DNA of 64,000 nt from Nostoc linckia FACHB-104 (GTDB lineage: Bacteria; Cyanobacteriota; Cyanobacteriia; Cyanobacteriales; Nostocaceae), in contig NZ_JACJQJ010000005.1 in the NCBI RefSeq assembly GCF_014696615.1, forward strand, positions 124,001-188,000, in the 5' to 3' direction. Shown here in pieces: positions 1-64,000 of this stretch (its first letter is position 1; each line of letters starts with the position of its first letter). A program made the position numbers and the translations under genes. Under the pieces are notes generated by a model. That model made no database searches. It was not told where the DNA came from and was given only the letters and a program-made list of their open reading frames with translations.

Positions 1-3000
1 AGTAACTACTTCAATTGCTGGACGTTGTTCGTTAGCTTTAAGGCGATGTTTAAGAATTAGAATTGTACTATCAAGTCCTTCATGGATATTAAATTTAACT
101 TTGTAATCTTTATCGGCACGAGAGAAAGTTCTTAAACTAGTACTGATGTTGCTGAGGCGATTACAGGCAATTTCCATTGAATTCATTACCTTAGGTAAAT
201 CTTCCAGTAGGTAATCTAAATCGATTTCTTCAGCATGATTGATAATTTCATCACCAGGATTTGGCAACCTTTGCTGATAAAGTTTCAAATGGGTAATAAT
301 ATCTGCAAAGCTGGGTTTAGTTTGAGTGAGGCTAGCAGAAATAAAGCCTAGGGGATTATTCATCTCATGGGCTACCCCTGCAACTAAATTCCCCAATGCT
401 GACATTTTTTCGCTTTGGACTATTTGTAGTTGAGCTTGTTGTAAATCTTGTAATGCTTGTTGCGCCTGTTGGTAAATTCGCGCATTTTCTAATGATATAG
501 CTGCTTGGGAAGAAAGTAAGTTAAGCACTTGCAGGCGGTCATTAGTAAATACTCCTTGAGTCAGTTTATTTTCTAAATAGATAATCCCTACTAAATGACC
601 TTGGTTAATAATTGGCGTACAGATAACACTCTTAGGCTGATGCTTCAACATATATTCCCCGATTACGCCAGGAATATTAGTTTCTAAATTATTGATAATT
701 ACAGTCTGTTGAGTATTCTTGACATAATAGATAATTTTTATGGGAACATCTTGGCAAGTATCTAGGGGCTGTGAATTCAGGATAGTTTGGACTTGAGATT
801 GGGAATTTTCCTGGTAGGAAATAAAGGTAATTGCTCTGACTTGCCAAGTATCCTCTAAGGGAAGAATCAGTGCAGATTTTTTTGCGCCAGAGGTTTCTAG
901 GATAATCCGGGTAAGGTTGGCAATTAATTCATCTAATTGAATGGAACTAGAGATGGCTTGAGCAGCTTTGAGGACAGAGGTAAAATCTAAGGCATCAGAA
1001 ATATTAGTGCTAGAAGAGTTTGTACATAAAGAATTTCCCGAAACAACAATAGTAGGAATAGTTTCTAGCAGCGGATTGAAGCGGTGTTCTTGTTGTTGGA
1101 CAATTGGTTGTAGTAGTTGTGCATAGCGTTTTTCTAAGTCATCTGTTTTTGCTTTAGCTCCCCAATGGGCATAACAGTAATAAGCTTCCTGCATGTAAGC
1201 TTCGGCAACTTTTTCTTTACCCCAGTTGAGATAGAATTTCGCAGCAAGTTCATTAACAAGGGCTAATTCTTGAAGGTAGCCATTTTCTTTAGCTTGGTTA
1301 ATAGCATCATCGTAGAGATTGAAAGCAGCAAATTCTTTTTTTAAAACCCGATTTATTTCTGCCTCAATCAAGTTATATTTATGCTGATAATTGCTTGGGG
1401 CGAACTCTGCCCATTTCTGCATTTGCTGTTGATTTTCTGATACTTTTTTGAGATATTCTTGCTTTTGTTCTGCATCAGCATTAGAGCAGAGGCTAAGTAA
1501 ACTTAGTGATTGATAAAAATTTCTCAGAGGAATAATTGCTAAACCAGTTGCTCCAGCTTCATATTCTTCAAACTTTTTAGCAAACTCACAAGCCTCTTGG
1601 TATTCTCCAAAGAAATAAGACAATAATGTTTTTGCTAGATAAACATAACAAATACCGTTAATATTTCTGTATTCAATTAATCCAGATAGGTCTGTTTTTT
1701 CATTAAAGGCAGAACCAATCAGCAGCTTAGGTTCATTAACTTTACCTTGTAAGTTTAAGACAGTCTGTCTCCAGATTTTACCCCAAATTAAGGATACATC
1801 TTGCTTAATTTCTGCCATGAGGTTGCAATACTTGAATGATTCTGACTCAGCAAAATCTAGATGTTCTCCCGCCCAAAAGAGAAACTGGCAATAGCAATTG
1901 GCGCAATAACCCACATATTCTAAATTCCCCGTTTCTAAGCCGCTTACTAGACCTTCTTGGAATAATGGTAATGTAGATTTGATTGGGTCTTTCCAGTGTT
2001 TAATAAATAAACTGAAGGTGAGATAAACTCTACTTTTGAGTTCTTTAGCTTGGAAACGCTCTAACATGAGTACTGCTAAAGTACCAAATTCATAACCTGC
2101 ATCAATTTCTCCCATACCACATAACAGTAATCCATACAAACTATAGGCGATCGCAGCTTGGGGAGAGTTACCATGTTGAATACAAATTTTCACCATTGTG
2201 AAAATCTTTAAAGGTAGCAATGCGGGTTGAGCAATATAAACTGGTGCAAATAAGCCAGAAAGAATCCGCAAGGCGAATAGTTGATTCGGGTCAAGAAGTT
2301 CTGGTAAATTAGCCAAGTCGCTAATTAAGCGATCGCCTAACAGCCGTTTGACTTGTTCGGCTTCTTTGAAAGTCGTTTCGCGATCGCAGTCTGTAGGTAA
2401 AGTCACACCCAGTAAGCTTAAGGCTTCTCTTCCTGTCTCGATGGCTTCAATAAATTTATTTTGTGCTGTGTAGGATTGAATTTGAATTTCGTAGACTTTA
2501 ACTTTTTCTAAGGCTGTTTTTGCGTGCTGAAGGGTGATATCGATTAATTTTTTAGAAGCATCAAAGTTAGTATTTAAATATTCTGATTCAGCCGCAGATT
2601 CATAAAGTGCTAAAGTCAAATCATATTCGCTATTCCAACTATCAGCTGCTAGCAATTTCATACCGATACTCAAATAACTCACAGCCGCAGCATAAGCTGT
2701 AGATGCTTTAGCTCTATTACCGGCAATTAAATTGAGTTGAGCCAGTTGATGATTTTGGCTTTGTTCAACAATTAAATCAATACCTAAGTTTAATTGATTA
2801 ACAATGTTAAATATGCGGTTTTCTAGTTCTGACTCATCTGTATTTTTCAGTAACAACTGACCAATACTTAAGTGAGTTGCTTGTTTTTGATTTTCCGGAA
2901 TTAAGGAGTAAGATGCTTGCTGTACTCGGTCATGCAAAAATCTATAGGTAGGTACTTGGAAATTAGTATTCACAAAAGGTTGTGAGTCAGCATCTTTTTC

Positions 3001-5028
3001 TGTTTCTTGATAAAATTTATAAACTTCACTAGTGGGTAAAATCACCCCTTCTTGTAAAGCTTTCCATAAATCAGCAGCCGTTTCAACTTGAGAATGCTGA
3101 TAGATAATTGCTAAAGTCTCGAGGTCAAAGCGGTTACCAATACAAGCAGCTAATTTTAAAATATCTTGAGTAGCTTGTGGCAATTTTTGTAACTGAATTG
3201 CCATAAATTCGACTACATCATCAGTTAGAGATAAAGCCGTAACTTCAGCGATGTCACATTGCCAATAACCCACATCAAAATTAAAGATAATTAGCCCATC
3301 TTCATACAAGGTTTTGAGAAATTGATTGTTGAAAAAAGGATTCCCTTTAGTTTTTTTGTAAACTAATTCTGTTAGGGGAATAGCAATTTCTTCAGAACAG
3401 CTAAGAGTATCAGCTATCAGGAGATTAATATCAGATTTATTAAGTGGGCTTAAAGTAATGGTGTTGACTGTTGCTTTTGTTTTGACAATTTCATCTAGAG
3501 TTAAGCTTAAAGGGTGAATAGGAGAAACTTCGTTATCTCGATAAGCACCAATAATTAATAAATACCCGCGATTGGCTTCACTCATTAAGAGTTGCATGAG
3601 TTTTAGCGAAGCCAAATCTGCCCATTGTAAATCATCTAGGAAAATTACTAGAGGATGTTCTGGAATCGTGAAAGTAGCAATAAACTTTTGAAACAGTAAA
3701 TTAAAGCGATTTTGGGCTGCATTCCCAGAAAGTTCTGGAACGGGTGGTTGTCTACCAATAATTTCTTCTAACTCGGGAATTACTTCAATAATTACTTGTG
3801 CGTTATCGCCTAATGCTAATAGAATTTGAGTTTTCCATTGTTGCAGTTGAGTATCACTTTCAGTAAGTAATTGTCCCATCAAATCCCGAAAGGCTTGGAC
3901 AAAGGCAGAGAAAGGAACGTTACGATTAAACTGGTCGAACTTACCTTTAATAAAATAGCCATGTTGTCTGACTATAGGTTTGTGGATTTCATTAACAACA
4001 GCAGTTTTTCCTGTACCAGAAAAACCAGCAACCAGCATCAATTCTGAGTTATTATTGGCGACCCGATCAAAAGCACTCAATAAAATTTCAACTTCTGTTT
4101 CCCGCCCGTAGAGTTTTTCGGGGATAATGAAGCGATCGCATATATCTCGTTTGCCAATTTCAAAGTTAGCAATTTCTCCAGTAGCCTTTAATTGAGCAAA
4201 ACATTTTTGTAAATCATATTTCAAACCTAAGCTACTTTGATAGCGGTCTTCAGCATTTTTTGCCATTAATTTACTCACAATCTCACCCAATACCTGGGGT
4301 ATTGCAGGGTTGATTTCATCTACTGCAGGGGGGTGTTTAGCAATATGACAATGTACCAATTCCATCGGATCGTGGGAATTAAATGGTAATTTCCCTGTCA
4401 GTAGTTCAAAAAATGTCACACCCAAAGAATAAAAATCACTGCGGTAATCTATACCCCGGTTCATACGTCCGGTTTGTTCGGGTGATATATAAGCTAAGGT
4501 TCCTTCTAAAACGTTGGGACTGATAATTGTTTGGGTTTCTCTAGGAAGTAAAGAGGCGATACTAAAGTCAATCAGTTTAACTTCTTGAGTTTCTGAGTTA
4601 ATCAGAATATTTGCAGGTTTAATATCTTTGTGGATAACGCGATTTTGGTATAAGTAGTCAATAATATCTGTTAATTGCAGCGCTATTCCTAAAAACTCTA
4701 TCAAGTCTAGTGGCTGATTGCAGGCGTATTCTTTGAGAGAAATTCCTCCAGAATCTTCCATCACCAATGCATAGCTATTACGGTAAGCTTCTAAACTCAC
4801 AGGACGGACAATACCGTGAATATCCAGATTTTTAGCAATAGTATATTGGTTGCGAAATTGCAATAGTTCGTTGAATGTGGGAAAATCTAGCCGCAATAAT
4901 TTGATGACAACAGCTTTTTGATCCGCAACTCTAATAGCTCGATACACTTCGCTTTTATAACCTTGGTAGAGTTTGGCGACAAATTCATAGCCATTAATGT
5001 TGGGAACTCTATCAATTGCTCTTGTCAT
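1..5028 (-). CDS. Hybrid Ser/Thr kinase - AAA ATPase - GAF - histidine kinase, partial (C-terminus off the window)
   Basis: The frame is open from an ATG at 5028 to the first base of the window, about 1,676 codons with no stop. Domains in order: a protein kinase (residues ~1-270) with the catalytic stretch VIHKDIKPAN near residue 132 and DFS in place of DFG; a STAND/AAA-type ATPase with Walker A GFSGTGKT near 333; a long helical TPR-like middle; a GAF domain at roughly 1340-1500; and a HisKA H-box (AGVAHEMNNPLGF) near 1548. The HATPase domain would lie beyond base 1. HKD and DFS variants are usual in this cyanobacterial and proteobacterial family. It probably links Ser/Thr phosphorylation and ATPase switching to a two-component output; the signal is unknown. 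No response regulator is visible. The ATG is chosen because the kinase fold begins immediately (VPNINGYEFVAKLYQG). Confidence 0.93.
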   Translation of the reverse strand, partial: MTRAIDRVPNINGYEFVAKLYQGYKSEVYRAIRVADQKAVVIKLLRLDFPTFNELLQFRNQYTIAKNLDIHGIVRPVSLEAYRNSYALVMEDSGGISLKEYACNQPLDLIEFLGIALQLTDIIDYLYQNRVIHKDIKPANILINSETQEVKLIDFSIASLLPRETQTIISPNVLEGTLAYISPEQTGRMNRGIDYRSDFYSLGVTFFELLTGKLPFNSHDPMELVHCHIAKHPPAVDEINPAIPQVLGEIVSKLMAKNAEDRYQSSLGLKYDLQKCFAQLKATGEIANFEIGKRDICDRFIIPEKLYGRETEVEILLSAFDRVANNNSELMLVAGFSGTGKTAVVNEIHKPIVRQHGYFIKGKFDQFNRNVPFSAFVQAFRDLMGQLLTESDTQLQQWKTQILLALGDNAQVIIEVIPELEEIIGRQPPVPELSGNAAQNRFNLLFQKFIATFTIPEHPLVIFLDDLQWADLASLKLMQLLMSEANRGYLLIIGAYRDNEVSPIHPLSLTLDEIVKTKATVNTITLSPLNKSDINLLIADTLSCSEEIAIPLTELVYKKTKGNPFFNNQFLKTLYEDGLIIFNFDVGYWQCDIAEVTALSLTDDVVEFMAIQLQKLPQATQDILKLAACIGNRFDLETLAIIYQHSQVETAADLWKALQEGVILPTSEVYKFYQETEKDADSQPFVNTNFQVPTYRFLHDRVQQASYSLIPENQKQATHLSIGQLLLKNTDESELENRIFNIVNQLNLGIDLIVEQSQNHQLAQLNLIAGNRAKASTAYAAAVSYLSIGMKLLAADSWNSEYDLTLALYESAAESEYLNTNFDASKKLIDITLQHAKTALEKVKVYEIQIQSYTAQNKFIEAIETGREALSLLGVTLPTDCDRETTFKEAEQVKRLLGDRLISDLANLPELLDPNQLFALRILSGLFAPVYIAQPALLPLKIFTMVKICIQHGNSPQAAIAYSLYGLLLCGMGEIDAGYEFGTLAVLMLERFQAKELKSRVYLTFSLFIKHWKDPIKSTLPLFQEGLVSGLETGNLEYVGYCANCYCQFLFWAGEHLDFAESESFKYCNLMAEIKQDVSLIWGKIWRQTVLNLQGKVNEPKLLIGSAFNEKTDLSGLIEYRNINGICYVYLAKTLLSYFFGEYQEACEFAKKFEEYEAGATGLAIIPLRNFYQSLSLLSLCSNADAEQKQEYLKKVSENQQQMQKWAEFAPSNYQHKYNLIEAEINRVLKKEFAAFNLYDDAINQAKENGYLQELALVNELAAKFYLNWGKEKVAEAYMQEAYYCYAHWGAKAKTDDLEKRYAQLLQPIVQQQEHRFNPLLETIPTIVVSGNSLCTNSSSTNISDALDFTSVLKAAQAISSSIQLDELIANLTRIILETSGAKKSALILPLEDTWQVRAITFISYQENSQSQVQTILNSQPLDTCQDVPIKIIYYVKNTQQTVIINNLETNIPGVIGEYMLKHQPKSVICTPIINQGHLVGIIYLENKLTQGVFTNDRLQVLNLLSSQAAISLENARIYQQAQQALQDLQQAQLQIVQSEKMSALGNLVAGVAHEMNNPLGFISASLTQTKPSFADIITHLKLYQQRLPNPGDEIINHAEEIDLDYLLEDLPKVMNSMEIACNRLSNISTSLRTFSRADKDYKVKFNIHEGLDSTILILKHRLKANEQRPAIEVVT

Positions 5029-5205
5029 GGGTATACTCCACAAATCAATTTTCTTTCTTAAAACTCAAGATTTATATAGCCGTTCGCCACTTATTGTTCC
5101 CAAAAGAACTGTTAGAGCAACCAAAGCACAGAGGAAATAAATGTTAGGTTGAAAAATGTCAGTTTTACAAATTAATTTTGTTTAGATAATCACAAGCCAG
5201 CAATC

Positions 5206-6186
5206 ATGAAGTATCTTCAAGGAAAAGTAACATTGGTCACGGGAGCCACAAGAGGTATTGGCAAAGGAATTGCCATTGGACTAGGTGAAGCAGGCGCAAC
5301 TGTATACATTACAGGACGCAGCCTGAATAACTTTAATGCTCAGGATGATATTGGAGGTAATCTCAATGACACTAAATTAGCAGTAGAAGCATCTGGCGGT
5401 GTCTGCATTCCGATTGCAGTCGATCACAGTGATGATGAGCAGGTGCGATCGCTTTTTCAACGCATCGAACAAGAACAAGATGGCAAGCTGGATCTGTTGG
5501 TAAATAATGTATTTTCCGGAGTCCCAGCCTTAAGAAAGCTTGATGATAAACCTTTTTGGGATTTTGATGCGACCCTTTGGGATGCTTGCAACAACGTGGG
5601 TTTACGTAGTCACTATGTAGCAAGTATTTTTGCAGCCAAGATGATGGCTAAACGCCAACAAGGATTAATTTGTACCATTTCCTCTTGGGGCGGGCTTTCC
5701 TATATTTTTGGTGCAGCTTATGGTGCAGGTAAAGCGGCGTGCGATCGCCTCGCCACAGATATGGCTGTTGAATTAAAACCCTATAATGTGGCTTCAATCT
5801 CCCTTTGGCCGGGGATTGTGGGCACAGAACACATTAGTAGCATCGCCTCAGAAATGGCTGATAGTAAGTCAACTGACCCTAAAAAAGCAATGTTTAGCGA
5901 TCGCTATAACTGGGAAACCCCCTTATTAACAGGACGAGCGATCGCTAAACTAGCCAACGATTCCACAGTAATATCACGTACAGGGCGTGTACATATTATT
6001 GCTGAACTAGCCCAACAATATGGGGTGGTAGATCAAGAAGGAAACTTACCTGTCTCACTCCGGTCTTTACGGTTTCTGCTACCGATGGCATTACCACAAT
6101 TGAGAAAAAATTCCTGGCTAATACCAGATATCAAAGTTCCTTGGTCACTGCTACTACTGAGTAGCCTCAGTTCCCCGAAAATTTGA
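5206..6186 (+). CDS. Short-chain dehydrogenase/reductase (DHRS1-like)
   Basis: 326 residues with a Rossmann N-terminus. The cofactor motif TGATRGIG is at residues ~13-20, the NNV segment near 99, the catalytic Ser in the SSWGG stretch and YGAGK (Tyr/Lys pair) near 172. These features define a classical NAD(P)H-dependent SDR. The length and the C-terminal extension after the core resemble DHRS1-type proteins, whose natural substrate in bacteria is unknown. The gene stands alone between the divergent hybrid kinase and the convergent stress-protein gene. Its ATG has no obvious Shine-Dalgarno sequence. The last ~40 residues are Leu/Ser-rich and could pack against a membrane, but no clear transmembrane helix is formed. 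Confidence 0.9.
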   Translation: MKYLQGKVTLVTGATRGIGKGIAIGLGEAGATVYITGRSLNNFNAQDDIGGNLNDTKLAVEASGGVCIPIAVDHSDDEQVRSLFQRIEQEQDGKLDLLVNNVFSGVPALRKLDDKPFWDFDATLWDACNNVGLRSHYVASIFAAKMMAKRQQGLICTISSWGGLSYIFGAAYGAGKAACDRLATDMAVELKPYNVASISLWPGIVGTEHISSIASEMADSKSTDPKKAMFSDRYNWETPLLTGRAIAKLANDSTVISRTGRVHIIAELAQQYGVVDQEGNLPVSLRSLRFLLPMALPQLRKNSWLIPDIKVPWSLLLLSSLSSPKI

Positions 6187-6218
6187 CCAAAAATATTTAA
6201 GTAGGGCGAGTTACTTAA

Positions 6219-6248
6219 TCCAAAATCCAAAATCCAAAATCCAAAATC
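6219..6248. repeat. Heptanucleotide tandem repeat (TCCAAAA)n
   Basis: Four and a bit consecutive TCCAAAA units lie in the gap between two convergent genes. This is the class of short tandemly repeated repetitive (STRR) sequences known from heterocystous cyanobacteria. Confidence 0.9.
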
Positions 6249-6251
6249 GTA

Positions 6252-7133
6252 TCAGCTTCCGGGTAATGGGAAAAAGAGTACAGGGTACCAGCTTTGGCGC
6301 AATATTTCAGCCGCAAAACTAGAAACCAACCATTCCTGGAGCTTACCTATAGTTTCGGAAGACACAGCAATTGCACTAATATCTGCCATAAAAGCTGTTT
6401 CTAAAATCTGATTGATAGAGTTTCCTTCCCGAACTTCTGTCTTTACTTGTAAATTAACTCCTTCCAAATCAGCTTTAATTTGAGATAGAGTTGCTTGCGC
6501 CTGCTGTGGCAAAATTTTTGGTGGTCTTTCTTGACGACCAGAATTATCTATTACCCAACAAAGCTGACATTTTTGCAGAAATTTACCAGGCTGTTTCTCT
6601 GCTAATTTTTTCACCTGTTTTACGAGATAATTAGCCGATTGATTATCGTTATAAGGAAGTAGTAAAGAGCGAAAAAGATGTTGGCAACGTAATGTTAATT
6701 CCTCACTAGTATAGGTAGATATTAACTGAGGACGTAATACTAATAGAGGAATTTTTGTTTGGTGGGATAACTCAGCCATCGTACTTCCCACTAATTTTTC
6801 TGTGAATAAGCTCCGACTTTGGGAACCTAAAATAATTAATCCAGACTGATAAGTTTGCGCTACCTTCAGGATTTTTTCGACTGGTTTTCCTGATTGAACT
6901 TCTATTTTGACTTCTACATCAGAATTATTTTCACCAACTGCTGCTGCTAATGTTGTTTGCGCTGCTTCGATGTTCTCAGTATCCACTCGTGGAATAGCGC
7001 CTTTTTCCCACAACGGCACAATGTGCAGAAACACAATTTGCTTTATTCCTGCTAGCCCAAGGCTAGAAACAAAATGTGCGAGACGGTGCAAACCGTCAGC
7101 AAAGTCTGTGCAAATTAAAACTCGTTCAAACAT
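6252..7133 (-). CDS. Tandem universal stress protein (two UspA domains)
   Basis: 293 residues from the ATG at 7133. An in-frame upstream ATG at 7184 would add 17 residues, but the Usp fold begins at MFERVLICTDFADG, so the shorter form is preferred. The N-terminal Usp domain ends with a nucleotide-binding-like loop (GSQSRSLFTEKLVGSTMAEL), in which the second glycine of the usual GxxG is Ser. The second half (after about residue 150) repeats the fold with a poorer loop. Members are soluble stress proteins that bind ATP or AMP; the role here is unknown. The gene converges with the SDR gene and lies just downstream of the ABC exporter on the same strand, separated by repeats. Confidence 0.9.
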   Translation of the reverse strand: MFERVLICTDFADGLHRLAHFVSSLGLAGIKQIVFLHIVPLWEKGAIPRVDTENIEAAQTTLAAAVGENNSDVEVKIEVQSGKPVEKILKVAQTYQSGLIILGSQSRSLFTEKLVGSTMAELSHQTKIPLLVLRPQLISTYTSEELTLRCQHLFRSLLLPYNDNQSANYLVKQVKKLAEKQPGKFLQKCQLCWVIDNSGRQERPPKILPQQAQATLSQIKADLEGVNLQVKTEVREGNSINQILETAFMADISAIAVSSETIGKLQEWLVSSFAAEILRQSWYPVLFFPLPGS

Positions 7134-7183
7134 AAATAATTTAATACCACTAAGTTTTCTGTATTCTAATTTTTCAAGCTCCA

Positions 7184-7249
7184 TGTTGGGTTGCGCTACG
7201 CTTAACTCAACCTACATCTCAGCACTCAGCACTCAACACTCAGCACTGA
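7184..7249. repeat. Inverted repeat plus CACTCAG heptamers
   Basis: The segment holds an AACTCAAC-type inverted repeat around GCGCTACGC, followed by tandem AGCACTC/CACTCAG/CACTCAA heptamers (about 7219-7247). It fills the gap between the ABC exporter stop and the stress-protein start. Confidence 0.75.
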
Positions 7250-9031
7250 TTAAGTAGCATTTGCACCCAATTGGAGAGCATAAAGGTTGGCGTAGACACC
7301 TTGCTTGGCGATTAGTTCTGCATGAGTTCCGCGTTCAACAATTTGTCCTTGCTGAATGACTAACACCTGAGAAGCCTGATTTACAGTACTGAGGCGGTGA
7401 GCAATGACAAAGCTGGTACGCCCTTGCAACAAACGCGCGATCGCACTTTGTACGAGTGCTTCTGTGCGGGTGTCTATACTACTGGTAGCTTCGTCAAGAA
7501 TCAAAATTCGCGGGTTAATCAACACTGCACGGGCAATACTAATTAGCTGGCGCTGTCCTTGGCTGAGAGGCGCACCCCGTTCGCCTAATTGAGTGGTGTA
7601 ACCCTGGGGTAATGAGGTAATAAACTCATGCACATTCGCCAGTTGTGCCGCAGCTTCGATATCTGCTTGAGTAGCATTAGGAACACCAAAGGCAATATTT
7701 TCCGCTACAGTACCGCTAAATAAAATATTATCTTGCAGGACAATGCCAATTTGACGGCGCAGGCTAGCTTGCGTCACACTCCGCACATCAATTTCATCGA
7801 TTTTGACTGCGCCATCAGAGACATCATAAAAACGCAATATCAAATTAATAATTGTCGTTTTACCTGAGCCAGTAGGCCCGACTAAGGCGATCATCTGTCC
7901 GGGATAGGCGTGTAAATTTACACCTTTTAGTACCAGTTGCTCTGGATTATAGCCAAATTTGACATTCTCGAAAGTCACCTCTCCTTGAATTGGTGGCATT
8001 TCTGTGGCATCGGGTGCATCATTGAGTTGCGATGGTTCATCTAAAAGCAGAAAAATTCGCTCTAATCCCGCAAAGGCAGACTGAGCTTGAGTGTAAAACT
8101 GACTGAGAATTTGAATAGGACGGAAAAACTGCTGCACATACAGTAAAAAGGATGTCACCACACCTACTGTTGCACCACCAGTAACAGCCAAATAACCACC
8201 ATAGGCGAGAACACCTGCGGTTGCTAAGGTATTAAGAAAATCAATTGATGGTAAAAAAGCCGCAGTAATAGCCACAGCTTCGACATTGGCATCCCGATTA
8301 GCAGCGTTGAGAATGTCAAACTCGGCAATGTTGATATTTACGTGATTAAAAGCTTGTGCTTCCCGTACACTACCGATATCTTCTTCTAATTTGGCGGAAA
8401 GTTCCCCGATGGTTTTTCTGGTAACGCGAAATCTCGCTCTAGCCCAACGAGCAAAGAAGCTGGTAGTCAAAATCATCAATGGTACAACTAGGTTGCTCAA
8501 CAAGCCAAGTTGCAGATTAATTGACAGCATCGCAATCACAATGCCCACCAAACTGAAAATGTTACCTAGCATTTGTGCGATTGTCTGCCCAAATGCTAGA
8601 TTGACAGTGTTGACATCGTTTAGCAGACGGCTCATTAAATCACCGGCTTCACTGCGGTCAAAAAAGCTCAGTGGTAAACTCTGAATTTTCGTGAAAATAT
8701 CTTGTCGCAGTTGAGCTAGTAAGCGCTGCATAATCCAGCCAACTCGGATAATTTGACCGCGAATTGCCCAGATACCAAGGACATATATTAGCCCTAGTAA
8801 GGCTAATAGCAAGAGTAATCCTTGCAAATTACCTCGGGCAATTAGGTGATCGACTGACCACCCAAGTAGAAATGGCCCGATCGCCTGGGTTGATGCACCA
8901 ATGAGAACTAATGTCAAGGCAATGGGAATTTCTTTGCGGTAAGGTTGCAAGTATTGTAAAAAGCGCCGTAAGGTTGAGAGTTGATTACTTGCTTGTTGTT
9001 CGGGCGCAACAACCGGGCCGATACCTCTCAT
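7250..9031 (-). CDS. ABC exporter half-transporter, catalytically competent subunit (BmrD-like)
   Basis: 593 residues: six-helix exporter membrane domain (~30-320) followed by an ATPase domain. Walker A GPTGSGKTT is near residue 385. The signature is LSQGQ rather than LSGGQ, Walker B is followed by a catalytic Glu (LILDEATSSID), and the H-loop His is present (IAHRLSTV). The ATG overlaps the stop of the upstream partner by four bases (ATGA), so the two are translationally coupled. In heterodimeric exporters the partner carrying LSQGQ pairs its altered signature with the degenerate nucleotide site of the other subunit, which matches the neighbour. It probably exports lipids or hydrophobic drugs; the substrate cannot be read from sequence. 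Confidence 0.95.
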   Translation of the reverse strand: MRGIGPVVAPEQQASNQLSTLRRFLQYLQPYRKEIPIALTLVLIGASTQAIGPFLLGWSVDHLIARGNLQGLLLLLALLGLIYVLGIWAIRGQIIRVGWIMQRLLAQLRQDIFTKIQSLPLSFFDRSEAGDLMSRLLNDVNTVNLAFGQTIAQMLGNIFSLVGIVIAMLSINLQLGLLSNLVVPLMILTTSFFARWARARFRVTRKTIGELSAKLEEDIGSVREAQAFNHVNINIAEFDILNAANRDANVEAVAITAAFLPSIDFLNTLATAGVLAYGGYLAVTGGATVGVVTSFLLYVQQFFRPIQILSQFYTQAQSAFAGLERIFLLLDEPSQLNDAPDATEMPPIQGEVTFENVKFGYNPEQLVLKGVNLHAYPGQMIALVGPTGSGKTTIINLILRFYDVSDGAVKIDEIDVRSVTQASLRRQIGIVLQDNILFSGTVAENIAFGVPNATQADIEAAAQLANVHEFITSLPQGYTTQLGERGAPLSQGQRQLISIARAVLINPRILILDEATSSIDTRTEALVQSAIARLLQGRTSFVIAHRLSTVNQASQVLVIQQGQIVERGTHAELIAKQGVYANLYALQLGANAT

Positions 9032-10770
9032 TTGTTCTCCTTTGCCTTAACTTGAGATTCCAAAATTGCACCGTAAAGCGGGCTGGTTTGCATCAAGTCC
9101 TCATGGGTTCCTTGCGCTACCAACCTTCCTTGATCAATTAACAAAATGCGATCGGCATTCTTCACAGTACTAATGCGTTGAGCCACAACAAAAGTGACAC
9201 AGGCTTTGCGACGCATTAAGTTATCAAGTTCGGCTTGGATTTGCGCCGCCGTTTTGGCATCTACAGCCGAGGTACTGTCATCCAAAATTAGAATACTGTA
9301 ATCGGTGAGTAGGGTACGGGCGATCGCAATCCGTTGCTTTTGTCCCCCAGATAAACCGATACCTCTCTCCCCGACAATCGTCTCATAGCCATCAGGTAAG
9401 CCGTCGATGAAATCATGAATTTGCGCTGTTTTCGCAACCTCAATTACCTCTTCTAAAGAGGCGTTGGGTTTGGCGTAAGCGATATTCTCGCGGAGAGTCC
9501 CAGAAAATAAGGTTGTTTCTTGAAAGACAATGCCAATATGCGCTCTCAGGCTTTTGAGGGTAAAATCTCGCACATCCCGCCCATCGATACGAATTGCGCC
9601 GTTAGTGACATCATAAAAGCGAGGAATCAAGTTCATCACAGTACTTTTACCGGAACCTGTCATTCCCAAAACAGCGATCAGTTCTTTCGGCTTAGTTTCA
9701 AAAGAAACATCCTTCAGCGCTTCGGTTGTAGCACCGGGATAACGAAAAGAGACATTTTCAAAGGTGATTCTGCCACCACAAGTTTTAAACTCAATGGCAT
9801 CGGGGCGATCGCGAATTTCCACAGTTGCGTCTACTACTTCGTAAACTCGTTGCGCCGAAGCCACAGCTTGAGTGATCGCAGGTGCAGCAAAGCCAATTAG
9901 TAAAATTGGTTGTAATACTAAAATTAAATAGGAGTTAAAAGCTACAAGTTCCCCAATGGAGAACCTCTGACCAATTACCTGCGCCCCCCCATAGCCAAAA
10001 ACGGCTAGAGTCACTAAATTACTCAGCAAAAAGATAAACGGGAAGGTATTGTGGATAGCATCAATAGTCCTCATGTTAGCTGTAACCAGGGCATCATTTA
10101 GTCCCGTATAACGCGACCTTTCCTCCGACTCGCGCACGAAGGCTTTGACTACCCTAATCCCTACTAGATTTTCCTGTAATACCGCATTTAGGTCACCTAG
10201 TTGTTGTTGTATCTGACCAAATAATCGGCTATTGCGGCTAACAAATCTCGCCATTAACCATCCTGACATTGGCACGACTGTTAAAGTAATTAATGCCAAT
10301 CGCCAATTCATGATCAGCAGAATCACCGCAACACTTACCAATGTCACCACTGCACCAATGACCTGAATTAAGCTATTGCCAATAAAGGCGCGGATTTGTT
10401 CAATATCGCTGGTAACGCGAGTTAATAGTTGCGAAGTTTGTGCCTTGTCGTGATAGCTAAAACTGAGATTTTGAATTTTGCTGAAAATCTTATTGCGTAA
10501 ATCGTAGGCTACACCTTGAGAAGCCGCTTCTGCCCAATAGCTTTGTCCAAAATTAAACAAACCCCGAGCGATCGCCGCAACTACCATCCATGCAGCGCTA
10601 TAAAGCACAATTTGTAAATTTTGCTGGACAATACCTTGATCAATTCCCCAGCGAAATAATTGGGGGGTAATTGCATTCGCAACTGTCAAAAGTAAGAGAC
10701 TTAATAAAGCTCCTAAGGAAATCCATCGATAATTTCTCAAGCTAACCAAAACACGCTGGATTGCTTGCAT
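9028..10770 (-). CDS. ABC exporter half-transporter, degenerate-site subunit (BmrC-like)
   Basis: 580 residues from the ATG at 10770; an in-frame TTG at 10806 would add 12 and has a weak AGGGTG upstream. Six-helix membrane domain, then an ATPase with Walker A GMTGSGKST and canonical signature LSGGQKQR. The residue after Walker B is Asp instead of the catalytic Glu (ILILDDSTSAVD), and the H-loop has Gln instead of His (VAQRISTV). These changes mark the non-hydrolysing nucleotide site of a heterodimeric exporter. It is the first gene of the two-gene operon. The lone ABC pair has no adjacent regulator. Confidence 0.95.
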   Translation of the reverse strand: MQAIQRVLVSLRNYRWISLGALLSLLLLTVANAITPQLFRWGIDQGIVQQNLQIVLYSAAWMVVAAIARGLFNFGQSYWAEAASQGVAYDLRNKIFSKIQNLSFSYHDKAQTSQLLTRVTSDIEQIRAFIGNSLIQVIGAVVTLVSVAVILLIMNWRLALITLTVVPMSGWLMARFVSRNSRLFGQIQQQLGDLNAVLQENLVGIRVVKAFVRESEERSRYTGLNDALVTANMRTIDAIHNTFPFIFLLSNLVTLAVFGYGGAQVIGQRFSIGELVAFNSYLILVLQPILLIGFAAPAITQAVASAQRVYEVVDATVEIRDRPDAIEFKTCGGRITFENVSFRYPGATTEALKDVSFETKPKELIAVLGMTGSGKSTVMNLIPRFYDVTNGAIRIDGRDVRDFTLKSLRAHIGIVFQETTLFSGTLRENIAYAKPNASLEEVIEVAKTAQIHDFIDGLPDGYETIVGERGIGLSGGQKQRIAIARTLLTDYSILILDDSTSAVDAKTAAQIQAELDNLMRRKACVTFVVAQRISTVKNADRILLIDQGRLVAQGTHEDLMQTSPLYGAILESQVKAKENK

Positions 10771-10943
10771 TGACGAATTTTCTGTGAGTTCTGATTGTGG
10801 TAGCAATGGAATTCACCCTTGTATCTTTTAAAGATTATCTCGCATATTGAATACTCATGCTGAGCTTGATTATGGATAAAGGGTGAATATTACATTGGCT
10901 ATGAAATTATGTAATTAAATATGTTTGATTGTTGATTATCTTT

Positions 10944-11087
10944 AGGACTTACGCAAGTGTCACATTTTTTTCGTTGAGGCTGTCAAGAGTCAAGAGTCAA
11001 AAGTCCAAAAAACCTGAATTTTTGACCCTTGACCCTTGACTCTTGACTCTTATGCCAGAGGATCACTGTGCCAGTTGCGTAAGTCCT
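10944..11087. mobile_element. MITE-like element with 20-bp terminal inverted repeats
   Basis: The ends are AGGACTTACGCAAGTGTCAC (10944-10963) and, on the other strand, AGGACTTACGCAACTGGCAC (11068-11087): 18 of 20 identical. The 144-bp interior has no ORF. It contains a long imperfect palindrome of GTCAAGA/TTGACCC heptamers (about 10982-11050). No clear target-site duplication can be seen. A degenerate half-end (AGGACTTACACAA) occurs again near 25797. Confidence 0.7.
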
Positions 11088-11130
11088 GACTTAATCAAAC
11101 TTTGCTGACCAGATTCCGCAAAAGGTAGCT

Positions 11131-11157
11131 GATGCGTTACGCTATCGCTAACGCATC
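11131..11157. repeat. Small perfect hairpin (GATGCGTTA stem)
   Basis: GATGCGTTA (11131-11139) and TAACGCATC (11149-11157) are perfect complements around a 9-base loop, just downstream of the M24 gene. It resembles interspersed palindromes common in this group. There is no T-tract, so terminator function is doubtful. Confidence 0.6.
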
Positions 11158-11202
11158 CTACTATGTGGATTTGGAAACTTCAAAATAATTTTTATCCATG
11201 AA

Positions 11203-12303
11203 TTACGAATTTTCCAAAACTACTGGGCGTAATCTTCCTTCTATTTTTACATGAGGAAAATTGGCATCAAAAGTTAAATTTTCCAATTTACCATCTTTAA
11301 TAATTACAAAAGTATCTTCAATCTTTGCCCCTGGTAAACTCGGGTTCCAAGCAACAGCCATATTTTGTGCCAAAGTATCACTAGTATTAGGATTAGCTAC
11401 TATTTCTCTTGCTAAATATCCTGTTGTTCCACCTTGATGATGTTCGCGGATTGCATTAGGAAATCCATGCTGTTGATAGGTTTGTGCTAAAGTTTCATAA
11501 ACTGCATTCAGCGGTTTTCCTGGTTGGCATAAATTCAACACTGAAGCTTCAATTTCACGGATATGATCATGCAATGTAGCTTGCTCTTCTGGAAGTTTAC
11601 CAAAACAGATAAATCTCGTTAGGTTTGCATATAATCCATAGCCTCGCGCACAAAAAACCATCATTGCTTCTTTGCCAATTTTTTCTTTTGTCGCCGTCGC
11701 ATGGCGATATAAAGGTAAACGTCTTTCTCCTGCAACCAGTGTCAGCGCCGGATGTAAACCCCTAGCCCATAATGCTTCTGCACCCGCACCCGCTAATTGA
11801 TATTCTGTCCAAGTAGGTTGAGCAACTTTTAGTACTTCTGTCATTGCTTCGCTGGCTTTACGCCCTATTTGGCGATAACGTTCAAGTTCGCTGGGTAACA
11901 GTACGCGTTTATGATTAAGTAGAGAAGCGGGTAATTGTTTTTCGACATGGGAGAGAGGGCGATCGCTTAAAACTATGCCCCCATTTGTAGCATCACGCAC
12001 AAAAGCCTCACGGGCATTAATATCAGCCCAAGGGTTAATGTGCAGCTTGAAATCAATTGGTAACTCTTCATCCTGTAAACGCTGGGCTTCTATTTCATCC
12101 GTAAGTACCCATGCATCTTGTGCTGTTACCAAAACTTCTGCAACCCCAGTTTCCGCAGTAAGTAGCACAGTATTGGAACCGCCAGCAGTCGCCCAAGCAA
12201 ACCAATCTGTTCCTCGTAAACGCAATCCTTGCGCTTCAGTTTCATTAAGGGTTTGGCGGATCAATTCTAACTTAAGGGAAATTTCCTGATTCACTGAATT
12301 CAT
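11203..12303 (-). CDS. Peptidase M24 (aminopeptidase P/creatinase) homologue lacking most metal ligands
   Basis: 366 residues from the ATG at 12303, which has GGAAG a few bases upstream; an in-frame start at 12342 is less likely. It has an N-terminal creatinase-like domain and a pita-bread C-terminal domain. Aligning the family motifs by eye, the two metal Asp positions are Val and Asn (VFCARGYGLYANLTR), the active His of the GHG motif is Gly (HHQGGTTGY), and the Glu of the EPG motif is Asn (AWNPSLPG). Only the last Glu (KIEDTFVI) survives. A dinuclear metal centre therefore looks impossible, and a binding or metal-independent role like creatinase is more likely than peptidase activity. It is a lone gene between repeat-rich gaps. 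Confidence 0.85.
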   Translation of the reverse strand: MNSVNQEISLKLELIRQTLNETEAQGLRLRGTDWFAWATAGGSNTVLLTAETGVAEVLVTAQDAWVLTDEIEAQRLQDEELPIDFKLHINPWADINAREAFVRDATNGGIVLSDRPLSHVEKQLPASLLNHKRVLLPSELERYRQIGRKASEAMTEVLKVAQPTWTEYQLAGAGAEALWARGLHPALTLVAGERRLPLYRHATATKEKIGKEAMMVFCARGYGLYANLTRFICFGKLPEEQATLHDHIREIEASVLNLCQPGKPLNAVYETLAQTYQQHGFPNAIREHHQGGTTGYLAREIVANPNTSDTLAQNMAVAWNPSLPGAKIEDTFVIIKDGKLENLTFDANFPHVKIEGRLRPVVLENS

Positions 12304-12560
12304 CGCTACTTCCTTATTTCTACTTGCATTCCAAGGGTGCAAACATCAACGCCCGTACCACAATGCATACGGAAGTTATATCAATTCAAATTTCAAACTT
12401 AGCAAAGCCAGATATAACAGGCTTTGGGCTTTGTATCTGCCGCATTCTTGTTTCAAATCAGTATTACCTCGGATTTAAGCGAATTGTTACCACAAAAACC
12501 TCAACCCTAAGAGTGAGCAAATTGAGAGCAATTGAAAATTTGTTGTGAAACTTTGCTACA

Positions 12561-12806
12561 GGGTACGCGAAACACGGAAACGTCAACCCTGAAGTTGATT
12601 CTGGGTACGCGAAACACGGAAACGTTAACCCTGAAGTTAATTCCGGGAACCCTGAAGTTGATTCCGAGTACGCGAAACACGGAAACGCCAACCCTGAAGT
12701 TGATTCTGGGAACCCTGAAGCTGATTCTGGGTACGCGAAACACGGAAACGTCAACCCTGAAGCTGATTTCGGGAACCCTGAAGCTGATTCTGGGTACGCG
12801 AAATAC
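12561..12806. repeat. Tandem array of two alternating 21-bp units
   Basis: Unit A is close to GGGTACGCGAAACACGGAAAC and unit B resembles AACCCTGAAGTTGATTCTGGG. The order is roughly A-B-A-B-B-A-B-B-A-B-B-A, with a few substitutions. Because 21 is a multiple of three and no unit holds a stop, several frames stay open on both strands. This gives repetitive pseudo-proteins without a recognisable domain. The rest of the 12.3-13.2 kb gap shows no gene. Confidence 0.9.
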
Positions 12807-13105
12807 AAAAACATCAAAACAACGCCCCAAAAATTGTAGAGTGTGTTACAGCTATGAAAGGTTGTGAGGCTGAGAGAGAATGCAAATCAGCCGTAACGCA
12901 CCGCCATATAACTAAATACAGTTCAGTTAAGAAAATTAATTGATAGTAAAACCAAAAAACTAGTTACTCAACAACAAAACAGAACAATTATTTTGGAGGG
13001 GGTTTGGGGGACGCAACCGTCACCCAATCGGGGGTTTGGGGGATTCTCCCCCAATTGATCTGGCTTTTTTAATCAGTGACAAATCAATCCCTAATGAGCT
13101 TATAT

Positions 13106-13152
13106 TACCAATTCAAATAATGTTTGCCACACATCAATATATTCTAGAGGGC
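13106..13152. repeat. Dispersed 47-bp repeat, copy 1
   Basis: The segment from TACCAATTCAAATAATG to TCTAGAGGGC recurs at 19101-19147 with only two mismatches in 47 bases. It leads directly into a palindrome (13149-13169). Confidence 0.85.
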
Positions 13153-13169
13153 AAGGCAATGCCTTGCCC
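13149..13169. terminator. GC-rich palindrome downstream of galT
   Basis: GGGCAAGGCA (13149-13158) and TGCCTTGCCC (13160-13169) are perfect complements. It lies about 50 bases beyond the galT stop and could end the GH2-galT transcript. Similar palindromes are also interspersed repeats, so the function is uncertain. Confidence 0.45.
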
Positions 13170-13219
13170 CTACCCATCTGTCGCGTTCTTTTTTCAAAAT
13201 GCTATTATCGATTTCTCCT

Positions 13220-14320
13220 TTATGCGGAAATCGGCATTTCAATATTTACAGCTACCGCCTGTAACTCTTTAGCTTTATCCTCTGGTAAAGCATCATTAGC
13301 AAACATCCCCGCTGCAAGTTCAGTTCCAGCTAGATACTTTAGCCTGTCGCTGGTACGATAGGGTGGATAAAACTGGGCGTGTAAATGTGCTTCTGGATGA
13401 GCTTTGCCATCGGTGGGCGCTTGGAACCAAGCCATGAGGTAAGGAAATGGACGATTCCATAAACCATCATATTTGAGAGTAACGGTTTTTAATGCCCTAG
13501 CTAGTCCCTGACGTTGCTTTGCAGTCAAATCATCAAAGGTGGGTACTGGTTGTTTGGTCGCAAGCCAAACTTCGTAGGGGTAACGGGCGCATACCGGGAC
13601 AAAGGCGATCGCTTCTTCATCTTGATAAATAATGCGCTGGTTGTCGGCTATCTCTTTTTGAATTAAATCCGCTAGCAAACCCCGTTGATGTTGTTGATAA
13701 AATTGCCGTTGCATCTCCAACATTCTGGCGGGAACTGGCGGGACAAAAGGATAAGCATAAATTTGTCCGTGGGGATGGTGTAAAGTTACCCCTACTTCTA
13801 TGCCTTTATTTTCAAAAGGTAGCACGTACTGAATTTGCGGATTTGCGCCGATTTCGTGAGTGCGATCGCCCCAAACTTGCAACAACAACTCTAGATGCGA
13901 CAATTCCAAGGAACTAAGGGAAGTATTGGGGTTTTGCGTAAATACTACTACCTCACACGCCCCATTCGCAGGTAAGGTTTCCACAATGCTAGCTGGGGGA
14001 TTATGCGCTGTCACTGCCATTGAGGGAAAGCGGTTATCGAACACAGCAATGTCATATTTCCCTTGGGGTAGTTCTGTGGGAAACTCCCGGTTGCTCGTGG
14101 GTGCGAGGGGGTTATATTCTGGGGGCGGCATAAAAGTCCGCCCCTGACGGTGACTAGCGTAAGCTACCCATTCCCCCCGTAAGGGGTGCCAGCGCAGGTG
14201 AGGATTTGCTTGCACTGGCTCATTACTGGGACTAGTAGCTGTAATATCTTGGGAAATCGGATATCTACTATATAAAGTCAGCTGACGACCATCTGGCTTT
14301 AACAACTTGTGGGAGTACAT
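13220..14320 (-). CDS. galT: Galactose-1-phosphate uridylyltransferase
   Basis: 366 residues. This is the Leloir enzyme exchanging UMP between UDP-glucose and galactose-1-phosphate through a uridylyl-His intermediate. The active-site HPHGQ motif is clear (HHPHGQIYAYP, near residue 180), as are ASHRQGRTF and a C-terminal HLHAQFYPP segment. The N-terminal zinc Cys pair of the E. coli enzyme is replaced (YNPLAP), as in several zinc-reduced homologues. A GGAGG sits five bases before the ATG. The ATG lies inside the end of the GH2 gene (22-bp overlap), so the two form one operon that releases and activates galactose. Confidence 0.95.
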   Translation of the reverse strand: MYSHKLLKPDGRQLTLYSRYPISQDITATSPSNEPVQANPHLRWHPLRGEWVAYASHRQGRTFMPPPEYNPLAPTSNREFPTELPQGKYDIAVFDNRFPSMAVTAHNPPASIVETLPANGACEVVVFTQNPNTSLSSLELSHLELLLQVWGDRTHEIGANPQIQYVLPFENKGIEVGVTLHHPHGQIYAYPFVPPVPARMLEMQRQFYQQHQRGLLADLIQKEIADNQRIIYQDEEAIAFVPVCARYPYEVWLATKQPVPTFDDLTAKQRQGLARALKTVTLKYDGLWNRPFPYLMAWFQAPTDGKAHPEAHLHAQFYPPYRTSDRLKYLAGTELAAGMFANDALPEDKAKELQAVAVNIEMPISA

Positions 14321-16185
14321 AATCCTCCAGAAAGGGTAGCAGCGCGTATCGTCTCCAGTGGAATTTTCGGTGTGCGATCGGCGTACAATAACCCGTTAGC
14401 TTCTTGGAAGGTATCGGTTAATTGTGTATAGCAGAAACCGCTAAATATATCGATATGATTCACACTTTCCAGCAAAGCAGTGTATTTAATTTCTAATTCC
14501 GAGAGATTCCAGCAACGCTCGTATCCCCAGGCTTTGTTAGCATCAGGCTGATTTTCAGGCGCATAGGCAATTCCGCCGAACTCGGTCAGCATTACTGGCT
14601 GTCCTTGGTGGGGATAATTATCCAGCGTGAGAATACGTCCGCCGGGACGCTGACGATTGAATAAATCTGATAACTTTACTTCTGGGCCATAACGGTTGGT
14701 CAAATGCTGGGGATTGGTATCGTAGTCATGGATGGCGAGAATGTCGGTATCTGTACTTTCCCAACCATCATTTCCAATCACGGGGCGAGTCGGATCGAGA
14801 GTCTTAGTTAAGTGATACATCGCCAAAACATAGTTCCGGTGAGCCTGTGTCTGAACCAGATTTGGCACTCCCCAAGACTCATTAAATGGTACCCAAGCCA
14901 CAATACAGGGGTGATTAACATCCCGCTTAATGACTTCCATCCACTCATGGGTCATGCGTTCCACTGCTTTGGGAGAGAAGCGATAAGCGCTAGGCATCTC
15001 CTCCCATACTAACAACCCCAATACATCTGCCCAATATAAAAAGCGGGGGTCTTCAATTTTTTGGTGCTTGCGGACTCCGTTGAAGCCCATCGCTTTTGCG
15101 AGTTCTACATCTCGCCGCAATGCCAAATCATCGGGTGCAGTCATCAAGCTTTCAGTCCAGTAGCCTTGGTCAAGAACCAAACGCAAATAGTAGGGACGAC
15201 CGTTAAGCATAAAGCGATCGCGCTGGATGCTGACAGTCCGCATTGCTGTGTAAGATATTACCTTATCTAATAGTTGCCCGTTATCCCACAACTCAATCTC
15301 AGCATTGATGAGTGTGGGTTTTTCTGGACTCCACAACAATTCATTACGGTAATCATCAATACCAGGGTCAGACAGGGAAATACGGCGGTTCACCTCGCCA
15401 TTAAAGACTTCATAGGTATCATTAGCCAGCACGCGATCGCCCACAGTCAACTTCATCTTCATTTGAATACCTGAAGCTGGCGCATCACCTGCAAGGGCCG
15501 CATAACAACCAATTTCCCAGCGTTCAAAGTCGGGAGTCCAACGGATATGATCTATATAAGTCAGCCCGACAGGTTCTATCCAAACTGTCTGCCAAATTCC
15601 ACTGGTACGCGGATACCAAATACTGTGGGGTTCTAGCTGCCAATCCTGCTTACCACGCGGCTTGGCGAGGTCTTGTGGATCGTCCTGTGCCCAGACTGTC
15701 ACCTTGGTTGTACCGCTATCATTTAAGGCAGAAGTAATATCCATCGTGAAATTGGTGTGTCCGCCTTCATGCTCGCCAATATATTGATCGTTCACCCAAA
15801 CACGAGCAAGATAATCTACAGCCCCAAAGTGCAGCAATAACCTACCATCACCTGGGGGTGTGGCAAATTCTTTTTCATACCAACAATTGGGATGAAATCC
15901 CGGGTCACCAATACCACTTTTGATAGATTCGGGAGCATAAGGTACTTGGATATTATGTGTCCAATGGCTCAGATCCCTGGGATGAGTGCATTTGCCTTGG
16001 TCATCAAATGCAAACTTCCAGACACCGTTGAGACTTTGCCAGAGCGATCGCGAATCTTTGCTAGAAATTCGTCGCAATTGTGGACGCGGGTAAGCCGTAT
16101 CAATTAACTCTAAAGTTGTTTTGTTATCGGCAGGAGATTTTAAATCCACCACGTTATTAGCCAACGCCAACAAATTAGTTTCCAT
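14299..16185 (-). CDS. Glycoside hydrolase family 2 (beta-galactosidase/glucuronidase type)
   Basis: 628 residues with the three GH2 modules: sugar-binding jelly roll (~45-215), Ig-like sandwich (~216-320) and TIM barrel. The acid/base Glu is in WVPFNESWG (near residue 440) and the nucleophile Glu in VMLTEFGG (near 550). There is no signal peptide, so it acts on an intracellular or imported glycoside. Coupling to galT suggests a galactose-releasing specificity, but GH2 members also include mannosidases and glucuronidases, so specificity is inferred only. AGG lies five bases before the ATG. Confidence 0.92.
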   Translation of the reverse strand: METNLLALANNVVDLKSPADNKTTLELIDTAYPRPQLRRISSKDSRSLWQSLNGVWKFAFDDQGKCTHPRDLSHWTHNIQVPYAPESIKSGIGDPGFHPNCWYEKEFATPPGDGRLLLHFGAVDYLARVWVNDQYIGEHEGGHTNFTMDITSALNDSGTTKVTVWAQDDPQDLAKPRGKQDWQLEPHSIWYPRTSGIWQTVWIEPVGLTYIDHIRWTPDFERWEIGCYAALAGDAPASGIQMKMKLTVGDRVLANDTYEVFNGEVNRRISLSDPGIDDYRNELLWSPEKPTLINAEIELWDNGQLLDKVISYTAMRTVSIQRDRFMLNGRPYYLRLVLDQGYWTESLMTAPDDLALRRDVELAKAMGFNGVRKHQKIEDPRFLYWADVLGLLVWEEMPSAYRFSPKAVERMTHEWMEVIKRDVNHPCIVAWVPFNESWGVPNLVQTQAHRNYVLAMYHLTKTLDPTRPVIGNDGWESTDTDILAIHDYDTNPQHLTNRYGPEVKLSDLFNRQRPGGRILTLDNYPHQGQPVMLTEFGGIAYAPENQPDANKAWGYERCWNLSELEIKYTALLESVNHIDIFSGFCYTQLTDTFQEANGLLYADRTPKIPLETIRAATLSGGLCTPTSC

Positions 16186-16290
16186 ATATTCCTAAATTCG
16201 CTATAGAAATTAATTTTGAAAAACTTGTCTCTTGTTAAATATTGCCAGAGTCAAAACTGTATAAATACCTAGCATTTTCCGCTAACTATC

Positions 16291-16337
16291 AACCAAGCTC
16301 TACATTCGTATGAGATTTCTAAATGTAGAGCTTGGTT
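16291..16337. repeat. Perfect 16-bp inverted repeat
   Basis: AACCAAGCTCTACATT (16291-16306) is the exact complement of AATGTAGAGCTTGGTT (16322-16337), with a 15-base loop. It sits about 100 bases upstream of the GH2 start. It is either a regulatory structure or a small palindromic element. The remainder of 16.2-17.3 kb is AT-rich, with no supported gene. Confidence 0.8.
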
Positions 16338-17007
16338 ATTAGCAAATAGCTAATTGACCCCTATATTGCTTAGAGGCATTCAGTTTATTACTACCTTCTG
16401 ACTCGTGACATTATGGCACAAATGAGACAAAACTTTAAAATCAATTTTTACAGCATAATCTGAAAATAATCACCCTATATCAATTATTTTAATAGTCAAT
16501 TCATAGAGATAATCTAACTTAAATTGTGGCTAATATTAGCTTTCCCGGATTGTAAAGCAGTAATAGACAATAAAAGACCTGGACAAAGTTTTTTACTGCT
16601 AAAAATGCTGGAAAATGATAGATATTCAAGATTTGATTAAATTTATATCCTCGAAGCTATAGCGTCGCTCATAAATTAATTAAATGATTGAAGAAATATA
16701 TTGATAAAGCCAAAAATCCAATCGGATGAAAGCGCTAGCAAACTAACGCATAAATGCGTAAGCTCTAATAAAAATCACCAATTTATCTAATTCAGCAAAA
16801 TTATATCTTTATATAGCCAATTGTCTGTAGATTCGGTACAACAGTTAATCGTCTAACTATTGTAGGGCGAGTATCCTGCCTGCTAAAGGTTTAGCTCAAT
16901 TAAATAGAATCTCCTGTCTAAATGCTACTGGCGAATTACGGATAAAACCCCTCACCTATCTTGTAATCTCACAGCCAGTTCAAATGTCACTCCCTTGAGC
17001 AAGATTT

Positions 17008-17039
17008 AGATTCCCGACTTTTTGAAAAGTCGGGAATCT
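17008..17039. repeat. Perfect 15-bp hairpin with tiny loop
   Basis: AGATTCCCGACTTTT (17008-17022) pairs with AAAAGTCGGGAATCT (17025-17039). This is a near-continuous palindrome of the interspersed cyanobacterial type. No neighbouring gene ends here. Confidence 0.8.
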
Positions 17040-17158
17040 GGGCAGCAACTTTTGCTGAAGGGACTTCTAAAAATTAAATTATTCCATTTGGAGCACGAAG
17101 ACGATTAATAGGCTCTTTCTTCCGCAGTTACCCCTGCTTCACCAGCGATGGAATAGTT

Positions 17159-17254
17159 ATACCAATTCTCCAAAACTCAGCAACAGATCCAAACTCAAAA
17201 ACCCTTTTTTTATCTGACTTTGCTAATTTTGAATTTTGAGTTTTGAATTGGTAT
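17159..17254. repeat. MITE-like inverted repeat with ATACCAATTC ends
   Basis: ATACCAATTC at the left end and GAATTGGTAT at the right end bracket about 96 AT-rich bases. AAAACTCA segments are also inverted just inside the ends. It lies directly beside a short open minus-strand tail (about 17107-17160, reading NYSIAGEAGVTAEERAY then stop) that looks like the end of a vanished gene. Confidence 0.5.
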
Positions 17255-17336
17255 CAGTATCTAATTAATTGCCATTCTACCCTACAAATACTGGGATTTT
17301 TTCAGCAATCAAATCGGACTGAAACGCCAAGGTAGT

Positions 17337-17606
17337 TCACACGCCAGATGGCTGTTCGTTCAGCAATTCTGCCGCTACTTCGTCCACTGTTTTTTCGAGG
17401 TAAACAGCGCGTTTATATATTGCTCTCACCCAATCAACGGGGAACCAGTGATGTTGTCCATCAGGAGCATTATTCTTTATCAACTTGACATATTTATTTC
17501 CTGCCACAGAGTCAATATTACCAATATGTGTGTCAGATGCCCCTGTTAAACCGCCTGGGCCTTCTGCATAAACGGGTAAATGTTCTTTAAGCTGTGATAC
17601 GTTCAT
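17337..17606 (-). CDS. DUF2171 family small protein
   Basis: 89 residues. The stretch VYAEGPGG...HIGNIDSVAGNKYVKLIKN...GQHHWFPVDWV matches the conserved core of DUF2171, a PRC-barrel-like fold found in stress-associated small bacterial proteins. It is soluble, with no cysteines or membrane helices. GAGG lies seven bases before the ATG. The gene stands alone between repeat-rich gaps. Its function is unknown; related proteins are often linked to desiccation or general stress. Confidence 0.85.
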   Translation of the reverse strand: MNVSQLKEHLPVYAEGPGGLTGASDTHIGNIDSVAGNKYVKLIKNNAPDGQHHWFPVDWVRAIYKRAVYLEKTVDEVAAELLNEQPSGV

Positions 17607-17763
17607 TTTGTACCTCGTAATTAAGTTTGTAAAAAATCTAACCTCGCTCCTGCTAATTCGTTTTATCTATGAGCAAGTAGGGTTTTAGACAACTTCACTA
17701 AATACGATAATTACAATCTTAAAGACGTGCTTCGTTCTCCAGACAGATGGTATTGCAATACTG

Positions 17764-17872
17764 CTCGGTTAAGGATTTTCAACTCTTAATTTGGTTTGGG
17801 GAAAAGGTGAAAGGGTAAGGGTTAAAGGTTTTTTCTTGCCCCTTTACCCCTTCCCCTTTTGCCCTTAACCGA
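17764..17872. repeat. Long imperfect palindrome, purine-rich then pyrimidine-rich
   Basis: A purine-rich run (GGTTAAGG ... GGGGAAAAGGTGAAAGGGTAAGGG) is followed by its approximate complement (CCCCTTTACCCCTTCCCC ... CCCTTAACC). It is bounded by inverted GGTTAAGG/CCTTAACC. The rest of the 17.6-18.1 kb gap has no gene. Confidence 0.7.
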
Positions 17873-18109
17873 CAAGTATTGGATGGTATTGTACTGGTAT
17901 CAGTACTTCAAATGGCATACAGATGAGCTTTGTCCGTAGAGAAAATTGTTCTCTACTGATATACTTTGTTTACCAAAAAATGCTTTATTTCTAAAATTCA
18001 AGATAATTAGATTCAATAAAAAATTAGAAACAATACCCTGTACAATTCTTAGTTAGATTTAATAAATCGATGCGACATAAAAGACGACCAGTTTAACTTT
18101 ACTGCTGAG

Positions 18110-18340
18110 ATGCTTCATAGGTATCGGGGTATGATTTCTCTAGATTATGATTCCATTCATCATGTAGATGAATTGCTGAGACAAATCAGGATTAAAGAAA
18201 GTCAATTAAAAATCGCACAAGAATCTCATATGGTCTACACAGCCCAAGCATTAGAAAAACAAATATTAAAATTACAACAAAAGCTATCTGAATCACGAGA
18301 CCCTGAAATTCATGCATTGATGAGTTTGTTAGATGATTAA
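18110..18340 (+). CDS. Small coiled-coil protein of unknown function
   Basis: 76 residues, about 60% predictable helix with heptad-like Leu/Ile spacing (ELLRQIRIKESQLKIAQES ... LEKQILKLQQKL). It has no Cys and no membrane segment. A second in-frame ATG at 18131 would remove seven residues and is preceded by GGGG. I do not recognise a family. Clean coding character, including an acidic C-terminus, favours a real gene. Confidence 0.6.
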   Translation: MLHRYRGMISLDYDSIHHVDELLRQIRIKESQLKIAQESHMVYTAQALEKQILKLQQKLSESRDPEIHALMSLLDD

Positions 18341-18387
18341 AAATTATGGTTGAGCAAATTTAACCAAATCAAAAATCATCCCAAAAA

Positions 18388-19065
18388 TTACGCTGGCTTC
18401 AGAAGTTCGTAAGTACCGCCACGTTCGAGGGCGCGCTGATAAGCTGGGCGTGCGTGAATCCGCTCCAGAAATTCCATAAGATTGGGGCGGCTGGCATTTA
18501 GCCGTCCTAGCGCATTAGCTGCTTCTAGAGGAAAGCTCACTTGGATATCTGCAGCCGTGAATTCATTGCCAGCAAACCACGTGCTTTTATGCAGTTCCTC
18601 CTCTAGATAATCTAGATGTTGTGCGATTTGCGGCCCCAGAAACGAACTCTTAACTTTTCCTGCGATCGCTCTGGCTATGGGGCGCGCAAAAAAGGGCATT
18701 GGCTCATGCTCGATGCGATCGAAAATCAGCTGAAACACCAGCAACGGCATTGCTGAACCTTCTGCATAATGCAACCAGTAGGTATAGCGTAATCGTTCTG
18801 GCGTTTCTGGTGGTGGAATCAGCCTGCCGTTACCATAACGTCCCACTAAATACTCAATAATGGCACCAGATTCCGCTAGGGTAAGCGCACCGTCGGTAAT
18901 CACTGGTGATTTCCCAAGTGGATGCACCTGGCGTAGAGAAGCTGGAGCCAGCATAGTTTTTGCATCGCGTTCGTAGCGCTTGATTTCATACTCTATGCCG
19001 AGTTCCTCCAACAACCAGAGTATACGCTGAGAACGCGAGTTATTTAGGTGATGGACAGTAAGCAT
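18388..19065 (-). CDS. Glutathione S-transferase
   Basis: 225 residues from the ATG at 19065 (the preceding codon is TTG). The thioredoxin-like N-domain begins LTVHHLNNSRSQRILWLLEELG, with the Ser/Arg motif typical of bacterial GSTs. The cis-Pro loop (LGKSPVI) and ESGAIIEYL, which binds the glutathione gamma-glutamyl group, follow. The helical C-domain (~90-220) includes the FTAADIQVSFPLE N-capping motif. It probably conjugates or reduces electrophiles with glutathione. It lies upstream of the arsenic island, which also contains a glutathione/glutaredoxin-type arsenate reductase, but a functional link is only inferred. Confidence 0.92.
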   Translation of the reverse strand: MLTVHHLNNSRSQRILWLLEELGIEYEIKRYERDAKTMLAPASLRQVHPLGKSPVITDGALTLAESGAIIEYLVGRYGNGRLIPPPETPERLRYTYWLHYAEGSAMPLLVFQLIFDRIEHEPMPFFARPIARAIAGKVKSSFLGPQIAQHLDYLEEELHKSTWFAGNEFTAADIQVSFPLEAANALGRLNASRPNLMEFLERIHARPAYQRALERGGTYELLKPA

Positions 19066-19100
19066 CAAATTATTCTCTGAGCAGTACAGTGTGAAACTAA

Positions 19101-19147
19101 TACCAATTCAAATAATGTTTGCGACACATCTATATATTCTAGAGGGC
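19101..19147. repeat. Dispersed 47-bp repeat, copy 2
   Basis: 45 of 47 bases match 13106-13152. It lies between the GST start and the DUF2214 stop. Confidence 0.85.
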
Positions 19148-19226
19148 GAACAATGATTGTGCCTTTGCGATTATCTGTACTGAAAGTTGTACAATCCTGT
19201 ATGCTGATCGAGAATTTGGATGTTGT

Positions 19227-19697
19227 TTAATTAGAAATACTCGAGAACACTCCAATTCCTCTTGCCATAACAGCCGCCAGCAAAGGGATTAAAGTAAACC
19301 CGAATAACTCTCCCTTAATCATCCAAGAAATTCGCTGTACCTTTGCTAATTCCAAACTTGGGGTTTTGCCATTGCGTAAATCTTTAATCCAAGACAAAAA
19401 AGAAAAGGTGGGATATAAAGACAGCAAACTTACCAAGATAAAAATGCTCACCTTCATATAGAAAACCGAATTGCTGAGATAGTAATCTGTTCCTTTGCCA
19501 AAGTAAACGACTCGCAGAATCCCTGTAATCAGAATCATTGTGGCAGATAAGCCATAAATTGCATCAGCCATGACAACTTTCCAGGCTGACTCTAGGCTAA
19601 GATCCTTCTTCAAAAATTGGCTTTCCACAATCAAAGCGCCAAAAGCCAGCATGAACCCTAAGTAATGCAAATAAGCTGCGATCGCACTTCCCCACAT
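19227..19697 (-). CDS. DUF2214 family four-helix membrane protein
   Basis: 156 residues with four hydrophobic segments (about 5-25, 45-65, 82-102, 128-148). The conserved features of DUF2214 are visible: an early His in YLHYLGFMLAFG, DAIYGLSA, and RVVYFGKGTDYY. The family is a putative inner-membrane protein of unknown function, possibly haem- or quinone-associated. It is divergent from the arsR-like gene at 19984, sharing a ~290-bp gap. ATG at 19697. Confidence 0.85.
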   Translation of the reverse strand: MWGSAIAAYLHYLGFMLAFGALIVESQFLKKDLSLESAWKVVMADAIYGLSATMILITGILRVVYFGKGTDYYLSNSVFYMKVSIFILVSLLSLYPTFSFLSWIKDLRNGKTPSLELAKVQRISWMIKGELFGFTLIPLLAAVMARGIGVFSSISN

Positions 19698-19825
19698 CGA
19701 TTTTTATCCGTTATCGCTCAATTTAAACTGCAATAAAACATAGCAAAGCTGCATGTTGGAATAGGTAATCAACGCCACGTCATTGCTCAAGGGTTGCTTT
19801 TAACATGATTTTGCTACGTTATTTA

Positions 19826-19845
19826 ATATAGCTAATTAACTATAT
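19826..19845. promoter_or_regulatory. Candidate ArsR-family operator
   Basis: ATATAG-N8-CTATAT is a perfect inverted repeat in the gap between the divergent DUF2214 and arsR-like genes. Its half-sites and spacing resemble ArsR/SmtB operators, but it lies about 140 bases from the arsR start, so the assignment is tentative. Confidence 0.4.
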
Positions 19846-19983
19846 AACAGTTAAATTTTAATGAATAGAGAAAATTCTCTTTGTGTGAGTAGCGATTCCC
19901 TTCGGGATAGCTCCGCTTCACGCACTAGAGCAATATTTTCTAGTTCACAATAAAGGTAGATTACCCTTATCGAACTCTGATTG

Positions 19984-20307
19984 ATGCCAACCTTCACTGC
20001 TACCACTCCCCATTTAATCGTTGCCGGCTTTCATGCGCTTTCCGACCCCTTAAGGATTAGCGTGTTGGAATTGCTGCGACAGCGAGAACTTTGTGTATGT
20101 GATTTATGCGATGCTTTGGAGGTGAGTCAATCAAAGCTTTCCTTTCACCTCAAAACCTTAAAAGAAGCTGGCTTAGTTAACTCACGTCAAGAAGGACGCT
20201 GGATTTATTACAGCCTAAATTTGCCACAATTTAACGTTTTAATGGAGTATTTAGCAGATTTCCAAAATCAGAGTTTAATTGTGCCTACCCGTTCTTGCTG
20301 CGATTAG
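19984..20307 (+). CDS. arsR: ArsR-family metalloregulator
   Basis: 107 residues from the ATG at 19984, directly after an in-frame TTG. Winged helix-turn-helix: ALSDPLRISVLELLRQ, then ELCVCDLCDALEVSQSKLSFHLKTLKEAGLV. The CVCDLC sequence in the first recognition-region helix is the classical arsenite/antimonite-binding site, and a further CC pair sits at the C-terminus (RSCCD). It likely represses nearby genes and is released by As(III). It precedes pstS-gap-arsJ-acr3 in the same direction, separated by a relic gene. It is a second regulator, distinct from the one at 26 kb. Confidence 0.92.
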   Translation: MPTFTATTPHLIVAGFHALSDPLRISVLELLRQRELCVCDLCDALEVSQSKLSFHLKTLKEAGLVNSRQEGRWIYYSLNLPQFNVLMEYLADFQNQSLIVPTRSCCD

Positions 20308-20316
20308 AACAAGGTA

Positions 20317-20844
20317 TCAGTTCCCAGGTTTTTTGGGAGCCTCATAGTAATTTATTTGACCTGAACCACTAAGAGCAGTAATATTGCTGTCTGAGATATT
20401 GAAGGTGTTCGAGTACTGTTGCTGTGGAGAACTGACATCTTCAGATTTAGCAGGAGATTGAGGATTAACTGTTTGCTCTTCGGCTACAGGTTTTGTTTGC
20501 TCTTGTTGGGGAATGATACGTGCTGCAATTGGCGCTATATCTTCGTCACCAAGACCTAAAATTTGCTGTAACTTTTTTAATTGACTGCGAGTATTTTCAC
20601 TTAAAATCGGTTCTTGTTGAACTACCTCAACTAGTACCTGTTCATACTGTTGTAACTTCTTTTTGTACTCCCGATAAGGCTGCAAAACCTCAGTTTCAAT
20701 GGCGCTGATTTCTTCTGGATGCAATCCCAAACTTTCGCCAAATGTATCTAAGACTTTTCTCCCGACAAAAGAAATCTCCCCTTGGCCGGCTTTAATCTCA
20801 TCTTGAGTACGCGCTACTTTCCAGAGTCGGACATCAGCGATCGC
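20317..20844 (-). pseudogene. 5'-truncated LamG-type fragment fused to a cyanobacterial helical module
   Basis: The frame opens only at a GTG (20847) with a stop four codons further upstream, and begins in the middle of a motif. IADVRLWKVARTQDEI is the end of a laminin-G/concanavalin-like domain, whose earlier strands are absent. The remainder (GRKVLDTFGESLGLHPEEISAIETEVLQPYREYKKKL...) is a helical module seen in many cyanobacterial proteins, followed by a Gln/Pro/Ser-rich tail. It is best read as the remains of a longer gene, though expression of a 176-residue product is possible. It separates arsR from pstS. Confidence 0.5.
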
Positions 20845-20943
20845 CACAAAACATTTCGGTTAAGGGAGTAGGACGAAAGGTGAAAGGGTAAATTCTCACC
20901 TGTACCCTTTTATCAATGCATCGCTGTCATAACCTCTGCTAAT

Positions 20944-21013
20944 ATATCAACTTTTTTTGATGAATTTTTGTGTATAGTCACTTAATCGCGATTGACATAT
21001 CAACTTTTTTTGA
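20944..21013 (+). promoter_or_regulatory. Two 17-bp direct repeats upstream of pstS
   Basis: ATATCAACTTTTTTTGA occurs twice, exactly, at 20944-20960 and 20997-21013, 53 bases apart (about five helical turns). The second copy ends 46 bases before the pstS ATG and is followed by GATATAGACAT. It is a plausible binding site for the regulator of pstS, but it does not resemble the known cyanobacterial Pho box. Confidence 0.5.
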
Positions 21014-21058
21014 AATGATATAGACATACCCTCAATATCACCTCTATCGGTAATATCA

Positions 21059-22120
21059 ATGAACGCAGCAGCAAAGCAATTAGCGATCGCGTTTGGGATG
21101 TTAGCTTTGGTATCCAGTTGCGCCACCACATCCAATCCATCAACGCAGACTCAGCAGTCGCAGCAAGTAACAGAAGTTGCTGATTCTACACAAGTCACAG
21201 CGATTAAGATAGATGGTTCTAGTACGGTATATCCCATTACCCAGGCGATCGCTAAAGAATTTCAAACCACCAAGCAACAGAACAAATCAGACGTAATAGT
21301 TAACTTCTCCGGTACTACTGGGGGATTTGAAAAATTCTGTGCGGGAGAAACAGATATTAGCAACGCTTCTCGACCGATTTTGAAGTCAGAGATGGAAGCC
21401 TGTAATAAAAACGGCGTGAGGTACTTTGAGTTACCCATCGCCTTTGATGCCCTAACTATCGCCGTTCATCCGCAAAACAATTGGGCAAAAGACATTACCG
21501 TTGCAGAATTGAAAAAGATTTGGGAACCTGCGGCTGAAGGTAAAATCACCCGATGGAACCAAGTACGTGCATCCTGGCCCGATCGCCCTTTAAATTTATA
21601 TGGTGCTGGTAAGAAATCTGGTACTTTTGATTACTTTACAGAAGCAACTGTTGGTAAAGTCAGAGCTAGCCGCAACGATTACACAGCTAGCGAAGACGAT
21701 ACTATTTTAGTAGAAAATATTAGTAAAGACCCTAGCGCATTAGGTTACTTTGGCTACTCCTATTACGAAGAAAACCAAAGTAAATTAAAAGCTGTAGCAG
21801 TCAACAACGGTAAAGGTGCGGTGCTACCATCACGGCAAACAGTAGAAAAAGCCCAGTATCAGCCGCTATCCCGACCTTTGTTTATTTACGCTAACTTCGA
21901 GTCTTCCCAAAAGAAACCAGCAGTCAGAGAGTTTTTAGATTTCTACCTTAGAAATGCACCGAAGAAAGTAATTGCGGTAGGCTATGTACCTTTACCAGAT
22001 GAAGCTTACAACCTCGATTATGTTCACTTCAACAAAGGTAAAGTCGGCACGGTATTTGAAGGCGAAGCAGAATTAAACCTGACAATTGGTGAATTGCTGC
22101 GGAAACAAGCCAAATTCTAA
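21059..22120 (+). CDS. pstS: Phosphate-binding lipoprotein, PstS/SphX type
   Basis: 353 residues. Lipoprotein signal with lipobox LVSSC near residue 21. The PBP-like core contains [17 protein letters not shown] (phosphate-binding Ser/Thr cluster), [25 protein letters not shown] and [12 protein letters not shown], all typical of PstS. It binds phosphate in the periplasm for a PstCAB permease, none of which is encoded here. A lone pstS at the head of an arsenic cluster suggests selective phosphate uptake, or arsenate sensing, during arsenate stress; that role is inferred. The gene most resembles the SphX branch. Confidence 0.93.
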
Positions 22121-22266
22121 GAATTTTTTTAGCTGATTTCCAACATTAAAAACTCTGCAAGCTGAATCTGCGTTGAAAACAGCTAAGAAGTGGTGGGTGC
22201 GATCGCAAATACTCTCAATGATTAACCTGCAAGTTTTGTAGAAATTTAGATATTGGTAAAAACATA

Positions 22267-23283
22267 ATGACAGTTCGTGTTGCTATTAACGGATTTGGTA
22301 GGATGGGACGGCTAGCTCTGCGAGCAGCTTGGGGTTGGAAAGAACTAGAATTTGTCCATATTAACGAAATAAAAGGTGGAGCAGAAGCCGCTGCTCACTT
22401 ACTCAAGTTTGATTCTGTTCATGGACGTTGGATACCAGAAGTAGAAGCGCAAGGCGATCGCGTTCTAATTGATGGTACACCTCTCAGCTTTAGCGAGTAT
22501 TCTCAGCCAGGTGAAGTTCCTTGGGAAGAATTAGGTATTGATTTAGTGCTGGAATGCTCCGGCAAATTTAGAACTCCTGCAACCCTGCACCCATATTTCA
22601 AGCGGGGAGTACAAAAGGTAATTGTGGCTGCTCCCGTTAAAGAAGAGGCCCTGAATATTGTCATGGGAGTTAACGATCACCTCTATCAGCCAGATCAACA
22701 TCATCTATTAACAGCAGCCTCTTGTACAACCAACTGTTTAGCTCCCGTTGTGAAGGTAATTCACGAAGGTCTAGGTATTAAGCATGGAGTAATTACCACA
22801 ATCCATGACAATACCAATACTCAAACTATTGTCGATGCTCCTCATAAAGACTTACGTCGCGCCCGTGCTACCAGCTTATCTTTAATTCCCACATCAACGG
22901 GATCAGCAACAGCGATCGGGCTAATTTATCCCGAACTCAACGGTAAACTCAATGGTTTAGCCGTGCGAGTCCCACTACTCAACGCTTCCTTAACAGATTG
23001 TGTCTTTGAAGTCGTCCGTCCCACCACAGTTGCAGAGATTAACAGCTTACTCAAAGCGGCTTCCGAACAAGCACCACTAAAAGGAATTTTGGGTTATGAA
23101 GAACGTCCTTTAGTATCCATCGACTACAAAGACGATCCTCGTTCCTCAATCATCGATGCCCTCTCCACAATGGTTGTAGATGAAACCCAAGTCAAAATAC
23201 TTGCCTGGTATGACAACGAATGGGGCTACGCCAACCGCATGGTTGAACTCGCTCGTAAGGTGGCTTTGAGTTTGAAGAAATAG
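22267..23283 (+). CDS. gap: ArsJ-associated glyceraldehyde-3-phosphate dehydrogenase
   Basis: 338 residues. NAD-binding GFGRMGRL at the N-terminus, catalytic Cys in [10 protein letters not shown] (near 155), and [14 protein letters not shown] and [12 protein letters not shown] motifs of GAPDH. Immediately followed by arsJ on the same strand. In Pseudomonas this GAPDH paralogue uses arsenate instead of phosphate to form 1-arseno-3-phosphoglycerate, which ArsJ exports before it hydrolyses. The same partnership is the best reading here, rather than central glycolysis (Gap1) or the Calvin cycle (Gap2). Confidence 0.93.
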
Positions 23284-23447
23284 AGTCAAAAGTCAAGAGT
23301 CAAGAGTCAAGAGTCAAAAGTCAAAAGTCATTACAGATTTCTCCCTCATCCCCCTGCTCCCCAGTCCCCAATCCCCAATCCCCAATCCCCAATCCCCAAT
23401 CCCCAATCCCCAGTCCCCAATCCCCAATCCCCAGTCCCCAATCCCCA
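23284..23447. repeat. Heptanucleotide repeats between gap and arsJ
   Basis: AGTCAAG/AGTCAAA units (23284-23330), then about a dozen CCCCAAT/CCCCAGT units (23359-23447), run to four bases before the arsJ ATG. The arsJ gene therefore has no ordinary Shine-Dalgarno sequence. Confidence 0.95.
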
Positions 23448-23451
23448 TCTC

Positions 23452-24714
23452 ATGGCTTCCACTACAGCTTCTAGCGCTAATTTCAAAAACTATATTCTAG
23501 TTACACTCGCCTACTGGGGCTTTACCTTGACAGATGGTGCCCTGCGAATGCTGGTGTTGCTATACTTCAACAACATTGGCTATACGCCAATACAAATCGC
23601 GTTCCTGTTCCTGTTCTACGAAGTCTTCGGAGTTGTCACCAATTTCTTAGGTGGTTGGATTGGCTCTCAGTTAGGGCTAAAAGTGACACTTTATACTGGC
23701 ATTGGACTACAGATTTTTTCTTTAGTCATGCTGTCATTCCTCAATCCAGATTGGGTACAGTGGCTTGCAGTCCTCTATGTGATGGTGGCTCAGGCATTTT
23801 CTGGCATTGCCAAAGACTTAACCAAGATGAGTTCTAAGAGTGCTATTCGCTTGGTAGTACCTCAAGATGCCCAATCGTCTTTGTTCAAGTGGGTAGCGGT
23901 GTTAACTGGTTCCAAAAATGCCCTCAAAGGAGTTGGTTTCTTTATCGGTAGCGCCCTTCTAGCTTCAGTTGGCTTTATCAATTCCCTGTGGATTATGGCA
24001 GGGGGGCTATCTTTGATTATGTTCACTGGGTTAATGCTGCCTAAAGGGATGGGCAAAATCAAGAAGAAAGTTAAATTTAGCCAACTCTTTTCTAAGAGCC
24101 AAGAAATTAACATTCTCTCTGCTGCCCGATTCTTTCTTTTTGGTTCTCGTGATGTCTGGTTTGTAGTGGGTTTGCCCGTATTTTTACGTACTGTTTTGGG
24201 ATGGTCATTCTATCAAGTTGGTGGCTTTTTAGCTTGTTGGGTAATTGGCTATGGTGTGATTCAATCCCTAGCACCAACTCTGATTCAGCGATTTGGTTCT
24301 GGTCGTCCACCCCAAGCTAAAACCATTCAGTTCTGGACATTTACTTTAACCGCCGTTCCAGCTGCGATCGCCCTTTCTCTGCAATTAGGTATACCCGCAA
24401 ATATTGCGATCGTTGGCGGATTGCTAATTTTTGGCGTAGTATTTGCCTTTAATTCAGCAGTTCACTCTTATTTAGTGTTGGCATTTACTGATGATGACAA
24501 AGTAGCGCTGAATGTTGGGTTTTACTATATGGCTAACTCTGGCGGTCGATTGGTAGGAACTGTATTGTCTGGTTTGGTATATCAGCTTTTCGGTTTAGTT
24601 GGCTGTCTGTGGACATCGATGTTTTTTGTACTTGCTGCTGCAGTAGTTTCACTCAAGTTACCCAATCCACAACCCAGTAAAGCGATCGCCTGGAAAGCCG
24701 GAGACGGAGATTAA
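23452..24714 (+). CDS. arsJ: Organoarsenical efflux MFS transporter ArsJ
   Basis: 420 residues, about 11-12 transmembrane helices of the major facilitator superfamily. The N-terminus ([27 protein letters not shown]) and [17 protein letters not shown] are characteristic of ArsJ. It exports 1-arseno-3-phosphoglycerate made by the adjacent GAPDH, giving arsenate resistance without reduction. It is co-directional with gap and, 17 bases downstream, acr3. The leader consists of tandem heptamers. Confidence 0.94.
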
Positions 24715-24731
24715 AAAACAGAGAAATATTT

Positions 24732-25778
24732 ATGACCAAATCCACTGCAAAACGCCTTTCCTTTATTGACCGCTTTCTGACTTTGTGGATTTTTCTTTCA
24801 ATGGCTATTGGGGTCAGTCTGGGTTATTTTTTCCCCAAATTAGAAGCATTTATCAATCAATTTCAAGTAGGAACTACCAACATACCAATTGCTATTGGCT
24901 TAATTCTCATGATGTATCCACCTTTAGCAAAGGTAAAATATGAAGAATTAGGAGATGTATTTCATAATACTAAAATTCTCTCTCTATCTTTAATACAGAC
25001 ATGGGTGATTGCCCCAGTAGCAATGTTTATACTTGCTATTGTTTTTCTACATGATTATCCAGAATATATGACTGGTTTAATCATGGTAGGAATAGCTCCT
25101 TGTATTGCGATGGTAATTGTCTGGAGCGAACTAGCTAAAGGCGATGCTGAATATACAGCCGGACTTGTTGCATTTAATAGTATTTTTCAAGTTCTTTTTT
25201 ATAGTGTATATGCTTGGTTTTTTATCTCTGTTTTACCACCTTTGTTTGGCTTAAAAGGAAATGTGATCAATATTGGCATTGGGGAAGTTGCTCATAGTGT
25301 TTTTATCTATTTAGGCATTCCCTTCCTGGCTGGATTTATCACTCGCGTTCTTTTAATTAGAGCCAAAGGTAAGCAGTGGTATCATCATGAATTTATTCCT
25401 AAAATTAGTCCAATTACTTTAATTGCTCTGTTATTTACCATTATGGTGATGTTCAGCCTCAAGGGCAATTTAATTGTTCACATTCCAATGGATGTTGTCC
25501 GCATTGCAATCCCGTTAATTATTTACTTCCTGTTCATGTTTTTGACTAGTTTTTACATGGCATGGAAAATTAAAGCCGACTATGCAAAAGCTGCAAGTGT
25601 GGCATTTACAGCGGCTGGGAATAACTTTGAATTAGCGATCGCAGTTGCTATTGCGGTATTTGGAATTAAATCAGGTGTTGGTTTTGCTACCGTAATCGGC
25701 CCATTGGTGGAAGTTCCTGTGTTAATTAGTTTGGTCAGTTTAGCTTTTTGGATTAGAAAGCGGTTTTTCAAGATTTGA
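24732..25778 (+). CDS. acr3: Arsenite efflux permease of the ACR3 family
   Basis: 348 residues with about ten hydrophobic helices. The essential Cys in helix IV is in [12 protein letters not shown] (near residue 129) and the [20 protein letters not shown] segment of ACR3 is intact. It expels As(OH)3 produced by arsenate reductase using the proton motive force. It follows arsJ closely, so gap-arsJ-acr3 probably form one transcript handling arsenate and arsenite by two independent routes. Length is normal for the family. Confidence 0.95.
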
Positions 25779-25934
25779 TCAGGTTTGCGACATATCTAGG
25801 ACTTACACAAGGTCTAATTTGCATTTTAAATTTTATCAATCTCTTGTGAAGCGGGCATCTTGCCTGCCCTGATTATGCAACTTTAATGCCGATTAGCTTA
25901 CTACCCGTAGCGTCTCCCTCGTGATCTATTAACC

Positions 25935-26282
25935 TCATTCAATCTGTGGAGGAAGTGCTAAAGCATTTCGCAAAGCTTCAATACGTTCAGGTACTAGCCG
26001 ATAGTAAATCCAAGTACCGCGTCTTTCTTTAGCGAGTAACCCTGCTTCATACATCACCTTCAGATGATGACTGACTGTAGGCTGTGATAAACCCAAAGGT
26101 TCTGTTAATTCACACACACAGGCTTCACCTTTTGGTTGATTGGCGATGAGACTCAGCAATTGCAGCCGGGAAGGATCTCCCAATACTCGAAAGATAGCAG
26201 CTGTTTGAGCCGCTACGTCAGGCTTAAGGAAGCCTGACAAAACTGATTGACAGCAATTAGACAGTTGTTGATGAAAGTTCAT
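25935..26282 (-). CDS. arsR: ArsR-family arsenic repressor
   Basis: 115 residues from the ATG at 26282; upstream starts in the same frame would run through the operator region and are rejected. Helix-turn-helix with LGDPSRLQLLSLIANQP and EACVCELTEPLGLSQPTVSHHLKVMYEAG. CVC is the As(III)-sensing pair, and a CC pair lies near the N-terminus (SNCCQS). It is divergent from arsI across a 99-base gap holding two palindromes. It probably represses itself and arsI(-arsC). Confidence 0.95.
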   Translation of the reverse strand: MNFHQQLSNCCQSVLSGFLKPDVAAQTAAIFRVLGDPSRLQLLSLIANQPKGEACVCELTEPLGLSQPTVSHHLKVMYEAGLLAKERRGTWIYYRLVPERIEALRNALALPPQIE

Positions 26283-26288
26283 ATCTTT

Positions 26289-26308
26289 ATATTGACAGCT
26301 ATCAATAT
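26289..26308. promoter_or_regulatory. ArsR operator 1
   Basis: ATATTGA-N6-TCAATAT, a perfect inverted repeat, starts seven bases upstream of the arsR start codon. Confidence 0.75.
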
Positions 26309-26334
26309 ATGCGGCAATATATTGATGGATATAA

Positions 26335-26354
26335 ATATTGATGATTATCAATAT
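26335..26354. promoter_or_regulatory. ArsR operator 2
   Basis: ATATTGAT-N4-ATCAATAT, a perfect inverted repeat with the same half-site as operator 1. It lies 27 bases before the arsI ATG and would block the arsI promoter when bound. Confidence 0.75.
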
Positions 26355-26381
26355 AATGTAAATCGACAAGGGGTTAAATTG

Positions 26382-26837
26382 ATGTCAGTTCTGAAAACTC
26401 ATGTGGCTTTGAATGTTACCAATATTGAGAAGTCAGTAGCATTTTACCAAGCGATGTTTGGCGTAGAACCTATGAAATATAAGGCTGACTACGCTAAATT
26501 TGATATTCCCAACCCTGCTTTAAACCTGACATTGAACCTAACTGATAGTGTGCAATCAGGCGGTGCATTATCTCATTTAGGTGTGCAGGTAGAAAGTACA
26601 CAAGAAGTAGAAGCTTCTATCAAACGATTTACAGATGCTGGATTAGCATTATTTACCGAAGAAAATACTAACTGTTGCTATGCTTTACAAGATAAAGTAT
26701 GGGTGACTGATCCTGATGGTAATTGCTGGGAAGTATTTGTAGTGAAGGTAGCAGATACAGCACCAGAGGAGAATATTGCAGCTAATGCTAATTCTTCAGA
26801 AGTAGCACCAGTTTTGAAAAAGCCTTGTTGTGCTTAA
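26382..26837 (+). CDS. arsI: ArsI/CadI-family C-As lyase (vicinal oxygen chelate dioxygenase)
   Basis: 151 residues from the ATG at 26382. The N-terminal THVALNVTNIEKSVAFYQ, LSHLGVQV and WEVFVV stretches supply the Fe(II) ligands (His, His, Glu) of the vicinal-oxygen-chelate fold. The adjacent cysteines in ENTNCCYALQ are the arsenic-binding pair of ArsI. It cleaves the C-As bond of trivalent organoarsenicals such as methylarsenite. A further CC pair is at the C-terminus (KKPCCA). CadI homologues share the fold, but the arsR/arsC context favours ArsI. It is controlled by the divergent ArsR. Confidence 0.92.
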   Translation: MSVLKTHVALNVTNIEKSVAFYQAMFGVEPMKYKADYAKFDIPNPALNLTLNLTDSVQSGGALSHLGVQVESTQEVEASIKRFTDAGLALFTEENTNCCYALQDKVWVTDPDGNCWEVFVVKVADTAPEENIAANANSSEVAPVLKKPCCA

Positions 26838-26863
26838 AAAAGCGATCGCTATGCATATATAAA

Positions 26864-26898
26864 AAATTTAGAGCAGCATTAATTACTGCTCTAAATTT
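26864..26898 (+). terminator. Hairpin between arsI and arsC
   Basis: AAATTTAGAGCAG (26864-26876) pairs perfectly with CTGCTCTAAATTT (26886-26898) around a 9-base loop. It lies between the arsI stop and the arsC start and may attenuate transcription into arsC. Confidence 0.6.
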
Positions 26899-26924
26899 CT
26901 TCACAAAGCATAACCAGAAGTATC

Positions 26925-27329
26925 ATGAAACGAGTCATGTTTATTTGCAAGCATAATTCCCGCCGTTCTCAAATGGCAGAGGGTTTTGCAAACACTCTCG
27001 CAGAAGGTAAGATTGTTGCTTCTAGTTCCGGTTTAGCCGCCAGCAAGGTAGATCCCGTTGCGGTGGAAGTGATGTCAGAAATTGGAATTGATATCAGCCA
27101 TCAAACTTCTCAACCTTTAAGCGACTTCAACCCCCAAGATTATGATGCTGTAATTTCTTTATGTGGTTGTGGCATAAACTTACCGCAAGAGTGGGTATTA
27201 CGCGAAGTCTTTGAAGATTGGCATCTTGACGATCCCGCAGGCGAATCAATTGCTACCTTTCGTCGTGTTCGCGATCAAGTCAAGCAAAGAGTCGTGAATT
27301 TAATTGAGACTCTTTGTGTAAAAGTTTGA
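26925..27329 (+). CDS. arsC: Arsenate reductase, glutathione/glutaredoxin-coupled LMW-phosphatase type
   Basis: 134 residues. The phosphatase P-loop CKHNSRRSQMAEG (CX5R) is at residues 8-14, and a second redox region LCGCG near 82 precedes WHLDDPAG. This matches the cyanobacterial reductase that has an LMW-phosphatase fold but uses glutathione and glutaredoxin rather than thioredoxin. It makes arsenite for Acr3 export. It follows arsI with a hairpin between them. Confidence 0.93.
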   Translation: MKRVMFICKHNSRRSQMAEGFANTLAEGKIVASSSGLAASKVDPVAVEVMSEIGIDISHQTSQPLSDFNPQDYDAVISLCGCGINLPQEWVLREVFEDWHLDDPAGESIATFRRVRDQVKQRVVNLIETLCVKV

Positions 27330-27409
27330 ATCTATGGAGTCAATCCAAAATCTAAAATTCTATGACAAGCTTGTTAAAATCAGGCGACACTTCATAAAGT
27401 AAATAAGCA

Positions 27410-27637
27410 ATGCAAAAAAAAGTTAAAGTAAAACCTAATTCCAGACAGCAAAAAATTGAAGAACAAGCTGATGGTAGTTTGAATGTACATTTAAAATCTC
27501 CACCAGTAGATGGAAAAGCTAATGAAGAGTTAATTAAACTACTAGCTGAAAAATTTAATGTACCAAAATCTTATATCAGAATTAAATCTGGTGCTACTTC
27601 TCGGCAAAAGTTGGTAGAAATCGACACTGAAACTTAG
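27410..27637 (+). CDS. DUF167 (UPF0235/YggU) family protein
   Basis: 75 residues. [37 protein letters not shown] and [14 protein letters not shown] are the conserved blocks of DUF167, a small alpha/beta fold of unknown function. Normal length for cyanobacterial members. It is 80 bases downstream of arsC and may be read through from it, though the family is not known to act on arsenic. Confidence 0.92.
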
Positions 27638-27785
27638 TATTTCATACCATGCATGAAAGTCTAAATGGGATTTTTACTCAGCACTCAGTACTTAGAACTC
27701 AGCACTTTCAAATCAGTGGTCAGTTAACAGTGATTAATTGAAAGTTAACCTCTGTTAACTGATAACTGGTAAAAAACTCATACTG

Positions 27786-28397
27786 TCATTCTTGGTGAAT
27801 GGTTATATATCCAGGTTGAGATTTAACACGTTCTATCCAAGCTTGGATAGCAGGAAATTGCGTCAAATCAAAACCACCTTCATCGGCTACATGGGTGTAA
27901 GCAAACAAAGCAATATCAGCAATAGTATAGCGATCGCCCACAAAAAAGCTGCGATCGCTTAAATGATTTTCCATCACCTTCAAGGCTGCATAACCCTTAT
28001 CACGCCTAGATTTCATTGTTTCTTGGTGTTCTTCAGGCTTGCCTAAAATAGAGATTAAAAATCTTGATGTGGCAATAAAAGGTTCATGGCTATTTTGTTC
28101 AAAAAATAACCATTGCAGCACCTGAGCGCGCAGAAACCTATCATAAGGTAGAAATTCTGTGCCTTCACTTAAATACAGCAAGATAGCATTTGATTCTGCT
28201 AAATATTTCCCGGTTTCAATCTCCAAAAGGGGAATTTTACCGTTAGGATTTTTACTCAAAAATTCGGGTGTTCGAGTCTCGCCTTTAGTGATATTGAGTT
28301 CAATTCTCTCAAATGGCATACCGATTTGCGTCAAGAGAAGACGAATCTTATAGCCATTGCCTGAAGGTAAAAAATCGTACAGCCGCAATGTTTCCAT
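27786..28397 (-). CDS. Glutathione S-transferase family protein
   Basis: 203 residues from the ATG at 28397 (METLRLYDFLPSGNGYKIRLLL); a start at 28448 would add an unconserved leader. Thioredoxin fold with NPNGKIPLLE and ESNAILLYL, and helical C-domain with FFVGDRYTIADIALFAYTHVA. The SGN segment near residue 11 is at the usual catalytic Ser position. It is probably a detoxifying GST. Repeats and the DUF167 stop lie beyond its 3' end. Confidence 0.92.
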   Translation of the reverse strand: METLRLYDFLPSGNGYKIRLLLTQIGMPFERIELNITKGETRTPEFLSKNPNGKIPLLEIETGKYLAESNAILLYLSEGTEFLPYDRFLRAQVLQWLFFEQNSHEPFIATSRFLISILGKPEEHQETMKSRRDKGYAALKVMENHLSDRSFFVGDRYTIADIALFAYTHVADEGGFDLTQFPAIQAWIERVKSQPGYITIHQE

Positions 28398-28598
28398 GCC
28401 AAAAATACAATAGGGAATATGATCGGAAAGGGAGGGTTTAAAATACAATATCTTACCAAATGATTTTCAAAAAACCGGATATTTTTTTATTTATATTCAG
28501 CATCAGAGTGAAAATAGAATTATCTGAAGAAATAAAAAAATATCGATGATTGATCAGATTTATACGTCTAATTTTAATCTGCGATCGCAAATAAAAGT

Positions 28599-29276
28599 AT
28601 GTGTGGAAGATTTACTTTAAACCAGACAGCGGCGGCATTAGCTCAAGCTTTTGAATTGGAAATAGTGCCCGATTTAGCAGCGCAATATAACATTGCACCT
28701 ACACAAATGGTAGCAACAGTGCTATGTAAACCCGAAAGCGATAAGCGAGAATTTCAGCAGTTACGTTGGGGGTTAATCCCCTCATGGTCGAAAGATCTAG
28801 GTATAGGGGCCAAACTCATCAATGCTAGGGCAGAAACTGTTGCAGAAAAACCCTCTTTTCGTTCAGCCTTTAAGCATCGGCGCTGTTTAGTACTGGCGGA
28901 TGGCTTCTATGAATGGCAAAAAAAACAAAACAAAAAACAGCCATTTTATTTTCGTCTTCAAGATGAAAAACCTTTTGCTTTTGCTGGTTTGTGGGAGAGA
29001 TGGCAATCTTCTTCAGGAGAAGAAATAGCTTCTTGTACCATTTTGACAACAGCAGCGAACGAATTACTCGAACCCATCCACGATCGGATGCCCGTGATTC
29101 TGGCTCCTGAAGATTACAATCAGTGGTTAGACCCTCAAACACAAAGCTATGAAGTACTAGAGCCGCTATTACATCCTTATCCAGCCGCAGCAATGACTAG
29201 CTACCCAGTTAGCACCTTAGTCAATAAACCTCAGCATAATACTCCAGAGTGTATTACGCCAATCAACAATACCTGA
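28599..29276 (+). CDS. SRAP (YedK/HMCES-type) abasic-site processing protein
   Basis: 225 residues. Catalytic Cys2 follows the initiator Met (MCGRFTL), as required for covalent capture of abasic sites in single-stranded DNA. NIAPTQ, the LRWGLIPSW strand, INARAETV, the Glu in GFYEW and the His in IHDRMPVIL complete the active site. It protects or resolves AP sites at replication forks. Lone gene with a normal length. Confidence 0.95.
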   Translation: MCGRFTLNQTAAALAQAFELEIVPDLAAQYNIAPTQMVATVLCKPESDKREFQQLRWGLIPSWSKDLGIGAKLINARAETVAEKPSFRSAFKHRRCLVLADGFYEWQKKQNKKQPFYFRLQDEKPFAFAGLWERWQSSSGEEIASCTILTTAANELLEPIHDRMPVILAPEDYNQWLDPQTQSYEVLEPLLHPYPAAAMTSYPVSTLVNKPQHNTPECITPINNT

Positions 29277-29495
29277 CAAATTTAGTTAAATTAGTTATTA
29301 ACTATACGGATGGCAAAATTACCAGGTGGACATAATTCGCGGCTCCCCCCTTTCATCTGGTTTGCTTTAGAGGGAAAATAAGGGTGTTCGCCTATGCCCA
29401 CAGGACGTAGAGAATCATTATCGCGTCTCAACAACGGCTAAACAAACTCTCCGGGCATTGTTCACGCCAATAGCTGCAATCTCACAGAGGCAAAT

Positions 29496-30017
29496 ATGCC
29501 AAGAACCCAGAAAAACGATAACTTTATTGACAAATCCTTTACAGTCATGGCGGATATCATTCTAAAGATACTGCCAACTAACAAAAAAGCTAAAGAAGCG
29601 TTTGTTTATTATCGAGATGGCATGTCGGCCCAAGCAGAAGGCGAATATGCTGAAGCCTTAGACTACTATCAAGAAGCACTCACATTAGAGGAAGATGCCA
29701 ACGATCGCGGCTATATCCTCTACAATATGGGCTTAATCTATGCCAGCAACGGCGACCATAACAAAGCTTTAGAGTTGTACCACCAGGCGATTGAATTAAA
29801 CCCACGCCTACCCCAAGCCTTAAACAACATCGCCGTGATTTATCATTACCAAGGCGAAAAAGCCAAAGAAGCTGGGGATCATGATGGTGGCGAAGCTTTG
29901 TTTGACCAAGCCGCCGACTATTGGATTCGAGCCATTCGCATGGCTCCCAATAACTATATCGAAGCTCAGAACTGGCTGAAAACCACTGGGCGATCGCAAG
30001 TTGATATTTTCTTTTAG
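29496..30017 (+). CDS. ycf3: Photosystem I assembly protein Ycf3
   Basis: 173 residues beginning [27 protein letters not shown], the family start. Three TPR motifs follow (about residues 35-68, 72-105 and 120-153, e.g. [27 protein letters not shown]). It is a thylakoid-associated chaperone for assembly of the PsaA/PsaB core. Length matches cyanobacterial and plastid Ycf3. Confidence 0.97.
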
Positions 30018-30108
30018 CCACAAGTCAAGAGTCAAGAGTCAAAATTAAACAATTATTGACCCTTGACCCTTTGACCTTTGACACTTTAACCTTTGACATT
30101 TTGACCCA
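30018..30108. repeat. GTCAAGA/TTTGACC heptamer palindrome
   Basis: GTCAAGA units are followed by TTGACCC/TTTGACC/TTTGACA units, forming a long imperfect hairpin between ycf3 and gatC. It may terminate ycf3 transcripts. Confidence 0.7.
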
Positions 30109-30110
30109 AA

Positions 30111-30401
30111 ATGATTGATCGCGATCTAGTCCATAAAGTAGCCCTGCTTGCTCGTTTAGAATTAACCTCAGAAGAAGAGGAACAATTCACTACCCAACTA
30201 GGAAGTATTCTAGATTACATAGAGCAATTAAGTGAACTCGATGTCAGTAATGTACTCCCTACAACCAGGGCTATTGATGTCAGTAATGTGACACGAGAGG
30301 ATGAATTACAACCCTATCCTGACCGAGAAGCCATCCTTAACTGTGCGCCTGAACAAGAAGGCGAATTTTTTAAAGTACCAAAAATTCTTAATGCTGAGTA
30401 G
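30111..30401 (+). CDS. gatC: Asp-tRNA(Asn)/Glu-tRNA(Gln) amidotransferase subunit C
   Basis: 96 residues. [36 protein letters not shown] and the VLPTTRAI linker are diagnostic of GatC. It stabilises GatA in the GatCAB complex that amidates misacylated tRNAs. gatA and gatB are not in the window, as is common in cyanobacteria. It starts three bases after a heptamer repeat. Confidence 0.96.
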
Positions 30402-30644
30402 TTATTAGTCATTAGTGATTAGTCATTAGTCATTTGCTAATGACTGGTACTCACGTAAAAGATGAATAATATAAAATATGGGTTTTTTCAATCAGTGTCA
30501 GGTAAAAGCCCATAATTTTCGGATTACGCATTATGCATCAAAGACTAATTTTGAATTTTGAATTCCCCAAAGAGGTTTTAGTCTGATTTGAGATTTCTGC
30601 CAAAGCCTGAATCGAAAATCCAATATTATTATCAGGAGATAGTT

Positions 30645-31640
30645 ATGGGTTTGGGAATCCTCAAAGATGGTAAGTGGGTGTCTGAACGGGATCAAGAAGA
30701 TTCGCAAGGGAAATTTATCCGGCCATCAACTACCTTTCGTAATAAGATTACAGCCGATGGCTCTAGTGGATTTAAAGCTGAGTCAGGGCGCTATCATTTA
30801 TATATTTCTTGGGCTTGTCCTTGGGCCTGTCGCACTGCAATTATCCGTCAGTTAAAAGGACTGACAGATGTGATTGGGTTATCTGTAGTCGGTGCAGAAA
30901 TTGATCAAAATAGCTGGGAATTTAATGATGAGCCAGGTGCGATTCCCGATACAGTTAATAAAGCTAACTATCTATGGCAAATTTATCTAAAAGCTGATCC
31001 CAACTACAGCGGTAGGGTAACAGTTCCAGTTTTATGGGATGTTAAGGAAAAGACAATCGTCAATAATGAATCTCGCGAAATCATTCGGATGTTTGATACA
31101 GAATTCAATGATTTTGCTAAAGCTGATGTTGACTTTTATCCTCAAGATTTACAAAAGATAATTGACGAAACCATTGATAAAATTTATCAACCCATAAATA
31201 ACGGTGTTTACCGGGCAGGATTTGCAACTACTCAATCAGCTTATGATGAGGCGGTAACAGAATTATTTGCTGCACTCGATTACTGGGAACAAGTATTAGA
31301 TAAACAACGCTATCTCTGCGGTAATCAAATTACTGAAGCTGATTGGTGTATGTTTACTACCCTATTTCGGTTTGATGCTGTTTATTATGTGCATTTCAAA
31401 TGCAACTTACGGCGAATAGTAGAGTATCCTAACCTGTGGAATTATCTCAAAGAACTCTACCAAGTTCCGGGAGTTAAAGAAACTTGTAATTTAGACCATA
31501 TCAAACGACATTATTATCGGAGTCATACCAAGGTTAACCCCACTGGTATTGTACCCAAAGGGCCGTTGATTGATTTTGATGCACCACATAACCGCGATGC
31601 CTGCGGCGGTTCGCTTCGCGACCAACGCATCCCTGTTTGA
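30645..31640 (+). CDS. Glutathionyl-hydroquinone reductase (Xi-class GST, YqjG-like)
   Basis: 331 residues from the ATG at 30645, preceded by CAGGAG with an 8-base spacer; an upstream TTG is rejected. The catalytic Cys is in WACPWACR (near residue 46). The long NESREIIRMF and GNQITEADWCMF segments place it in the Xi class, which reductively removes glutathione from glutathionylated hydroquinones. The expected end is near DFDAPHNR; here a palindromic repeat (about 31600-31637) is read through as DACGGSLRDQRIPV, adding ~14 unusual residues. Confidence 0.93.
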   Translation: MGLGILKDGKWVSERDQEDSQGKFIRPSTTFRNKITADGSSGFKAESGRYHLYISWACPWACRTAIIRQLKGLTDVIGLSVVGAEIDQNSWEFNDEPGAIPDTVNKANYLWQIYLKADPNYSGRVTVPVLWDVKEKTIVNNESREIIRMFDTEFNDFAKADVDFYPQDLQKIIDETIDKIYQPINNGVYRAGFATTQSAYDEAVTELFAALDYWEQVLDKQRYLCGNQITEADWCMFTTLFRFDAVYYVHFKCNLRRIVEYPNLWNYLKELYQVPGVKETCNLDHIKRHYYRSHTKVNPTGIVPKGPLIDFDAPHNRDACGGSLRDQRIPV

Positions 31641-31676
31641 TCTGCTTTTTGGGGAGGGCGATCGCTACACAAACTC

Positions 31677-31694
31677 AGCCCGCAAAGGCGGGCT
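31677..31694. terminator. Bidirectional terminator-like hairpin
   Basis: AGCCCGC (31677-31683), AAAG loop, GCGGGCT (31688-31694). It lies between two convergent genes, the expected place for a shared terminator. Confidence 0.65.
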
Positions 31695-31722
31695 AAATCA
31701 CTAGATAATCTTACCAAGCTGC

Positions 31723-32112
31723 TTATTTAGGCACAGAAAAACCAGCTTTTTCTGCTGTTGCTGTATCTTTAAAGCAGATATCAGGTTTAACTTTGGCATA
31801 ATCAGGCGATTTTGCAATGTGGTAGATATTGCCTCGCTTTTTGGTAATCTTCCCTTTAATTGGTGCGTTGCTAGGACAAGCAGTTTCCCCCTCAGGCTTA
31901 ACACCTAGCTTTTGTACTTCTGCGGGAATTACAGTTTGATTTGTAGATGTTGAAGTAGCACTCTTAGCCGTAGGCTTGACTTGAGAAACAGCAGTGGGAT
32001 TTTCACTATTGCTAGCAGATTCTTCTGGTTTCTGACCACAACTTGCTATGATTAAAACAGCTAATAAAGTTAGCCCCATACCAAATTGACGAGCCGATAT
32101 TTGAGTTTTCAT
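31723..32112 (-). CDS. Lipoprotein with sunset-like domain
   Basis: 129 residues from the ATG at 32112 (an upstream in-frame ATG at 32130 adds six). Signal peptide with lipobox IIASC near residue 25, then a Ser/Thr-rich linker. The C-terminal ~50 residues (CPSNAPIKGKITKKRGNIYHIAKSPDYAKVKPDICFKDTATAEKAGF) match the short sunset domain found in bacterial surface proteins and nucleases. The two conserved cysteines could form a disulfide. It is exposed outside the inner membrane; function unknown. Confidence 0.8.
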   Translation of the reverse strand: MKTQISARQFGMGLTLLAVLIIASCGQKPEESASNSENPTAVSQVKPTAKSATSTSTNQTVIPAEVQKLGVKPEGETACPSNAPIKGKITKKRGNIYHIAKSPDYAKVKPDICFKDTATAEKAGFSVPK

Positions 32113-32222
32113 TGACAGTCTGCTCCTCATAAAAATAGCTAATCAATTTTAGATTTTAAATTTTAAATTGTTTAATTCTCCAATCCAAAATTTAAAACCT
32201 AAAATTTACACAACAAACAATA

Positions 32223-32573
32223 CTAAGCAACTGCTACTTCATCAGTTACAACATTGGTAGCACCACTAACTCCACCAGCGATTTCGACTAATTGATTTAA
32301 AACTTCTTGATCGGGTACTCGTCCTTTTAAAACCACAGTACTACCTAACTGAGCAACATAAATTGTATTAATTTCATCGAATCGGGAATCTTCATCAAAC
32401 GCCAAAGCAACTCTTTTTGCTAAACCACTTTGATCGTATTCTCCATTTAGTCCCACTCGCTCAAGAGGAATGCTTTCGCCTTCAGAAGAATTCTCAGCAA
32501 CTAAAGTTGGCTCAGGGTTCACTTGAGCATCTTCTGGTTTTTCCATGCCAAAGAGTCTTTGTAACCAACCCAT
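32223..32573 (-). CDS. BON-domain protein
   Basis: 116 residues from the ATG at 32573 (MGWLQRLFGME). A second ATG at 32591 gives six more residues; GGGAG stands 11 bases before the shorter start. The C-terminal half (LAKRVALAFDEDSRFDEINTIYVAQLGSTVVLKGRVPDQEVLNQLVEIAGGVSGATNVVTDEV) is one BON domain, a phospholipid- or peptidoglycan-associated fold. There is no signal peptide. It is 110 bases upstream of the sunset lipoprotein on the same strand and may share its transcript. Confidence 0.88.
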   Translation of the reverse strand: MGWLQRLFGMEKPEDAQVNPEPTLVAENSSEGESIPLERVGLNGEYDQSGLAKRVALAFDEDSRFDEINTIYVAQLGSTVVLKGRVPDQEVLNQLVEIAGGVSGATNVVTDEVAVA

Positions 32574-33096
32574 AACTGTATTATCTCCCATGCAAAATGT
32601 CGGATTTACACAAGTATTTTAACTTGCTTGATATTTAGATGATTATAAGTAATTTGATGTGCAAAAATGCTGAAAAAATAATATAGAATTTAAAATATAC
32701 TCTGCACAACATTAGATTAACTAGGTAGAAAATAGTTATCTAATATAATTATTTATAGCTTTCCCTAGTTTAGTTAAGTACAAACTTATCGGCGTTTATC
32801 GGCGTTTATCCTTATCCATCTGCGGTAAATTTTTTATTACTGTACCTCACCATTATGGGAAGCGCTATAAACTATTTTTTATAGTATATAAATTTCCTCA
32901 TTTCTTGCCTGGAGGAGATATTATAGCTACAGCCAGCGTCAATACTTGACTGCAAGAATAATTAGTTACTAGGGTTCATGTGGCTTTTAACTCCCAAGTA
33001 CCAGTTAATTTACTGATTAATGCTCTCAACTATGTTAGTTTTCCTTGATCCTTGACCTTACCAGGAACATTTAACACCCAATTCCAGACAAATAAC

Positions 33097-33130
33097 TGAG
33101 GTGCGTTTGTAGATTTGGTAACGCACCTCA
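33097..33130 (+). promoter_or_regulatory. Hairpin in the leader of the TPR gene
   Basis: TGAGGTGCGTT (33097-33107) pairs with AACGCACCTCA (33120-33130), 43 bases before the ATG. It is followed by AT-rich sequence, so it could be a terminator of an upstream transcript or a leader structure. The rest of 32.6-33.1 kb shows only short repeats such as CGGCGTTTAT (32789-32808). Confidence 0.5.
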
Positions 33131-33172
33131 ATTTATTATAAGGATCAGAACACTCTTAAGGGATTGAGGACA

Positions 33173-33886
33173 ATGAAGCTGAACAACCAACTTAAAACAG
33201 TATGTGTTCAACCTCTTACTTACTTAACACTGAGCATTATAACGACAATTATGAGCGCACCATCAGTGTTAGCGGTAACATTGCAAAATTCTTTACATTC
33301 CCCAGAACAGTCTGCTGAAAGATTAGCTTCACAACGCAACCTCAACATTAAAGAGCAAAGAATCGCGCAGCTTCAGCAGCAAGACTCAGTACTTCAAGAG
33401 CGATCGCAGTTTATTCAACAAGCCAATGCTCTATACAGCCAAGGAAATTTCAAAGGAGCAGAGGAAAGTCTACGTAAATTTCTCAAAAGATTTCCTGAAG
33501 ATGCATTTGGTCACTATCAACTGGGAAATGTATTATTTCGTCAAGAGAAGCCAGAGGAAGCAATTACCTCTTACCAAGAAGCTATTCGCCTCAAACCCAA
33601 ATATGCCCTAGCTTACAATGCGATCGGCATTGTTTATGCTAGCCAAAGCCGCTGGGATGAAGCCATGAGTGAATATCGAAAGGCTTTGGAAATTAATGCT
33701 GATTATGCCGATGCATTAACGAATTTAGCACTAGCATTGTTGCAAACAAATAAACGAGATGAAGCTTTAATCTCACTCAAAAAAGCTATAAATATTTTCA
33801 AATCACAAAACAGAAACGAAAAAGCTTACCAAGTTGAACAAATTTTGCAAAAGATCCAAAATTCCGAGAACCCAGGTCTTTCATAA
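33173..33886 (+). CDS. Exported TPR protein
   Basis: 237 residues from the ATG at 33173 (GAGG just upstream; an in-frame TTG at 33164 is rejected). Signal peptide ~1-40 ending APSVLA. A coiled stretch is followed by three to four TPR motifs (about 80-215, e.g. FGHYQLGNVLFRQEKPEEAITSYQEAIRLKP). It is probably a periplasmic or envelope scaffold; partner unknown. It stands just before the exopolysaccharide cluster but in the opposite direction. Confidence 0.85.
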   Translation: MKLNNQLKTVCVQPLTYLTLSIITTIMSAPSVLAVTLQNSLHSPEQSAERLASQRNLNIKEQRIAQLQQQDSVLQERSQFIQQANALYSQGNFKGAEESLRKFLKRFPEDAFGHYQLGNVLFRQEKPEEAITSYQEAIRLKPKYALAYNAIGIVYASQSRWDEAMSEYRKALEINADYADALTNLALALLQTNKRDEALISLKKAINIFKSQNRNEKAYQVEQILQKIQNSENPGLS

Positions 33887-34123
33887 CAGCAGATGCACTC
33901 TTTCATGAGTCGTAGTTCAAGAGTTAATAGTAATCTTAAAAGAGTGCTTTGAATTAGCAATAGGCATCGGTAACATCTTTATAAGATTACTATAGCTAAA
34001 ACAATAATTCAGTTTTTGCTGAATAGGAATAGTCACGGAATTATGTATACAGACTTTCTCCAGATTAACAGTTGCATAAAGAAAGTTTGATATTGCAATT
34101 CTGTGAAAGAAATTCACTTTTTA

Positions 34124-35272
34124 TTAACCACTTACTCTAAATATTTTATGCCTTAATAACTGATAGCCATAACCAGAAGAGTGAGCTACTGGCATCGTTA
34201 GTAAAGCTACTCCACAGCAAAACCAACGGCTTAGAAAAGATGGTATTTTATCTTCCTCACCTCGCCAAATTTCTTCTTTAAAGGCGTGACGCAATTTCCA
34301 GGTGATACGACCACTTTCTAAAAACGGTAATAAAATCCCTAGTAACACTAATGTTTCTATAGGTAGCTTTAAATTAGGGAATAATAAATCAACTAATAAC
34401 ATTAAGATACTAATAGAAATTACCAAAAAAGGGATGGCTCCTCTAATGTGCAAATTATTTGAGTGTTTAATAGTTGTTGTGTAGCGACCACAACCATATT
34501 TGAAGTATTGAATACACAAAGATTGCCAGTTTTTTCTTGGATAGTACCAGGCACGAATTTTTGAACTAATGTAGACTGCTGGAGAATTTTGATTAGCTAA
34601 TTGACAATTTACATCAGAGTTTGGATTTGGAAGGCTTGAATTATGCAATGCATATGCTTGTAATCTCAAATTTAACTCAGAATCTTCATTTGGAGTAGCT
34701 TCAATACAATAGCCGGATAATTCTAATAAAACTTTTTTCCAAAAACATCCTAAGTAAACGGTTTCAGCATAACCGTTATAATTTGGATCTCTGTATTTTG
34801 CACCTCCACTACCTAGCGGACTCCGGGAAGCTAGAGCAATTCCGGCTTGAAATGGAATTTTAGCAACAAAACGTTGTGCTCCACCAACATTGAGCGCACC
34901 CGATGCTAATAAAGCTTCTACACATTTCTCTACGTAGTCAGTTGCATAGTCTGAATGAGCATCAGCTCGGAGAAAAATATCTCCTTTAGATTCTTTTAAA
35001 ATTAAATTAAGTCCTGCCGCTTGAATTTTTAAGGGATTATCTATCAGCTTAATTCTAGAATCTTCCGTAGATAATTTTTTTACTATATCTTGAGTATTAT
35101 CAGTACTGCCACCATCAGCTACTATAACTTCTATTAAATTTTCATAAGTATTTGATAAGAAGGTTTTAATGATGGGCTCTATATGTAAGGCTTCATTATA
35201 AGCAGGAATAGCAATAGAAATACTAGGTCTTTCACATAAACTTTGATTAATATATTGACGTTGTTCTAGCAT
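34124..35272 (-). CDS. Glycosyltransferase family 2 (ExoA-like)
   Basis: 382 residues. GT-A fold with SIAIPAYNEALHI at the N-terminus, VIVADGGSTDNTQDI, and the metal/donor site FLRADAHSDY, a variant seen in ExoA of succinoglycan synthesis. Two to three hydrophobic helices at ~270-350 anchor it to the membrane. It adds a sugar to the lipid-linked repeat unit of the exopolysaccharide. It is the last gene of the minus-strand cluster. Confidence 0.9.
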   Translation of the reverse strand: MLEQRQYINQSLCERPSISIAIPAYNEALHIEPIIKTFLSNTYENLIEVIVADGGSTDNTQDIVKKLSTEDSRIKLIDNPLKIQAAGLNLILKESKGDIFLRADAHSDYATDYVEKCVEALLASGALNVGGAQRFVAKIPFQAGIALASRSPLGSGGAKYRDPNYNGYAETVYLGCFWKKVLLELSGYCIEATPNEDSELNLRLQAYALHNSSLPNPNSDVNCQLANQNSPAVYISSKIRAWYYPRKNWQSLCIQYFKYGCGRYTTTIKHSNNLHIRGAIPFLVISISILMLLVDLLFPNLKLPIETLVLLGILLPFLESGRITWKLRHAFKEEIWRGEEDKIPSFLSRWFCCGVALLTMPVAHSSGYGYQLLRHKIFRVSG

Positions 35273-35306
35273 AAATAAAAAATTGCCTAATTATTGCTAA
35301 TGGTAT

Positions 35307-36572
35307 TTAAATAAAAATCAGCATTAACCAAGGGATTGCAATACTTGCAATAGAATTAAAATACAACCAAGACAGGCCCATCATGTAAGCCAAAATTTTA
35401 TATATTGGAATTTTATGCTTATACTGGCGAATAGATACTTTCCAGTACATCCAATGAAAATATAAAAGCGCTATAAAACCAGGAAACCCAAGTTCAGAGG
35501 CAACATGACCTCCATAGGAATTTGACCTACTAACAGTTCTTAAATTATTAAAACCACCAAATATATCATCCCAGGAAATTAAAAAAGTATTTTCAAAGCT
35601 ACCTACACCTGCACCTAGAGGAAATAGCTTTAAGCAATTATAAGAAGTTAAAAACTGTATAAGTCGAAGATCCCCAAGATTAGCGGCTATTATAGCTATC
35701 ATTTCTATAGGGTTTTGCACAGAAAATAAGTCATTATCATACACAGTATTCAAGAAATCCGTGACTCTATTCTCTGGAGCAAAATAATTTAATAAAAATG
35801 AAATTAATACTACTGTTAGTATTGATAATGAAAGCGGAATAATTAAAGAGATAAAAGCTTTAATTATTAATAAAGGATTAAAAAAATTAATTTTTAGTTT
35901 TAGCAAACCATAGAAAATTAATAATAAAAATAAATTACTAAATAAGACGAAAGAACGGCTAAACAAAGCAACACAACCAATCATTAATAAATTTAAGTAT
36001 AGGTTTCTCAAAGTTATCTTTTCTTTTCGATAAAAAAAGATAGATAAAAAGGCAAATAAAATAATTGGATATGTGACACTACTAGGCTCGGTTGCTAATG
36101 ATTGTACACCTCTCACGTCATCAATAACATTTGATGAAAATCTGCTAATAAGTAAACTTAATAAATCATTTGGTACAAGAAATGGAACAAACTGTTGAGC
36201 AAATGCCGTTATAAACCATAAAAAAGTTGTTATATTTAAGATAATTGGAGATATTAAATTTTTATAACAATCAAAAAAAATAATAACTGAAATAGGCGGT
36301 AGCAATATACCAAGAGAAGTTATATAATTTATCAAATCTGTATCGCTATTAAACAGTGGAGACCATGCAAAAGAATAAATTATAATAATAATAATTAATG
36401 GATATAAAAATTGCAGTTCTTTAGTAATTCTTTTAGTGATAATTAAATATATTGAAACTGGAAAAGTTAATAATCCTGAAGATGGATCAACTTCCCCAAA
36501 AGGAAGTTGAAGAAATCTAATATAAGGATTTAATGCGACGAAAAAAACAAGGTTTACATAAAATAAAAGCAT
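35307..36572 (-). CDS. O-antigen/EPS polymerase (Wzy-like)
   Basis: 421 residues, about 11-12 hydrophobic segments and a larger loop around residues 270-350. This is the topology of Wzy polymerases, which join undecaprenyl-linked repeat units. Sequence conservation in this family is low, so the call rests on topology and position between two glycosyltransferases. The coding sequence is noticeably AT-rich (runs of AAT, TTA, ATA), unlike flanking genes, and suggests recent exchange of the polymer-specific part of the locus. Confidence 0.8.
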   Translation of the reverse strand: MLLFYVNLVFFVALNPYIRFLQLPFGEVDPSSGLLTFPVSIYLIITKRITKELQFLYPLIIIIIIYSFAWSPLFNSDTDLINYITSLGILLPPISVIIFFDCYKNLISPIILNITTFLWFITAFAQQFVPFLVPNDLLSLLISRFSSNVIDDVRGVQSLATEPSSVTYPIILFAFLSIFFYRKEKITLRNLYLNLLMIGCVALFSRSFVLFSNLFLLLIFYGLLKLKINFFNPLLIIKAFISLIIPLSLSILTVVLISFLLNYFAPENRVTDFLNTVYDNDLFSVQNPIEMIAIIAANLGDLRLIQFLTSYNCLKLFPLGAGVGSFENTFLISWDDIFGGFNNLRTVSRSNSYGGHVASELGFPGFIALLYFHWMYWKVSIRQYKHKIPIYKILAYMMGLSWLYFNSIASIAIPWLMLIFI

Positions 36573-36628
36573 GATAAACTTATTGCCAAATATGTTTTTG
36601 CATTAATTCTTAATTAATCAAATAAAAT

Positions 36629-37672
36629 TTATTCGCCAAATATAACATTTGCAACTTTTTGCCAGCAGAAAGTATCTCTCGACAAACTAGCTATCTCATC
36701 TAAATTCCAAAATTTGGATAATCCATGTTCAATAGCTTCTGCAATTGAATGCTCATTCATATCAACGAATAGTGCTAATCTTGAATCAACAAATGGTGCA
36801 ATACCACAGCTTTTAGGGATAATTATCGGCGTGCCACATGCAAGAGCCTCTACATAAGTAAATCCAAAAGGTTCTTCTGGATTGAGAGAAATAAATAGTT
36901 TGGAACGAGAATACATTTCAACAATTTTTTCTTTATCAAGGTATCCATGATAAATTATGTTATCTAGGGATTTTTCTTGCAATTTCTGATGAGACTGTAA
37001 ATTATCTTTTAAGGCTCCAATTAAATGGAAATTAATTTGTTGACCACCCTTATTATGTATACGAGCTAAAGCGTTAAGTATCAGCATTAAACCTTTTGTT
37101 AAACAAATTCTGCCAACATAAAGTAAGTCAATGTCTCGCTGAGAAAAATCTTTAATGATCGGTTGTTGAAAAGCTCTAGGAATTCCCCAAGGAACAACTG
37201 CAGAATTCTTAACCCCAAAAATTCTATTTATACTGGCAGTAAGATAGCTATTTGCTATAGATGTTTGAGTACATTTATATCCAATTATGTTGGACAAATT
37301 ACCAATAATAAATTGTAATAAACTTGCTTCCAAATTACCAAATCCATGAAGAATGTGAATTTTTCTGGTGCTGTGAATTAATGGAATAATCAAAGAGTAA
37401 TATACATTAGATATAGCAATATCTATTTTATTTTTATATAAGAATTTAATAAATGTATAAATGTCTTTTGGCAAAAATAACGTAATCACAGAGTCTGAAG
37501 TTAATCTGCTCAGGAAATTACTACTATTTTTTGGATTTGTTAAAGTGACTATACAAATAAAATAGCCTTTTTGTTGCAAAATATCGGTAAATTCTTCTAT
37601 AAAAGTAGTAACGCCGCCTTCTTGAGGAATTGGCCCAAGTATTATAGAAACTTTTCTAGAATCTGATATCAT
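36629..37672 (-). CDS. Glycosyltransferase family 4
   Basis: 347 residues, GT-B fold. N-terminal ILGPIPQEGGVTTFIEEF; the C-domain has LLYVGRICLTKGLMLILNAL and the donor-binding EEPFGFTYVEALACGTPII (EX7E motif). It transfers a nucleotide-activated sugar to the growing repeat unit. Same AT-rich composition as the Wzy and Wzx genes; short intergenic gaps support one operon. Confidence 0.9.
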   Translation of the reverse strand: MISDSRKVSIILGPIPQEGGVTTFIEEFTDILQQKGYFICIVTLTNPKNSSNFLSRLTSDSVITLFLPKDIYTFIKFLYKNKIDIAISNVYYSLIIPLIHSTRKIHILHGFGNLEASLLQFIIGNLSNIIGYKCTQTSIANSYLTASINRIFGVKNSAVVPWGIPRAFQQPIIKDFSQRDIDLLYVGRICLTKGLMLILNALARIHNKGGQQINFHLIGALKDNLQSHQKLQEKSLDNIIYHGYLDKEKIVEMYSRSKLFISLNPEEPFGFTYVEALACGTPIIIPKSCGIAPFVDSRLALFVDMNEHSIAEAIEHGLSKFWNLDEIASLSRDTFCWQKVANVIFGE

Positions 37673-37718
37673 ATCATTTTTATGTTTAGATTATTAATTA
37701 AATTCAATAGGTCTTTCT

Positions 37719-39068
37719 TTAATTGACAAATATGAAACTAATAAAAGATATTATTATAAATAACGATATAGGAACTAGTAAACAAGATACAAGTATATGA
37801 AGAGAAAGATTTAATTTTTTGAGCGCAACCACAGGCAAAAACAGTGTTCCTAAATAGCCAATATTGCCACAAACTGCACCTAACAAACCTAAATGTACAG
37901 AACCTAAAGCAATAAATATCAAAGATAATAAACCAAACGACAATTGATTAAAAGCAGATATTGCGACATCTTTTGTTGTAAAAAGAATAAAATATCCAGG
38001 TGCATTTAAAGAAATTAGAGTTGTGATTAATATACATATTTGAAAAATTTTAATGTTGGTTAAATTTACAGATTCCGGGATCAAGAATTTTATAATTAAG
38101 TTAGCAAATATTAAAATAATAGAGCCTATAGAAATTGCGACTAATGCGTTAATTTTTATGGCTTGTTTGACTTTTTCTTGTAATAAATCTCTATGAGAAT
38201 CTGGGTCTACTACTAAATTGCTAATTGTAGGAATTAAAGGCTGAACAACTAATGCTGAAAAGGAAGTTGTTGCGCTGGCAATATCAAACATAGTTGCATA
38301 TATTCCTAGGTTAGTGGAACCTAATAATGACCCAACTATGAGGCGATCGCCTCGTGTAAAAAAACTACGTCCTAATGTCGTAATCCAGCTCACTAAACTA
38401 TAGTTAACTATTTCCATTCCTCTTTGCGGATTCCAAAGCGGTTTAATTCTGTGATTCTTAGTGAGTAAGACTATAACCCAAATATGACCTAACAAAGTAG
38501 CTACACCAATCAATGCTTGCCATTTTGCTAGTGCAACTACTTTTCCTCCTGACCAAGCCAAAGCCATCCATCCAACAGTTAAGAATATCCACTGCAAAGT
38601 AGCCAATGCACTCATGAATTTATACTGTTGGTAAGCTTGTTCTATTCCGATAAAACATTGCTGTAGTAGCTGTGCCCATACTGCAATTGCACCAATTTGT
38701 ATAGCCTGTACAACCTGCTGCTGTTGGAAGATGTTTAACTTGGGAAAAAAACGAGTCAAGGCTTCTCCACCTATCCCAAGAGATAGTGCAGCAATAGTTG
38801 CTAAAACTAGCATTGCTGTAATTATAATTGTCAATGTTTGAGATAGCCCTCTAATATCTTGTTTGGCTAAATCTTGAGAGACAAAAACTGTTGCCGATAC
38901 AGGTAAACCCACTTCTGCCAGAACTATAAAGCTTAAAATAGAAGAAACTAAAGCCCATACACCATATTCTTCCAAGCCCAGCAAACGGATGAGAACTGGA
39001 ATAGATATAAAGCTGAGTCCAGCTCTAAATAATCCTGGGATAACGTTGTATAGCCCATTTTTTAGCAT
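37719..39068 (-). CDS. Polysaccharide flippase (Wzx-like, MOP superfamily)
   Basis: 449 residues with 12-14 transmembrane helices. Start MLKNGLYNVIPGLFRAGLSFISIPVLIRLLG and GLEEYGVWALVSS are typical of the polysaccharide biosynthesis flippases. It moves the lipid-linked unit to the periplasmic side for polymerisation by the neighbouring Wzy-like protein. Composition shifts from normal in the first half of the gene to AT-rich in the second half. Confidence 0.92.
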   Translation of the reverse strand: MLKNGLYNVIPGLFRAGLSFISIPVLIRLLGLEEYGVWALVSSILSFIVLAEVGLPVSATVFVSQDLAKQDIRGLSQTLTIIITAMLVLATIAALSLGIGGEALTRFFPKLNIFQQQQVVQAIQIGAIAVWAQLLQQCFIGIEQAYQQYKFMSALATLQWIFLTVGWMALAWSGGKVVALAKWQALIGVATLLGHIWVIVLLTKNHRIKPLWNPQRGMEIVNYSLVSWITTLGRSFFTRGDRLIVGSLLGSTNLGIYATMFDIASATTSFSALVVQPLIPTISNLVVDPDSHRDLLQEKVKQAIKINALVAISIGSIILIFANLIIKFLIPESVNLTNIKIFQICILITTLISLNAPGYFILFTTKDVAISAFNQLSFGLLSLIFIALGSVHLGLLGAVCGNIGYLGTLFLPVVALKKLNLSLHILVSCLLVPISLFIIISFISFIFVN

Positions 39069-39089
39069 AAAATCAGATTAATTTTTTGC

Positions 39090-39923
39090 TTATTTGGATG
39101 ATGCATATGGGTGATCAGTTAATCTAGCAATATAGTTGGATACACCACGAAAATACTCTAAGTCTTCATAGTAATCTTGAATTTCTAATAGTTTACCCCC
39201 TGGTGTGATTCTATAAATTTCAAATCCTTTTTCTTGGAGTAAATGCCAAAAATCTCTAAAAAAAGTTCTGGAATTAATATTGCCAGACCCAAATTCAAAG
39301 GACATAGCTCCTATTTTTTTTTCATTTAAAGACTGAGATGCACCCAGTAAAGCTTCCATTTCATGACCTTCTATATCCATTTTCAGAAAATCTACAAATT
39401 CAATTGAATAATCTGCAATTACTTTATCTATTGTTGTAATGCTTACACTATATTTTTGATATTTATAATCTTTAAATCGCCCATCTTTTCGCTGATACAA
39501 AGATGCCGAACCATCAGTCTGAGAAGATGAGTAAAGATAGGTAATTCCTTCCGTTTTACCTATAGCACAAGGAATCAATGTACTATTAGGCAAATTCAAT
39601 TGCTGAATTTCCAGTATACAAGTCTCCGAAGGTTCAAATTGAAATAATTGAGCATGAGGCTGAAATTTCAAGATTTGACTCGACCACAACCCTACATTTG
39701 CACCAACATCAAATACTACTGGATACTGTCTATAGATATTACTTAATGCCGCCTCAACTTCTTCTTCAATCGAATTACTACCTGCACCCTTACCAAGTAA
39801 AAAAGCCAGGTAAGCCTCTATGTAGCGAGATGGTTTATAGAATAATTTTGAAGTCAAAATTTTGCTAAGAGGTACAGCGAAAGATTTACCAATATAATTA
39901 AGTTTAGATTCGTATAATTTCAT
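39090..39923 (-). CDS. FkbM-family methyltransferase
   Basis: 277 residues. SAM-binding motif VVFDVGANVGLWSSQIL (near residue 72) and FVDFLKMDIEGHEMEALLGA (near 178) define FkbM. Members O-methylate sugars or polyketides; here it likely methylates a sugar of the exopolysaccharide. Tight spacing to the flippase gene (21 bases) supports co-transcription. Confidence 0.92.
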   Translation of the reverse strand: MKLYESKLNYIGKSFAVPLSKILTSKLFYKPSRYIEAYLAFLLGKGAGSNSIEEEVEAALSNIYRQYPVVFDVGANVGLWSSQILKFQPHAQLFQFEPSETCILEIQQLNLPNSTLIPCAIGKTEGITYLYSSSQTDGSASLYQRKDGRFKDYKYQKYSVSITTIDKVIADYSIEFVDFLKMDIEGHEMEALLGASQSLNEKKIGAMSFEFGSGNINSRTFFRDFWHLLQEKGFEIYRITPGGKLLEIQDYYEDLEYFRGVSNYIARLTDHPYASSK

Positions 39924-40165
39924 TTTATCTGTTATTTAAAAACAAAATTTCTATCATGAATTAGTCATATATTATTGATAATTATTCAGGAAAAATTATC
40001 AATAATAAGTGATCGCTCAAGTCACATAAATTTGAATTTATACCAAGTCGCAACTCGTGGCAACATATGGATTCACAGAACCCATAATCACACAGGATAT
40101 TAATCGACACAATACAAATTCAACCTATGAATAAAGTTATTTAAAAATTTCATTTTTCATGCTTG

Positions 40166-42358
40166 CTAAATACGAATTTTGGGCACATTCACTTCTACTT
40201 TGCCATTTTTATCCTTATCTTTTGCTCCGTAATAGCTCTTCGCATAGTAGCCACCGTAACTACTCTGAGCAGTCACACCATTAGCTACCATGCCCAGAAC
40301 TTGATGACCAGACTGCTCTAACAGTAGCTTACTAGCATTTACCGATGCAGCGTTAGCGACACCGGGACGCACAACCAACAAAATCCCATCCACTAACTTG
40401 CCTAACATTAGTGCATCAGCAACTACAGTCAAAGGTGGACAGTCGATAATTACAAAGTCATATTCTTTGGTTGCTTGTTGAATAAATGTAGCAATGCGTT
40501 GAGAATTTAAAAGTGCAACGGGGTTAGGTGGAATTGTCCCAGCAGTAATAATATCTAGAGTCATCAAAGCTTCTTTGGCCGTAGTTTGCCACTCAGCTTG
40601 ACCCACTAAAATATTACTTAGCCCTACAAGATTGTTTTGTTCCCAAATTTTATGCTGACGGGGGCGACGCATATCTCCATCTACTAATAATACTCGCCGT
40701 CCTAGTTGGGCTACTGCTACTGCTAAGTTAGCAGCAACAAAGGATTTACCCTCGCCAGGAATTGAACTACTGAGCGCAATCACTTTCAGCATCTTATCAG
40801 AAATGCTGAAACTCAAATTAGTTTGCAGCATCTCAAAAGCTGATGACACAGGCGAATAGGGATTGTTGAGTACAGGTAATTCTTGTTCGCCCTCACCTTC
40901 AGTATTTTTATCTTTTTCAGATAATGGAATTGCACCCAGCAAAGGATATTCCAAAATTCGCTTGGCTTCTTCCACTGTCTTGAGAGAATTATCAATAGAT
41001 TCCAACACCAACGCTGTACCTGCACCCAAGACAATGCCTAATAATCCTCCTAAGGCCAAGTTCAAAGGGATAACCGGAGAAACAGACTTATCAGGAACTA
41101 AAGCTTCAGAGATGATCCGCGCATTACCAACATTTTGGTTTTCTACGACTTCAACTTCCTGTAATTGCTTTGACAGTTGTTCATATGTAACTTGTGCTAC
41201 CTTCAACTGTCGTTGTAGCTGTAGCTGTTGCTGCTCAAGCCGGGGTAAGCTATCCAATCGCTCTTTGTTTACTATAAATGTCTGCTGTAATTCCGCTACT
41301 TGGTTAGCTAATGCTAAATGTTCGACTTCCGACTTAACTAACTCTTCAGTTAAAGTCTGCTTGAGTTTGCCGATTTGCAAATTCTGCTCTGGCATATACT
41401 CAGAATCACCTATAGTTTGAGCAACTCTCCCTTCCAGTTGCTTTCTTAGGGCTATTTCTTTCCTCTCTAAATTGATAATTGTCGGGTTATCTTCTGTAAA
41501 ACGAGTCTGCGCCACTGCTAACTCGTCTTGCACTTTTTGGTATTCTGTTAGTACTTGCTGTACGGCAGGAGATTGGCTTAATGTTGTGAGTTCCACAGCT
41601 TTTTCACTACTCAATTGCATTTGATTTTGCAAAGATTGAGAGCGAGTTTTTGCTGCTGTGAGTTCACCTTGGGTTTTGGTAATTTCTTCTGCTAAATCTT
41701 TTAGCGCTTCTACCCCAACTTTAGCTTCAACATCGAGCGCTATTACTTTATTTTTTTCTTTAAATCGGCGTAAGGCCAATTCAGCTTTCAAAACTCTTGT
41801 TTCAACTTCCGGCAATTGCTTAGTTAAAAATTCTCTTGCAGATCTAGCCTCTGCACGGTTAGTGCGAACATTACTTTCTAAGTAATATTCCATTAGGGAA
41901 TTAATAACAGTAGCCGCTTCTTGAGGATTTGTACTTCGGTAAGAAAGCTGCATGACATCAGTTCCGCGGATAGTCTTAAGTTTAAGTATTTTGAGAAACT
42001 TTTCGATTGTGAGCGGTTTACCCCATTGATCCTTGAGATTAAGGCTGGTAATAGTTTTTTGGACGATAGGGTTTGAGCGGACTACTTCTGCTTCTGTATC
42101 CACTGGATTGCTGAGGTTGGTCAGACCGCTGAGTTCTCCTACCTGTGCTGAAATACCTGTGAGTGATGAGACACCATTCTGCTTGTCGAATAAGAGTTTG
42201 GCTTGCGATTCGTAGACTGGTTTTTGGAGGAAGGTGACTAGGGTTGTCAAGCCAAACACAGAGCCAATGACAACTGTGGTTACTGGCCAACGCCTTTTTA
42301 TAATTGTCCAGTACTGTTGGACATCAATCACGTCACGCTCTTCTTGCTTAGTAGGCAT
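40166..42358 (-). CDS. Wzc-like polysaccharide co-polymerase / tyrosine autokinase
   Basis: 730 residues from the ATG at 42358 (MPTKQEERDVIDVQQYW); a longer frame start at 42430 is less conserved. Wzz domain with transmembrane helices near 30 and 430, long coiled coils between them, then a BY-kinase with Walker A SSIPGEGKSFVAANL, A' motif LLVDGDMRRP and IIDCPP (Walker B). A Tyr cluster (SSYGGYYAKSYYGAK) near the C-terminus is the autophosphorylation site. It controls chain length and export. It heads the minus-strand cluster, divergent from the priming transferase. Confidence 0.95.
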   Translation of the reverse strand: MPTKQEERDVIDVQQYWTIIKRRWPVTTVVIGSVFGLTTLVTFLQKPVYESQAKLLFDKQNGVSSLTGISAQVGELSGLTNLSNPVDTEAEVVRSNPIVQKTITSLNLKDQWGKPLTIEKFLKILKLKTIRGTDVMQLSYRSTNPQEAATVINSLMEYYLESNVRTNRAEARSAREFLTKQLPEVETRVLKAELALRRFKEKNKVIALDVEAKVGVEALKDLAEEITKTQGELTAAKTRSQSLQNQMQLSSEKAVELTTLSQSPAVQQVLTEYQKVQDELAVAQTRFTEDNPTIINLERKEIALRKQLEGRVAQTIGDSEYMPEQNLQIGKLKQTLTEELVKSEVEHLALANQVAELQQTFIVNKERLDSLPRLEQQQLQLQRQLKVAQVTYEQLSKQLQEVEVVENQNVGNARIISEALVPDKSVSPVIPLNLALGGLLGIVLGAGTALVLESIDNSLKTVEEAKRILEYPLLGAIPLSEKDKNTEGEGEQELPVLNNPYSPVSSAFEMLQTNLSFSISDKMLKVIALSSSIPGEGKSFVAANLAVAVAQLGRRVLLVDGDMRRPRQHKIWEQNNLVGLSNILVGQAEWQTTAKEALMTLDIITAGTIPPNPVALLNSQRIATFIQQATKEYDFVIIDCPPLTVVADALMLGKLVDGILLVVRPGVANAASVNASKLLLEQSGHQVLGMVANGVTAQSSYGGYYAKSYYGAKDKDKNGKVEVNVPKIRI

Positions 42359-43077
42359 AAATAATATCCCGAAAAACCAAATATCCATTAGGCTGGCGCT
42401 GTTTTCTATGCCAACACAATTAACTACCAAACCAAATTAATCGAGGATGGCTAGTCTTGCTATGAATCAGAAATATTTTCCAAATACTCTGAGCGGAAAC
42501 TCTCTCTCAAATGTCCTGATTCCCAAAACGTCCCGATTATTCTATACTAATTCCTGTTCTTTATTCACCATAAATACTATGTTTGTGAAAGTCATTGGTA
42601 TTTATAAGAACATTTTATCCTAAATTAGTCAACAGATAAATATTACTGATTAAAAACTCATAATTCTAATAATATTTATACTTAAACTTGACTAAAAATA
42701 ATCGGTAAAGCACCCGTTACATAGAGGCAGAGGCTCTGTGTAATAAGTATATACCTTGACACAAAAATATCTATAGAAAAGCTACTAAGAAATTACAAGT
42801 TATGTAAACTAATTGTTATAAAAATAACTCTATATATGTTAAATTTGTTTGTAATTTTTCTTTGTAATTAAAGGGACTAGTTATTATCCCTGAAACACTT
42901 AAAATACTCTTAAACGGAAACTGAGCTAATCAACTTTGCCAAATTTGTAGAGGAAAATTGGCAACTGGCAATCAATCCTTTAATTCGATGAATACTCAGG
43001 GTTAAGCATATTTAAGCAGCAAAAATCTACTACCTATAGCTCGTTTACTTCGGAATTAAGAGTAGTATAAAATATTT
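42359..43077. promoter_or_regulatory. Divergent promoter region of the exopolysaccharide locus
   Basis: A 719-base gap between the divergent Wzc-like and priming-transferase genes with no supported ORF. It contains two related boxes, AAATACTCTGAGCGGAAACT (42482-42501) and AAATACTCTTAAACGGAAACT (42902-42922), each facing the plus strand. The high A+T content suits promoters, but exact -10 elements cannot be chosen. Confidence 0.5.
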
Positions 43078-44496
43078 ATGTTCAATATACCATTTCACAC
43101 TTACAGGGGAAGCGTCCAATTAATTACAATCCCACGCTTCATGCCTGTATTACTTTTGGTAGGAGATATTTTTGGTCTAGTTGTCTGTTTAGGAGTTGCT
43201 TTTTGGTTGCGCCTAGGTCAGGCAATTGCAGGGTTTGATGGAGTAGTTTGCGGATTTATGCTGCTGGTACTGGCAGGTCTTTATCTTGCAGATACTTATC
43301 ATCCCGATACACAAGTAGCAGGTTTGCGTGCTCCTGCGCGTATCCTAATAGTTAGTTTCATAGTTGCTGCTATTACTTCTACCCTAATTTACATAACTGG
43401 AACTTGGGGACAGCATCCGTTGCTAGGAAGAGGCATTTTGCTAGTCAGTCTGGGAATATTTACCATCTGGGCGGTGATTTTAAGATTATGGGCAGTTAAG
43501 TGGTTGCGATCGCACGCCGAGCAAAGTCAGTGGTTGATGCTGGGAGGTGGCGAGAGTGGGATGAAATTTGCCCAAATGTTCCTAGAACATAACCCATTAG
43601 GGCGCTTGGTAGTACTTGCGGAAGCTAGTCAAGACATAGCTGAATTAGCAAAAACAGAATCGCATCTGAGTTACGGTGGTGGACTGAATAACTTACCTGC
43701 TTGGATGCAGCAGCCTTTGTCAGGGGTAGTAGTTGCAACCCCAAAGGATTTTTCTGATATCCAGGTACAGCAGTTGATGCAACTCAGGCTGCAAGGTATT
43801 CCGACTTACAGGTTACCAGATATTTGCGAAACTCTATGGTATAAACTTCCTTCATCAGTGCTGGAAGATAGCTGGTTAGCTTTTAGTGCTGGCTTTAACC
43901 TAGTACCTGGTGGTATAAGTTTGAAGGTGAAGGGGGTCATAGACCTAATATTGGCAAGCCTATTACTGATATTTTTATTTCCCTTGATGCTATTGGCAAT
44001 GCTGGCTATCAAGTTGGATAGTCCGGGCCCAATTTTTTACAGTCAAGTACGCACAGGGTTATACAGTAAACCATTTAGGGTTTACAAATTTCGGTCTATG
44101 TATCAAGATGCTGAGAAGCGGGGTGCACAATGGGCAAGCCAACGCGATCCGCGAATTACCAGGGTAGGGTATTGGCTGCGAGTTTTACGGATTGACGAAC
44201 TACCACAGATTTTTAATGTGTTGAGGGGAGATATGAGTCTAATTGGCCCTCGTCCTGAACGACCAGAGTTTGATATTAAACTCAAAGAAGCGATTCCATA
44301 TTATGAACTACGTTATTTAGTCAAACCTGGAATTACTGGTTGGGCACAGGTACTTTATCCTTACGGTGCTTCAGTTGAGGATGCTGCCCAAAAGCTAGCT
44401 TACGACCTCTATTACATTAAAAATTATTCTTTATGGTTAGATATTGCGATCGCCTTTAAAACTGTCAGGGTCGTTTTGTTAGGTAAAGGTAGATGA
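43078..44496 (+). CDS. Polyprenyl-phosphate sugar-1-phosphate transferase (WbaP/WcaJ type)
   Basis: 472 residues. Four to five N-terminal helices (~20-140), a Rossmann-like CoA_binding_3 segment (~150-260), then the catalytic domain with one hydrophobic re-entrant helix. The catalytic part shows GPIFYSQVRTGLYSKPFRVYKFRSMYQDAE, LRVLRIDELPQIFNVLRGDMSLIGPRPERPEF and GITGWAQV. It starts repeat-unit synthesis by loading the first sugar phosphate on undecaprenyl phosphate. The stop overlaps the galE ATG by four bases. Confidence 0.95.
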   Translation: MFNIPFHTYRGSVQLITIPRFMPVLLLVGDIFGLVVCLGVAFWLRLGQAIAGFDGVVCGFMLLVLAGLYLADTYHPDTQVAGLRAPARILIVSFIVAAITSTLIYITGTWGQHPLLGRGILLVSLGIFTIWAVILRLWAVKWLRSHAEQSQWLMLGGGESGMKFAQMFLEHNPLGRLVVLAEASQDIAELAKTESHLSYGGGLNNLPAWMQQPLSGVVVATPKDFSDIQVQQLMQLRLQGIPTYRLPDICETLWYKLPSSVLEDSWLAFSAGFNLVPGGISLKVKGVIDLILASLLLIFLFPLMLLAMLAIKLDSPGPIFYSQVRTGLYSKPFRVYKFRSMYQDAEKRGAQWASQRDPRITRVGYWLRVLRIDELPQIFNVLRGDMSLIGPRPERPEFDIKLKEAIPYYELRYLVKPGITGWAQVLYPYGASVEDAAQKLAYDLYYIKNYSLWLDIAIAFKTVRVVLLGKGR

Positions 44497-45572
44497 AAAC
44501 GAAAGTATTAGTAACTGGCGGTGCAGGTTATATTGGTTCCCATGTCGTGCGCCAATTAGGGGAAGCTGGTTATGATGTGGTGGTGTACGACAATTGTTCT
44601 ACAGGTTCACCCAAAGCCGTACTAAATGGTGAGTTAATTATTGGTGATTTAGCAGATACAGACCGTCTTTACCAAGTTTTTGCCAAACACCGATTCAGTG
44701 CAGTGTTGCACTTTGCTGCTAGTTTAATTGTACCAGAATCAGTTGCTCACCCTCTTGACTACTATAGTAACAACACACGTAATACTCTAAATTTATTACG
44801 GTGCTGTAACGTTCTAGACGTTAACCAATTTATTTTTTCTAGTACAGCCGCTGTTTACGGAGAACCAGAAGAAAACCCAGTTACCGAATCTACACCTACT
44901 TTACCGATTAACCCCTATGGACGCTCAAAGCTGATGAGTGAATGGCTGATTCAAGACCACAGTTTAGCGTCTCGACTGCGATATGTAACTTTGCGATATT
45001 TTAATGTAGGTGGTGCCGATCCAGGTGGGCGACTGGGGCAAAGTTTACGTAATGTAACACACTTAATTGCAGCCGCTTGTAATGCAGCTCTTAAACGTCA
45101 GCCGGAAGTTAAAATTTTTGGCACAGATTTTCCTACTCCTGATGGGACGGGAATTCGGGATTATATTCACGTTGAAGACTTAGCCTCTGCCCATGTGGAT
45201 GCTTTACGCTATTTAGAAGCGGGTGGAGAAAGCCAAACTCTCAATTGCGGCTATGGCAAAGGCTACAGTGTGCGCCAAGTGATTGAGAGAGTAAAGGCAA
45301 TTTCTGGTGTAGACTTCCCTGTGATTGAAGCTGAACGTCGTCCTGGAGATCCAGCTTGTGTGACAGCTTGTGCCGATAAAATCCGTCGGGTATTGGGTTG
45401 GCAACCCCAGTATAATGACTTGGATACCATAGTCCATACGACTTTGGCTTGGGAAATGCAACAAGAAAATCTGCGTTCGGTAACAGGAACTAGGCAGAAG
45501 CTAGTATTAATTAATAAGGAAAGACCTGTAAGATCTAAAATTGCTGAAATTGCTTATCGGCTACCACAGTAG
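44493..45572 (+). CDS. galE: UDP-glucose 4-epimerase
   Basis: 359 residues. Extended SDR with TGGAGYIGSHVVRQL, SSTAAVYGEP and catalytic NPYGRSK (YxxxK), VTLRYFNVGGADPGGRLGQ and GTGIRDYIHVEDLA. It interconverts UDP-glucose and UDP-galactose, supplying galactose for exopolysaccharide or completing a Leloir route with the galT at 13 kb. Translationally coupled to the priming transferase (ATGA overlap). The C-terminal ~25 residues extend beyond the usual end. Confidence 0.95.
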   Translation: MKTKVLVTGGAGYIGSHVVRQLGEAGYDVVVYDNCSTGSPKAVLNGELIIGDLADTDRLYQVFAKHRFSAVLHFAASLIVPESVAHPLDYYSNNTRNTLNLLRCCNVLDVNQFIFSSTAAVYGEPEENPVTESTPTLPINPYGRSKLMSEWLIQDHSLASRLRYVTLRYFNVGGADPGGRLGQSLRNVTHLIAAACNAALKRQPEVKIFGTDFPTPDGTGIRDYIHVEDLASAHVDALRYLEAGGESQTLNCGYGKGYSVRQVIERVKAISGVDFPVIEAERRPGDPACVTACADKIRRVLGWQPQYNDLDTIVHTTLAWEMQQENLRSVTGTRQKLVLINKERPVRSKIAEIAYRLPQ

Positions 45573-45626
45573 AGTTTCATCAATCAATGTAGAAGAAGGC
45601 TGATGGAAACTTTGAGTACCAGCAGT

Positions 45627-46133
45627 TTAATCAGATGCGGGTAGCAGATAAATTGCCCCAGAGATTAATGTCAGAATTACGGAAACCCAAAATGCAGTTA
45701 TGGCTGGGATTTGCCAATCTGCTGATAAGGGTGCAATTAAAAGTGCGATCGCAATAATTTGACTAACGGTTTTGAGTTTACCCCAAATATTCGCCCCGGT
45801 AATTTGAGTTTGATTCACCCGCCAACCTGCGATCGCTAGTTCTCGCGCCAAGATGAGAAACACTCCCCAAGCGGGGACTTTACCTAATTCAATCAACACC
45901 ATTAACGGCGCAAGTACTAAAAATTTATCAACTAAAGGGTCAAGAAATTTGCCTAAATCGCTAATTTGGTTGAGTTTACGTGCTAAATAGCCGTCTAACC
46001 AATCGGTTAATGCAGCTACTAAAAAGATTGTTAGGCATATCCATTTGGCTTCGTTGGTAGGATTGTATAAGCCATAAAGGAGAAATGGTATTCCTAATAA
46101 GCGCGAAAAAGTAATCCAGTTGGGTATGGTCAT
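45627..46133 (-). CDS. pgsA: CDP-diacylglycerol-glycerol-3-phosphate 3-phosphatidyltransferase
   Basis: 168 residues from the ATG at 46133 (the two preceding codons TTG-CTG are not needed). N-terminal MTIPNWITFSRLLGIPF and the CDP-alcohol phosphotransferase motif DWLDGYLARKLNQISDLGKFLDPLVDK (DG-AR-G-D-D), with four to five helices. It makes phosphatidylglycerol phosphate, precursor of PG, which is essential for photosystems. It converges with galE. Confidence 0.95.
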   Translation of the reverse strand: MTIPNWITFSRLLGIPFLLYGLYNPTNEAKWICLTIFLVAALTDWLDGYLARKLNQISDLGKFLDPLVDKFLVLAPLMVLIELGKVPAWGVFLILARELAIAGWRVNQTQITGANIWGKLKTVSQIIAIALLIAPLSADWQIPAITAFWVSVILTLISGAIYLLPASD

Positions 46134-46206
46134 CAGCAATTCTAAATTATATTGAAATTAAAACTCGCAACTTCTTAATTTTATTGGTATTCTGGCATCC
46201 ACAGTT

Positions 46207-46442
46207 CTAAATTGTATCTGGATCGATATTCAACTCTTGCAACTTAATAGCTAATCTTTTTGCTTTTTGTTGAGCAATTTCTTTTTGCTGACGTTCTTAT
46301 TCTTCGTTTTCCCAGGGAGGTTCATCAGAGGATAAATCACCTGGAGGAAAGATAATATTTTCTGTGATGTCCTCGATAGCGACTGGGGTAGTCTCTAAGT
46401 CTTTAGCCAGGGACATGATTTCGCTGATGTATTGGTAGTTTA
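46207..46442 (-). pseudogene. Uma2-family remnant with internal deletion and stop codon
   Basis: On the minus strand the text reads YISEIMSLAKDLETTPVAIE, then FPPGDLSSDEPP (start of cyanobacterial Uma2 PD-(D/E)XK proteins). It then jumps directly to ENEE-stop-ERQQKEIAQQKAKRLAIKLQELNIDPDTI, the charged tail of the same family. The ~150-residue nuclease core is missing and a TAA interrupts the join, perhaps from CAA. It is therefore a relic and cannot be catalytic. Confidence 0.75.
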
Positions 46443-46544
46443 TGGGTTTATTTTAACCCTCGCTAGAGAAGAGCGATCGCTTGATATAAATGCCATAGGC
46501 AGTGTAATCTGCTATACACAGCCCAGTCTACACAAAGTAAATAT

Positions 46545-49301
46545 ATGTATCTCAGCTGGAAATATATTTCAACGGTTACGGCGATTTTGCTGGCGCTATG
46601 TTTGCCTGTATCAGAAATTATTATCGGCACAAAGAGTGCATTAGCGCAGACATCACCAAACTCTAAAGTAGAAGCCAATACGCTTTCCCAAGAGGCGGGG
46701 AAGTTATTACGTCAAGGAAAATTTTTAGAAGCATTGGAGTTATTGAAAAAAGCCTTAGCGATTCGCCAAAGTATCAAAGATAGAATGGGTGAGAGTTTTT
46801 CTCTCATTAGTATTGGTAAAGTTTATAGCAAAATTGGACAGTATCCCCAGGCTATAACAGCTTATCAACAAGCTTTGGCAATTCGTAGAGAAATTGGTGC
46901 GAAAGCAGGTGAAGTTGATGTGCTTTATAAAATTGCCGAGGTTTATGACAAAATTGGGCAGTATCCCCAAGCGTTGGAATACTATCAACAAGCATTAAAC
47001 ATTGCTAAAACGGTTGGCTCTCGCACTGCAGAAAGCGATACTCTAAATGGGATAGGTTCTGCTTACAGAAGTGTAGGGCAATATGCTAAAGCTTTAGACT
47101 ATCATCAACAAGCTTTAACTATTGCTAGAAAAACTAACGACCAAATCGAAGAAGCAGAAAGCTTGAATAAAATTGGCGTAGTTTACCGACATTTAGGTGA
47201 ATATAACAAAGCCTTGGAGTTATATCAGCAAGCATTAGCTATTACTAAAAAAATTGGCGATCGCTTACTTGAAGGTGATACTTTGGGTAACATCGGCGTA
47301 GTGTATGATTATGCTGGTCAGTATGCTCAAGCTTTAAATTATTATCAGCAGGCTTTCAATATTTTTCAACAACTCCGCAATCAGCAGTTAGTAGGAATAA
47401 CGCTAAATAATCTGGGCAGCGTTCATCACAGTCTTGGTAAATATGCGAATGCCTTAGATTTATATCAACAAGCTTTAACTATTACTAGAGAAGGTGGTTC
47501 TCGTACTACCGAGGCTAGTATTTTGGTTAATATGGGGTTACTTTATCGCCATCAAAATGATTATCCTAAAGCTTGGGATGTGTATCAACAAGCTTTAGCA
47601 ATCCAACGGGAAATAGGTGATAAACCAGGAGAAAGTATCACCTTAAGTAACTTAGGGACTTTATTAGAAAGACAGCAAAAACCAGAATTAGCCATTACAT
47701 TCTATAAACAATCTGTAAATGTTACTGAAGATATTCGTCGTTCTATACGTGTTTTACCAAGAAATCTCCAGAAATCATACACTGATAATGTAGCTGGTAA
47801 ATATCGCCGTTTGGCTGATTTATTGCTGCGACAAAATCGCCTAGTGGAAGCACAACAAATACTAGATTTACTCAAAATCCAAGAAGCAGATGAATATCTG
47901 AATCAGGTAAGCGAGAAGCCAAACAACTCTCAGCAGATTGATTTACTTACCGAAGAACAAAAAATCGTTTCTCAGCTACAGACAATCCAAGGTAAAGAAA
48001 TATCATTAGGAAAACAACTTGTAGCCTTAAGACAAACTTGCCAAAATCAATGTGCTACTCCTCAGAAACAGCGTATTGCAGAACTAGAAGCACTGCAACA
48101 GCAAACTCGTCAACAATTTAATACTTTTATTAATAGCACTGATGTTAAATCATTAGTCAGCCAATTAAATGCAACTGCTAAAGAGCAAAATCTGCGCCTT
48201 TCGCATTTGAATAAATTACGCAGTAATCTGCCAAAAGATACTGTTTTACTATATCCTTTGGTTTTAGATGATAGATTAGAACTCATTTTAGTTTCTAATT
48301 ATGCGCCACCAGTACATCGAACTGTCGCAATTAAAAAACAAGAATTAAATCAAAAGATAGCACAATTACGTCAAGCAATAACTCAGCGTGGTATCAATCC
48401 TAAACCATCTGCTAGTCAACTTTATGAATGGTTGATTAAACCTATAGAGTTAGACTTAAAAGAAGCACAAGCGAAAACAATTATTTATGCACCGGATGCA
48501 CAGCTGCGTTATCTGCCTTTATCAGCTTTATATGATGGTCAACAATGGCTAATACAACGCTTTGCTATTTACAATATTACTGCTGCGAGTATTGATGATT
48601 TAAAAACTCAACGCCAAACTAATTTACGTGCTTTAGCAGGTGCATTTAGCCAAGGTAGTTATAGTTTTCAAGTAGGTTCACAAAATTATAACTTTGATGG
48701 TTTGATTTATGCGGGTAAAGAAGTAGAAGTTTTGTCTAGAATTATTCAAAATACTACTAAAGTTTTAGATAAAGATTTTTCTCCCAATGCTATTGTTCCG
48801 AAATTAAATAATTACAATATAGTACATTTAGCAACTCACGCAACATTTACACCAGGAAAACCGGAAGAGTCGTTTATTTTATTTGGTAATGGTGAAAGAG
48901 TTACTTTGCGGGATGTAGAAAATTGGAACCTACCCAATGTAGATTTAATTGTGCTGAGTGCTTGCGAAACCGGAGTTGGTGACAAGTTAGGTAATGGTGA
49001 AGAAATTTTAGGTTTTGGATATCTCATGCAACTAGCAGGTGCAAAAAGTACTGTTGCATCATTATGGGTTGTTGATGATGGTGGTACTCAGGCTTTAATG
49101 AACGAATTTTATGCTGCGTTAAAAAATCCCAGCATTAGTAAATCTCAGGCGATTAGACAAGCACAATTAGCTTTGATAACAGGAAATTTTCAGTTTTTGG
49201 ATAAGGTGAGAAATCAAATTAATACAACAGCAAATACTAGTGTAGATTTTAGCCATCCCTATTACTGGGCACCATTTATTTTAATTGGTAATGGACTGTG
49301 A
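46545..49301 (+). CDS. Exported TPR-CHAT caspase-like protein
   Basis: 918 residues. Signal peptide ~1-35 (LLALCLPVSEIIIG...ALAQ), then nine or so 40-residue TPR_12 repeats (~48-400, consensus IGQYPQALEYYQQALNIA), a coiled coil (~440-560) and a C-terminal CHAT domain. The catalytic dyad is present: His in HLATHATF (near 764) and Cys in LSACETGVGD (near 805). CHAT domains are separase/caspase-like cysteine peptidases; TPRs usually bind the trigger or substrate. Export to the periplasm or outside is inferred from the signal. A second CHAT gene lies at 62-64 kb. Neighbours do not form an obvious operon with it. Confidence 0.92.
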   Translation: MYLSWKYISTVTAILLALCLPVSEIIIGTKSALAQTSPNSKVEANTLSQEAGKLLRQGKFLEALELLKKALAIRQSIKDRMGESFSLISIGKVYSKIGQYPQAITAYQQALAIRREIGAKAGEVDVLYKIAEVYDKIGQYPQALEYYQQALNIAKTVGSRTAESDTLNGIGSAYRSVGQYAKALDYHQQALTIARKTNDQIEEAESLNKIGVVYRHLGEYNKALELYQQALAITKKIGDRLLEGDTLGNIGVVYDYAGQYAQALNYYQQAFNIFQQLRNQQLVGITLNNLGSVHHSLGKYANALDLYQQALTITREGGSRTTEASILVNMGLLYRHQNDYPKAWDVYQQALAIQREIGDKPGESITLSNLGTLLERQQKPELAITFYKQSVNVTEDIRRSIRVLPRNLQKSYTDNVAGKYRRLADLLLRQNRLVEAQQILDLLKIQEADEYLNQVSEKPNNSQQIDLLTEEQKIVSQLQTIQGKEISLGKQLVALRQTCQNQCATPQKQRIAELEALQQQTRQQFNTFINSTDVKSLVSQLNATAKEQNLRLSHLNKLRSNLPKDTVLLYPLVLDDRLELILVSNYAPPVHRTVAIKKQELNQKIAQLRQAITQRGINPKPSASQLYEWLIKPIELDLKEAQAKTIIYAPDAQLRYLPLSALYDGQQWLIQRFAIYNITAASIDDLKTQRQTNLRALAGAFSQGSYSFQVGSQNYNFDGLIYAGKEVEVLSRIIQNTTKVLDKDFSPNAIVPKLNNYNIVHLATHATFTPGKPEESFILFGNGERVTLRDVENWNLPNVDLIVLSACETGVGDKLGNGEEILGFGYLMQLAGAKSTVASLWVVDDGGTQALMNEFYAALKNPSISKSQAIRQAQLALITGNFQFLDKVRNQINTTANTSVDFSHPYYWAPFILIGNGL

Positions 49302-49330
49302 GTGGGGGGATGAGGGGAGAATAGCAATTA

Positions 49331-49396
49331 CTCATTACCCATTCCCCATTACCCATTACCCATTCCCCATTACCCATTCCCCATTCCCCATTCCCA
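49331..49396. repeat. CCCATTA/CCCATTC heptamer array
   Basis: Nine or ten CCCATTA, CCCATTC and CCATTCC units follow the CHAT gene and lead into the aspA leader. Confidence 0.9.
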
Positions 49397-49462
49397 AACA
49401 CCAAATCTCTGCCTAACCGTGGGATGATCTGTGTTCTGAGATTCTCTAAAATCATACTTACC

Positions 49463-50899
49463 ATGACTCAACAAGCAGACTCCCAATTTCGCATCGAACG
49501 CGATTCGATGGGCGATCGCCAAATTGCTAGTAATGTTTATTACGGTATTCAAACGCTACGGGCTATAGAAAACTTCCCTATAAGCGGATTGAAGCCGTTA
49601 TCTACTTACGTAGATGCTTGTTTATTAATAAAAAAAGCTACAGCCATTGTTAATGGTGAATTGGGATGCATTCCCCAAGAAATCAGTCAGGCGATTGTAC
49701 AAGCCACTGATGAGATACTTGCAGGGAAGTTACGTGATCAATTTGTGGTTGATGTTTATCAAGCTGGTGCAGGAACTTCACACCACATGAATGTCAATGA
49801 AGTGTTGGCGAATCGCGCTTTAGAAATTCTTGGGGATGAAAAAGGAAACTACAAGCGCGTCAGTCCCAACGATCATGTTAATTATGGGCAATCTACCAAT
49901 GATGTGATTCCTACAGCAATTCGTATTGGTGGCTTATTAGCGCTGACTCATACATTACACCCAGCTTTAGAGAATGCGATCGCAGCCTTGGAAGCCAAAG
50001 CCACAGAATTTCAAGATATCGTCAAATCTGGCAGAACTCATTTGCAAGATGCTGTACCCGTGCGCTTAGGCGAGAACTTTCGCGCTTGGGCGTATATACT
50101 TGCAGAACATCAAAACCGGATTTATACAGCCTCAAGCGATTTAATGGTGTTGGGTTTAGGTGGAAGTGCGGCTGGTACAGGGATGAATACCCATCCACGT
50201 TATCGGGCGCGGGTGGTGGAAGTACTAGCAGAATTACTCAACTCGCCTTTGCAACCTGCACCGCATCTCATGGCTGCAATGCAGAGTATGGCACCATTTG
50301 TAAATGTTTCTGGTGCTGTACGGAATTTAGCTCAGGATTTAGTCAAAATATCCCACGATTTGCGGTTGATGGATTCGGGGCCAAAAACTGGATTCAAGGA
50401 AATTCAACTCCCGCCAGTACAACCTGGTTCCTCAATTATGCCAGGCAAGTACAATCCGGTGATGGCAGAGATGACATCAATGGTGTGTTTTCAAGTCATG
50501 GGTTACGACAATGCGATCGCACTGGCAGCCCAAGCGGGACAATTAGAATTAAATGTGATGATGCCGCTAATTGCTTATGATTTGATTCATAGTATCGAAA
50601 TTCTGGGCAATACTATCGCCGCCCTCACGGAACGCTGTATCAAAGGGATTACAGCTAACCAAGAACGTTGTTTAGCATACGCGGAAGGTAGTTTGGCTTT
50701 AGTTACTGCCTTAAATACCCATATTGGTTATCTAAATGCGGCGGCTGTGGCGAAGGAATCTTTAGAAACTGGCAAATCTTTACGGCAGATTGTTTTGGAA
50801 AAAGGGCTGATGAGTGAAGCGGAATTAGCCACTGTGTTAAATCTCGAACAGATGAGCGGTATCATACCCCTCACTCCAGAATCAGACAACCTGGATTAA
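49463..50899 (+). CDS. aspA: Aspartate ammonia-lyase
   Basis: 478 residues from the ATG at 49463 (MTQQADSQFRIERDSMG). Fumarase/aspartase superfamily motifs: AGAGTSHHMNVNEVLAN, NDHVNYGQSTNDVIPTA, SGRTHLQDA and the loop GSSIMPGKYNPV carrying the catalytic Ser. TSHHMNVNEVLANRA and NYKRVSPNDHVN are closer to aspartases than to fumarase C, so deamination of aspartate to fumarate and ammonia is the better call. The upstream frame (49424) merely extends through the leader. Confidence 0.9.
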   Translation: MTQQADSQFRIERDSMGDRQIASNVYYGIQTLRAIENFPISGLKPLSTYVDACLLIKKATAIVNGELGCIPQEISQAIVQATDEILAGKLRDQFVVDVYQAGAGTSHHMNVNEVLANRALEILGDEKGNYKRVSPNDHVNYGQSTNDVIPTAIRIGGLLALTHTLHPALENAIAALEAKATEFQDIVKSGRTHLQDAVPVRLGENFRAWAYILAEHQNRIYTASSDLMVLGLGGSAAGTGMNTHPRYRARVVEVLAELLNSPLQPAPHLMAAMQSMAPFVNVSGAVRNLAQDLVKISHDLRLMDSGPKTGFKEIQLPPVQPGSSIMPGKYNPVMAEMTSMVCFQVMGYDNAIALAAQAGQLELNVMMPLIAYDLIHSIEILGNTIAALTERCIKGITANQERCLAYAEGSLALVTALNTHIGYLNAAAVAKESLETGKSLRQIVLEKGLMSEAELATVLNLEQMSGIIPLTPESDNLD

Positions 50900-50969
50900 A
50901 AAGATAGTAGGAAGATATAGGAAAGAAGATTTCTTCTTTCTTTATCTTTACTAATTGTCTAAATGATCC

Positions 50970-51941
50970 ATGCAGACACAAAAACCATCTGTCAGCTTAA
51001 TCCGTGCTAATTCTTACGAACGAGAGACTTTACGCGAGTCTTTAGAAACGCTGCTGGAACCTTTTGGGGGGATAGCAGCTTTTGTTAAGCCAGGCGATCG
51101 CGTTTTGCTCAAACCCAATTTACTCACAGGTGCGCGTCCTGGTAAAGAGTGTACTACTCGCCCCGAATTGGTTTACACAGTTGCCCAGATGGTAATGGAA
51201 GTTGGCGGTAAGCCGTTTTTAGGGGATAGTCCCGCTTTTGGTAGTGCCAAGGGTGTGGCTATAGCCAATGGCTATGCGCCAATTGTCGAAGAACTTCAGT
51301 TACCAATTATCGATTTTCACGGTCAGCGTTACGAAACCATTGGCGAAAATTTTAATCATCTGCTGTTATCAAAAGAAGCAATGACTGCGGATGTGGTAAT
51401 TAACTTACCCAAAGTTAAATCCCATGCTCAACTAACATTAACTTTAGGTGTAAAAAACCTCTTTGGTTGCGTTCCCGGCAAAATGAAAGCTTGGTGGCAC
51501 ATGGAAGCCGGTAAAGATGCCAACCGCTTTGCAGAAATGTTAGTAGAAACTGCAAAGGCTATTAACCCCAGCTTAACCATTTTAGATGGGATCATCGGTC
51601 ATGATGGCAATGGCCCTAGTAATGGAGAACCGCGTGCATTAGGTATTTTGGCAGCAGCATCAAATGTGTTTGCCCTGGATCGGGCAATGGTAGAAATTCT
51701 CAATGTCCCACCGCAGCAAGTACCAACAGTCGCAGCTTCCCAAAGATTAGGACTATGCCCAGAATTAACTGAGATTGATTTTCCGCATTTAGAACCTGAC
51801 TTACTCAAAATAGAAGATTGGCGGTTACCAGACAAGTTAATCCCTATCGATTTTGCAATGCCACGGGTGATTAAATCCACATTTAAACACCTTTACATTC
51901 GTTTTATTAAAGAACCAATGACTGCCTATGGTAGACGTTAG
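50970..51941 (+). CDS. DUF362 family protein
   Basis: 323 residues. VLLKPNLLTGARPGKECTTRPELV, GDSPAFGSA, VINLPKVKSHAQLTLTLGVKNLFGCVPG and ILDGIIGHDGNGPSNGEPRALG are signature blocks of DUF362. Many members carry a C-terminal 2x[4Fe-4S] ferredoxin module; this one lacks the CxxCxxC clusters, so it is the short form. Function unknown; proposed roles involve redox or cofactor chemistry. It follows aspA by 70 bases on the same strand. Confidence 0.9.
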   Translation: MQTQKPSVSLIRANSYERETLRESLETLLEPFGGIAAFVKPGDRVLLKPNLLTGARPGKECTTRPELVYTVAQMVMEVGGKPFLGDSPAFGSAKGVAIANGYAPIVEELQLPIIDFHGQRYETIGENFNHLLLSKEAMTADVVINLPKVKSHAQLTLTLGVKNLFGCVPGKMKAWWHMEAGKDANRFAEMLVETAKAINPSLTILDGIIGHDGNGPSNGEPRALGILAAASNVFALDRAMVEILNVPPQQVPTVAASQRLGLCPELTEIDFPHLEPDLLKIEDWRLPDKLIPIDFAMPRVIKSTFKHLYIRFIKEPMTAYGRR

Positions 51942-52018
51942 TTGTACAAGTGCAAACTTAGCTACAACAATTTGAAAATTAGCAAATTAAGCTATAAATA
52001 CCCTCCGATTGCTTAACC

Positions 52019-52044
52019 AAACCGCCCTAGATTAGCGGCGGTTT
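52019..52044 (+). terminator. Rho-independent-like hairpin after the DUF362 gene
   Basis: AAACCGCC (52019-52026) pairs with GGCGGTTT (52037-52044), followed by CCTCATATTC. It is about 80 bases past the stop. Beyond it, 52.05-52.8 kb has no supported gene; the last ~100 bases hold a TAAAAT-type promoter and a CTCTC/GAGAG hairpin (around 52760). Confidence 0.6.
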
Positions 52045-52812
52045 CCTCATATTCAATTTGTTATAAAATTACGATCAAACTCTGCATTATTGCTGGATAT
52101 AGTGCTGTAAGATTTGCTAAATTTATGTAGATATATAGTATCCAAATATCTTCAAATCTACCTAAATATAGATTGACAGACTTAGAAATTATTACTAGGA
52201 ATATTTACTCAGATTTCGGCAATATTCTTAGCATCCTAACTAAAATTAATACTGCAGAACCAGGTAGATATGGCTGTATTTATTCAGTGTCGATTTATGA
52301 TTACAAAAAGCAACAATATTGGTTAATCTGAAAACATGATGCCGTTTCAGTATAACCACTGTGGAATATCACTATGATTAATAGATAATCAGTGATTTTT
52401 CGGTAACAATTTTAAGTAACACAAATTAATCAAATATCCCTAAAACTACCTTAGACAAAGCTTTTTCAGATGTTATACTAATGCAATCAAGCCCAAAATT
52501 GATTAAAAATTGCATCTGCACTCAACTGCAAAAATGTAATTTATGATTCTCTAATCCTAAATCAAAAGCAGCAAAAATGATACAAGGAAAGCAAGTGATA
52601 TTTAATCTTAGCTACCATATCAAAGCCCAAAATGTTTGTGTCGAACTTTGTATCAAAAGACTTTTGTAGCGCAGGAATATTATGACACTTGTCAAAGTGG
52701 ATAAGATTATAAATGTATCCCCTAGTTACATCTAAAAATAGTTAAAATAGGATCAAGGCTCTCTTAGGAGAGTTAAAGCTCAAAGTGAAGTGGTGAAGTT
52801 CAAATTTTTTGT

Positions 52813-52998
52813 ATGAATTCAAATAGTCAGTCTGCCAATACCGATACATATTCCCATAGGTTGGCAGACATTGTGGGAACCGCGATCGCTCTACTGACTC
52901 TGACATTACCTGTATTTGTCATTGCTCATTATTCTTCGACAAATGTACACAACAATCAACAGCCTCTGACTTATAATCTACCCAGAAGCGGGGATTAA
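52813..52998 (+). CDS. Small single-span membrane protein
   Basis: 61 residues: a polar N-terminus (MNSNSQSANTDTYSHRLADIV), one transmembrane helix (about 20-40, GTAIALLTLTLPVFVIAHY) and an Asn/Gln/Pro-rich outside tail ending LPRSGD. I do not know a function, but the composition and length are those of conserved small cyanobacterial membrane proteins. It is preceded by a long AT-rich untranslated region. Confidence 0.65.
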   Translation: MNSNSQSANTDTYSHRLADIVGTAIALLTLTLPVFVIAHYSSTNVHNNQQPLTYNLPRSGD

Positions 52999-53215
52999 AC
53001 GATCAGACTCGAAATTCACAACTAAATAAACCCTAAGCGGAAACAGATAATTCAGCAGCAACAACAATTGTTTCTACTCTCTGTAAACAAGCGAGAGATG
53101 AAGCATTAACAATCTGTCCGTTAAAACAACTGAATAATCTCACGCGCTGATGATACAGCGCCCATATGCGGTGATTCTTTAGGGATCGCCGCACTTTTTG
53201 TCACCACAATACTTT

Positions 53216-53285
53216 TCGGTGAAAGGAAAAGGTAAAAAGGAAAAGCCATCACCCTTCACCTTTCCCCTTTCTCCTTTTCCCCAGA
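53216..53285. repeat. Imperfect palindrome upstream of ppa
   Basis: GGTGAAAGGAAAAGGTAAAAAGG is followed by CACCTTTCCCCTTTCTCCTTTTCC, forming a long hairpin between the small membrane protein and ppa. Confidence 0.65.
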
Positions 53286-53384
53286 ATTCAGTAGTATTGA
53301 AGTCCATCTTGGCCCTAAAATTCTACACGGGGAGGCAATATTGCTTATATCCCCGATGTACTGTTTTATAAGAGGAGCTTGTTT

Positions 53385-53897
53385 GTGGATTTATCCCGTA
53401 TACCACCCCAACCAAAACCGGGTCTCATCAACGTTCTGATTGAAATTGCAGGCGGGAGTAAAAATAAATACGAATTCGACAAAGACTTACAAGCTTTTGC
53501 CTTAGACCGGGTACTTTATTCGTCGGTAAAATATCCTTATGACTACGGCTTTGTCCCCAACACTTTAGCTGATGACGGCGATCCCCTAGATGGGATGGTG
53601 ATCATTGATGAACCTACCTTTCCTGGCTGTGTAATTGCTGCACGACCCATTGGTTTCTTAGAAATGATTGATGGTGGCGATCGCGACGAGAAAATTCTTT
53701 GCGTTCCTGACAAAGATCCGCGCTACGCTCAAGTACAATCACTAAAAGATGTACCATCACACCGCTTGGATGAAATCGCTGAATTTTTCCGCAGTTATAA
53801 AAATCTGGAAAAGAAAGTAACTGAAATTCTCGGTTGGCAAGATGTTGATAAAGTCAAAGCTTTGGTAGATAAGTCCATTAAAGCTGCTCAAGGATAA
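53385..53897 (+). CDS. ppa: Inorganic pyrophosphatase (family I)
   Basis: 170 residues from the GTG at 53385, with AGAGGAG about eight bases upstream; the in-frame TTG at 53379 is rejected. [20 protein letters not shown] start, [24 protein letters not shown] (metal Asp cluster) and [11 protein letters not shown] are complete. It hydrolyses pyrophosphate and drives biosynthesis. Length matches bacterial hexameric enzymes. Confidence 0.97.
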
Positions 53898-54152
53898 TTG
53901 ATAATAGGTAATGGGTAGTTGTTCAGTGGTCAGTAGAACTAGAAGCTAGGAACCAGGGACTTAGAGTATAAAAGAGAAATAATAAAGACGCGATGAATCG
54001 CGTCTCTCCAACTCTTGATTCTTGACTAAATGCTATCTTTGTGATATTGACTAGTGAGTAATTACCCATTATTCATAATTGTTCCATCTTCAGCCTGCAA
54101 GTGCTGACTCAAAACTCAAAACGCAAATATTGCCACCGCACCCGTAAATCAA

Positions 54153-54536
54153 ATGCAGCGTACTCTCCTTTTGGCAAAAATTCACAACTGTACCCTCACA
54201 GGGGCCAATATCAACTATGTGGGTAGTATCAGTATAGATAATATTCTGTTGCAAAAATCTGGAATTTTACCCTATGAACAGGTACAAGTCGTGAATAGTG
54301 CTAATGGTGAGCGTTTTATTACCTATGCCATACCTGCTCCAGCCTATTCCGGAATTATTGAGCTAAATGGGGCTGCCGCACGTCTAGGCATTATAGGCGA
54401 TCGCCTGATTATAATGGCCTACGGGCAGTTCACCACAGAAGAGTTACAAAATTACTCGCCTACGGTCGTCATTGTAGACGAAAACAACCGACCATTGGAA
54501 GTAAGGCACTACGATGACCTGCTCAGTAAGGCCTAA
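54153..54536 (+). CDS. panD: Aspartate 1-decarboxylase proenzyme
   Basis: 127 residues. The self-cleavage site G-S is in NYVGSISID (near 24-25), with [11 protein letters not shown] and [22 protein letters not shown] around the pyruvoyl active site. It makes beta-alanine for pantothenate and CoA. It is 12 bases upstream of the MBL-fold gene on the same strand, so they are probably co-transcribed. Confidence 0.97.
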
Positions 54537-54548
54537 ACTGCAAAGAAA

Positions 54549-55505
54549 ATGTCAAATACTGAACTGTCGGTTTCCCAAAGCCATTTAACTGAGAAACAAC
54601 CTACTCCGCTTACAAGTCCATCTGGGGAATTTGCGGTGCAATTCTGGGGTGTGAGAGGTTTGGTTGCTACTCCCAGCAGCAACACTACGCGGTATGGCGG
54701 AAATACTGCTTGTGTAGCAATGCGTGTAGGCACAAAACATTTAATTTTTGATGGGGGTACTGGCTTAAGGTTACTGGGTAAAACTTGGCAAGAATTAGAA
54801 CAGCCACTAGAAGCCTATCTATTTTTTACTAATTCCCAGTCCAATCGCATTCAAGGGTTTCCTTTTTTTGGCCCTGCGTTTGCTGCTAAAAATCGCTTTC
54901 ATCTTTACGGTTCAGCCGCCTCAAACAGCGCCTCAATTAAGCAATGTCTGTGCGATCAAATGCTGCAACCACACTTTCCCTACCCGTTACAGGTGATGCA
55001 ATCAGAATTGCATTTCCACAATATAAATCCTGGTAGCGAGGTAAAGCTAGGAGAACTGACGATTCACACAGCATTAATTAACAAACATCAGCGTTCCGTT
55101 GGCTATCGAGTTAATTGGCAGGATTTTAGCGTCGCTTACGTTACAGATTTGTCGAAAAATCCTGAGCAAGTAGAACAAGAAAAAATTCTGCAGCTAATTC
55201 AAGGGACTGATTTGCTCATTGCTAACAGTACTTATACTACTCCTAATACCCACAACCATGATTCCGCTAATGTGCAGTGGCAAACTGCTGTGGATTTAGC
55301 TAGCAAAGCAGGAGTTAACAGCTTAGTTATCTCTCATTATCACCCAGATGATGATGATGATTTTCTCGATCGCGTACAATCGGAAGTTAATTCTGCATTC
55401 CCCAAAGCATTATTAGCACGTGAAGGTATGGTGTTATCTGTGAGTCATCACCAGACAAACGGAACAAAGACAACAAAGAAGACAAAAAAGACCAAGGAGA
55501 AGTAA
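54549..55505 (+). CDS. MBL-fold protein with lost metal motif
   Basis: 318 residues. The frame YGGNTACVAMRV, LIFDGGTGLRLLG, GFPFFGPAF and VSHYHPDDDDDFLD follows the metallo-beta-lactamase fold of the phosphodiesterase-like subgroup. At the core motif, where active homologues read THxHxDHixGFPFF, this protein reads TNSQSNRIQGFPFF: all metal-binding His/Asp of that motif are replaced. Hydrolase activity is unlikely and a binding or scaffolding role is inferred. The Lys/Thr-rich tail is low complexity. It follows panD closely. Confidence 0.88.
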   Translation: MSNTELSVSQSHLTEKQPTPLTSPSGEFAVQFWGVRGLVATPSSNTTRYGGNTACVAMRVGTKHLIFDGGTGLRLLGKTWQELEQPLEAYLFFTNSQSNRIQGFPFFGPAFAAKNRFHLYGSAASNSASIKQCLCDQMLQPHFPYPLQVMQSELHFHNINPGSEVKLGELTIHTALINKHQRSVGYRVNWQDFSVAYVTDLSKNPEQVEQEKILQLIQGTDLLIANSTYTTPNTHNHDSANVQWQTAVDLASKAGVNSLVISHYHPDDDDDFLDRVQSEVNSAFPKALLAREGMVLSVSHHQTNGTKTTKKTKKTKEK

Positions 55506-55510
55506 TTAAT

Positions 55511-55550
55511 AACAGTTAACTGTTGACTGTTAACTGTTGACTGTTAACTA
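55511..55550. repeat. AACTGTTG/GACTGTT heptamer repeat at the end of cnaT
   Basis: Tandem TTAACTG/TTGACTG units begin in the gap and continue into the last codons of cnaT, supplying its stop codon. Confidence 0.85.
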
Positions 55551-56580
55551 ATTTTCTCAGGTCTTGGAGTTTGGCCGCGACTACGCCAGTAGTGAATAAT
55601 TCAGAGGCTTTGGCAATACCCGATCGCATATCTGGAGAAATACCACTGCGCCACAGGTAAAATCCACCATTCCACAAGGCTGTTTGCATCAACTCTGTGG
55701 GTTTACCAGCTAAAACCTCTTGTATTTGGGTGAGCAATTCTGCGGTAGTCTCAAGAGGGACGTTTTTGGTAGTAAATCCATAATCACGTGGTGCAAGATG
55801 TAAGCGTTCCAGCACTCCAGTAGGTGAGGATAAGCCGATAATTGCGGTGCGATCGCGTGATAAGTCACAACTACCTTCTAATCCCTTCACTAAGGTATAT
55901 TTTGTGACATTCTGTAAGGCTAGCGTTTCCTGAAATAACGCTTCTGTTGGCGGATGGACAAAGCCGGGGATTATATGAACATCCCCTGCATAAGGACACC
56001 AAATTAGCTCCATTGTTGCCAAAGGTGGGCGCTTGCCTAATTGGTCGCGGTAATCCCAAATACTTTGATTTAGTGGAAAATGCTTAGGATTGTAAACAAA
56101 GCCAATTCCTGTTTGCTCTAATATTTCCTGGGTTTTTGCTAGTTGTAAAGTTGTCCAATCTATCCCTAAACCCTGCCAAATTTCTACTAAAGGAAGTCCG
56201 TACTTAGTCGGGAGGCGATCGCCTCCGTGCATCACCACTGGTTGATCAACAGCAGCTAGTAACAAAGCGATGATCGGGCTGATTGGTGCAGTACGGGTTC
56301 TGCCATCATAGGGTATGCCTAAGACTATTACTGGTCGCTCCGCCGCAATAGGTTGCAGTTTTGGCCCTAGTTCATTGTAGGCATCTAACATTCCCGCTAA
56401 CTCTTCCGGCGTGGGACGCTTGATCCGATGAGCAATTAAAAACGCCCCGATTTGGGCGGGTGTAGCTTCACCTAGCAACATCATTTTGGTAGCTGTGGCG
56501 GCTTCAGCGCGAGTTAAATTTTCTCCTGTGTGATTTCCACTTCCTACCTTTTTTAATAATTGCCTAAATAAATTGCTCAT
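55516..56580 (-). CDS. cnaT: CnaT: TrpD-like phosphoribosyltransferase-fold regulator of nitrate assimilation
   Basis: 354 residues from the ATG at 56580 (three codons after a TTG). Anthranilate-phosphoribosyltransferase fold: helical N-domain (TRAEAATATKMMLLGEATPAQIGAFLIAHRIKRPTPEELAGMLDAYNE) and the diphosphate-binding loop, here IPYDGRTRTAPISP instead of GTGGD. In Anabaena PCC 7120 a homologous gene directly downstream of ntcB (cnaT, all0601) is needed for nir operon expression; position and fold match. Its last residues (VNSQQLTVNS) are encoded by a heptamer repeat. Confidence 0.82.
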   Translation of the reverse strand: MSNLFRQLLKKVGSGNHTGENLTRAEAATATKMMLLGEATPAQIGAFLIAHRIKRPTPEELAGMLDAYNELGPKLQPIAAERPVIVLGIPYDGRTRTAPISPIIALLLAAVDQPVVMHGGDRLPTKYGLPLVEIWQGLGIDWTTLQLAKTQEILEQTGIGFVYNPKHFPLNQSIWDYRDQLGKRPPLATMELIWCPYAGDVHIIPGFVHPPTEALFQETLALQNVTKYTLVKGLEGSCDLSRDRTAIIGLSSPTGVLERLHLAPRDYGFTTKNVPLETTAELLTQIQEVLAGKPTELMQTALWNGGFYLWRSGISPDMRSGIAKASELFTTGVVAAKLQDLRKLVNSQQLTVNS

Positions 56581-56589
56581 GGTACTCAA

Positions 56590-56636
56590 AGGTCAAGGGT
56601 CAACAGTCAACAGTCAACAGTCAACAGTCAACAGTT
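56590..56636. repeat. GTCAACA heptamer array between ntcB and cnaT
   Basis: Six GTCAACA/GTCAAGG units in the 95-base gap of the ntcB-cnaT pair. Confidence 0.9.
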
Positions 56637-56675
56637 ATTGGACTCTAGACTTGTGACTTTTGAGTCATCATAGCC

Positions 56676-57623
56676 TTAAGAAGCCGATCGCTGTTGGTTA
56701 ATTTGTGGTGGGATATTTTGTCGCACCAGTTGCCAAAAGTGGTTAATTGGGGGAATTTGTAGGCGATCGCCAGTGGTAACCATGACCACCCGACGAGTCA
56801 AACTCGAACTATCCGACGCATTAATGTTACTATTACAGGCTAAAGGTCGTACTGCCAAGGTGGGATCTAGCCGCGCTTCCATGAGTGCGGAATGAGGTAG
56901 CAAAGCTATCAGCTCTCCTTGACGCACTACTCCCCGGAACGCATCTAAAGTATTAACCTCTAAAGCAGCTTGCAGTGTAGCTTCTAAACGCTCGAACCTA
57001 TCTTGGATTAAACGTTGCATCCCATAACCATCTTTAAAAACCACTTGGGGGTAACGAATTAGCTCCGACCAAGGAATATATTCATACTGAGCTAAGGGAT
57101 GCTTGGCAGAAGTTAATACCTCTATAGGTTCTTCATACAGAACTTCTACCACCATTTCGCGACCAGTAGTTAAGAAGCGATTATTCATCACGATCGCCAA
57201 ATCCACCAGTCCATCTTTTAAGACTTTTAAAGCGCGATCGCTACCCAAGGAAGTTACCCGCAATTGCACATCTGGGTAATCACGACAAAATTGTTGTAAT
57301 ACTGGCGGCAAATACGATCCACACATTGAGTGAATCGCTGCAATACACAATTCTGGTTGCTTACCTGCAATTAAATCTGTTAGTTCCTCTGTCGCTGTTT
57401 GCCACTCCTGACAAATTTTTCGCACGCGGGGTAGTAAACGTTCACCGCCTAGTGTTAGCTTGGCGTGAGTCGTGCGGTGAAATAACTCTAATCCTAAATC
57501 AGCTTCCAAGGCTTGGATTTGGCGGCTAATTGTCGATTGAGTGACACCACATTTTCTGGCCGCTTGTTGAAAGCTGCCGGTTTCCGCGATCGCTAAAAAG
57601 GCTTGCAACTGCTCTAGTCGCAT
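56676..57623 (-). CDS. ntcB: LysR-type regulator NtcB
   Basis: 315 residues. N-terminal winged helix (RLEQLQAFLAIAETGSFQQAARKCGVTQSTISRQIQALEADLGLELFHR), then a periplasmic-binding-protein-like effector domain (~90-300). The stretch LIAGKQPELCIAAIHSMCGSYLPPVLQQFCRDYPDVQLRV and the downstream cnaT identify it as NtcB, the nitrite-responsive activator of the nir/nrt genes. A canonical NtcA promoter lies directly upstream. The nir operon itself is not in this window. Confidence 0.85.
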   Translation of the reverse strand: MRLEQLQAFLAIAETGSFQQAARKCGVTQSTISRQIQALEADLGLELFHRTTHAKLTLGGERLLPRVRKICQEWQTATEELTDLIAGKQPELCIAAIHSMCGSYLPPVLQQFCRDYPDVQLRVTSLGSDRALKVLKDGLVDLAIVMNNRFLTTGREMVVEVLYEEPIEVLTSAKHPLAQYEYIPWSELIRYPQVVFKDGYGMQRLIQDRFERLEATLQAALEVNTLDAFRGVVRQGELIALLPHSALMEARLDPTLAVRPLACNSNINASDSSSLTRRVVMVTTGDRLQIPPINHFWQLVRQNIPPQINQQRSAS

Positions 57624-57659
57624 TTTTTTGTAGCCTGAATTACATTTATTGATTTCATT

Positions 57660-57701
57660 AACTTAACGGATTTTCTACCTCAATTTGGTACGGTTTGTTA
57701 C
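57660..57701 (-). promoter_or_regulatory. NtcA-activated promoter of ntcB
   Basis: On the minus strand GTA-N8-TAC (57701-57688) is followed after exactly 22 bases by TAAGTT (57665-57660), fitting TAN3T. This is the canonical class II NtcA arrangement. The -10 is about 37 bases from the ntcB ATG. Confidence 0.85.
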
Positions 57702-57855
57702 AAGTGCTTTCCTCTGCAATATTTTAATTTAACTTTTTCTGAAAGTCGTTTTATATTTTTTCTCATTAATAGTCATCCTGAAGCCGCATTTGTCGCCAAA
57801 TCTCCTCAAGACAAAATTTTCAATTTTCTTTTTTCGTATCTAAATATCAAGACAA

Positions 57856-57980
57856 GGGGATTGGGGATTGGGGATTGGGGACTGGGAAGATGAGGGAGAT
57901 GAGGAAGAAATAAAAAACACCCCTTACCCCTTACCCCTTAACCCTTAACCCATGCCCAATGCCCAATGCCCAATGCCCAT
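57856..57980. repeat. Heptamer arrays GGGATTG, CCCTTAC and CCCAATG
   Basis: GGGGATT units (57856-57886), then CCCCTTA units (57919-57950) and GCCCAAT units (57953-57980), lie between ntcB and the HEAT-repeat gene. Confidence 0.9.
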
Positions 57981-57983
57981 TAC

Positions 57984-59282
57984 TTACCACTCCGCCAAAG
58001 CGATCGCGACTCCTTGCTGTAAGTCGGGGGTGAGGGTGGTGTTGTTGGCTAATTGTTGTAATTGTTGACGGGCGATTTCTGGTGAGAGATTTTTGAGGGC
58101 GGCGATCGCGTGTAGTCTTACCGATGGTTCTGTATCTGCTAGGAGTAGAATCAATGGTTCAATAGCTTGGATGCAGCCTAGCTGTCCTAAAGATAGGGCG
58201 ATCGCATTTTTGATGTTGGCTAGTTCTGTGGCGGGATGGTTTGATTGCAGTATTGCCAATAAAATTTCTGTGGCTAATGGCGTTAACTGTGGTTTTTGTA
58301 CTCGCCCTAAAACTGTAACAATTTCCTGCCACACTGTTTCCGATGTGCTTTGATTAAATGCTTGTTGGAGATATGCCAAACTTGTAGCTGTTCCTAACCA
58401 ACTCAGGGCGCGAATAATTTCTAATTGCAACTTGATGGATATATTTGGTGATATTAAAGCCTCAAATAAGCATTGAGCCGCATTGTCACTACCCATGCGA
58501 GCTAGGGTAATTGCAGCAGTACAAGCAACATCTTCGTTTAAATCATAAAGTCTCGGTTGGAGTTTCGTGACTAAATCTAATGTTTCGCATAATTCAGGGC
58601 GAAAACCTAAACCTTGGGCTGCGGCGTGTCTGACTGAGGCGGCGAAATCTTCTAAAGCTTTCACCAATACAGGGGGAATACGTTCGTCATGAAAGCTGCT
58701 GAGGGCTTCAATGACTGCGGTTCTAACTGCAGGTTGTGGATCATCTACCACACTCAAAAGCGGCGTAATGGTTTCTGTGCTACGGATATAAGAAAGCGAT
58801 CGCACCGCTAAAAGTCTGGTATCTTCTGCAAGCAAGAGTTCGGTAAGTGCAGCACTAGCAAGATGATCCATTTTCCCCAATGCACTTGCTGCCATTTCCT
58901 TGAGTTCTTGGCTATCGCTAGTTTTTAATAATTGCACCAAAGGCGCGATCGTCTCTGGATGCTGAAGTTCCCCTAATATCCGTGCTGCATACCAGCGAAC
59001 TTCTTCGTCTGCGTCCTCATCTTCTAAAATCTTTACTAATCGAGGAATAGCTAATTTTCCTAAATGCTGAAAAATCTTCGCAATTTCCCAACGTTGCTGA
59101 AAATCACCTATTTCTAAAATCGAGATGGCTAAATCCAGCAGATGCTCTTGATTTTTCAATATTTCTGGATGTGTAGACTCTTGTTTAAGAATCAACTGTT
59201 GTAGATATTGAATAAGCAATGACCAATCAGCTGCATCATGTGCTGCTTGTGCTTGCACCAAAAGCTGGTTGATATTATTCAC
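57984..59282 (-). CDS. HEAT-repeat protein (PBS-lyase-like)
   Basis: 432 residues from a GTG at 59282, made almost entirely of about ten HEAT/PBS-lyase repeats (consensus DEEVRWYAARILGELQHPETIAPLVQLL). There is no signal peptide or membrane helix. HEAT repeats form a solenoid for protein binding; some cyanobacterial members act as phycobilin lyases, but the extended repeat number here suggests a scaffold. It stands upstream of ntcB on the same strand, with its own gap, so a role in nitrogen regulation cannot be claimed. Confidence 0.88.
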   Translation of the reverse strand: MNNINQLLVQAQAAHDAADWSLLIQYLQQLILKQESTHPEILKNQEHLLDLAISILEIGDFQQRWEIAKIFQHLGKLAIPRLVKILEDEDADEEVRWYAARILGELQHPETIAPLVQLLKTSDSQELKEMAASALGKMDHLASAALTELLLAEDTRLLAVRSLSYIRSTETITPLLSVVDDPQPAVRTAVIEALSSFHDERIPPVLVKALEDFAASVRHAAAQGLGFRPELCETLDLVTKLQPRLYDLNEDVACTAAITLARMGSDNAAQCLFEALISPNISIKLQLEIIRALSWLGTATSLAYLQQAFNQSTSETVWQEIVTVLGRVQKPQLTPLATEILLAILQSNHPATELANIKNAIALSLGQLGCIQAIEPLILLLADTEPSVRLHAIAALKNLSPEIARQQLQQLANNTTLTPDLQQGVAIALAEW

Positions 59283-59370
59283 GATTCTTACAAACCTCTA
59301 CACTGGTTATCTTTTATATTTTCTCAGGATCTATACAATATAGCCACGGGTTCCTAGTACCACTATGCGG

Positions 59371-59564
59371 AAGTCAAAAGTCAAAAGTCAAAAGGTTAAT
59401 ATATCAAGGCTTTTGACTGTTTGAAAAGTTAGCTGTATTTACGCCGTGCGGTACTAACCAGTAATCAAGTACAGAAAAAGAAAACTCCCAAAAATAACTT
59501 ATTCCAATTTCTGGACTCAACACAACTGTTTCTCTCCCTTGCTCCCTGCCCCCTGCCCCCTGCC
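59371..59564. repeat. Short heptamer repeats AGTCAAA and CCCCCTG
   Basis: AGTCAAA units (59371-59394) and CCCCCTG units (59541-59564) lie in the 320-base gap between the HEAT-repeat and Rieske genes. Nothing else is recognisable there. Confidence 0.75.
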
Positions 59565-59602
59565 AAAAAAGCGATAGTATATTTTTTTTAGTTGGAAGCC
59601 TC

Positions 59603-60043
59603 TCAGGTTGGCTGGACAACAACAGAATCGCCTTCTATTTTAGCTGTGTAAGTTTTGAGAGGTTTATCCGCAGGGCCTTCTATCACTTTGCCATCAGTTC
59701 CAAATTCCGAGTCATGACAAGGACAGACAAATTGTTTGGCAGTTTCCTTCCAGGCGACTGTGCAACCTTTATGAGTACAGGTAGGGTTAACAGCAATCAG
59801 ATTTCCAGATTGAGATTTACCAACTACTAATACAGGCCCAACAGGTGATTCCTTCAAAAGTAACTGACCAGTTTTATCTAATTCTGCAACAGTACCAACT
59901 TTTACCCCATTACCAGTTGTAGGAGGTAGCGTTGCAGTTGTAGATGTCTTAGTTGTTTCCGAACTACAAGCAGCGATCGCAACAGGTAAAGAACTAGCTA
60001 GCCAACCTAAACCCACCCAATTAATAAAATCACGACGTTTCAT
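59603..60043 (-). CDS. Rieske [2Fe-2S] lipoprotein with Tat signal
   Basis: 146 residues. The twin-arginine start MKRRDFINWVGLGW and lipobox-like AIAAC (near 26) predict Tat export and lipid anchoring. The cluster motifs are CTHKGC and CPCHDSEF (ligands Cys-His / Cys-His with the two disulfide Cys). The length is shorter than PetC, and the protein lacks a membrane helix after the signal, so it resembles the small Rieske/arsenite-oxidase-like group rather than cytochrome b6f. No arsenite oxidase large subunit is present. Partner unknown. Confidence 0.9.
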   Translation of the reverse strand: MKRRDFINWVGLGWLASSLPVAIAACSSETTKTSTTATLPPTTGNGVKVGTVAELDKTGQLLLKESPVGPVLVVGKSQSGNLIAVNPTCTHKGCTVAWKETAKQFVCPCHDSEFGTDGKVIEGPADKPLKTYTAKIEGDSVVVQPT

Positions 60044-60090
60044 AAGTGCTGGAAGAATTACGTAAGTTTAACTAACACATACTAGAGTAA

Positions 60091-60194
60091 ATCATTTGGT
60101 CATTTGTCATTTGTCATTTGGTAATGGGTAATTGGGTGTTTGGTGTTTGTTATTTCACCTCATCTCCCAGTCCCTAGTCCCCAGTCCCCAATCC
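60091..60194. repeat. CATTTGT and CCCCAGT/CCCTAGT heptamers
   Basis: Tandem CATTTGT/CATTTGG units (60093-60120) and CCCAGTC/CCCCAGT units (60166-60194) lie between the TpsB stop and the Rieske start. Confidence 0.8.
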
Positions 60195-60196
60195 CC

Positions 60197-61927
60197 TTAA
60201 AAGTTGTATCCAAAACTAAAATAAAATCCATGATCTTGGGCATTATTACCGCGATCGCTTAAATCAACTAGGGGAAGTCCGTAGTCCAAGCGACCGGATA
60301 AGTGGGGGATGGGTTCCCAAATTAGCCCTACGCCTAAACCTACTAAGAAGGTTTGATTAGTTAGTTTGTTGGGATTATCAGATTTGTGCCAGACAGCGCC
60401 TACATCAATAAATGGTGCTAATTGCATGGTAGGCTGCCCTGAGTTGCCATAGTCCAAGACAATCCGGTCTTCTAGTGATGCGCGAAAGCCATTGTCGCCA
60501 GAACGGGCATTTTGTCGATAACCCCGCAGAGATTGTCCACCGCCAATAACGAACTGTTGCGAGGGTAGCAAGCTATCAGGGGTAAGTTGCAAGTCTAATT
60601 GGGCAATTAGCAAGTTGTCTTTAGATAATCGCTGTACGCGCTGCAATTGGGTAAGCCAACTGAAAAACTGACCATCTGGGATGGGGTCAGTGTTAGTAGT
60701 ACTATCTAAGATATTTAAGCCGATATTGAATTGCGATCGCAGCGCCCAGGCCCCTTGTAAGTCGCGCTTGAGATAATCTTGTCCAAATTTCAATACTCTT
60801 GTGCGGCTGTTTCCTTCAGCATCGGGGCCAATCCCAAAAGGTGTAGGTGTGTCGTTAAATAAGAATGTTTGACCATCTTGCCAAGCAAAGCCCAAAGATA
60901 AAGCAAATTCCTCACGGGGATTGCGAATTAATGGTTGGCGGTAACTAATTTCGTATAAGTTGGTATCGCTTCTGATGCCAAAAACTTCAAACTCTGGGTC
61001 AGTAACTCTACTGTAACTCGGTGCAACCCGCAGTTGAATGCTACCATTCATGGGATTTACAGGCAGGCGATATCTAAAATCATAGGCATTGGAACCGCCT
61101 GTAGTTGAACGGTAGTAGGAAGCGGTAATTTCATCACCATTGCCTGTGAGATTACGGTTACTAATAAATCCACCAAAACGCTCAGAGCCGACGCTGGGAG
61201 GTGAGTAATTATCTATACCAACATAACCATAAAAGACGGGTGCCTCTTCAACACGCACTGTTAAAATACTTTGCCCTAATTCAGTTCCCTGTTTGAGATA
61301 AGCTTCTACGTTGCTAAATAGCGGATCGACTTTGAGTAAGCGCAGTTGGTCTTCTAATTTATCTTTGCTGAGGGGGGAAACAGTACCCAGTTGTAGCCGA
61401 CTGCGAACATAGCTAGGATTAACTTTTTGAGTTCCTAGTACTTCGATTTTTTCTACCCCACCTTCAATTATCTGAATTTGTACAACGCCGTTAGTAATTG
61501 TCTGCTCGGTGAGAATCGCCCTAGAAGTAATATATCCTCGGTTGAGATACAGTTCAGAAATCTGATCTACAGCCTCCTGGAGTTCCGCTAAAGTTACAGA
61601 ACGACCTTCTAAGGGTTTAGTAATGGTAGCAATTTCTTCGTTGCTGAAAACAGTGCTACCGATAACTTCTATTTTGCGAACCGAAATATTGACAGATGGA
61701 TCTGCTGGTGTAGGTGTTGTGGGTGGCGGGTTAGGTAGAGTCGGCTGCTGTTCATTTGTTGGTAAAGGTTGAGGCGTAGGTGGGGATTGGGGAAAGCGAT
61801 CAATGTTGGGATTGGGTTGAGGAGGTACCTGCACCGGGGCCGTTTGCGCGATCGCAGATAAACTCGTAAATAATGCCAAGCCAGCCAAGAAGACCGACAA
61901 CCAAAACCGATGAAATATAAAATACAT
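60197..61927 (-). CDS. TpsB outer-membrane transporter (ShlB/FhaC/HecB family)
   Basis: 576 residues. Signal peptide (~1-28, ending AIAQ), a Pro/Gln-rich linker, two POTRA domains (ISVRKIEVIGSTVFSNEEI from ~80 and VEKIEVLGTQKVNPSYVRSRL from ~160) and a 16-stranded barrel. The barrel has the conserved loop GGGQSLRGYRQNARSGDNG and a terminal Phe. TpsB exports a single TpsA protein through the outer membrane. The candidate partner is the CHAT protein directly upstream; the 151-base gap suggests one operon. Confidence 0.95.
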   Translation of the reverse strand: MYFIFHRFWLSVFLAGLALFTSLSAIAQTAPVQVPPQPNPNIDRFPQSPPTPQPLPTNEQQPTLPNPPPTTPTPADPSVNISVRKIEVIGSTVFSNEEIATITKPLEGRSVTLAELQEAVDQISELYLNRGYITSRAILTEQTITNGVVQIQIIEGGVEKIEVLGTQKVNPSYVRSRLQLGTVSPLSKDKLEDQLRLLKVDPLFSNVEAYLKQGTELGQSILTVRVEEAPVFYGYVGIDNYSPPSVGSERFGGFISNRNLTGNGDEITASYYRSTTGGSNAYDFRYRLPVNPMNGSIQLRVAPSYSRVTDPEFEVFGIRSDTNLYEISYRQPLIRNPREEFALSLGFAWQDGQTFLFNDTPTPFGIGPDAEGNSRTRVLKFGQDYLKRDLQGAWALRSQFNIGLNILDSTTNTDPIPDGQFFSWLTQLQRVQRLSKDNLLIAQLDLQLTPDSLLPSQQFVIGGGQSLRGYRQNARSGDNGFRASLEDRIVLDYGNSGQPTMQLAPFIDVGAVWHKSDNPNKLTNQTFLVGLGVGLIWEPIPHLSGRLDYGLPLVDLSDRGNNAQDHGFYFSFGYNF

Positions 61928-62078
61928 AAAAATAAATACGTATGAATTTTAAAGGATAAAGGATGAAGTATAAATTACTGCTTATAAAATTGCTAGAAGC
62001 TTTATGAGTGTTGCTCAAATTTAGATGTGTTTTAGTTGATGAGCAACATTTCAGACTTCATACTTTACACTTCAGCCT

Positions 62079-64000
62079 TTACCAAGGGTTACCAATGAGT
62101 GTAAAAGCTGACCAGTAATATGGATGCCGTAATTCTTGGTTACCGAGTTCGACAAGGATGGGTGGTAGAGTCACATTCACATTAGAAGTTTTGAGTTTCC
62201 CGTCTTGCAAGCGGACTTGACCTTTGATCATGGCTATTTGCGCTTGGCGGAGTGCTTCGGCTTTGATGGGGGCTTTTTTTAATTGTTCGTAGAATTCACT
62301 CATTAATCCTAAAGTCCCTTCGTCGGACACGTACCACAAACTCGCTAGTGCTGTCTTTACACCAGCTTGTACAGCAAAACCCGCAAAGCCTAACTCTGCC
62401 TCTTTATCTCCGATCGCAGTTCGACAGGAACTTAAAACCACTAGCTGCACTGGGGGATTGTTCCAACCAAGTTTTCGCAGCTGATCCATTTTCAATTGGC
62501 TATCCCACATCTGAATGTAAGAATTACCGCGATCGCCTGGTTCAAATTCCGCGTGAGTAGCTAGGTGAATAATGCCGAAGGGTTTTTGCTGACGTTGCTT
62601 TTGCAGATTTGTCAAAGTAAAGCTTTCGTTTAAAAAGAAATTACCTTGCCATAACCGGGAAGTAATAGTTACCAATTCTGTGGGAACTGCTGGTAAAGGA
62701 TTTTGGTTGCGGAATTCCGATGCACCCATACCTAAAACTTCCGCTTTTTTGATGTCCACAAATTTGGTGTCAGTCAGGCTGAGACTGGGCATTAAACCGA
62801 CGCTATAGCTTTCTACCAAATACTTTTGTCCATCATAAAGAGCCGCAACAGGAAGCGATCGCAATCCTGCATCCATGATGAATGCAATATTATTAACCTT
62901 GCGTGCTTGCAGTTCAGGTTCTAAGGGTGTAATCAGCCATTCATACAATTTTTTAGCTGGATCTTTATAGCTGTTATTCCGTGCACTCTTGGTAATATCC
63001 TTAATAAAAGTTTGGGCTGTACCTATAACTTGCGATCGCGTCACAGGTAATACCTTACGAATTGGTAAACCTTGGGCAGTCACTATTAGCAATTCCAAGC
63101 GATCGTTTGGCGATGGTTGAATTTTTGCTTTGTTCTGCTTGAGTGTAATCGCAGGTGAAACGCTAGTAGGGATGAAATTGACATATATTAGTGCAGGTTG
63201 AATACCTGTGGCATCACTAATTTGTTGCAGAATATTACGGGCTGTGTTGGGGGCTTCAAGATTAGGTTTAGCTTCTTCTCCCAAGTATTCTTTATACTCA
63301 GTAGTGTATTCTTGCTCAATATTTGCTACAGCAGTATCAAGTACAACTTCTGGTGTGGAATTGATAGTGACTGGTATTTGTGTAGAGGGCGGTTTCTTCA
63401 GAACTTCTGGATTGGGCGTATCAATTGGAACTGTTGGTGTAGTTGGAACTTCAGAAGCAGCATTATTAGTCAAACTGAAGTTGGCGGGTGTAAGTGCGCC
63501 ACTGTTAGCTGTAACTGTGTAATTACCTTCAACTGTATTGGCTGTGACTGGGATACTCACATTACCACTGCTATTAGTCGTGAGGCTGGTATTACCTGTG
63601 AAATTAGCAGTTGCGCCAGTTGTAGGTGCATTGAAGGTAACTGTAGCGTTGGCGATCGCATTACCGTATTGGTCTTGAACTTTAGCTTGCAGCGGATTAA
63701 TAAATCCAGTATTGACGATTGTAGTTTGCGGTGTCCCACCTGTAGCGATAATCGCTGCTGCAATATCTGGGTTATTCGTCAAACTGAAATTAGCGGGTGT
63801 TAGTGTGCCACTATTGGCTGTAACTGCATAGCTACCTGCAACAGTGTTGGCTGTGACTGGGATGCTGACATTCCCACTGCTATCAGTCGTCAGGCTGGTA
63901 TTACCTGTGAAATTAGCAGTTGCGCCTGATGTCGGTGCATTGAAGGTAACTGTGGCGTTGGCGATCGCATTTCCGTATTGGTCTTGTACTTTGGCTTGTA
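62079..64000 (-). CDS. Secreted Ig-repeat protein with C-terminal CHAT peptidase (TpsA-like), partial
   Basis: The frame is open to the right window edge (5' end missing, at least 640 residues). The visible N-terminal part has 103-residue Big/invasin-like Ig repeats (QAKVQDQYGNAIANATVTFNAP ... TPANFSLTNN), nearly identical between copies. A Pro/Thr linker (PTTPTVPIDTPNPEV) and a complete CHAT domain follow, with His in IHLATHAEF (near 62550) and Cys in VLSSCRTAIGD (near 62425). Position directly before a TpsB gene suggests two-partner secretion; the TPS domain would lie outside the window. A caspase-like peptidase on a secreted adhesin-like stalk is the inferred architecture. Confidence 0.88.
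   Translation of the reverse strand, partial: QAKVQDQYGNAIANATVTFNAPTSGATANFTGNTSLTTDSSGNVSIPVTANTVAGSYAVTANSGTLTPANFSLTNNPDIAAAIIATGGTPQTTIVNTGFINPLQAKVQDQYGNAIANATVTFNAPTTGATANFTGNTSLTTNSSGNVSIPVTANTVEGNYTVTANSGALTPANFSLTNNAASEVPTTPTVPIDTPNPEVLKKPPSTQIPVTINSTPEVVLDTAVANIEQEYTTEYKEYLGEEAKPNLEAPNTARNILQQISDATGIQPALIYVNFIPTSVSPAITLKQNKAKIQPSPNDRLELLIVTAQGLPIRKVLPVTRSQVIGTAQTFIKDITKSARNNSYKDPAKKLYEWLITPLEPELQARKVNNIAFIMDAGLRSLPVAALYDGQKYLVESYSVGLMPSLSLTDTKFVDIKKAEVLGMGASEFRNQNPLPAVPTELVTITSRLWQGNFFLNESFTLTNLQKQRQQKPFGIIHLATHAEFEPGDRGNSYIQMWDSQLKMDQLRKLGWNNPPVQLVVLSSCRTAIGDKEAELGFAGFAVQAGVKTALASLWYVSDEGTLGLMSEFYEQLKKAPIKAEALRQAQIAMIKGQVRLQDGKLKTSNVNVTLPPILVELGNQELRHPYYWSAFTLIGNPW
63382..64000 (-). 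repeat. 309-bp tandem repeat encoding Ig-like domains
   Basis: The same sequence returns after 309 bases (for example the segment ending at 63691 and that ending at 64000), coding for 103 residues. Two copies are at least partly visible and are highly similar in DNA, so the array was recently amplified or homogenised and probably continues past the window. Confidence 0.85.

Follow-up and report, generated by a model that had tools for sequence, protein, structure and literature searches.

The gene directly preceding tpsB in the window (the whole 64,000-nucleotide stretch of Nostoc linckia DNA analysed here) encodes a two-partner-secretion exoprotein, TpsA-CHAT, whose C-terminus is, judging from its sequence and predicted model, an apparently intact CHAT protease of the caspase/separase clan. 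Many cyanobacteria have the same arrangement, running from a TPS domain to a CHAT domain, and this suggests that proteases of this kind regularly accompany the export pathway. The CHAT may be an exported protease at the TpsB pore or on the cell surface, with TPS exoproteins as its most likely targets.

The fused gene and its transporter

The features of the locus are listed in Table 1. The tpsA-CHAT frame is complete in the contig, with 1923 aa counted from a TTG start (window-equivalent 62079..67850; locus L031 4080..9851), and its single open course rules out a frame artefact at the window edge; the frame of one relative (L235) starts with MMKM, corresponding to aa 27 of the 1923-aa protein. 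The original prediction had placed the TPS signal domain past base 64000, and it was indeed found there on the same polypeptide (PF05860, aa 76-270, 138 bits at a Pfam cut-off of 33.5, E 6.8e-40). Two NCBIfam models were matched as well, the filamentous haemagglutinin N-terminal domain (TIGR01901, 81.1 bits) and choice-of-anchor Q. Just ahead of the TPS domain lies a hydrophobic segment ending in SPFVKAQS, which is signal-like by a home-made heuristic, not a trained predictor. Pfam recognised Big_1 in four stretches, and the Big_1 array extends past the window end (L031 5464-6494; 3.3 copies with 89% matches by Tandem Repeats Finder). At the other extremity, the stop codon follows only 2 aa beyond the end of the CHAT domain. 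With E 1.1e-70 for the CHAT match and E 6.8e-40 for the TPS match in a single frame, a chance match is out of the question.

A gap of 151 bp separates the tpsA stop from tpsB, which follows on the same strand (gene order tpsA to tpsB) and whose product scored 85.9 bits with PF08479 POTRA_2 and 99.9 bits with PF03865 ShlB. An N-terminal TPS domain and a nearby POTRA/ShlB-type TpsB, two of the hallmarks of a TpsA exoprotein, are thus both present. The earlier reading from the letters alone, namely Ig-like repeats in the gene directly before tpsB and an intact His/Cys CHAT at the very C-terminus, agrees with the profile matches. It had also named a different TpsA serving this TpsB as the outcome that would speak against the pairing; the 218-kb contig (C127) holds one TPS match only, that of TpsA-CHAT itself, which rules out another client nearby. 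A PADLOC defence-system scan of the fused TpsA-CHAT gave no match, and its identity as a listed defence system was therefore rejected.

Table 1. Features of the tpsA-CHAT/tpsB locus (window coordinates)
Feature	Position	Strand	Basis
TpsB transporter, 576 aa (POTRA_2 + ShlB/FhaC barrel)	60197..61927	-	Pfam
TpsA-CHAT exoprotein gene, in-window part	62079..64000	-	one uninterrupted open frame
Folded C-terminal module, 429 aa: helical cap, N-lobe, catalytic lobe	62082..63368	-	predicted model, mean pLDDT 90.1, pTM 0.92
CHAT caspase-like domain, aa 1630-1921	62088..62963 (C127:186088-186963)	-	PF12770 238.8 bits, cut-off 24, E 1.1e-70
Cys1809 codon, expected catalytic Cys (in SSCRTA)	62424..62426	-	alignment
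His1766 codon, expected catalytic His (second H of HLATHAEF)	62553..62555	-	alignment
Big_1 Ig-like repeats, 309-bp (103-aa) unit	63463..64000	-	Tandem Repeats Finder + Pfam

The residues His1766 and Cys1809, which we take to be catalytic from the dyad position known for the CHAT family, were conserved without exception in 65 of 65 aligned rows, one of which comes from the window itself. A second, partly overlapping set kept both residues in all of its 61 fused rows. The dyad was missing in one of 11 separate CHAT rows (Y/G in the alignment) and partly missing in one of 30 CHATs of the N. linckia genome (S/C). A profile search of the PDB for sequence relatives returned only two weak matches (E 0.094 and 0.15), and a fold search was therefore used. 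The profile match, the predicted caspase/separase fold and the His/Cys dyad together mark the C-terminal module as a putative CHAT protease of clan CD. Its dN/dS of 0.04, resting on 3 and 4 amino-acid changes, is consistent with proteolytic activity, and the 64-aa linker ahead of it was equally constrained (0.049 and 0). A degenerate CHAT is ruled out by the intact dyad and the strong constraint.

CHAT proteases beside and within TPS genes

The N. linckia genome contains 81 CHAT and 31 Peptidase_C14 matches. A CHAT lies within 10 kb of 12 of its 22 TPS clusters, and 12 of the 81 CHATs are near TPS against the approximately 4.4 expected under uniform placement. Among nine good TpsB genes (the ten ShlB matches minus the weak one on C150), six lie less than 5 kb from a CHAT and one more (C3) is accompanied by a Peptidase_C14 gene, whereas the genes on C119 and at C160:73922 lack both. 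A survey of other genomes starting from TpsB took in 46 of the 47 matches below E 1e-25 (G008:C72 was left out, and 28 weaker matches fell outside). It found a CHAT nearby in 17 of the 46 loci, 11 separate and 6 fused, versus 0 of 20 control windows, which were set at round coordinates in 7 genomes with no random draw. At loci with both TPS and TpsB, the figure was 15 of 22, the TPS of L161 being counted by eye. No CHAT was found in 29 of the 46 TpsB loci, nor in 7 of the 22 loci with TPS and TpsB, and it is therefore not obligatory for TPS. Gene overlaps at the surveyed loci hinge on mechanical start choice. The idea that TpsB is generally linked with Peptidase_C14, which two N. linckia loci had suggested, was rejected, as an HMM of three sequences found Peptidase_C14 at 0 of the 46 other TpsB loci versus 1 of the 20 control windows.

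All 11 separate CHAT proteins at the TpsB loci of other genomes had a signal-like N-terminus by the home-made heuristic, which also passed 29 of 157 background frames and 35 of 46 TpsB. With a slightly wider setting, 10 of 11 TPS- or TpsB-linked TPR-CHATs of N. linckia were signal-like (the one on C109 failed), as was an unlinked CHAT of the same genome (C171). The original prediction had treated an exported CHAT as an oddity; with 81 CHATs in one genome and most of the linked ones signal-like, this part was not supported.

Fusions in one frame were sought in 244 genomes of the phylum with a profile from the two fused CHATs of the N. linckia genome, at most seven candidates being scored per genome; at E 1e-75 it matched 57 genomes, N. 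linckia itself counted. The 60 loci examined were drawn from 51 of the 56 other matching genomes plus nine extra matches. Since these nine had been picked for frames above 2000 aa, and the longer-frame match was taken instead of the best one in seven genomes (G033, G039, G045, G179, G185, G195 and G211), 16 of the 60 loci were chosen for long frames and the sample favours fusions. The HMMs for TPS, CHAT, TpsB, C14 and DUF928 were built from the N. linckia genome's own proteins. TPS and CHAT shared one frame in 51 of the 60 loci by HMM, and likewise in L126 and L161, whose TPS domain hmmsearch missed and which is visible by eye. Where the best match per genome was taken (44 genomes), the HMMs showed a fusion in 35, and inspection by eye added 2. 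A set of 79 named loci, all cyanobacterial and the best 79 of 266 relatives, leans towards the N. linckia fused CHAT; it comprised 57 fused loci, 13 cut by the contig start and 9 without TPS, judged on the best-scoring CHAT frame, which in L299 lies next to the matched one.

Complete fused frames varied from 950 to 3928 aa. In 110 of 111 fused frames, CHAT lay no more than 6 aa from the C-terminus; the two sets of loci have some records in common. By the same heuristic, the N-terminus was signal-like in 97 of the 111 fused relatives, and TpsB was within the examined stretch for only 16 of them. Plasmid copies of the fusion were considered and rejected, the best annotated plasmid match (Nostoc sp. 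NIES-3756) being a 450-aa CHAT gene with no fusion. The top plasmid match for CHAT lies in an unannotated Kovacikia record.

Because a search starting from CHAT is biased, the TPS subtype was also used as the query (two fused and two unfused N. linckia rows) against 98 genomes. At E 1e-40, 60 matches in 26 genomes were listed, 54 of them above 200 bits, a line set at the score gap from 213.7 to 150.3. The matches were then paired with the mapped CHAT positions by contig and frame length. Among these 54 close relatives, CHAT was in-frame in 41 and in the next frame in three (N. linckia C125, G039:C159 and G076); two ended at a contig edge, and eight had no CHAT in or beside the frame. None of the six weaker matches (below 200 bits) had a CHAT. 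The TPS subtype therefore usually ends in CHAT, and this search supports the link between the two domains; the comparison with other genomes that the original prediction had proposed thus revealed a recurrent fusion.

The TPS-linked CHATs also largely group together by descent. An 82-row tree (quick search, no bootstrap, midpoint root) took 36 of the 60 examined loci, with unlinked rows only from the 30 best CHATs of N. linckia. In it, fused and short CHATs formed a single group (99), next to which stood the separate TPR-CHATs linked to TPS or TpsB, and the joint group of 61 rows (98) included one unlinked row. The TPS/TpsB-linked L011 and L202 were exceptions, falling among unlinked CHATs. 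In a 33-row tree of N. linckia CHATs, built with a more careful search, a 13-row group (99/98) took in 11 of the 12 TPS-linked rows, and one of the two other rows in that group adjoins TpsB.

Possible export and action of the CHAT

The CHAT thus occurs either fused to the TPS domain (in cis) or as a separate, signal-bearing TPR-CHAT gene beside TPS or TpsB genes (in trans). Processing of TPS exoproteins, either its own or a sister protein, may be the task common to both forms; this is the simplest account, with slightly less than an even chance. The TPS domain would pass TpsB first, and the stalk of beta-helix and Ig repeats would be threaded outward after it. The CHAT, threaded last, would then either stand where TpsB opens to the periplasm or emerge at the stalk end. 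As a dedicated protease of the pathway it would cut its own or a sister exoprotein, leading to maturation, release or shedding, a task that separate proteases carry out for FHA-type TpsA proteins. Both the surface and the periplasmic side of the pore are possible places for the CHAT, since the C-terminus of TpsA proteins such as FhaB and CdiA can stay periplasmic. The trans TPR-CHATs have no TPS domain and would therefore be expected to stay periplasmic and not to pass TpsB, while the fused CHAT, being threaded last, might come to the same periplasmic place; the two forms would then share both their compartment and their task. Slightly more tentatively, the exported CHAT of cyanobacteria could be an old third component that two-partner secretion uses semi-regularly, in trans and in cis, and that would control the maturation or release of surface exoproteins.

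It is rather unlikely that the CHAT is instead an effector, displayed or released by the stalk, whose targets would be matrix proteins or those of neighbouring cells, in a contact-dependent or polymorphic-toxin-like manner. The original prediction had suggested a surface or released protease acting on neighbours, biofilm matrix or the cell's own surface. The CHAT does occupy the C-terminal-most position, the site of TPS effectors such as that of CdiA, and the number of Ig repeats varies among near relatives with CHATs of about 99% identity. In excerpts of Zhang et al. 2012 (PMC3482391), caspase-like domains figure as releasing peptidases or C-terminal toxins, toxin action being proposed for some of the C-terminal ones. 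The polymorphic-toxin domains of these excerpts resemble the CHAT in being caspase-fold domains that end a secreted repeat protein; their Tox-Caspase row gives T2SS, T6SS, T7SS and PVC, with T5SS absent, and the word CHAT was not found in the first 300,000 of the 354,187 characters of the paper. However, one C-terminus predominates among the close TPS relatives (41 of 54), whereas polymorphic toxins swap their tips, and no recurrent immunity-like neighbour appeared among frames of 90-999 aa at 62 fused loci. The neighbour families present in at least 6 of these loci were TpsB (16), an ABC-ATPase group (12), CHAT/TPR paralogues (11) and a DUF928-like group (6). Moreover, an effector role fits poorly with the trans TPR-CHATs, which, having no TPS domain, should not pass TpsB.

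An exported sensor-protease, whose stalk or partner would sense a surface event and whose CHAT would cut a periplasmic or membrane signalling protein to set off a stress or cell-death response, is improbable, the only recurrent signalling-type neighbour noticed being a CHASE2-like group at 5 of the 62 loci. There is only a slight chance that the CHAT stalls secretion as a folded cap or anchor and has no proteolytic role, as its nearly fixed C-terminal position would allow, but the invariance of the dyad in both alignments argues against it.

Known systems and implications

TpsA-CHAT shares with type Vb TpsA/TpsB pairs (FHA/FhaC, CdiA/CdiB) the signal-like segment, the TPS domain, a beta-helical and repeat stalk and an adjoining POTRA-ShlB TpsB, and differs from them by its caspase-fold protease C-terminus and the tpsA to tpsB gene order. 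Csx29, the TPR-CHAT of type III-E CRISPR (Craspase), is 12% identical; it carries TPR before CHAT, whereas the fused TpsA-CHAT gave no TPR match at E 0.01 (Pfam), and it has Cas7-11 as a partner where TpsA-CHAT has an export stalk. Separase and the SAVED-CHAT proteases are cytoplasmic and have other regulators, and the gingipains RgpB and Kgp belong to another family and take the type IX export route. A search of openly accessible published papers found nothing joining CHAT with two-partner secretion or haemagglutinin, and neither CHAT nor haemagglutinin was found in the text of Asplund-Samuelsson et al. 2012 (PMC3501461). The TPS and CHAT halves are each known, and their combination may well be in domain databases already.

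CHAT proteases are known above all as executioners in the cytoplasm, in the Craspase, separase and SAVED pathways. A family of apparently intact CHATs tied to outer-membrane export in many cyanobacteria would place caspase-fold proteolysis at the cell envelope and supply a candidate enzyme for the processing of cyanobacterial exoproteins. It would also bear on the roles of the many caspase-fold genes in cyanobacterial genomes, such as the 81 CHAT and 31 Peptidase_C14 matches of N. linckia.

Glycosyltransferase-bearing fusions and short stand-alone CHATs

Five loci (L062, L115, L117, L121 and L167) encode, in a single frame and by Pfam in all five, a GT2 glycosyltransferase followed by a signal-like segment, the TPS domain and the C-terminal CHAT, and a GT2-like motif was found in 11 of the 111 complete fused frames surveyed. 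By eye, apparently just a GT2 remnant is left in L120 and L124. The GT2 part could be a cytoplasmic domain co-translated with its secreted partner. In the 82-row tree, the fused CHATs group with the short CHATs of L116, L146, L153 and L158, which are 480–630 aa long, lack TPS and have an export-signal-like N-terminus as judged by eye.

Coordinates of the features discussed (own, contig of FACHB-104)
Feature	Locus or contig	Position	Strand	Basis
GT2-signal-TPS-CHAT fused protein	L062 (on own C139)	3595-8937		Pfam
TPS cluster, 14 TPS matches, 47 kb	own C160	62562-110028		
Short stand-alone CHAT	L116 (likewise in L146, L153, L158)	6557-8140		
Peptidase_C14 + DUF4384 gene, immediately upstream of TpsB	L065 (on own C125)	1810-4023		
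Peptidase_C14 + DUF4384 gene, immediately upstream of TpsB	L078 (on own C3)	3052-5229		
Second CHAT gene, 918 aa	window	46545..49301	+	

Neighbours of TPS and TpsB genes

The C160 cluster contains one TpsB, at 73922, and a TPR-CHAT with a signal-like N-terminus lies immediately past its far end. Both Peptidase_C14 + DUF4384 genes have a twin-arginine-like N-terminus (by eye), and Peptidase_C14 was found beside TpsB at none of the 46 TpsB loci from other genomes. DUF928-like and CHASE2-like neighbours recur at own-genome TPS genes (L066, L069, L074, L075, L079 and L080), the assignment having a Pfam basis only at L079, L080 and L069 among these six loci.

CHATs away from TPS loci

The 918-aa CHAT of the window has a signal-like N-terminus and no TPS match within 10 kb. 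Exported CHATs seem to occur away from TPS loci as well.
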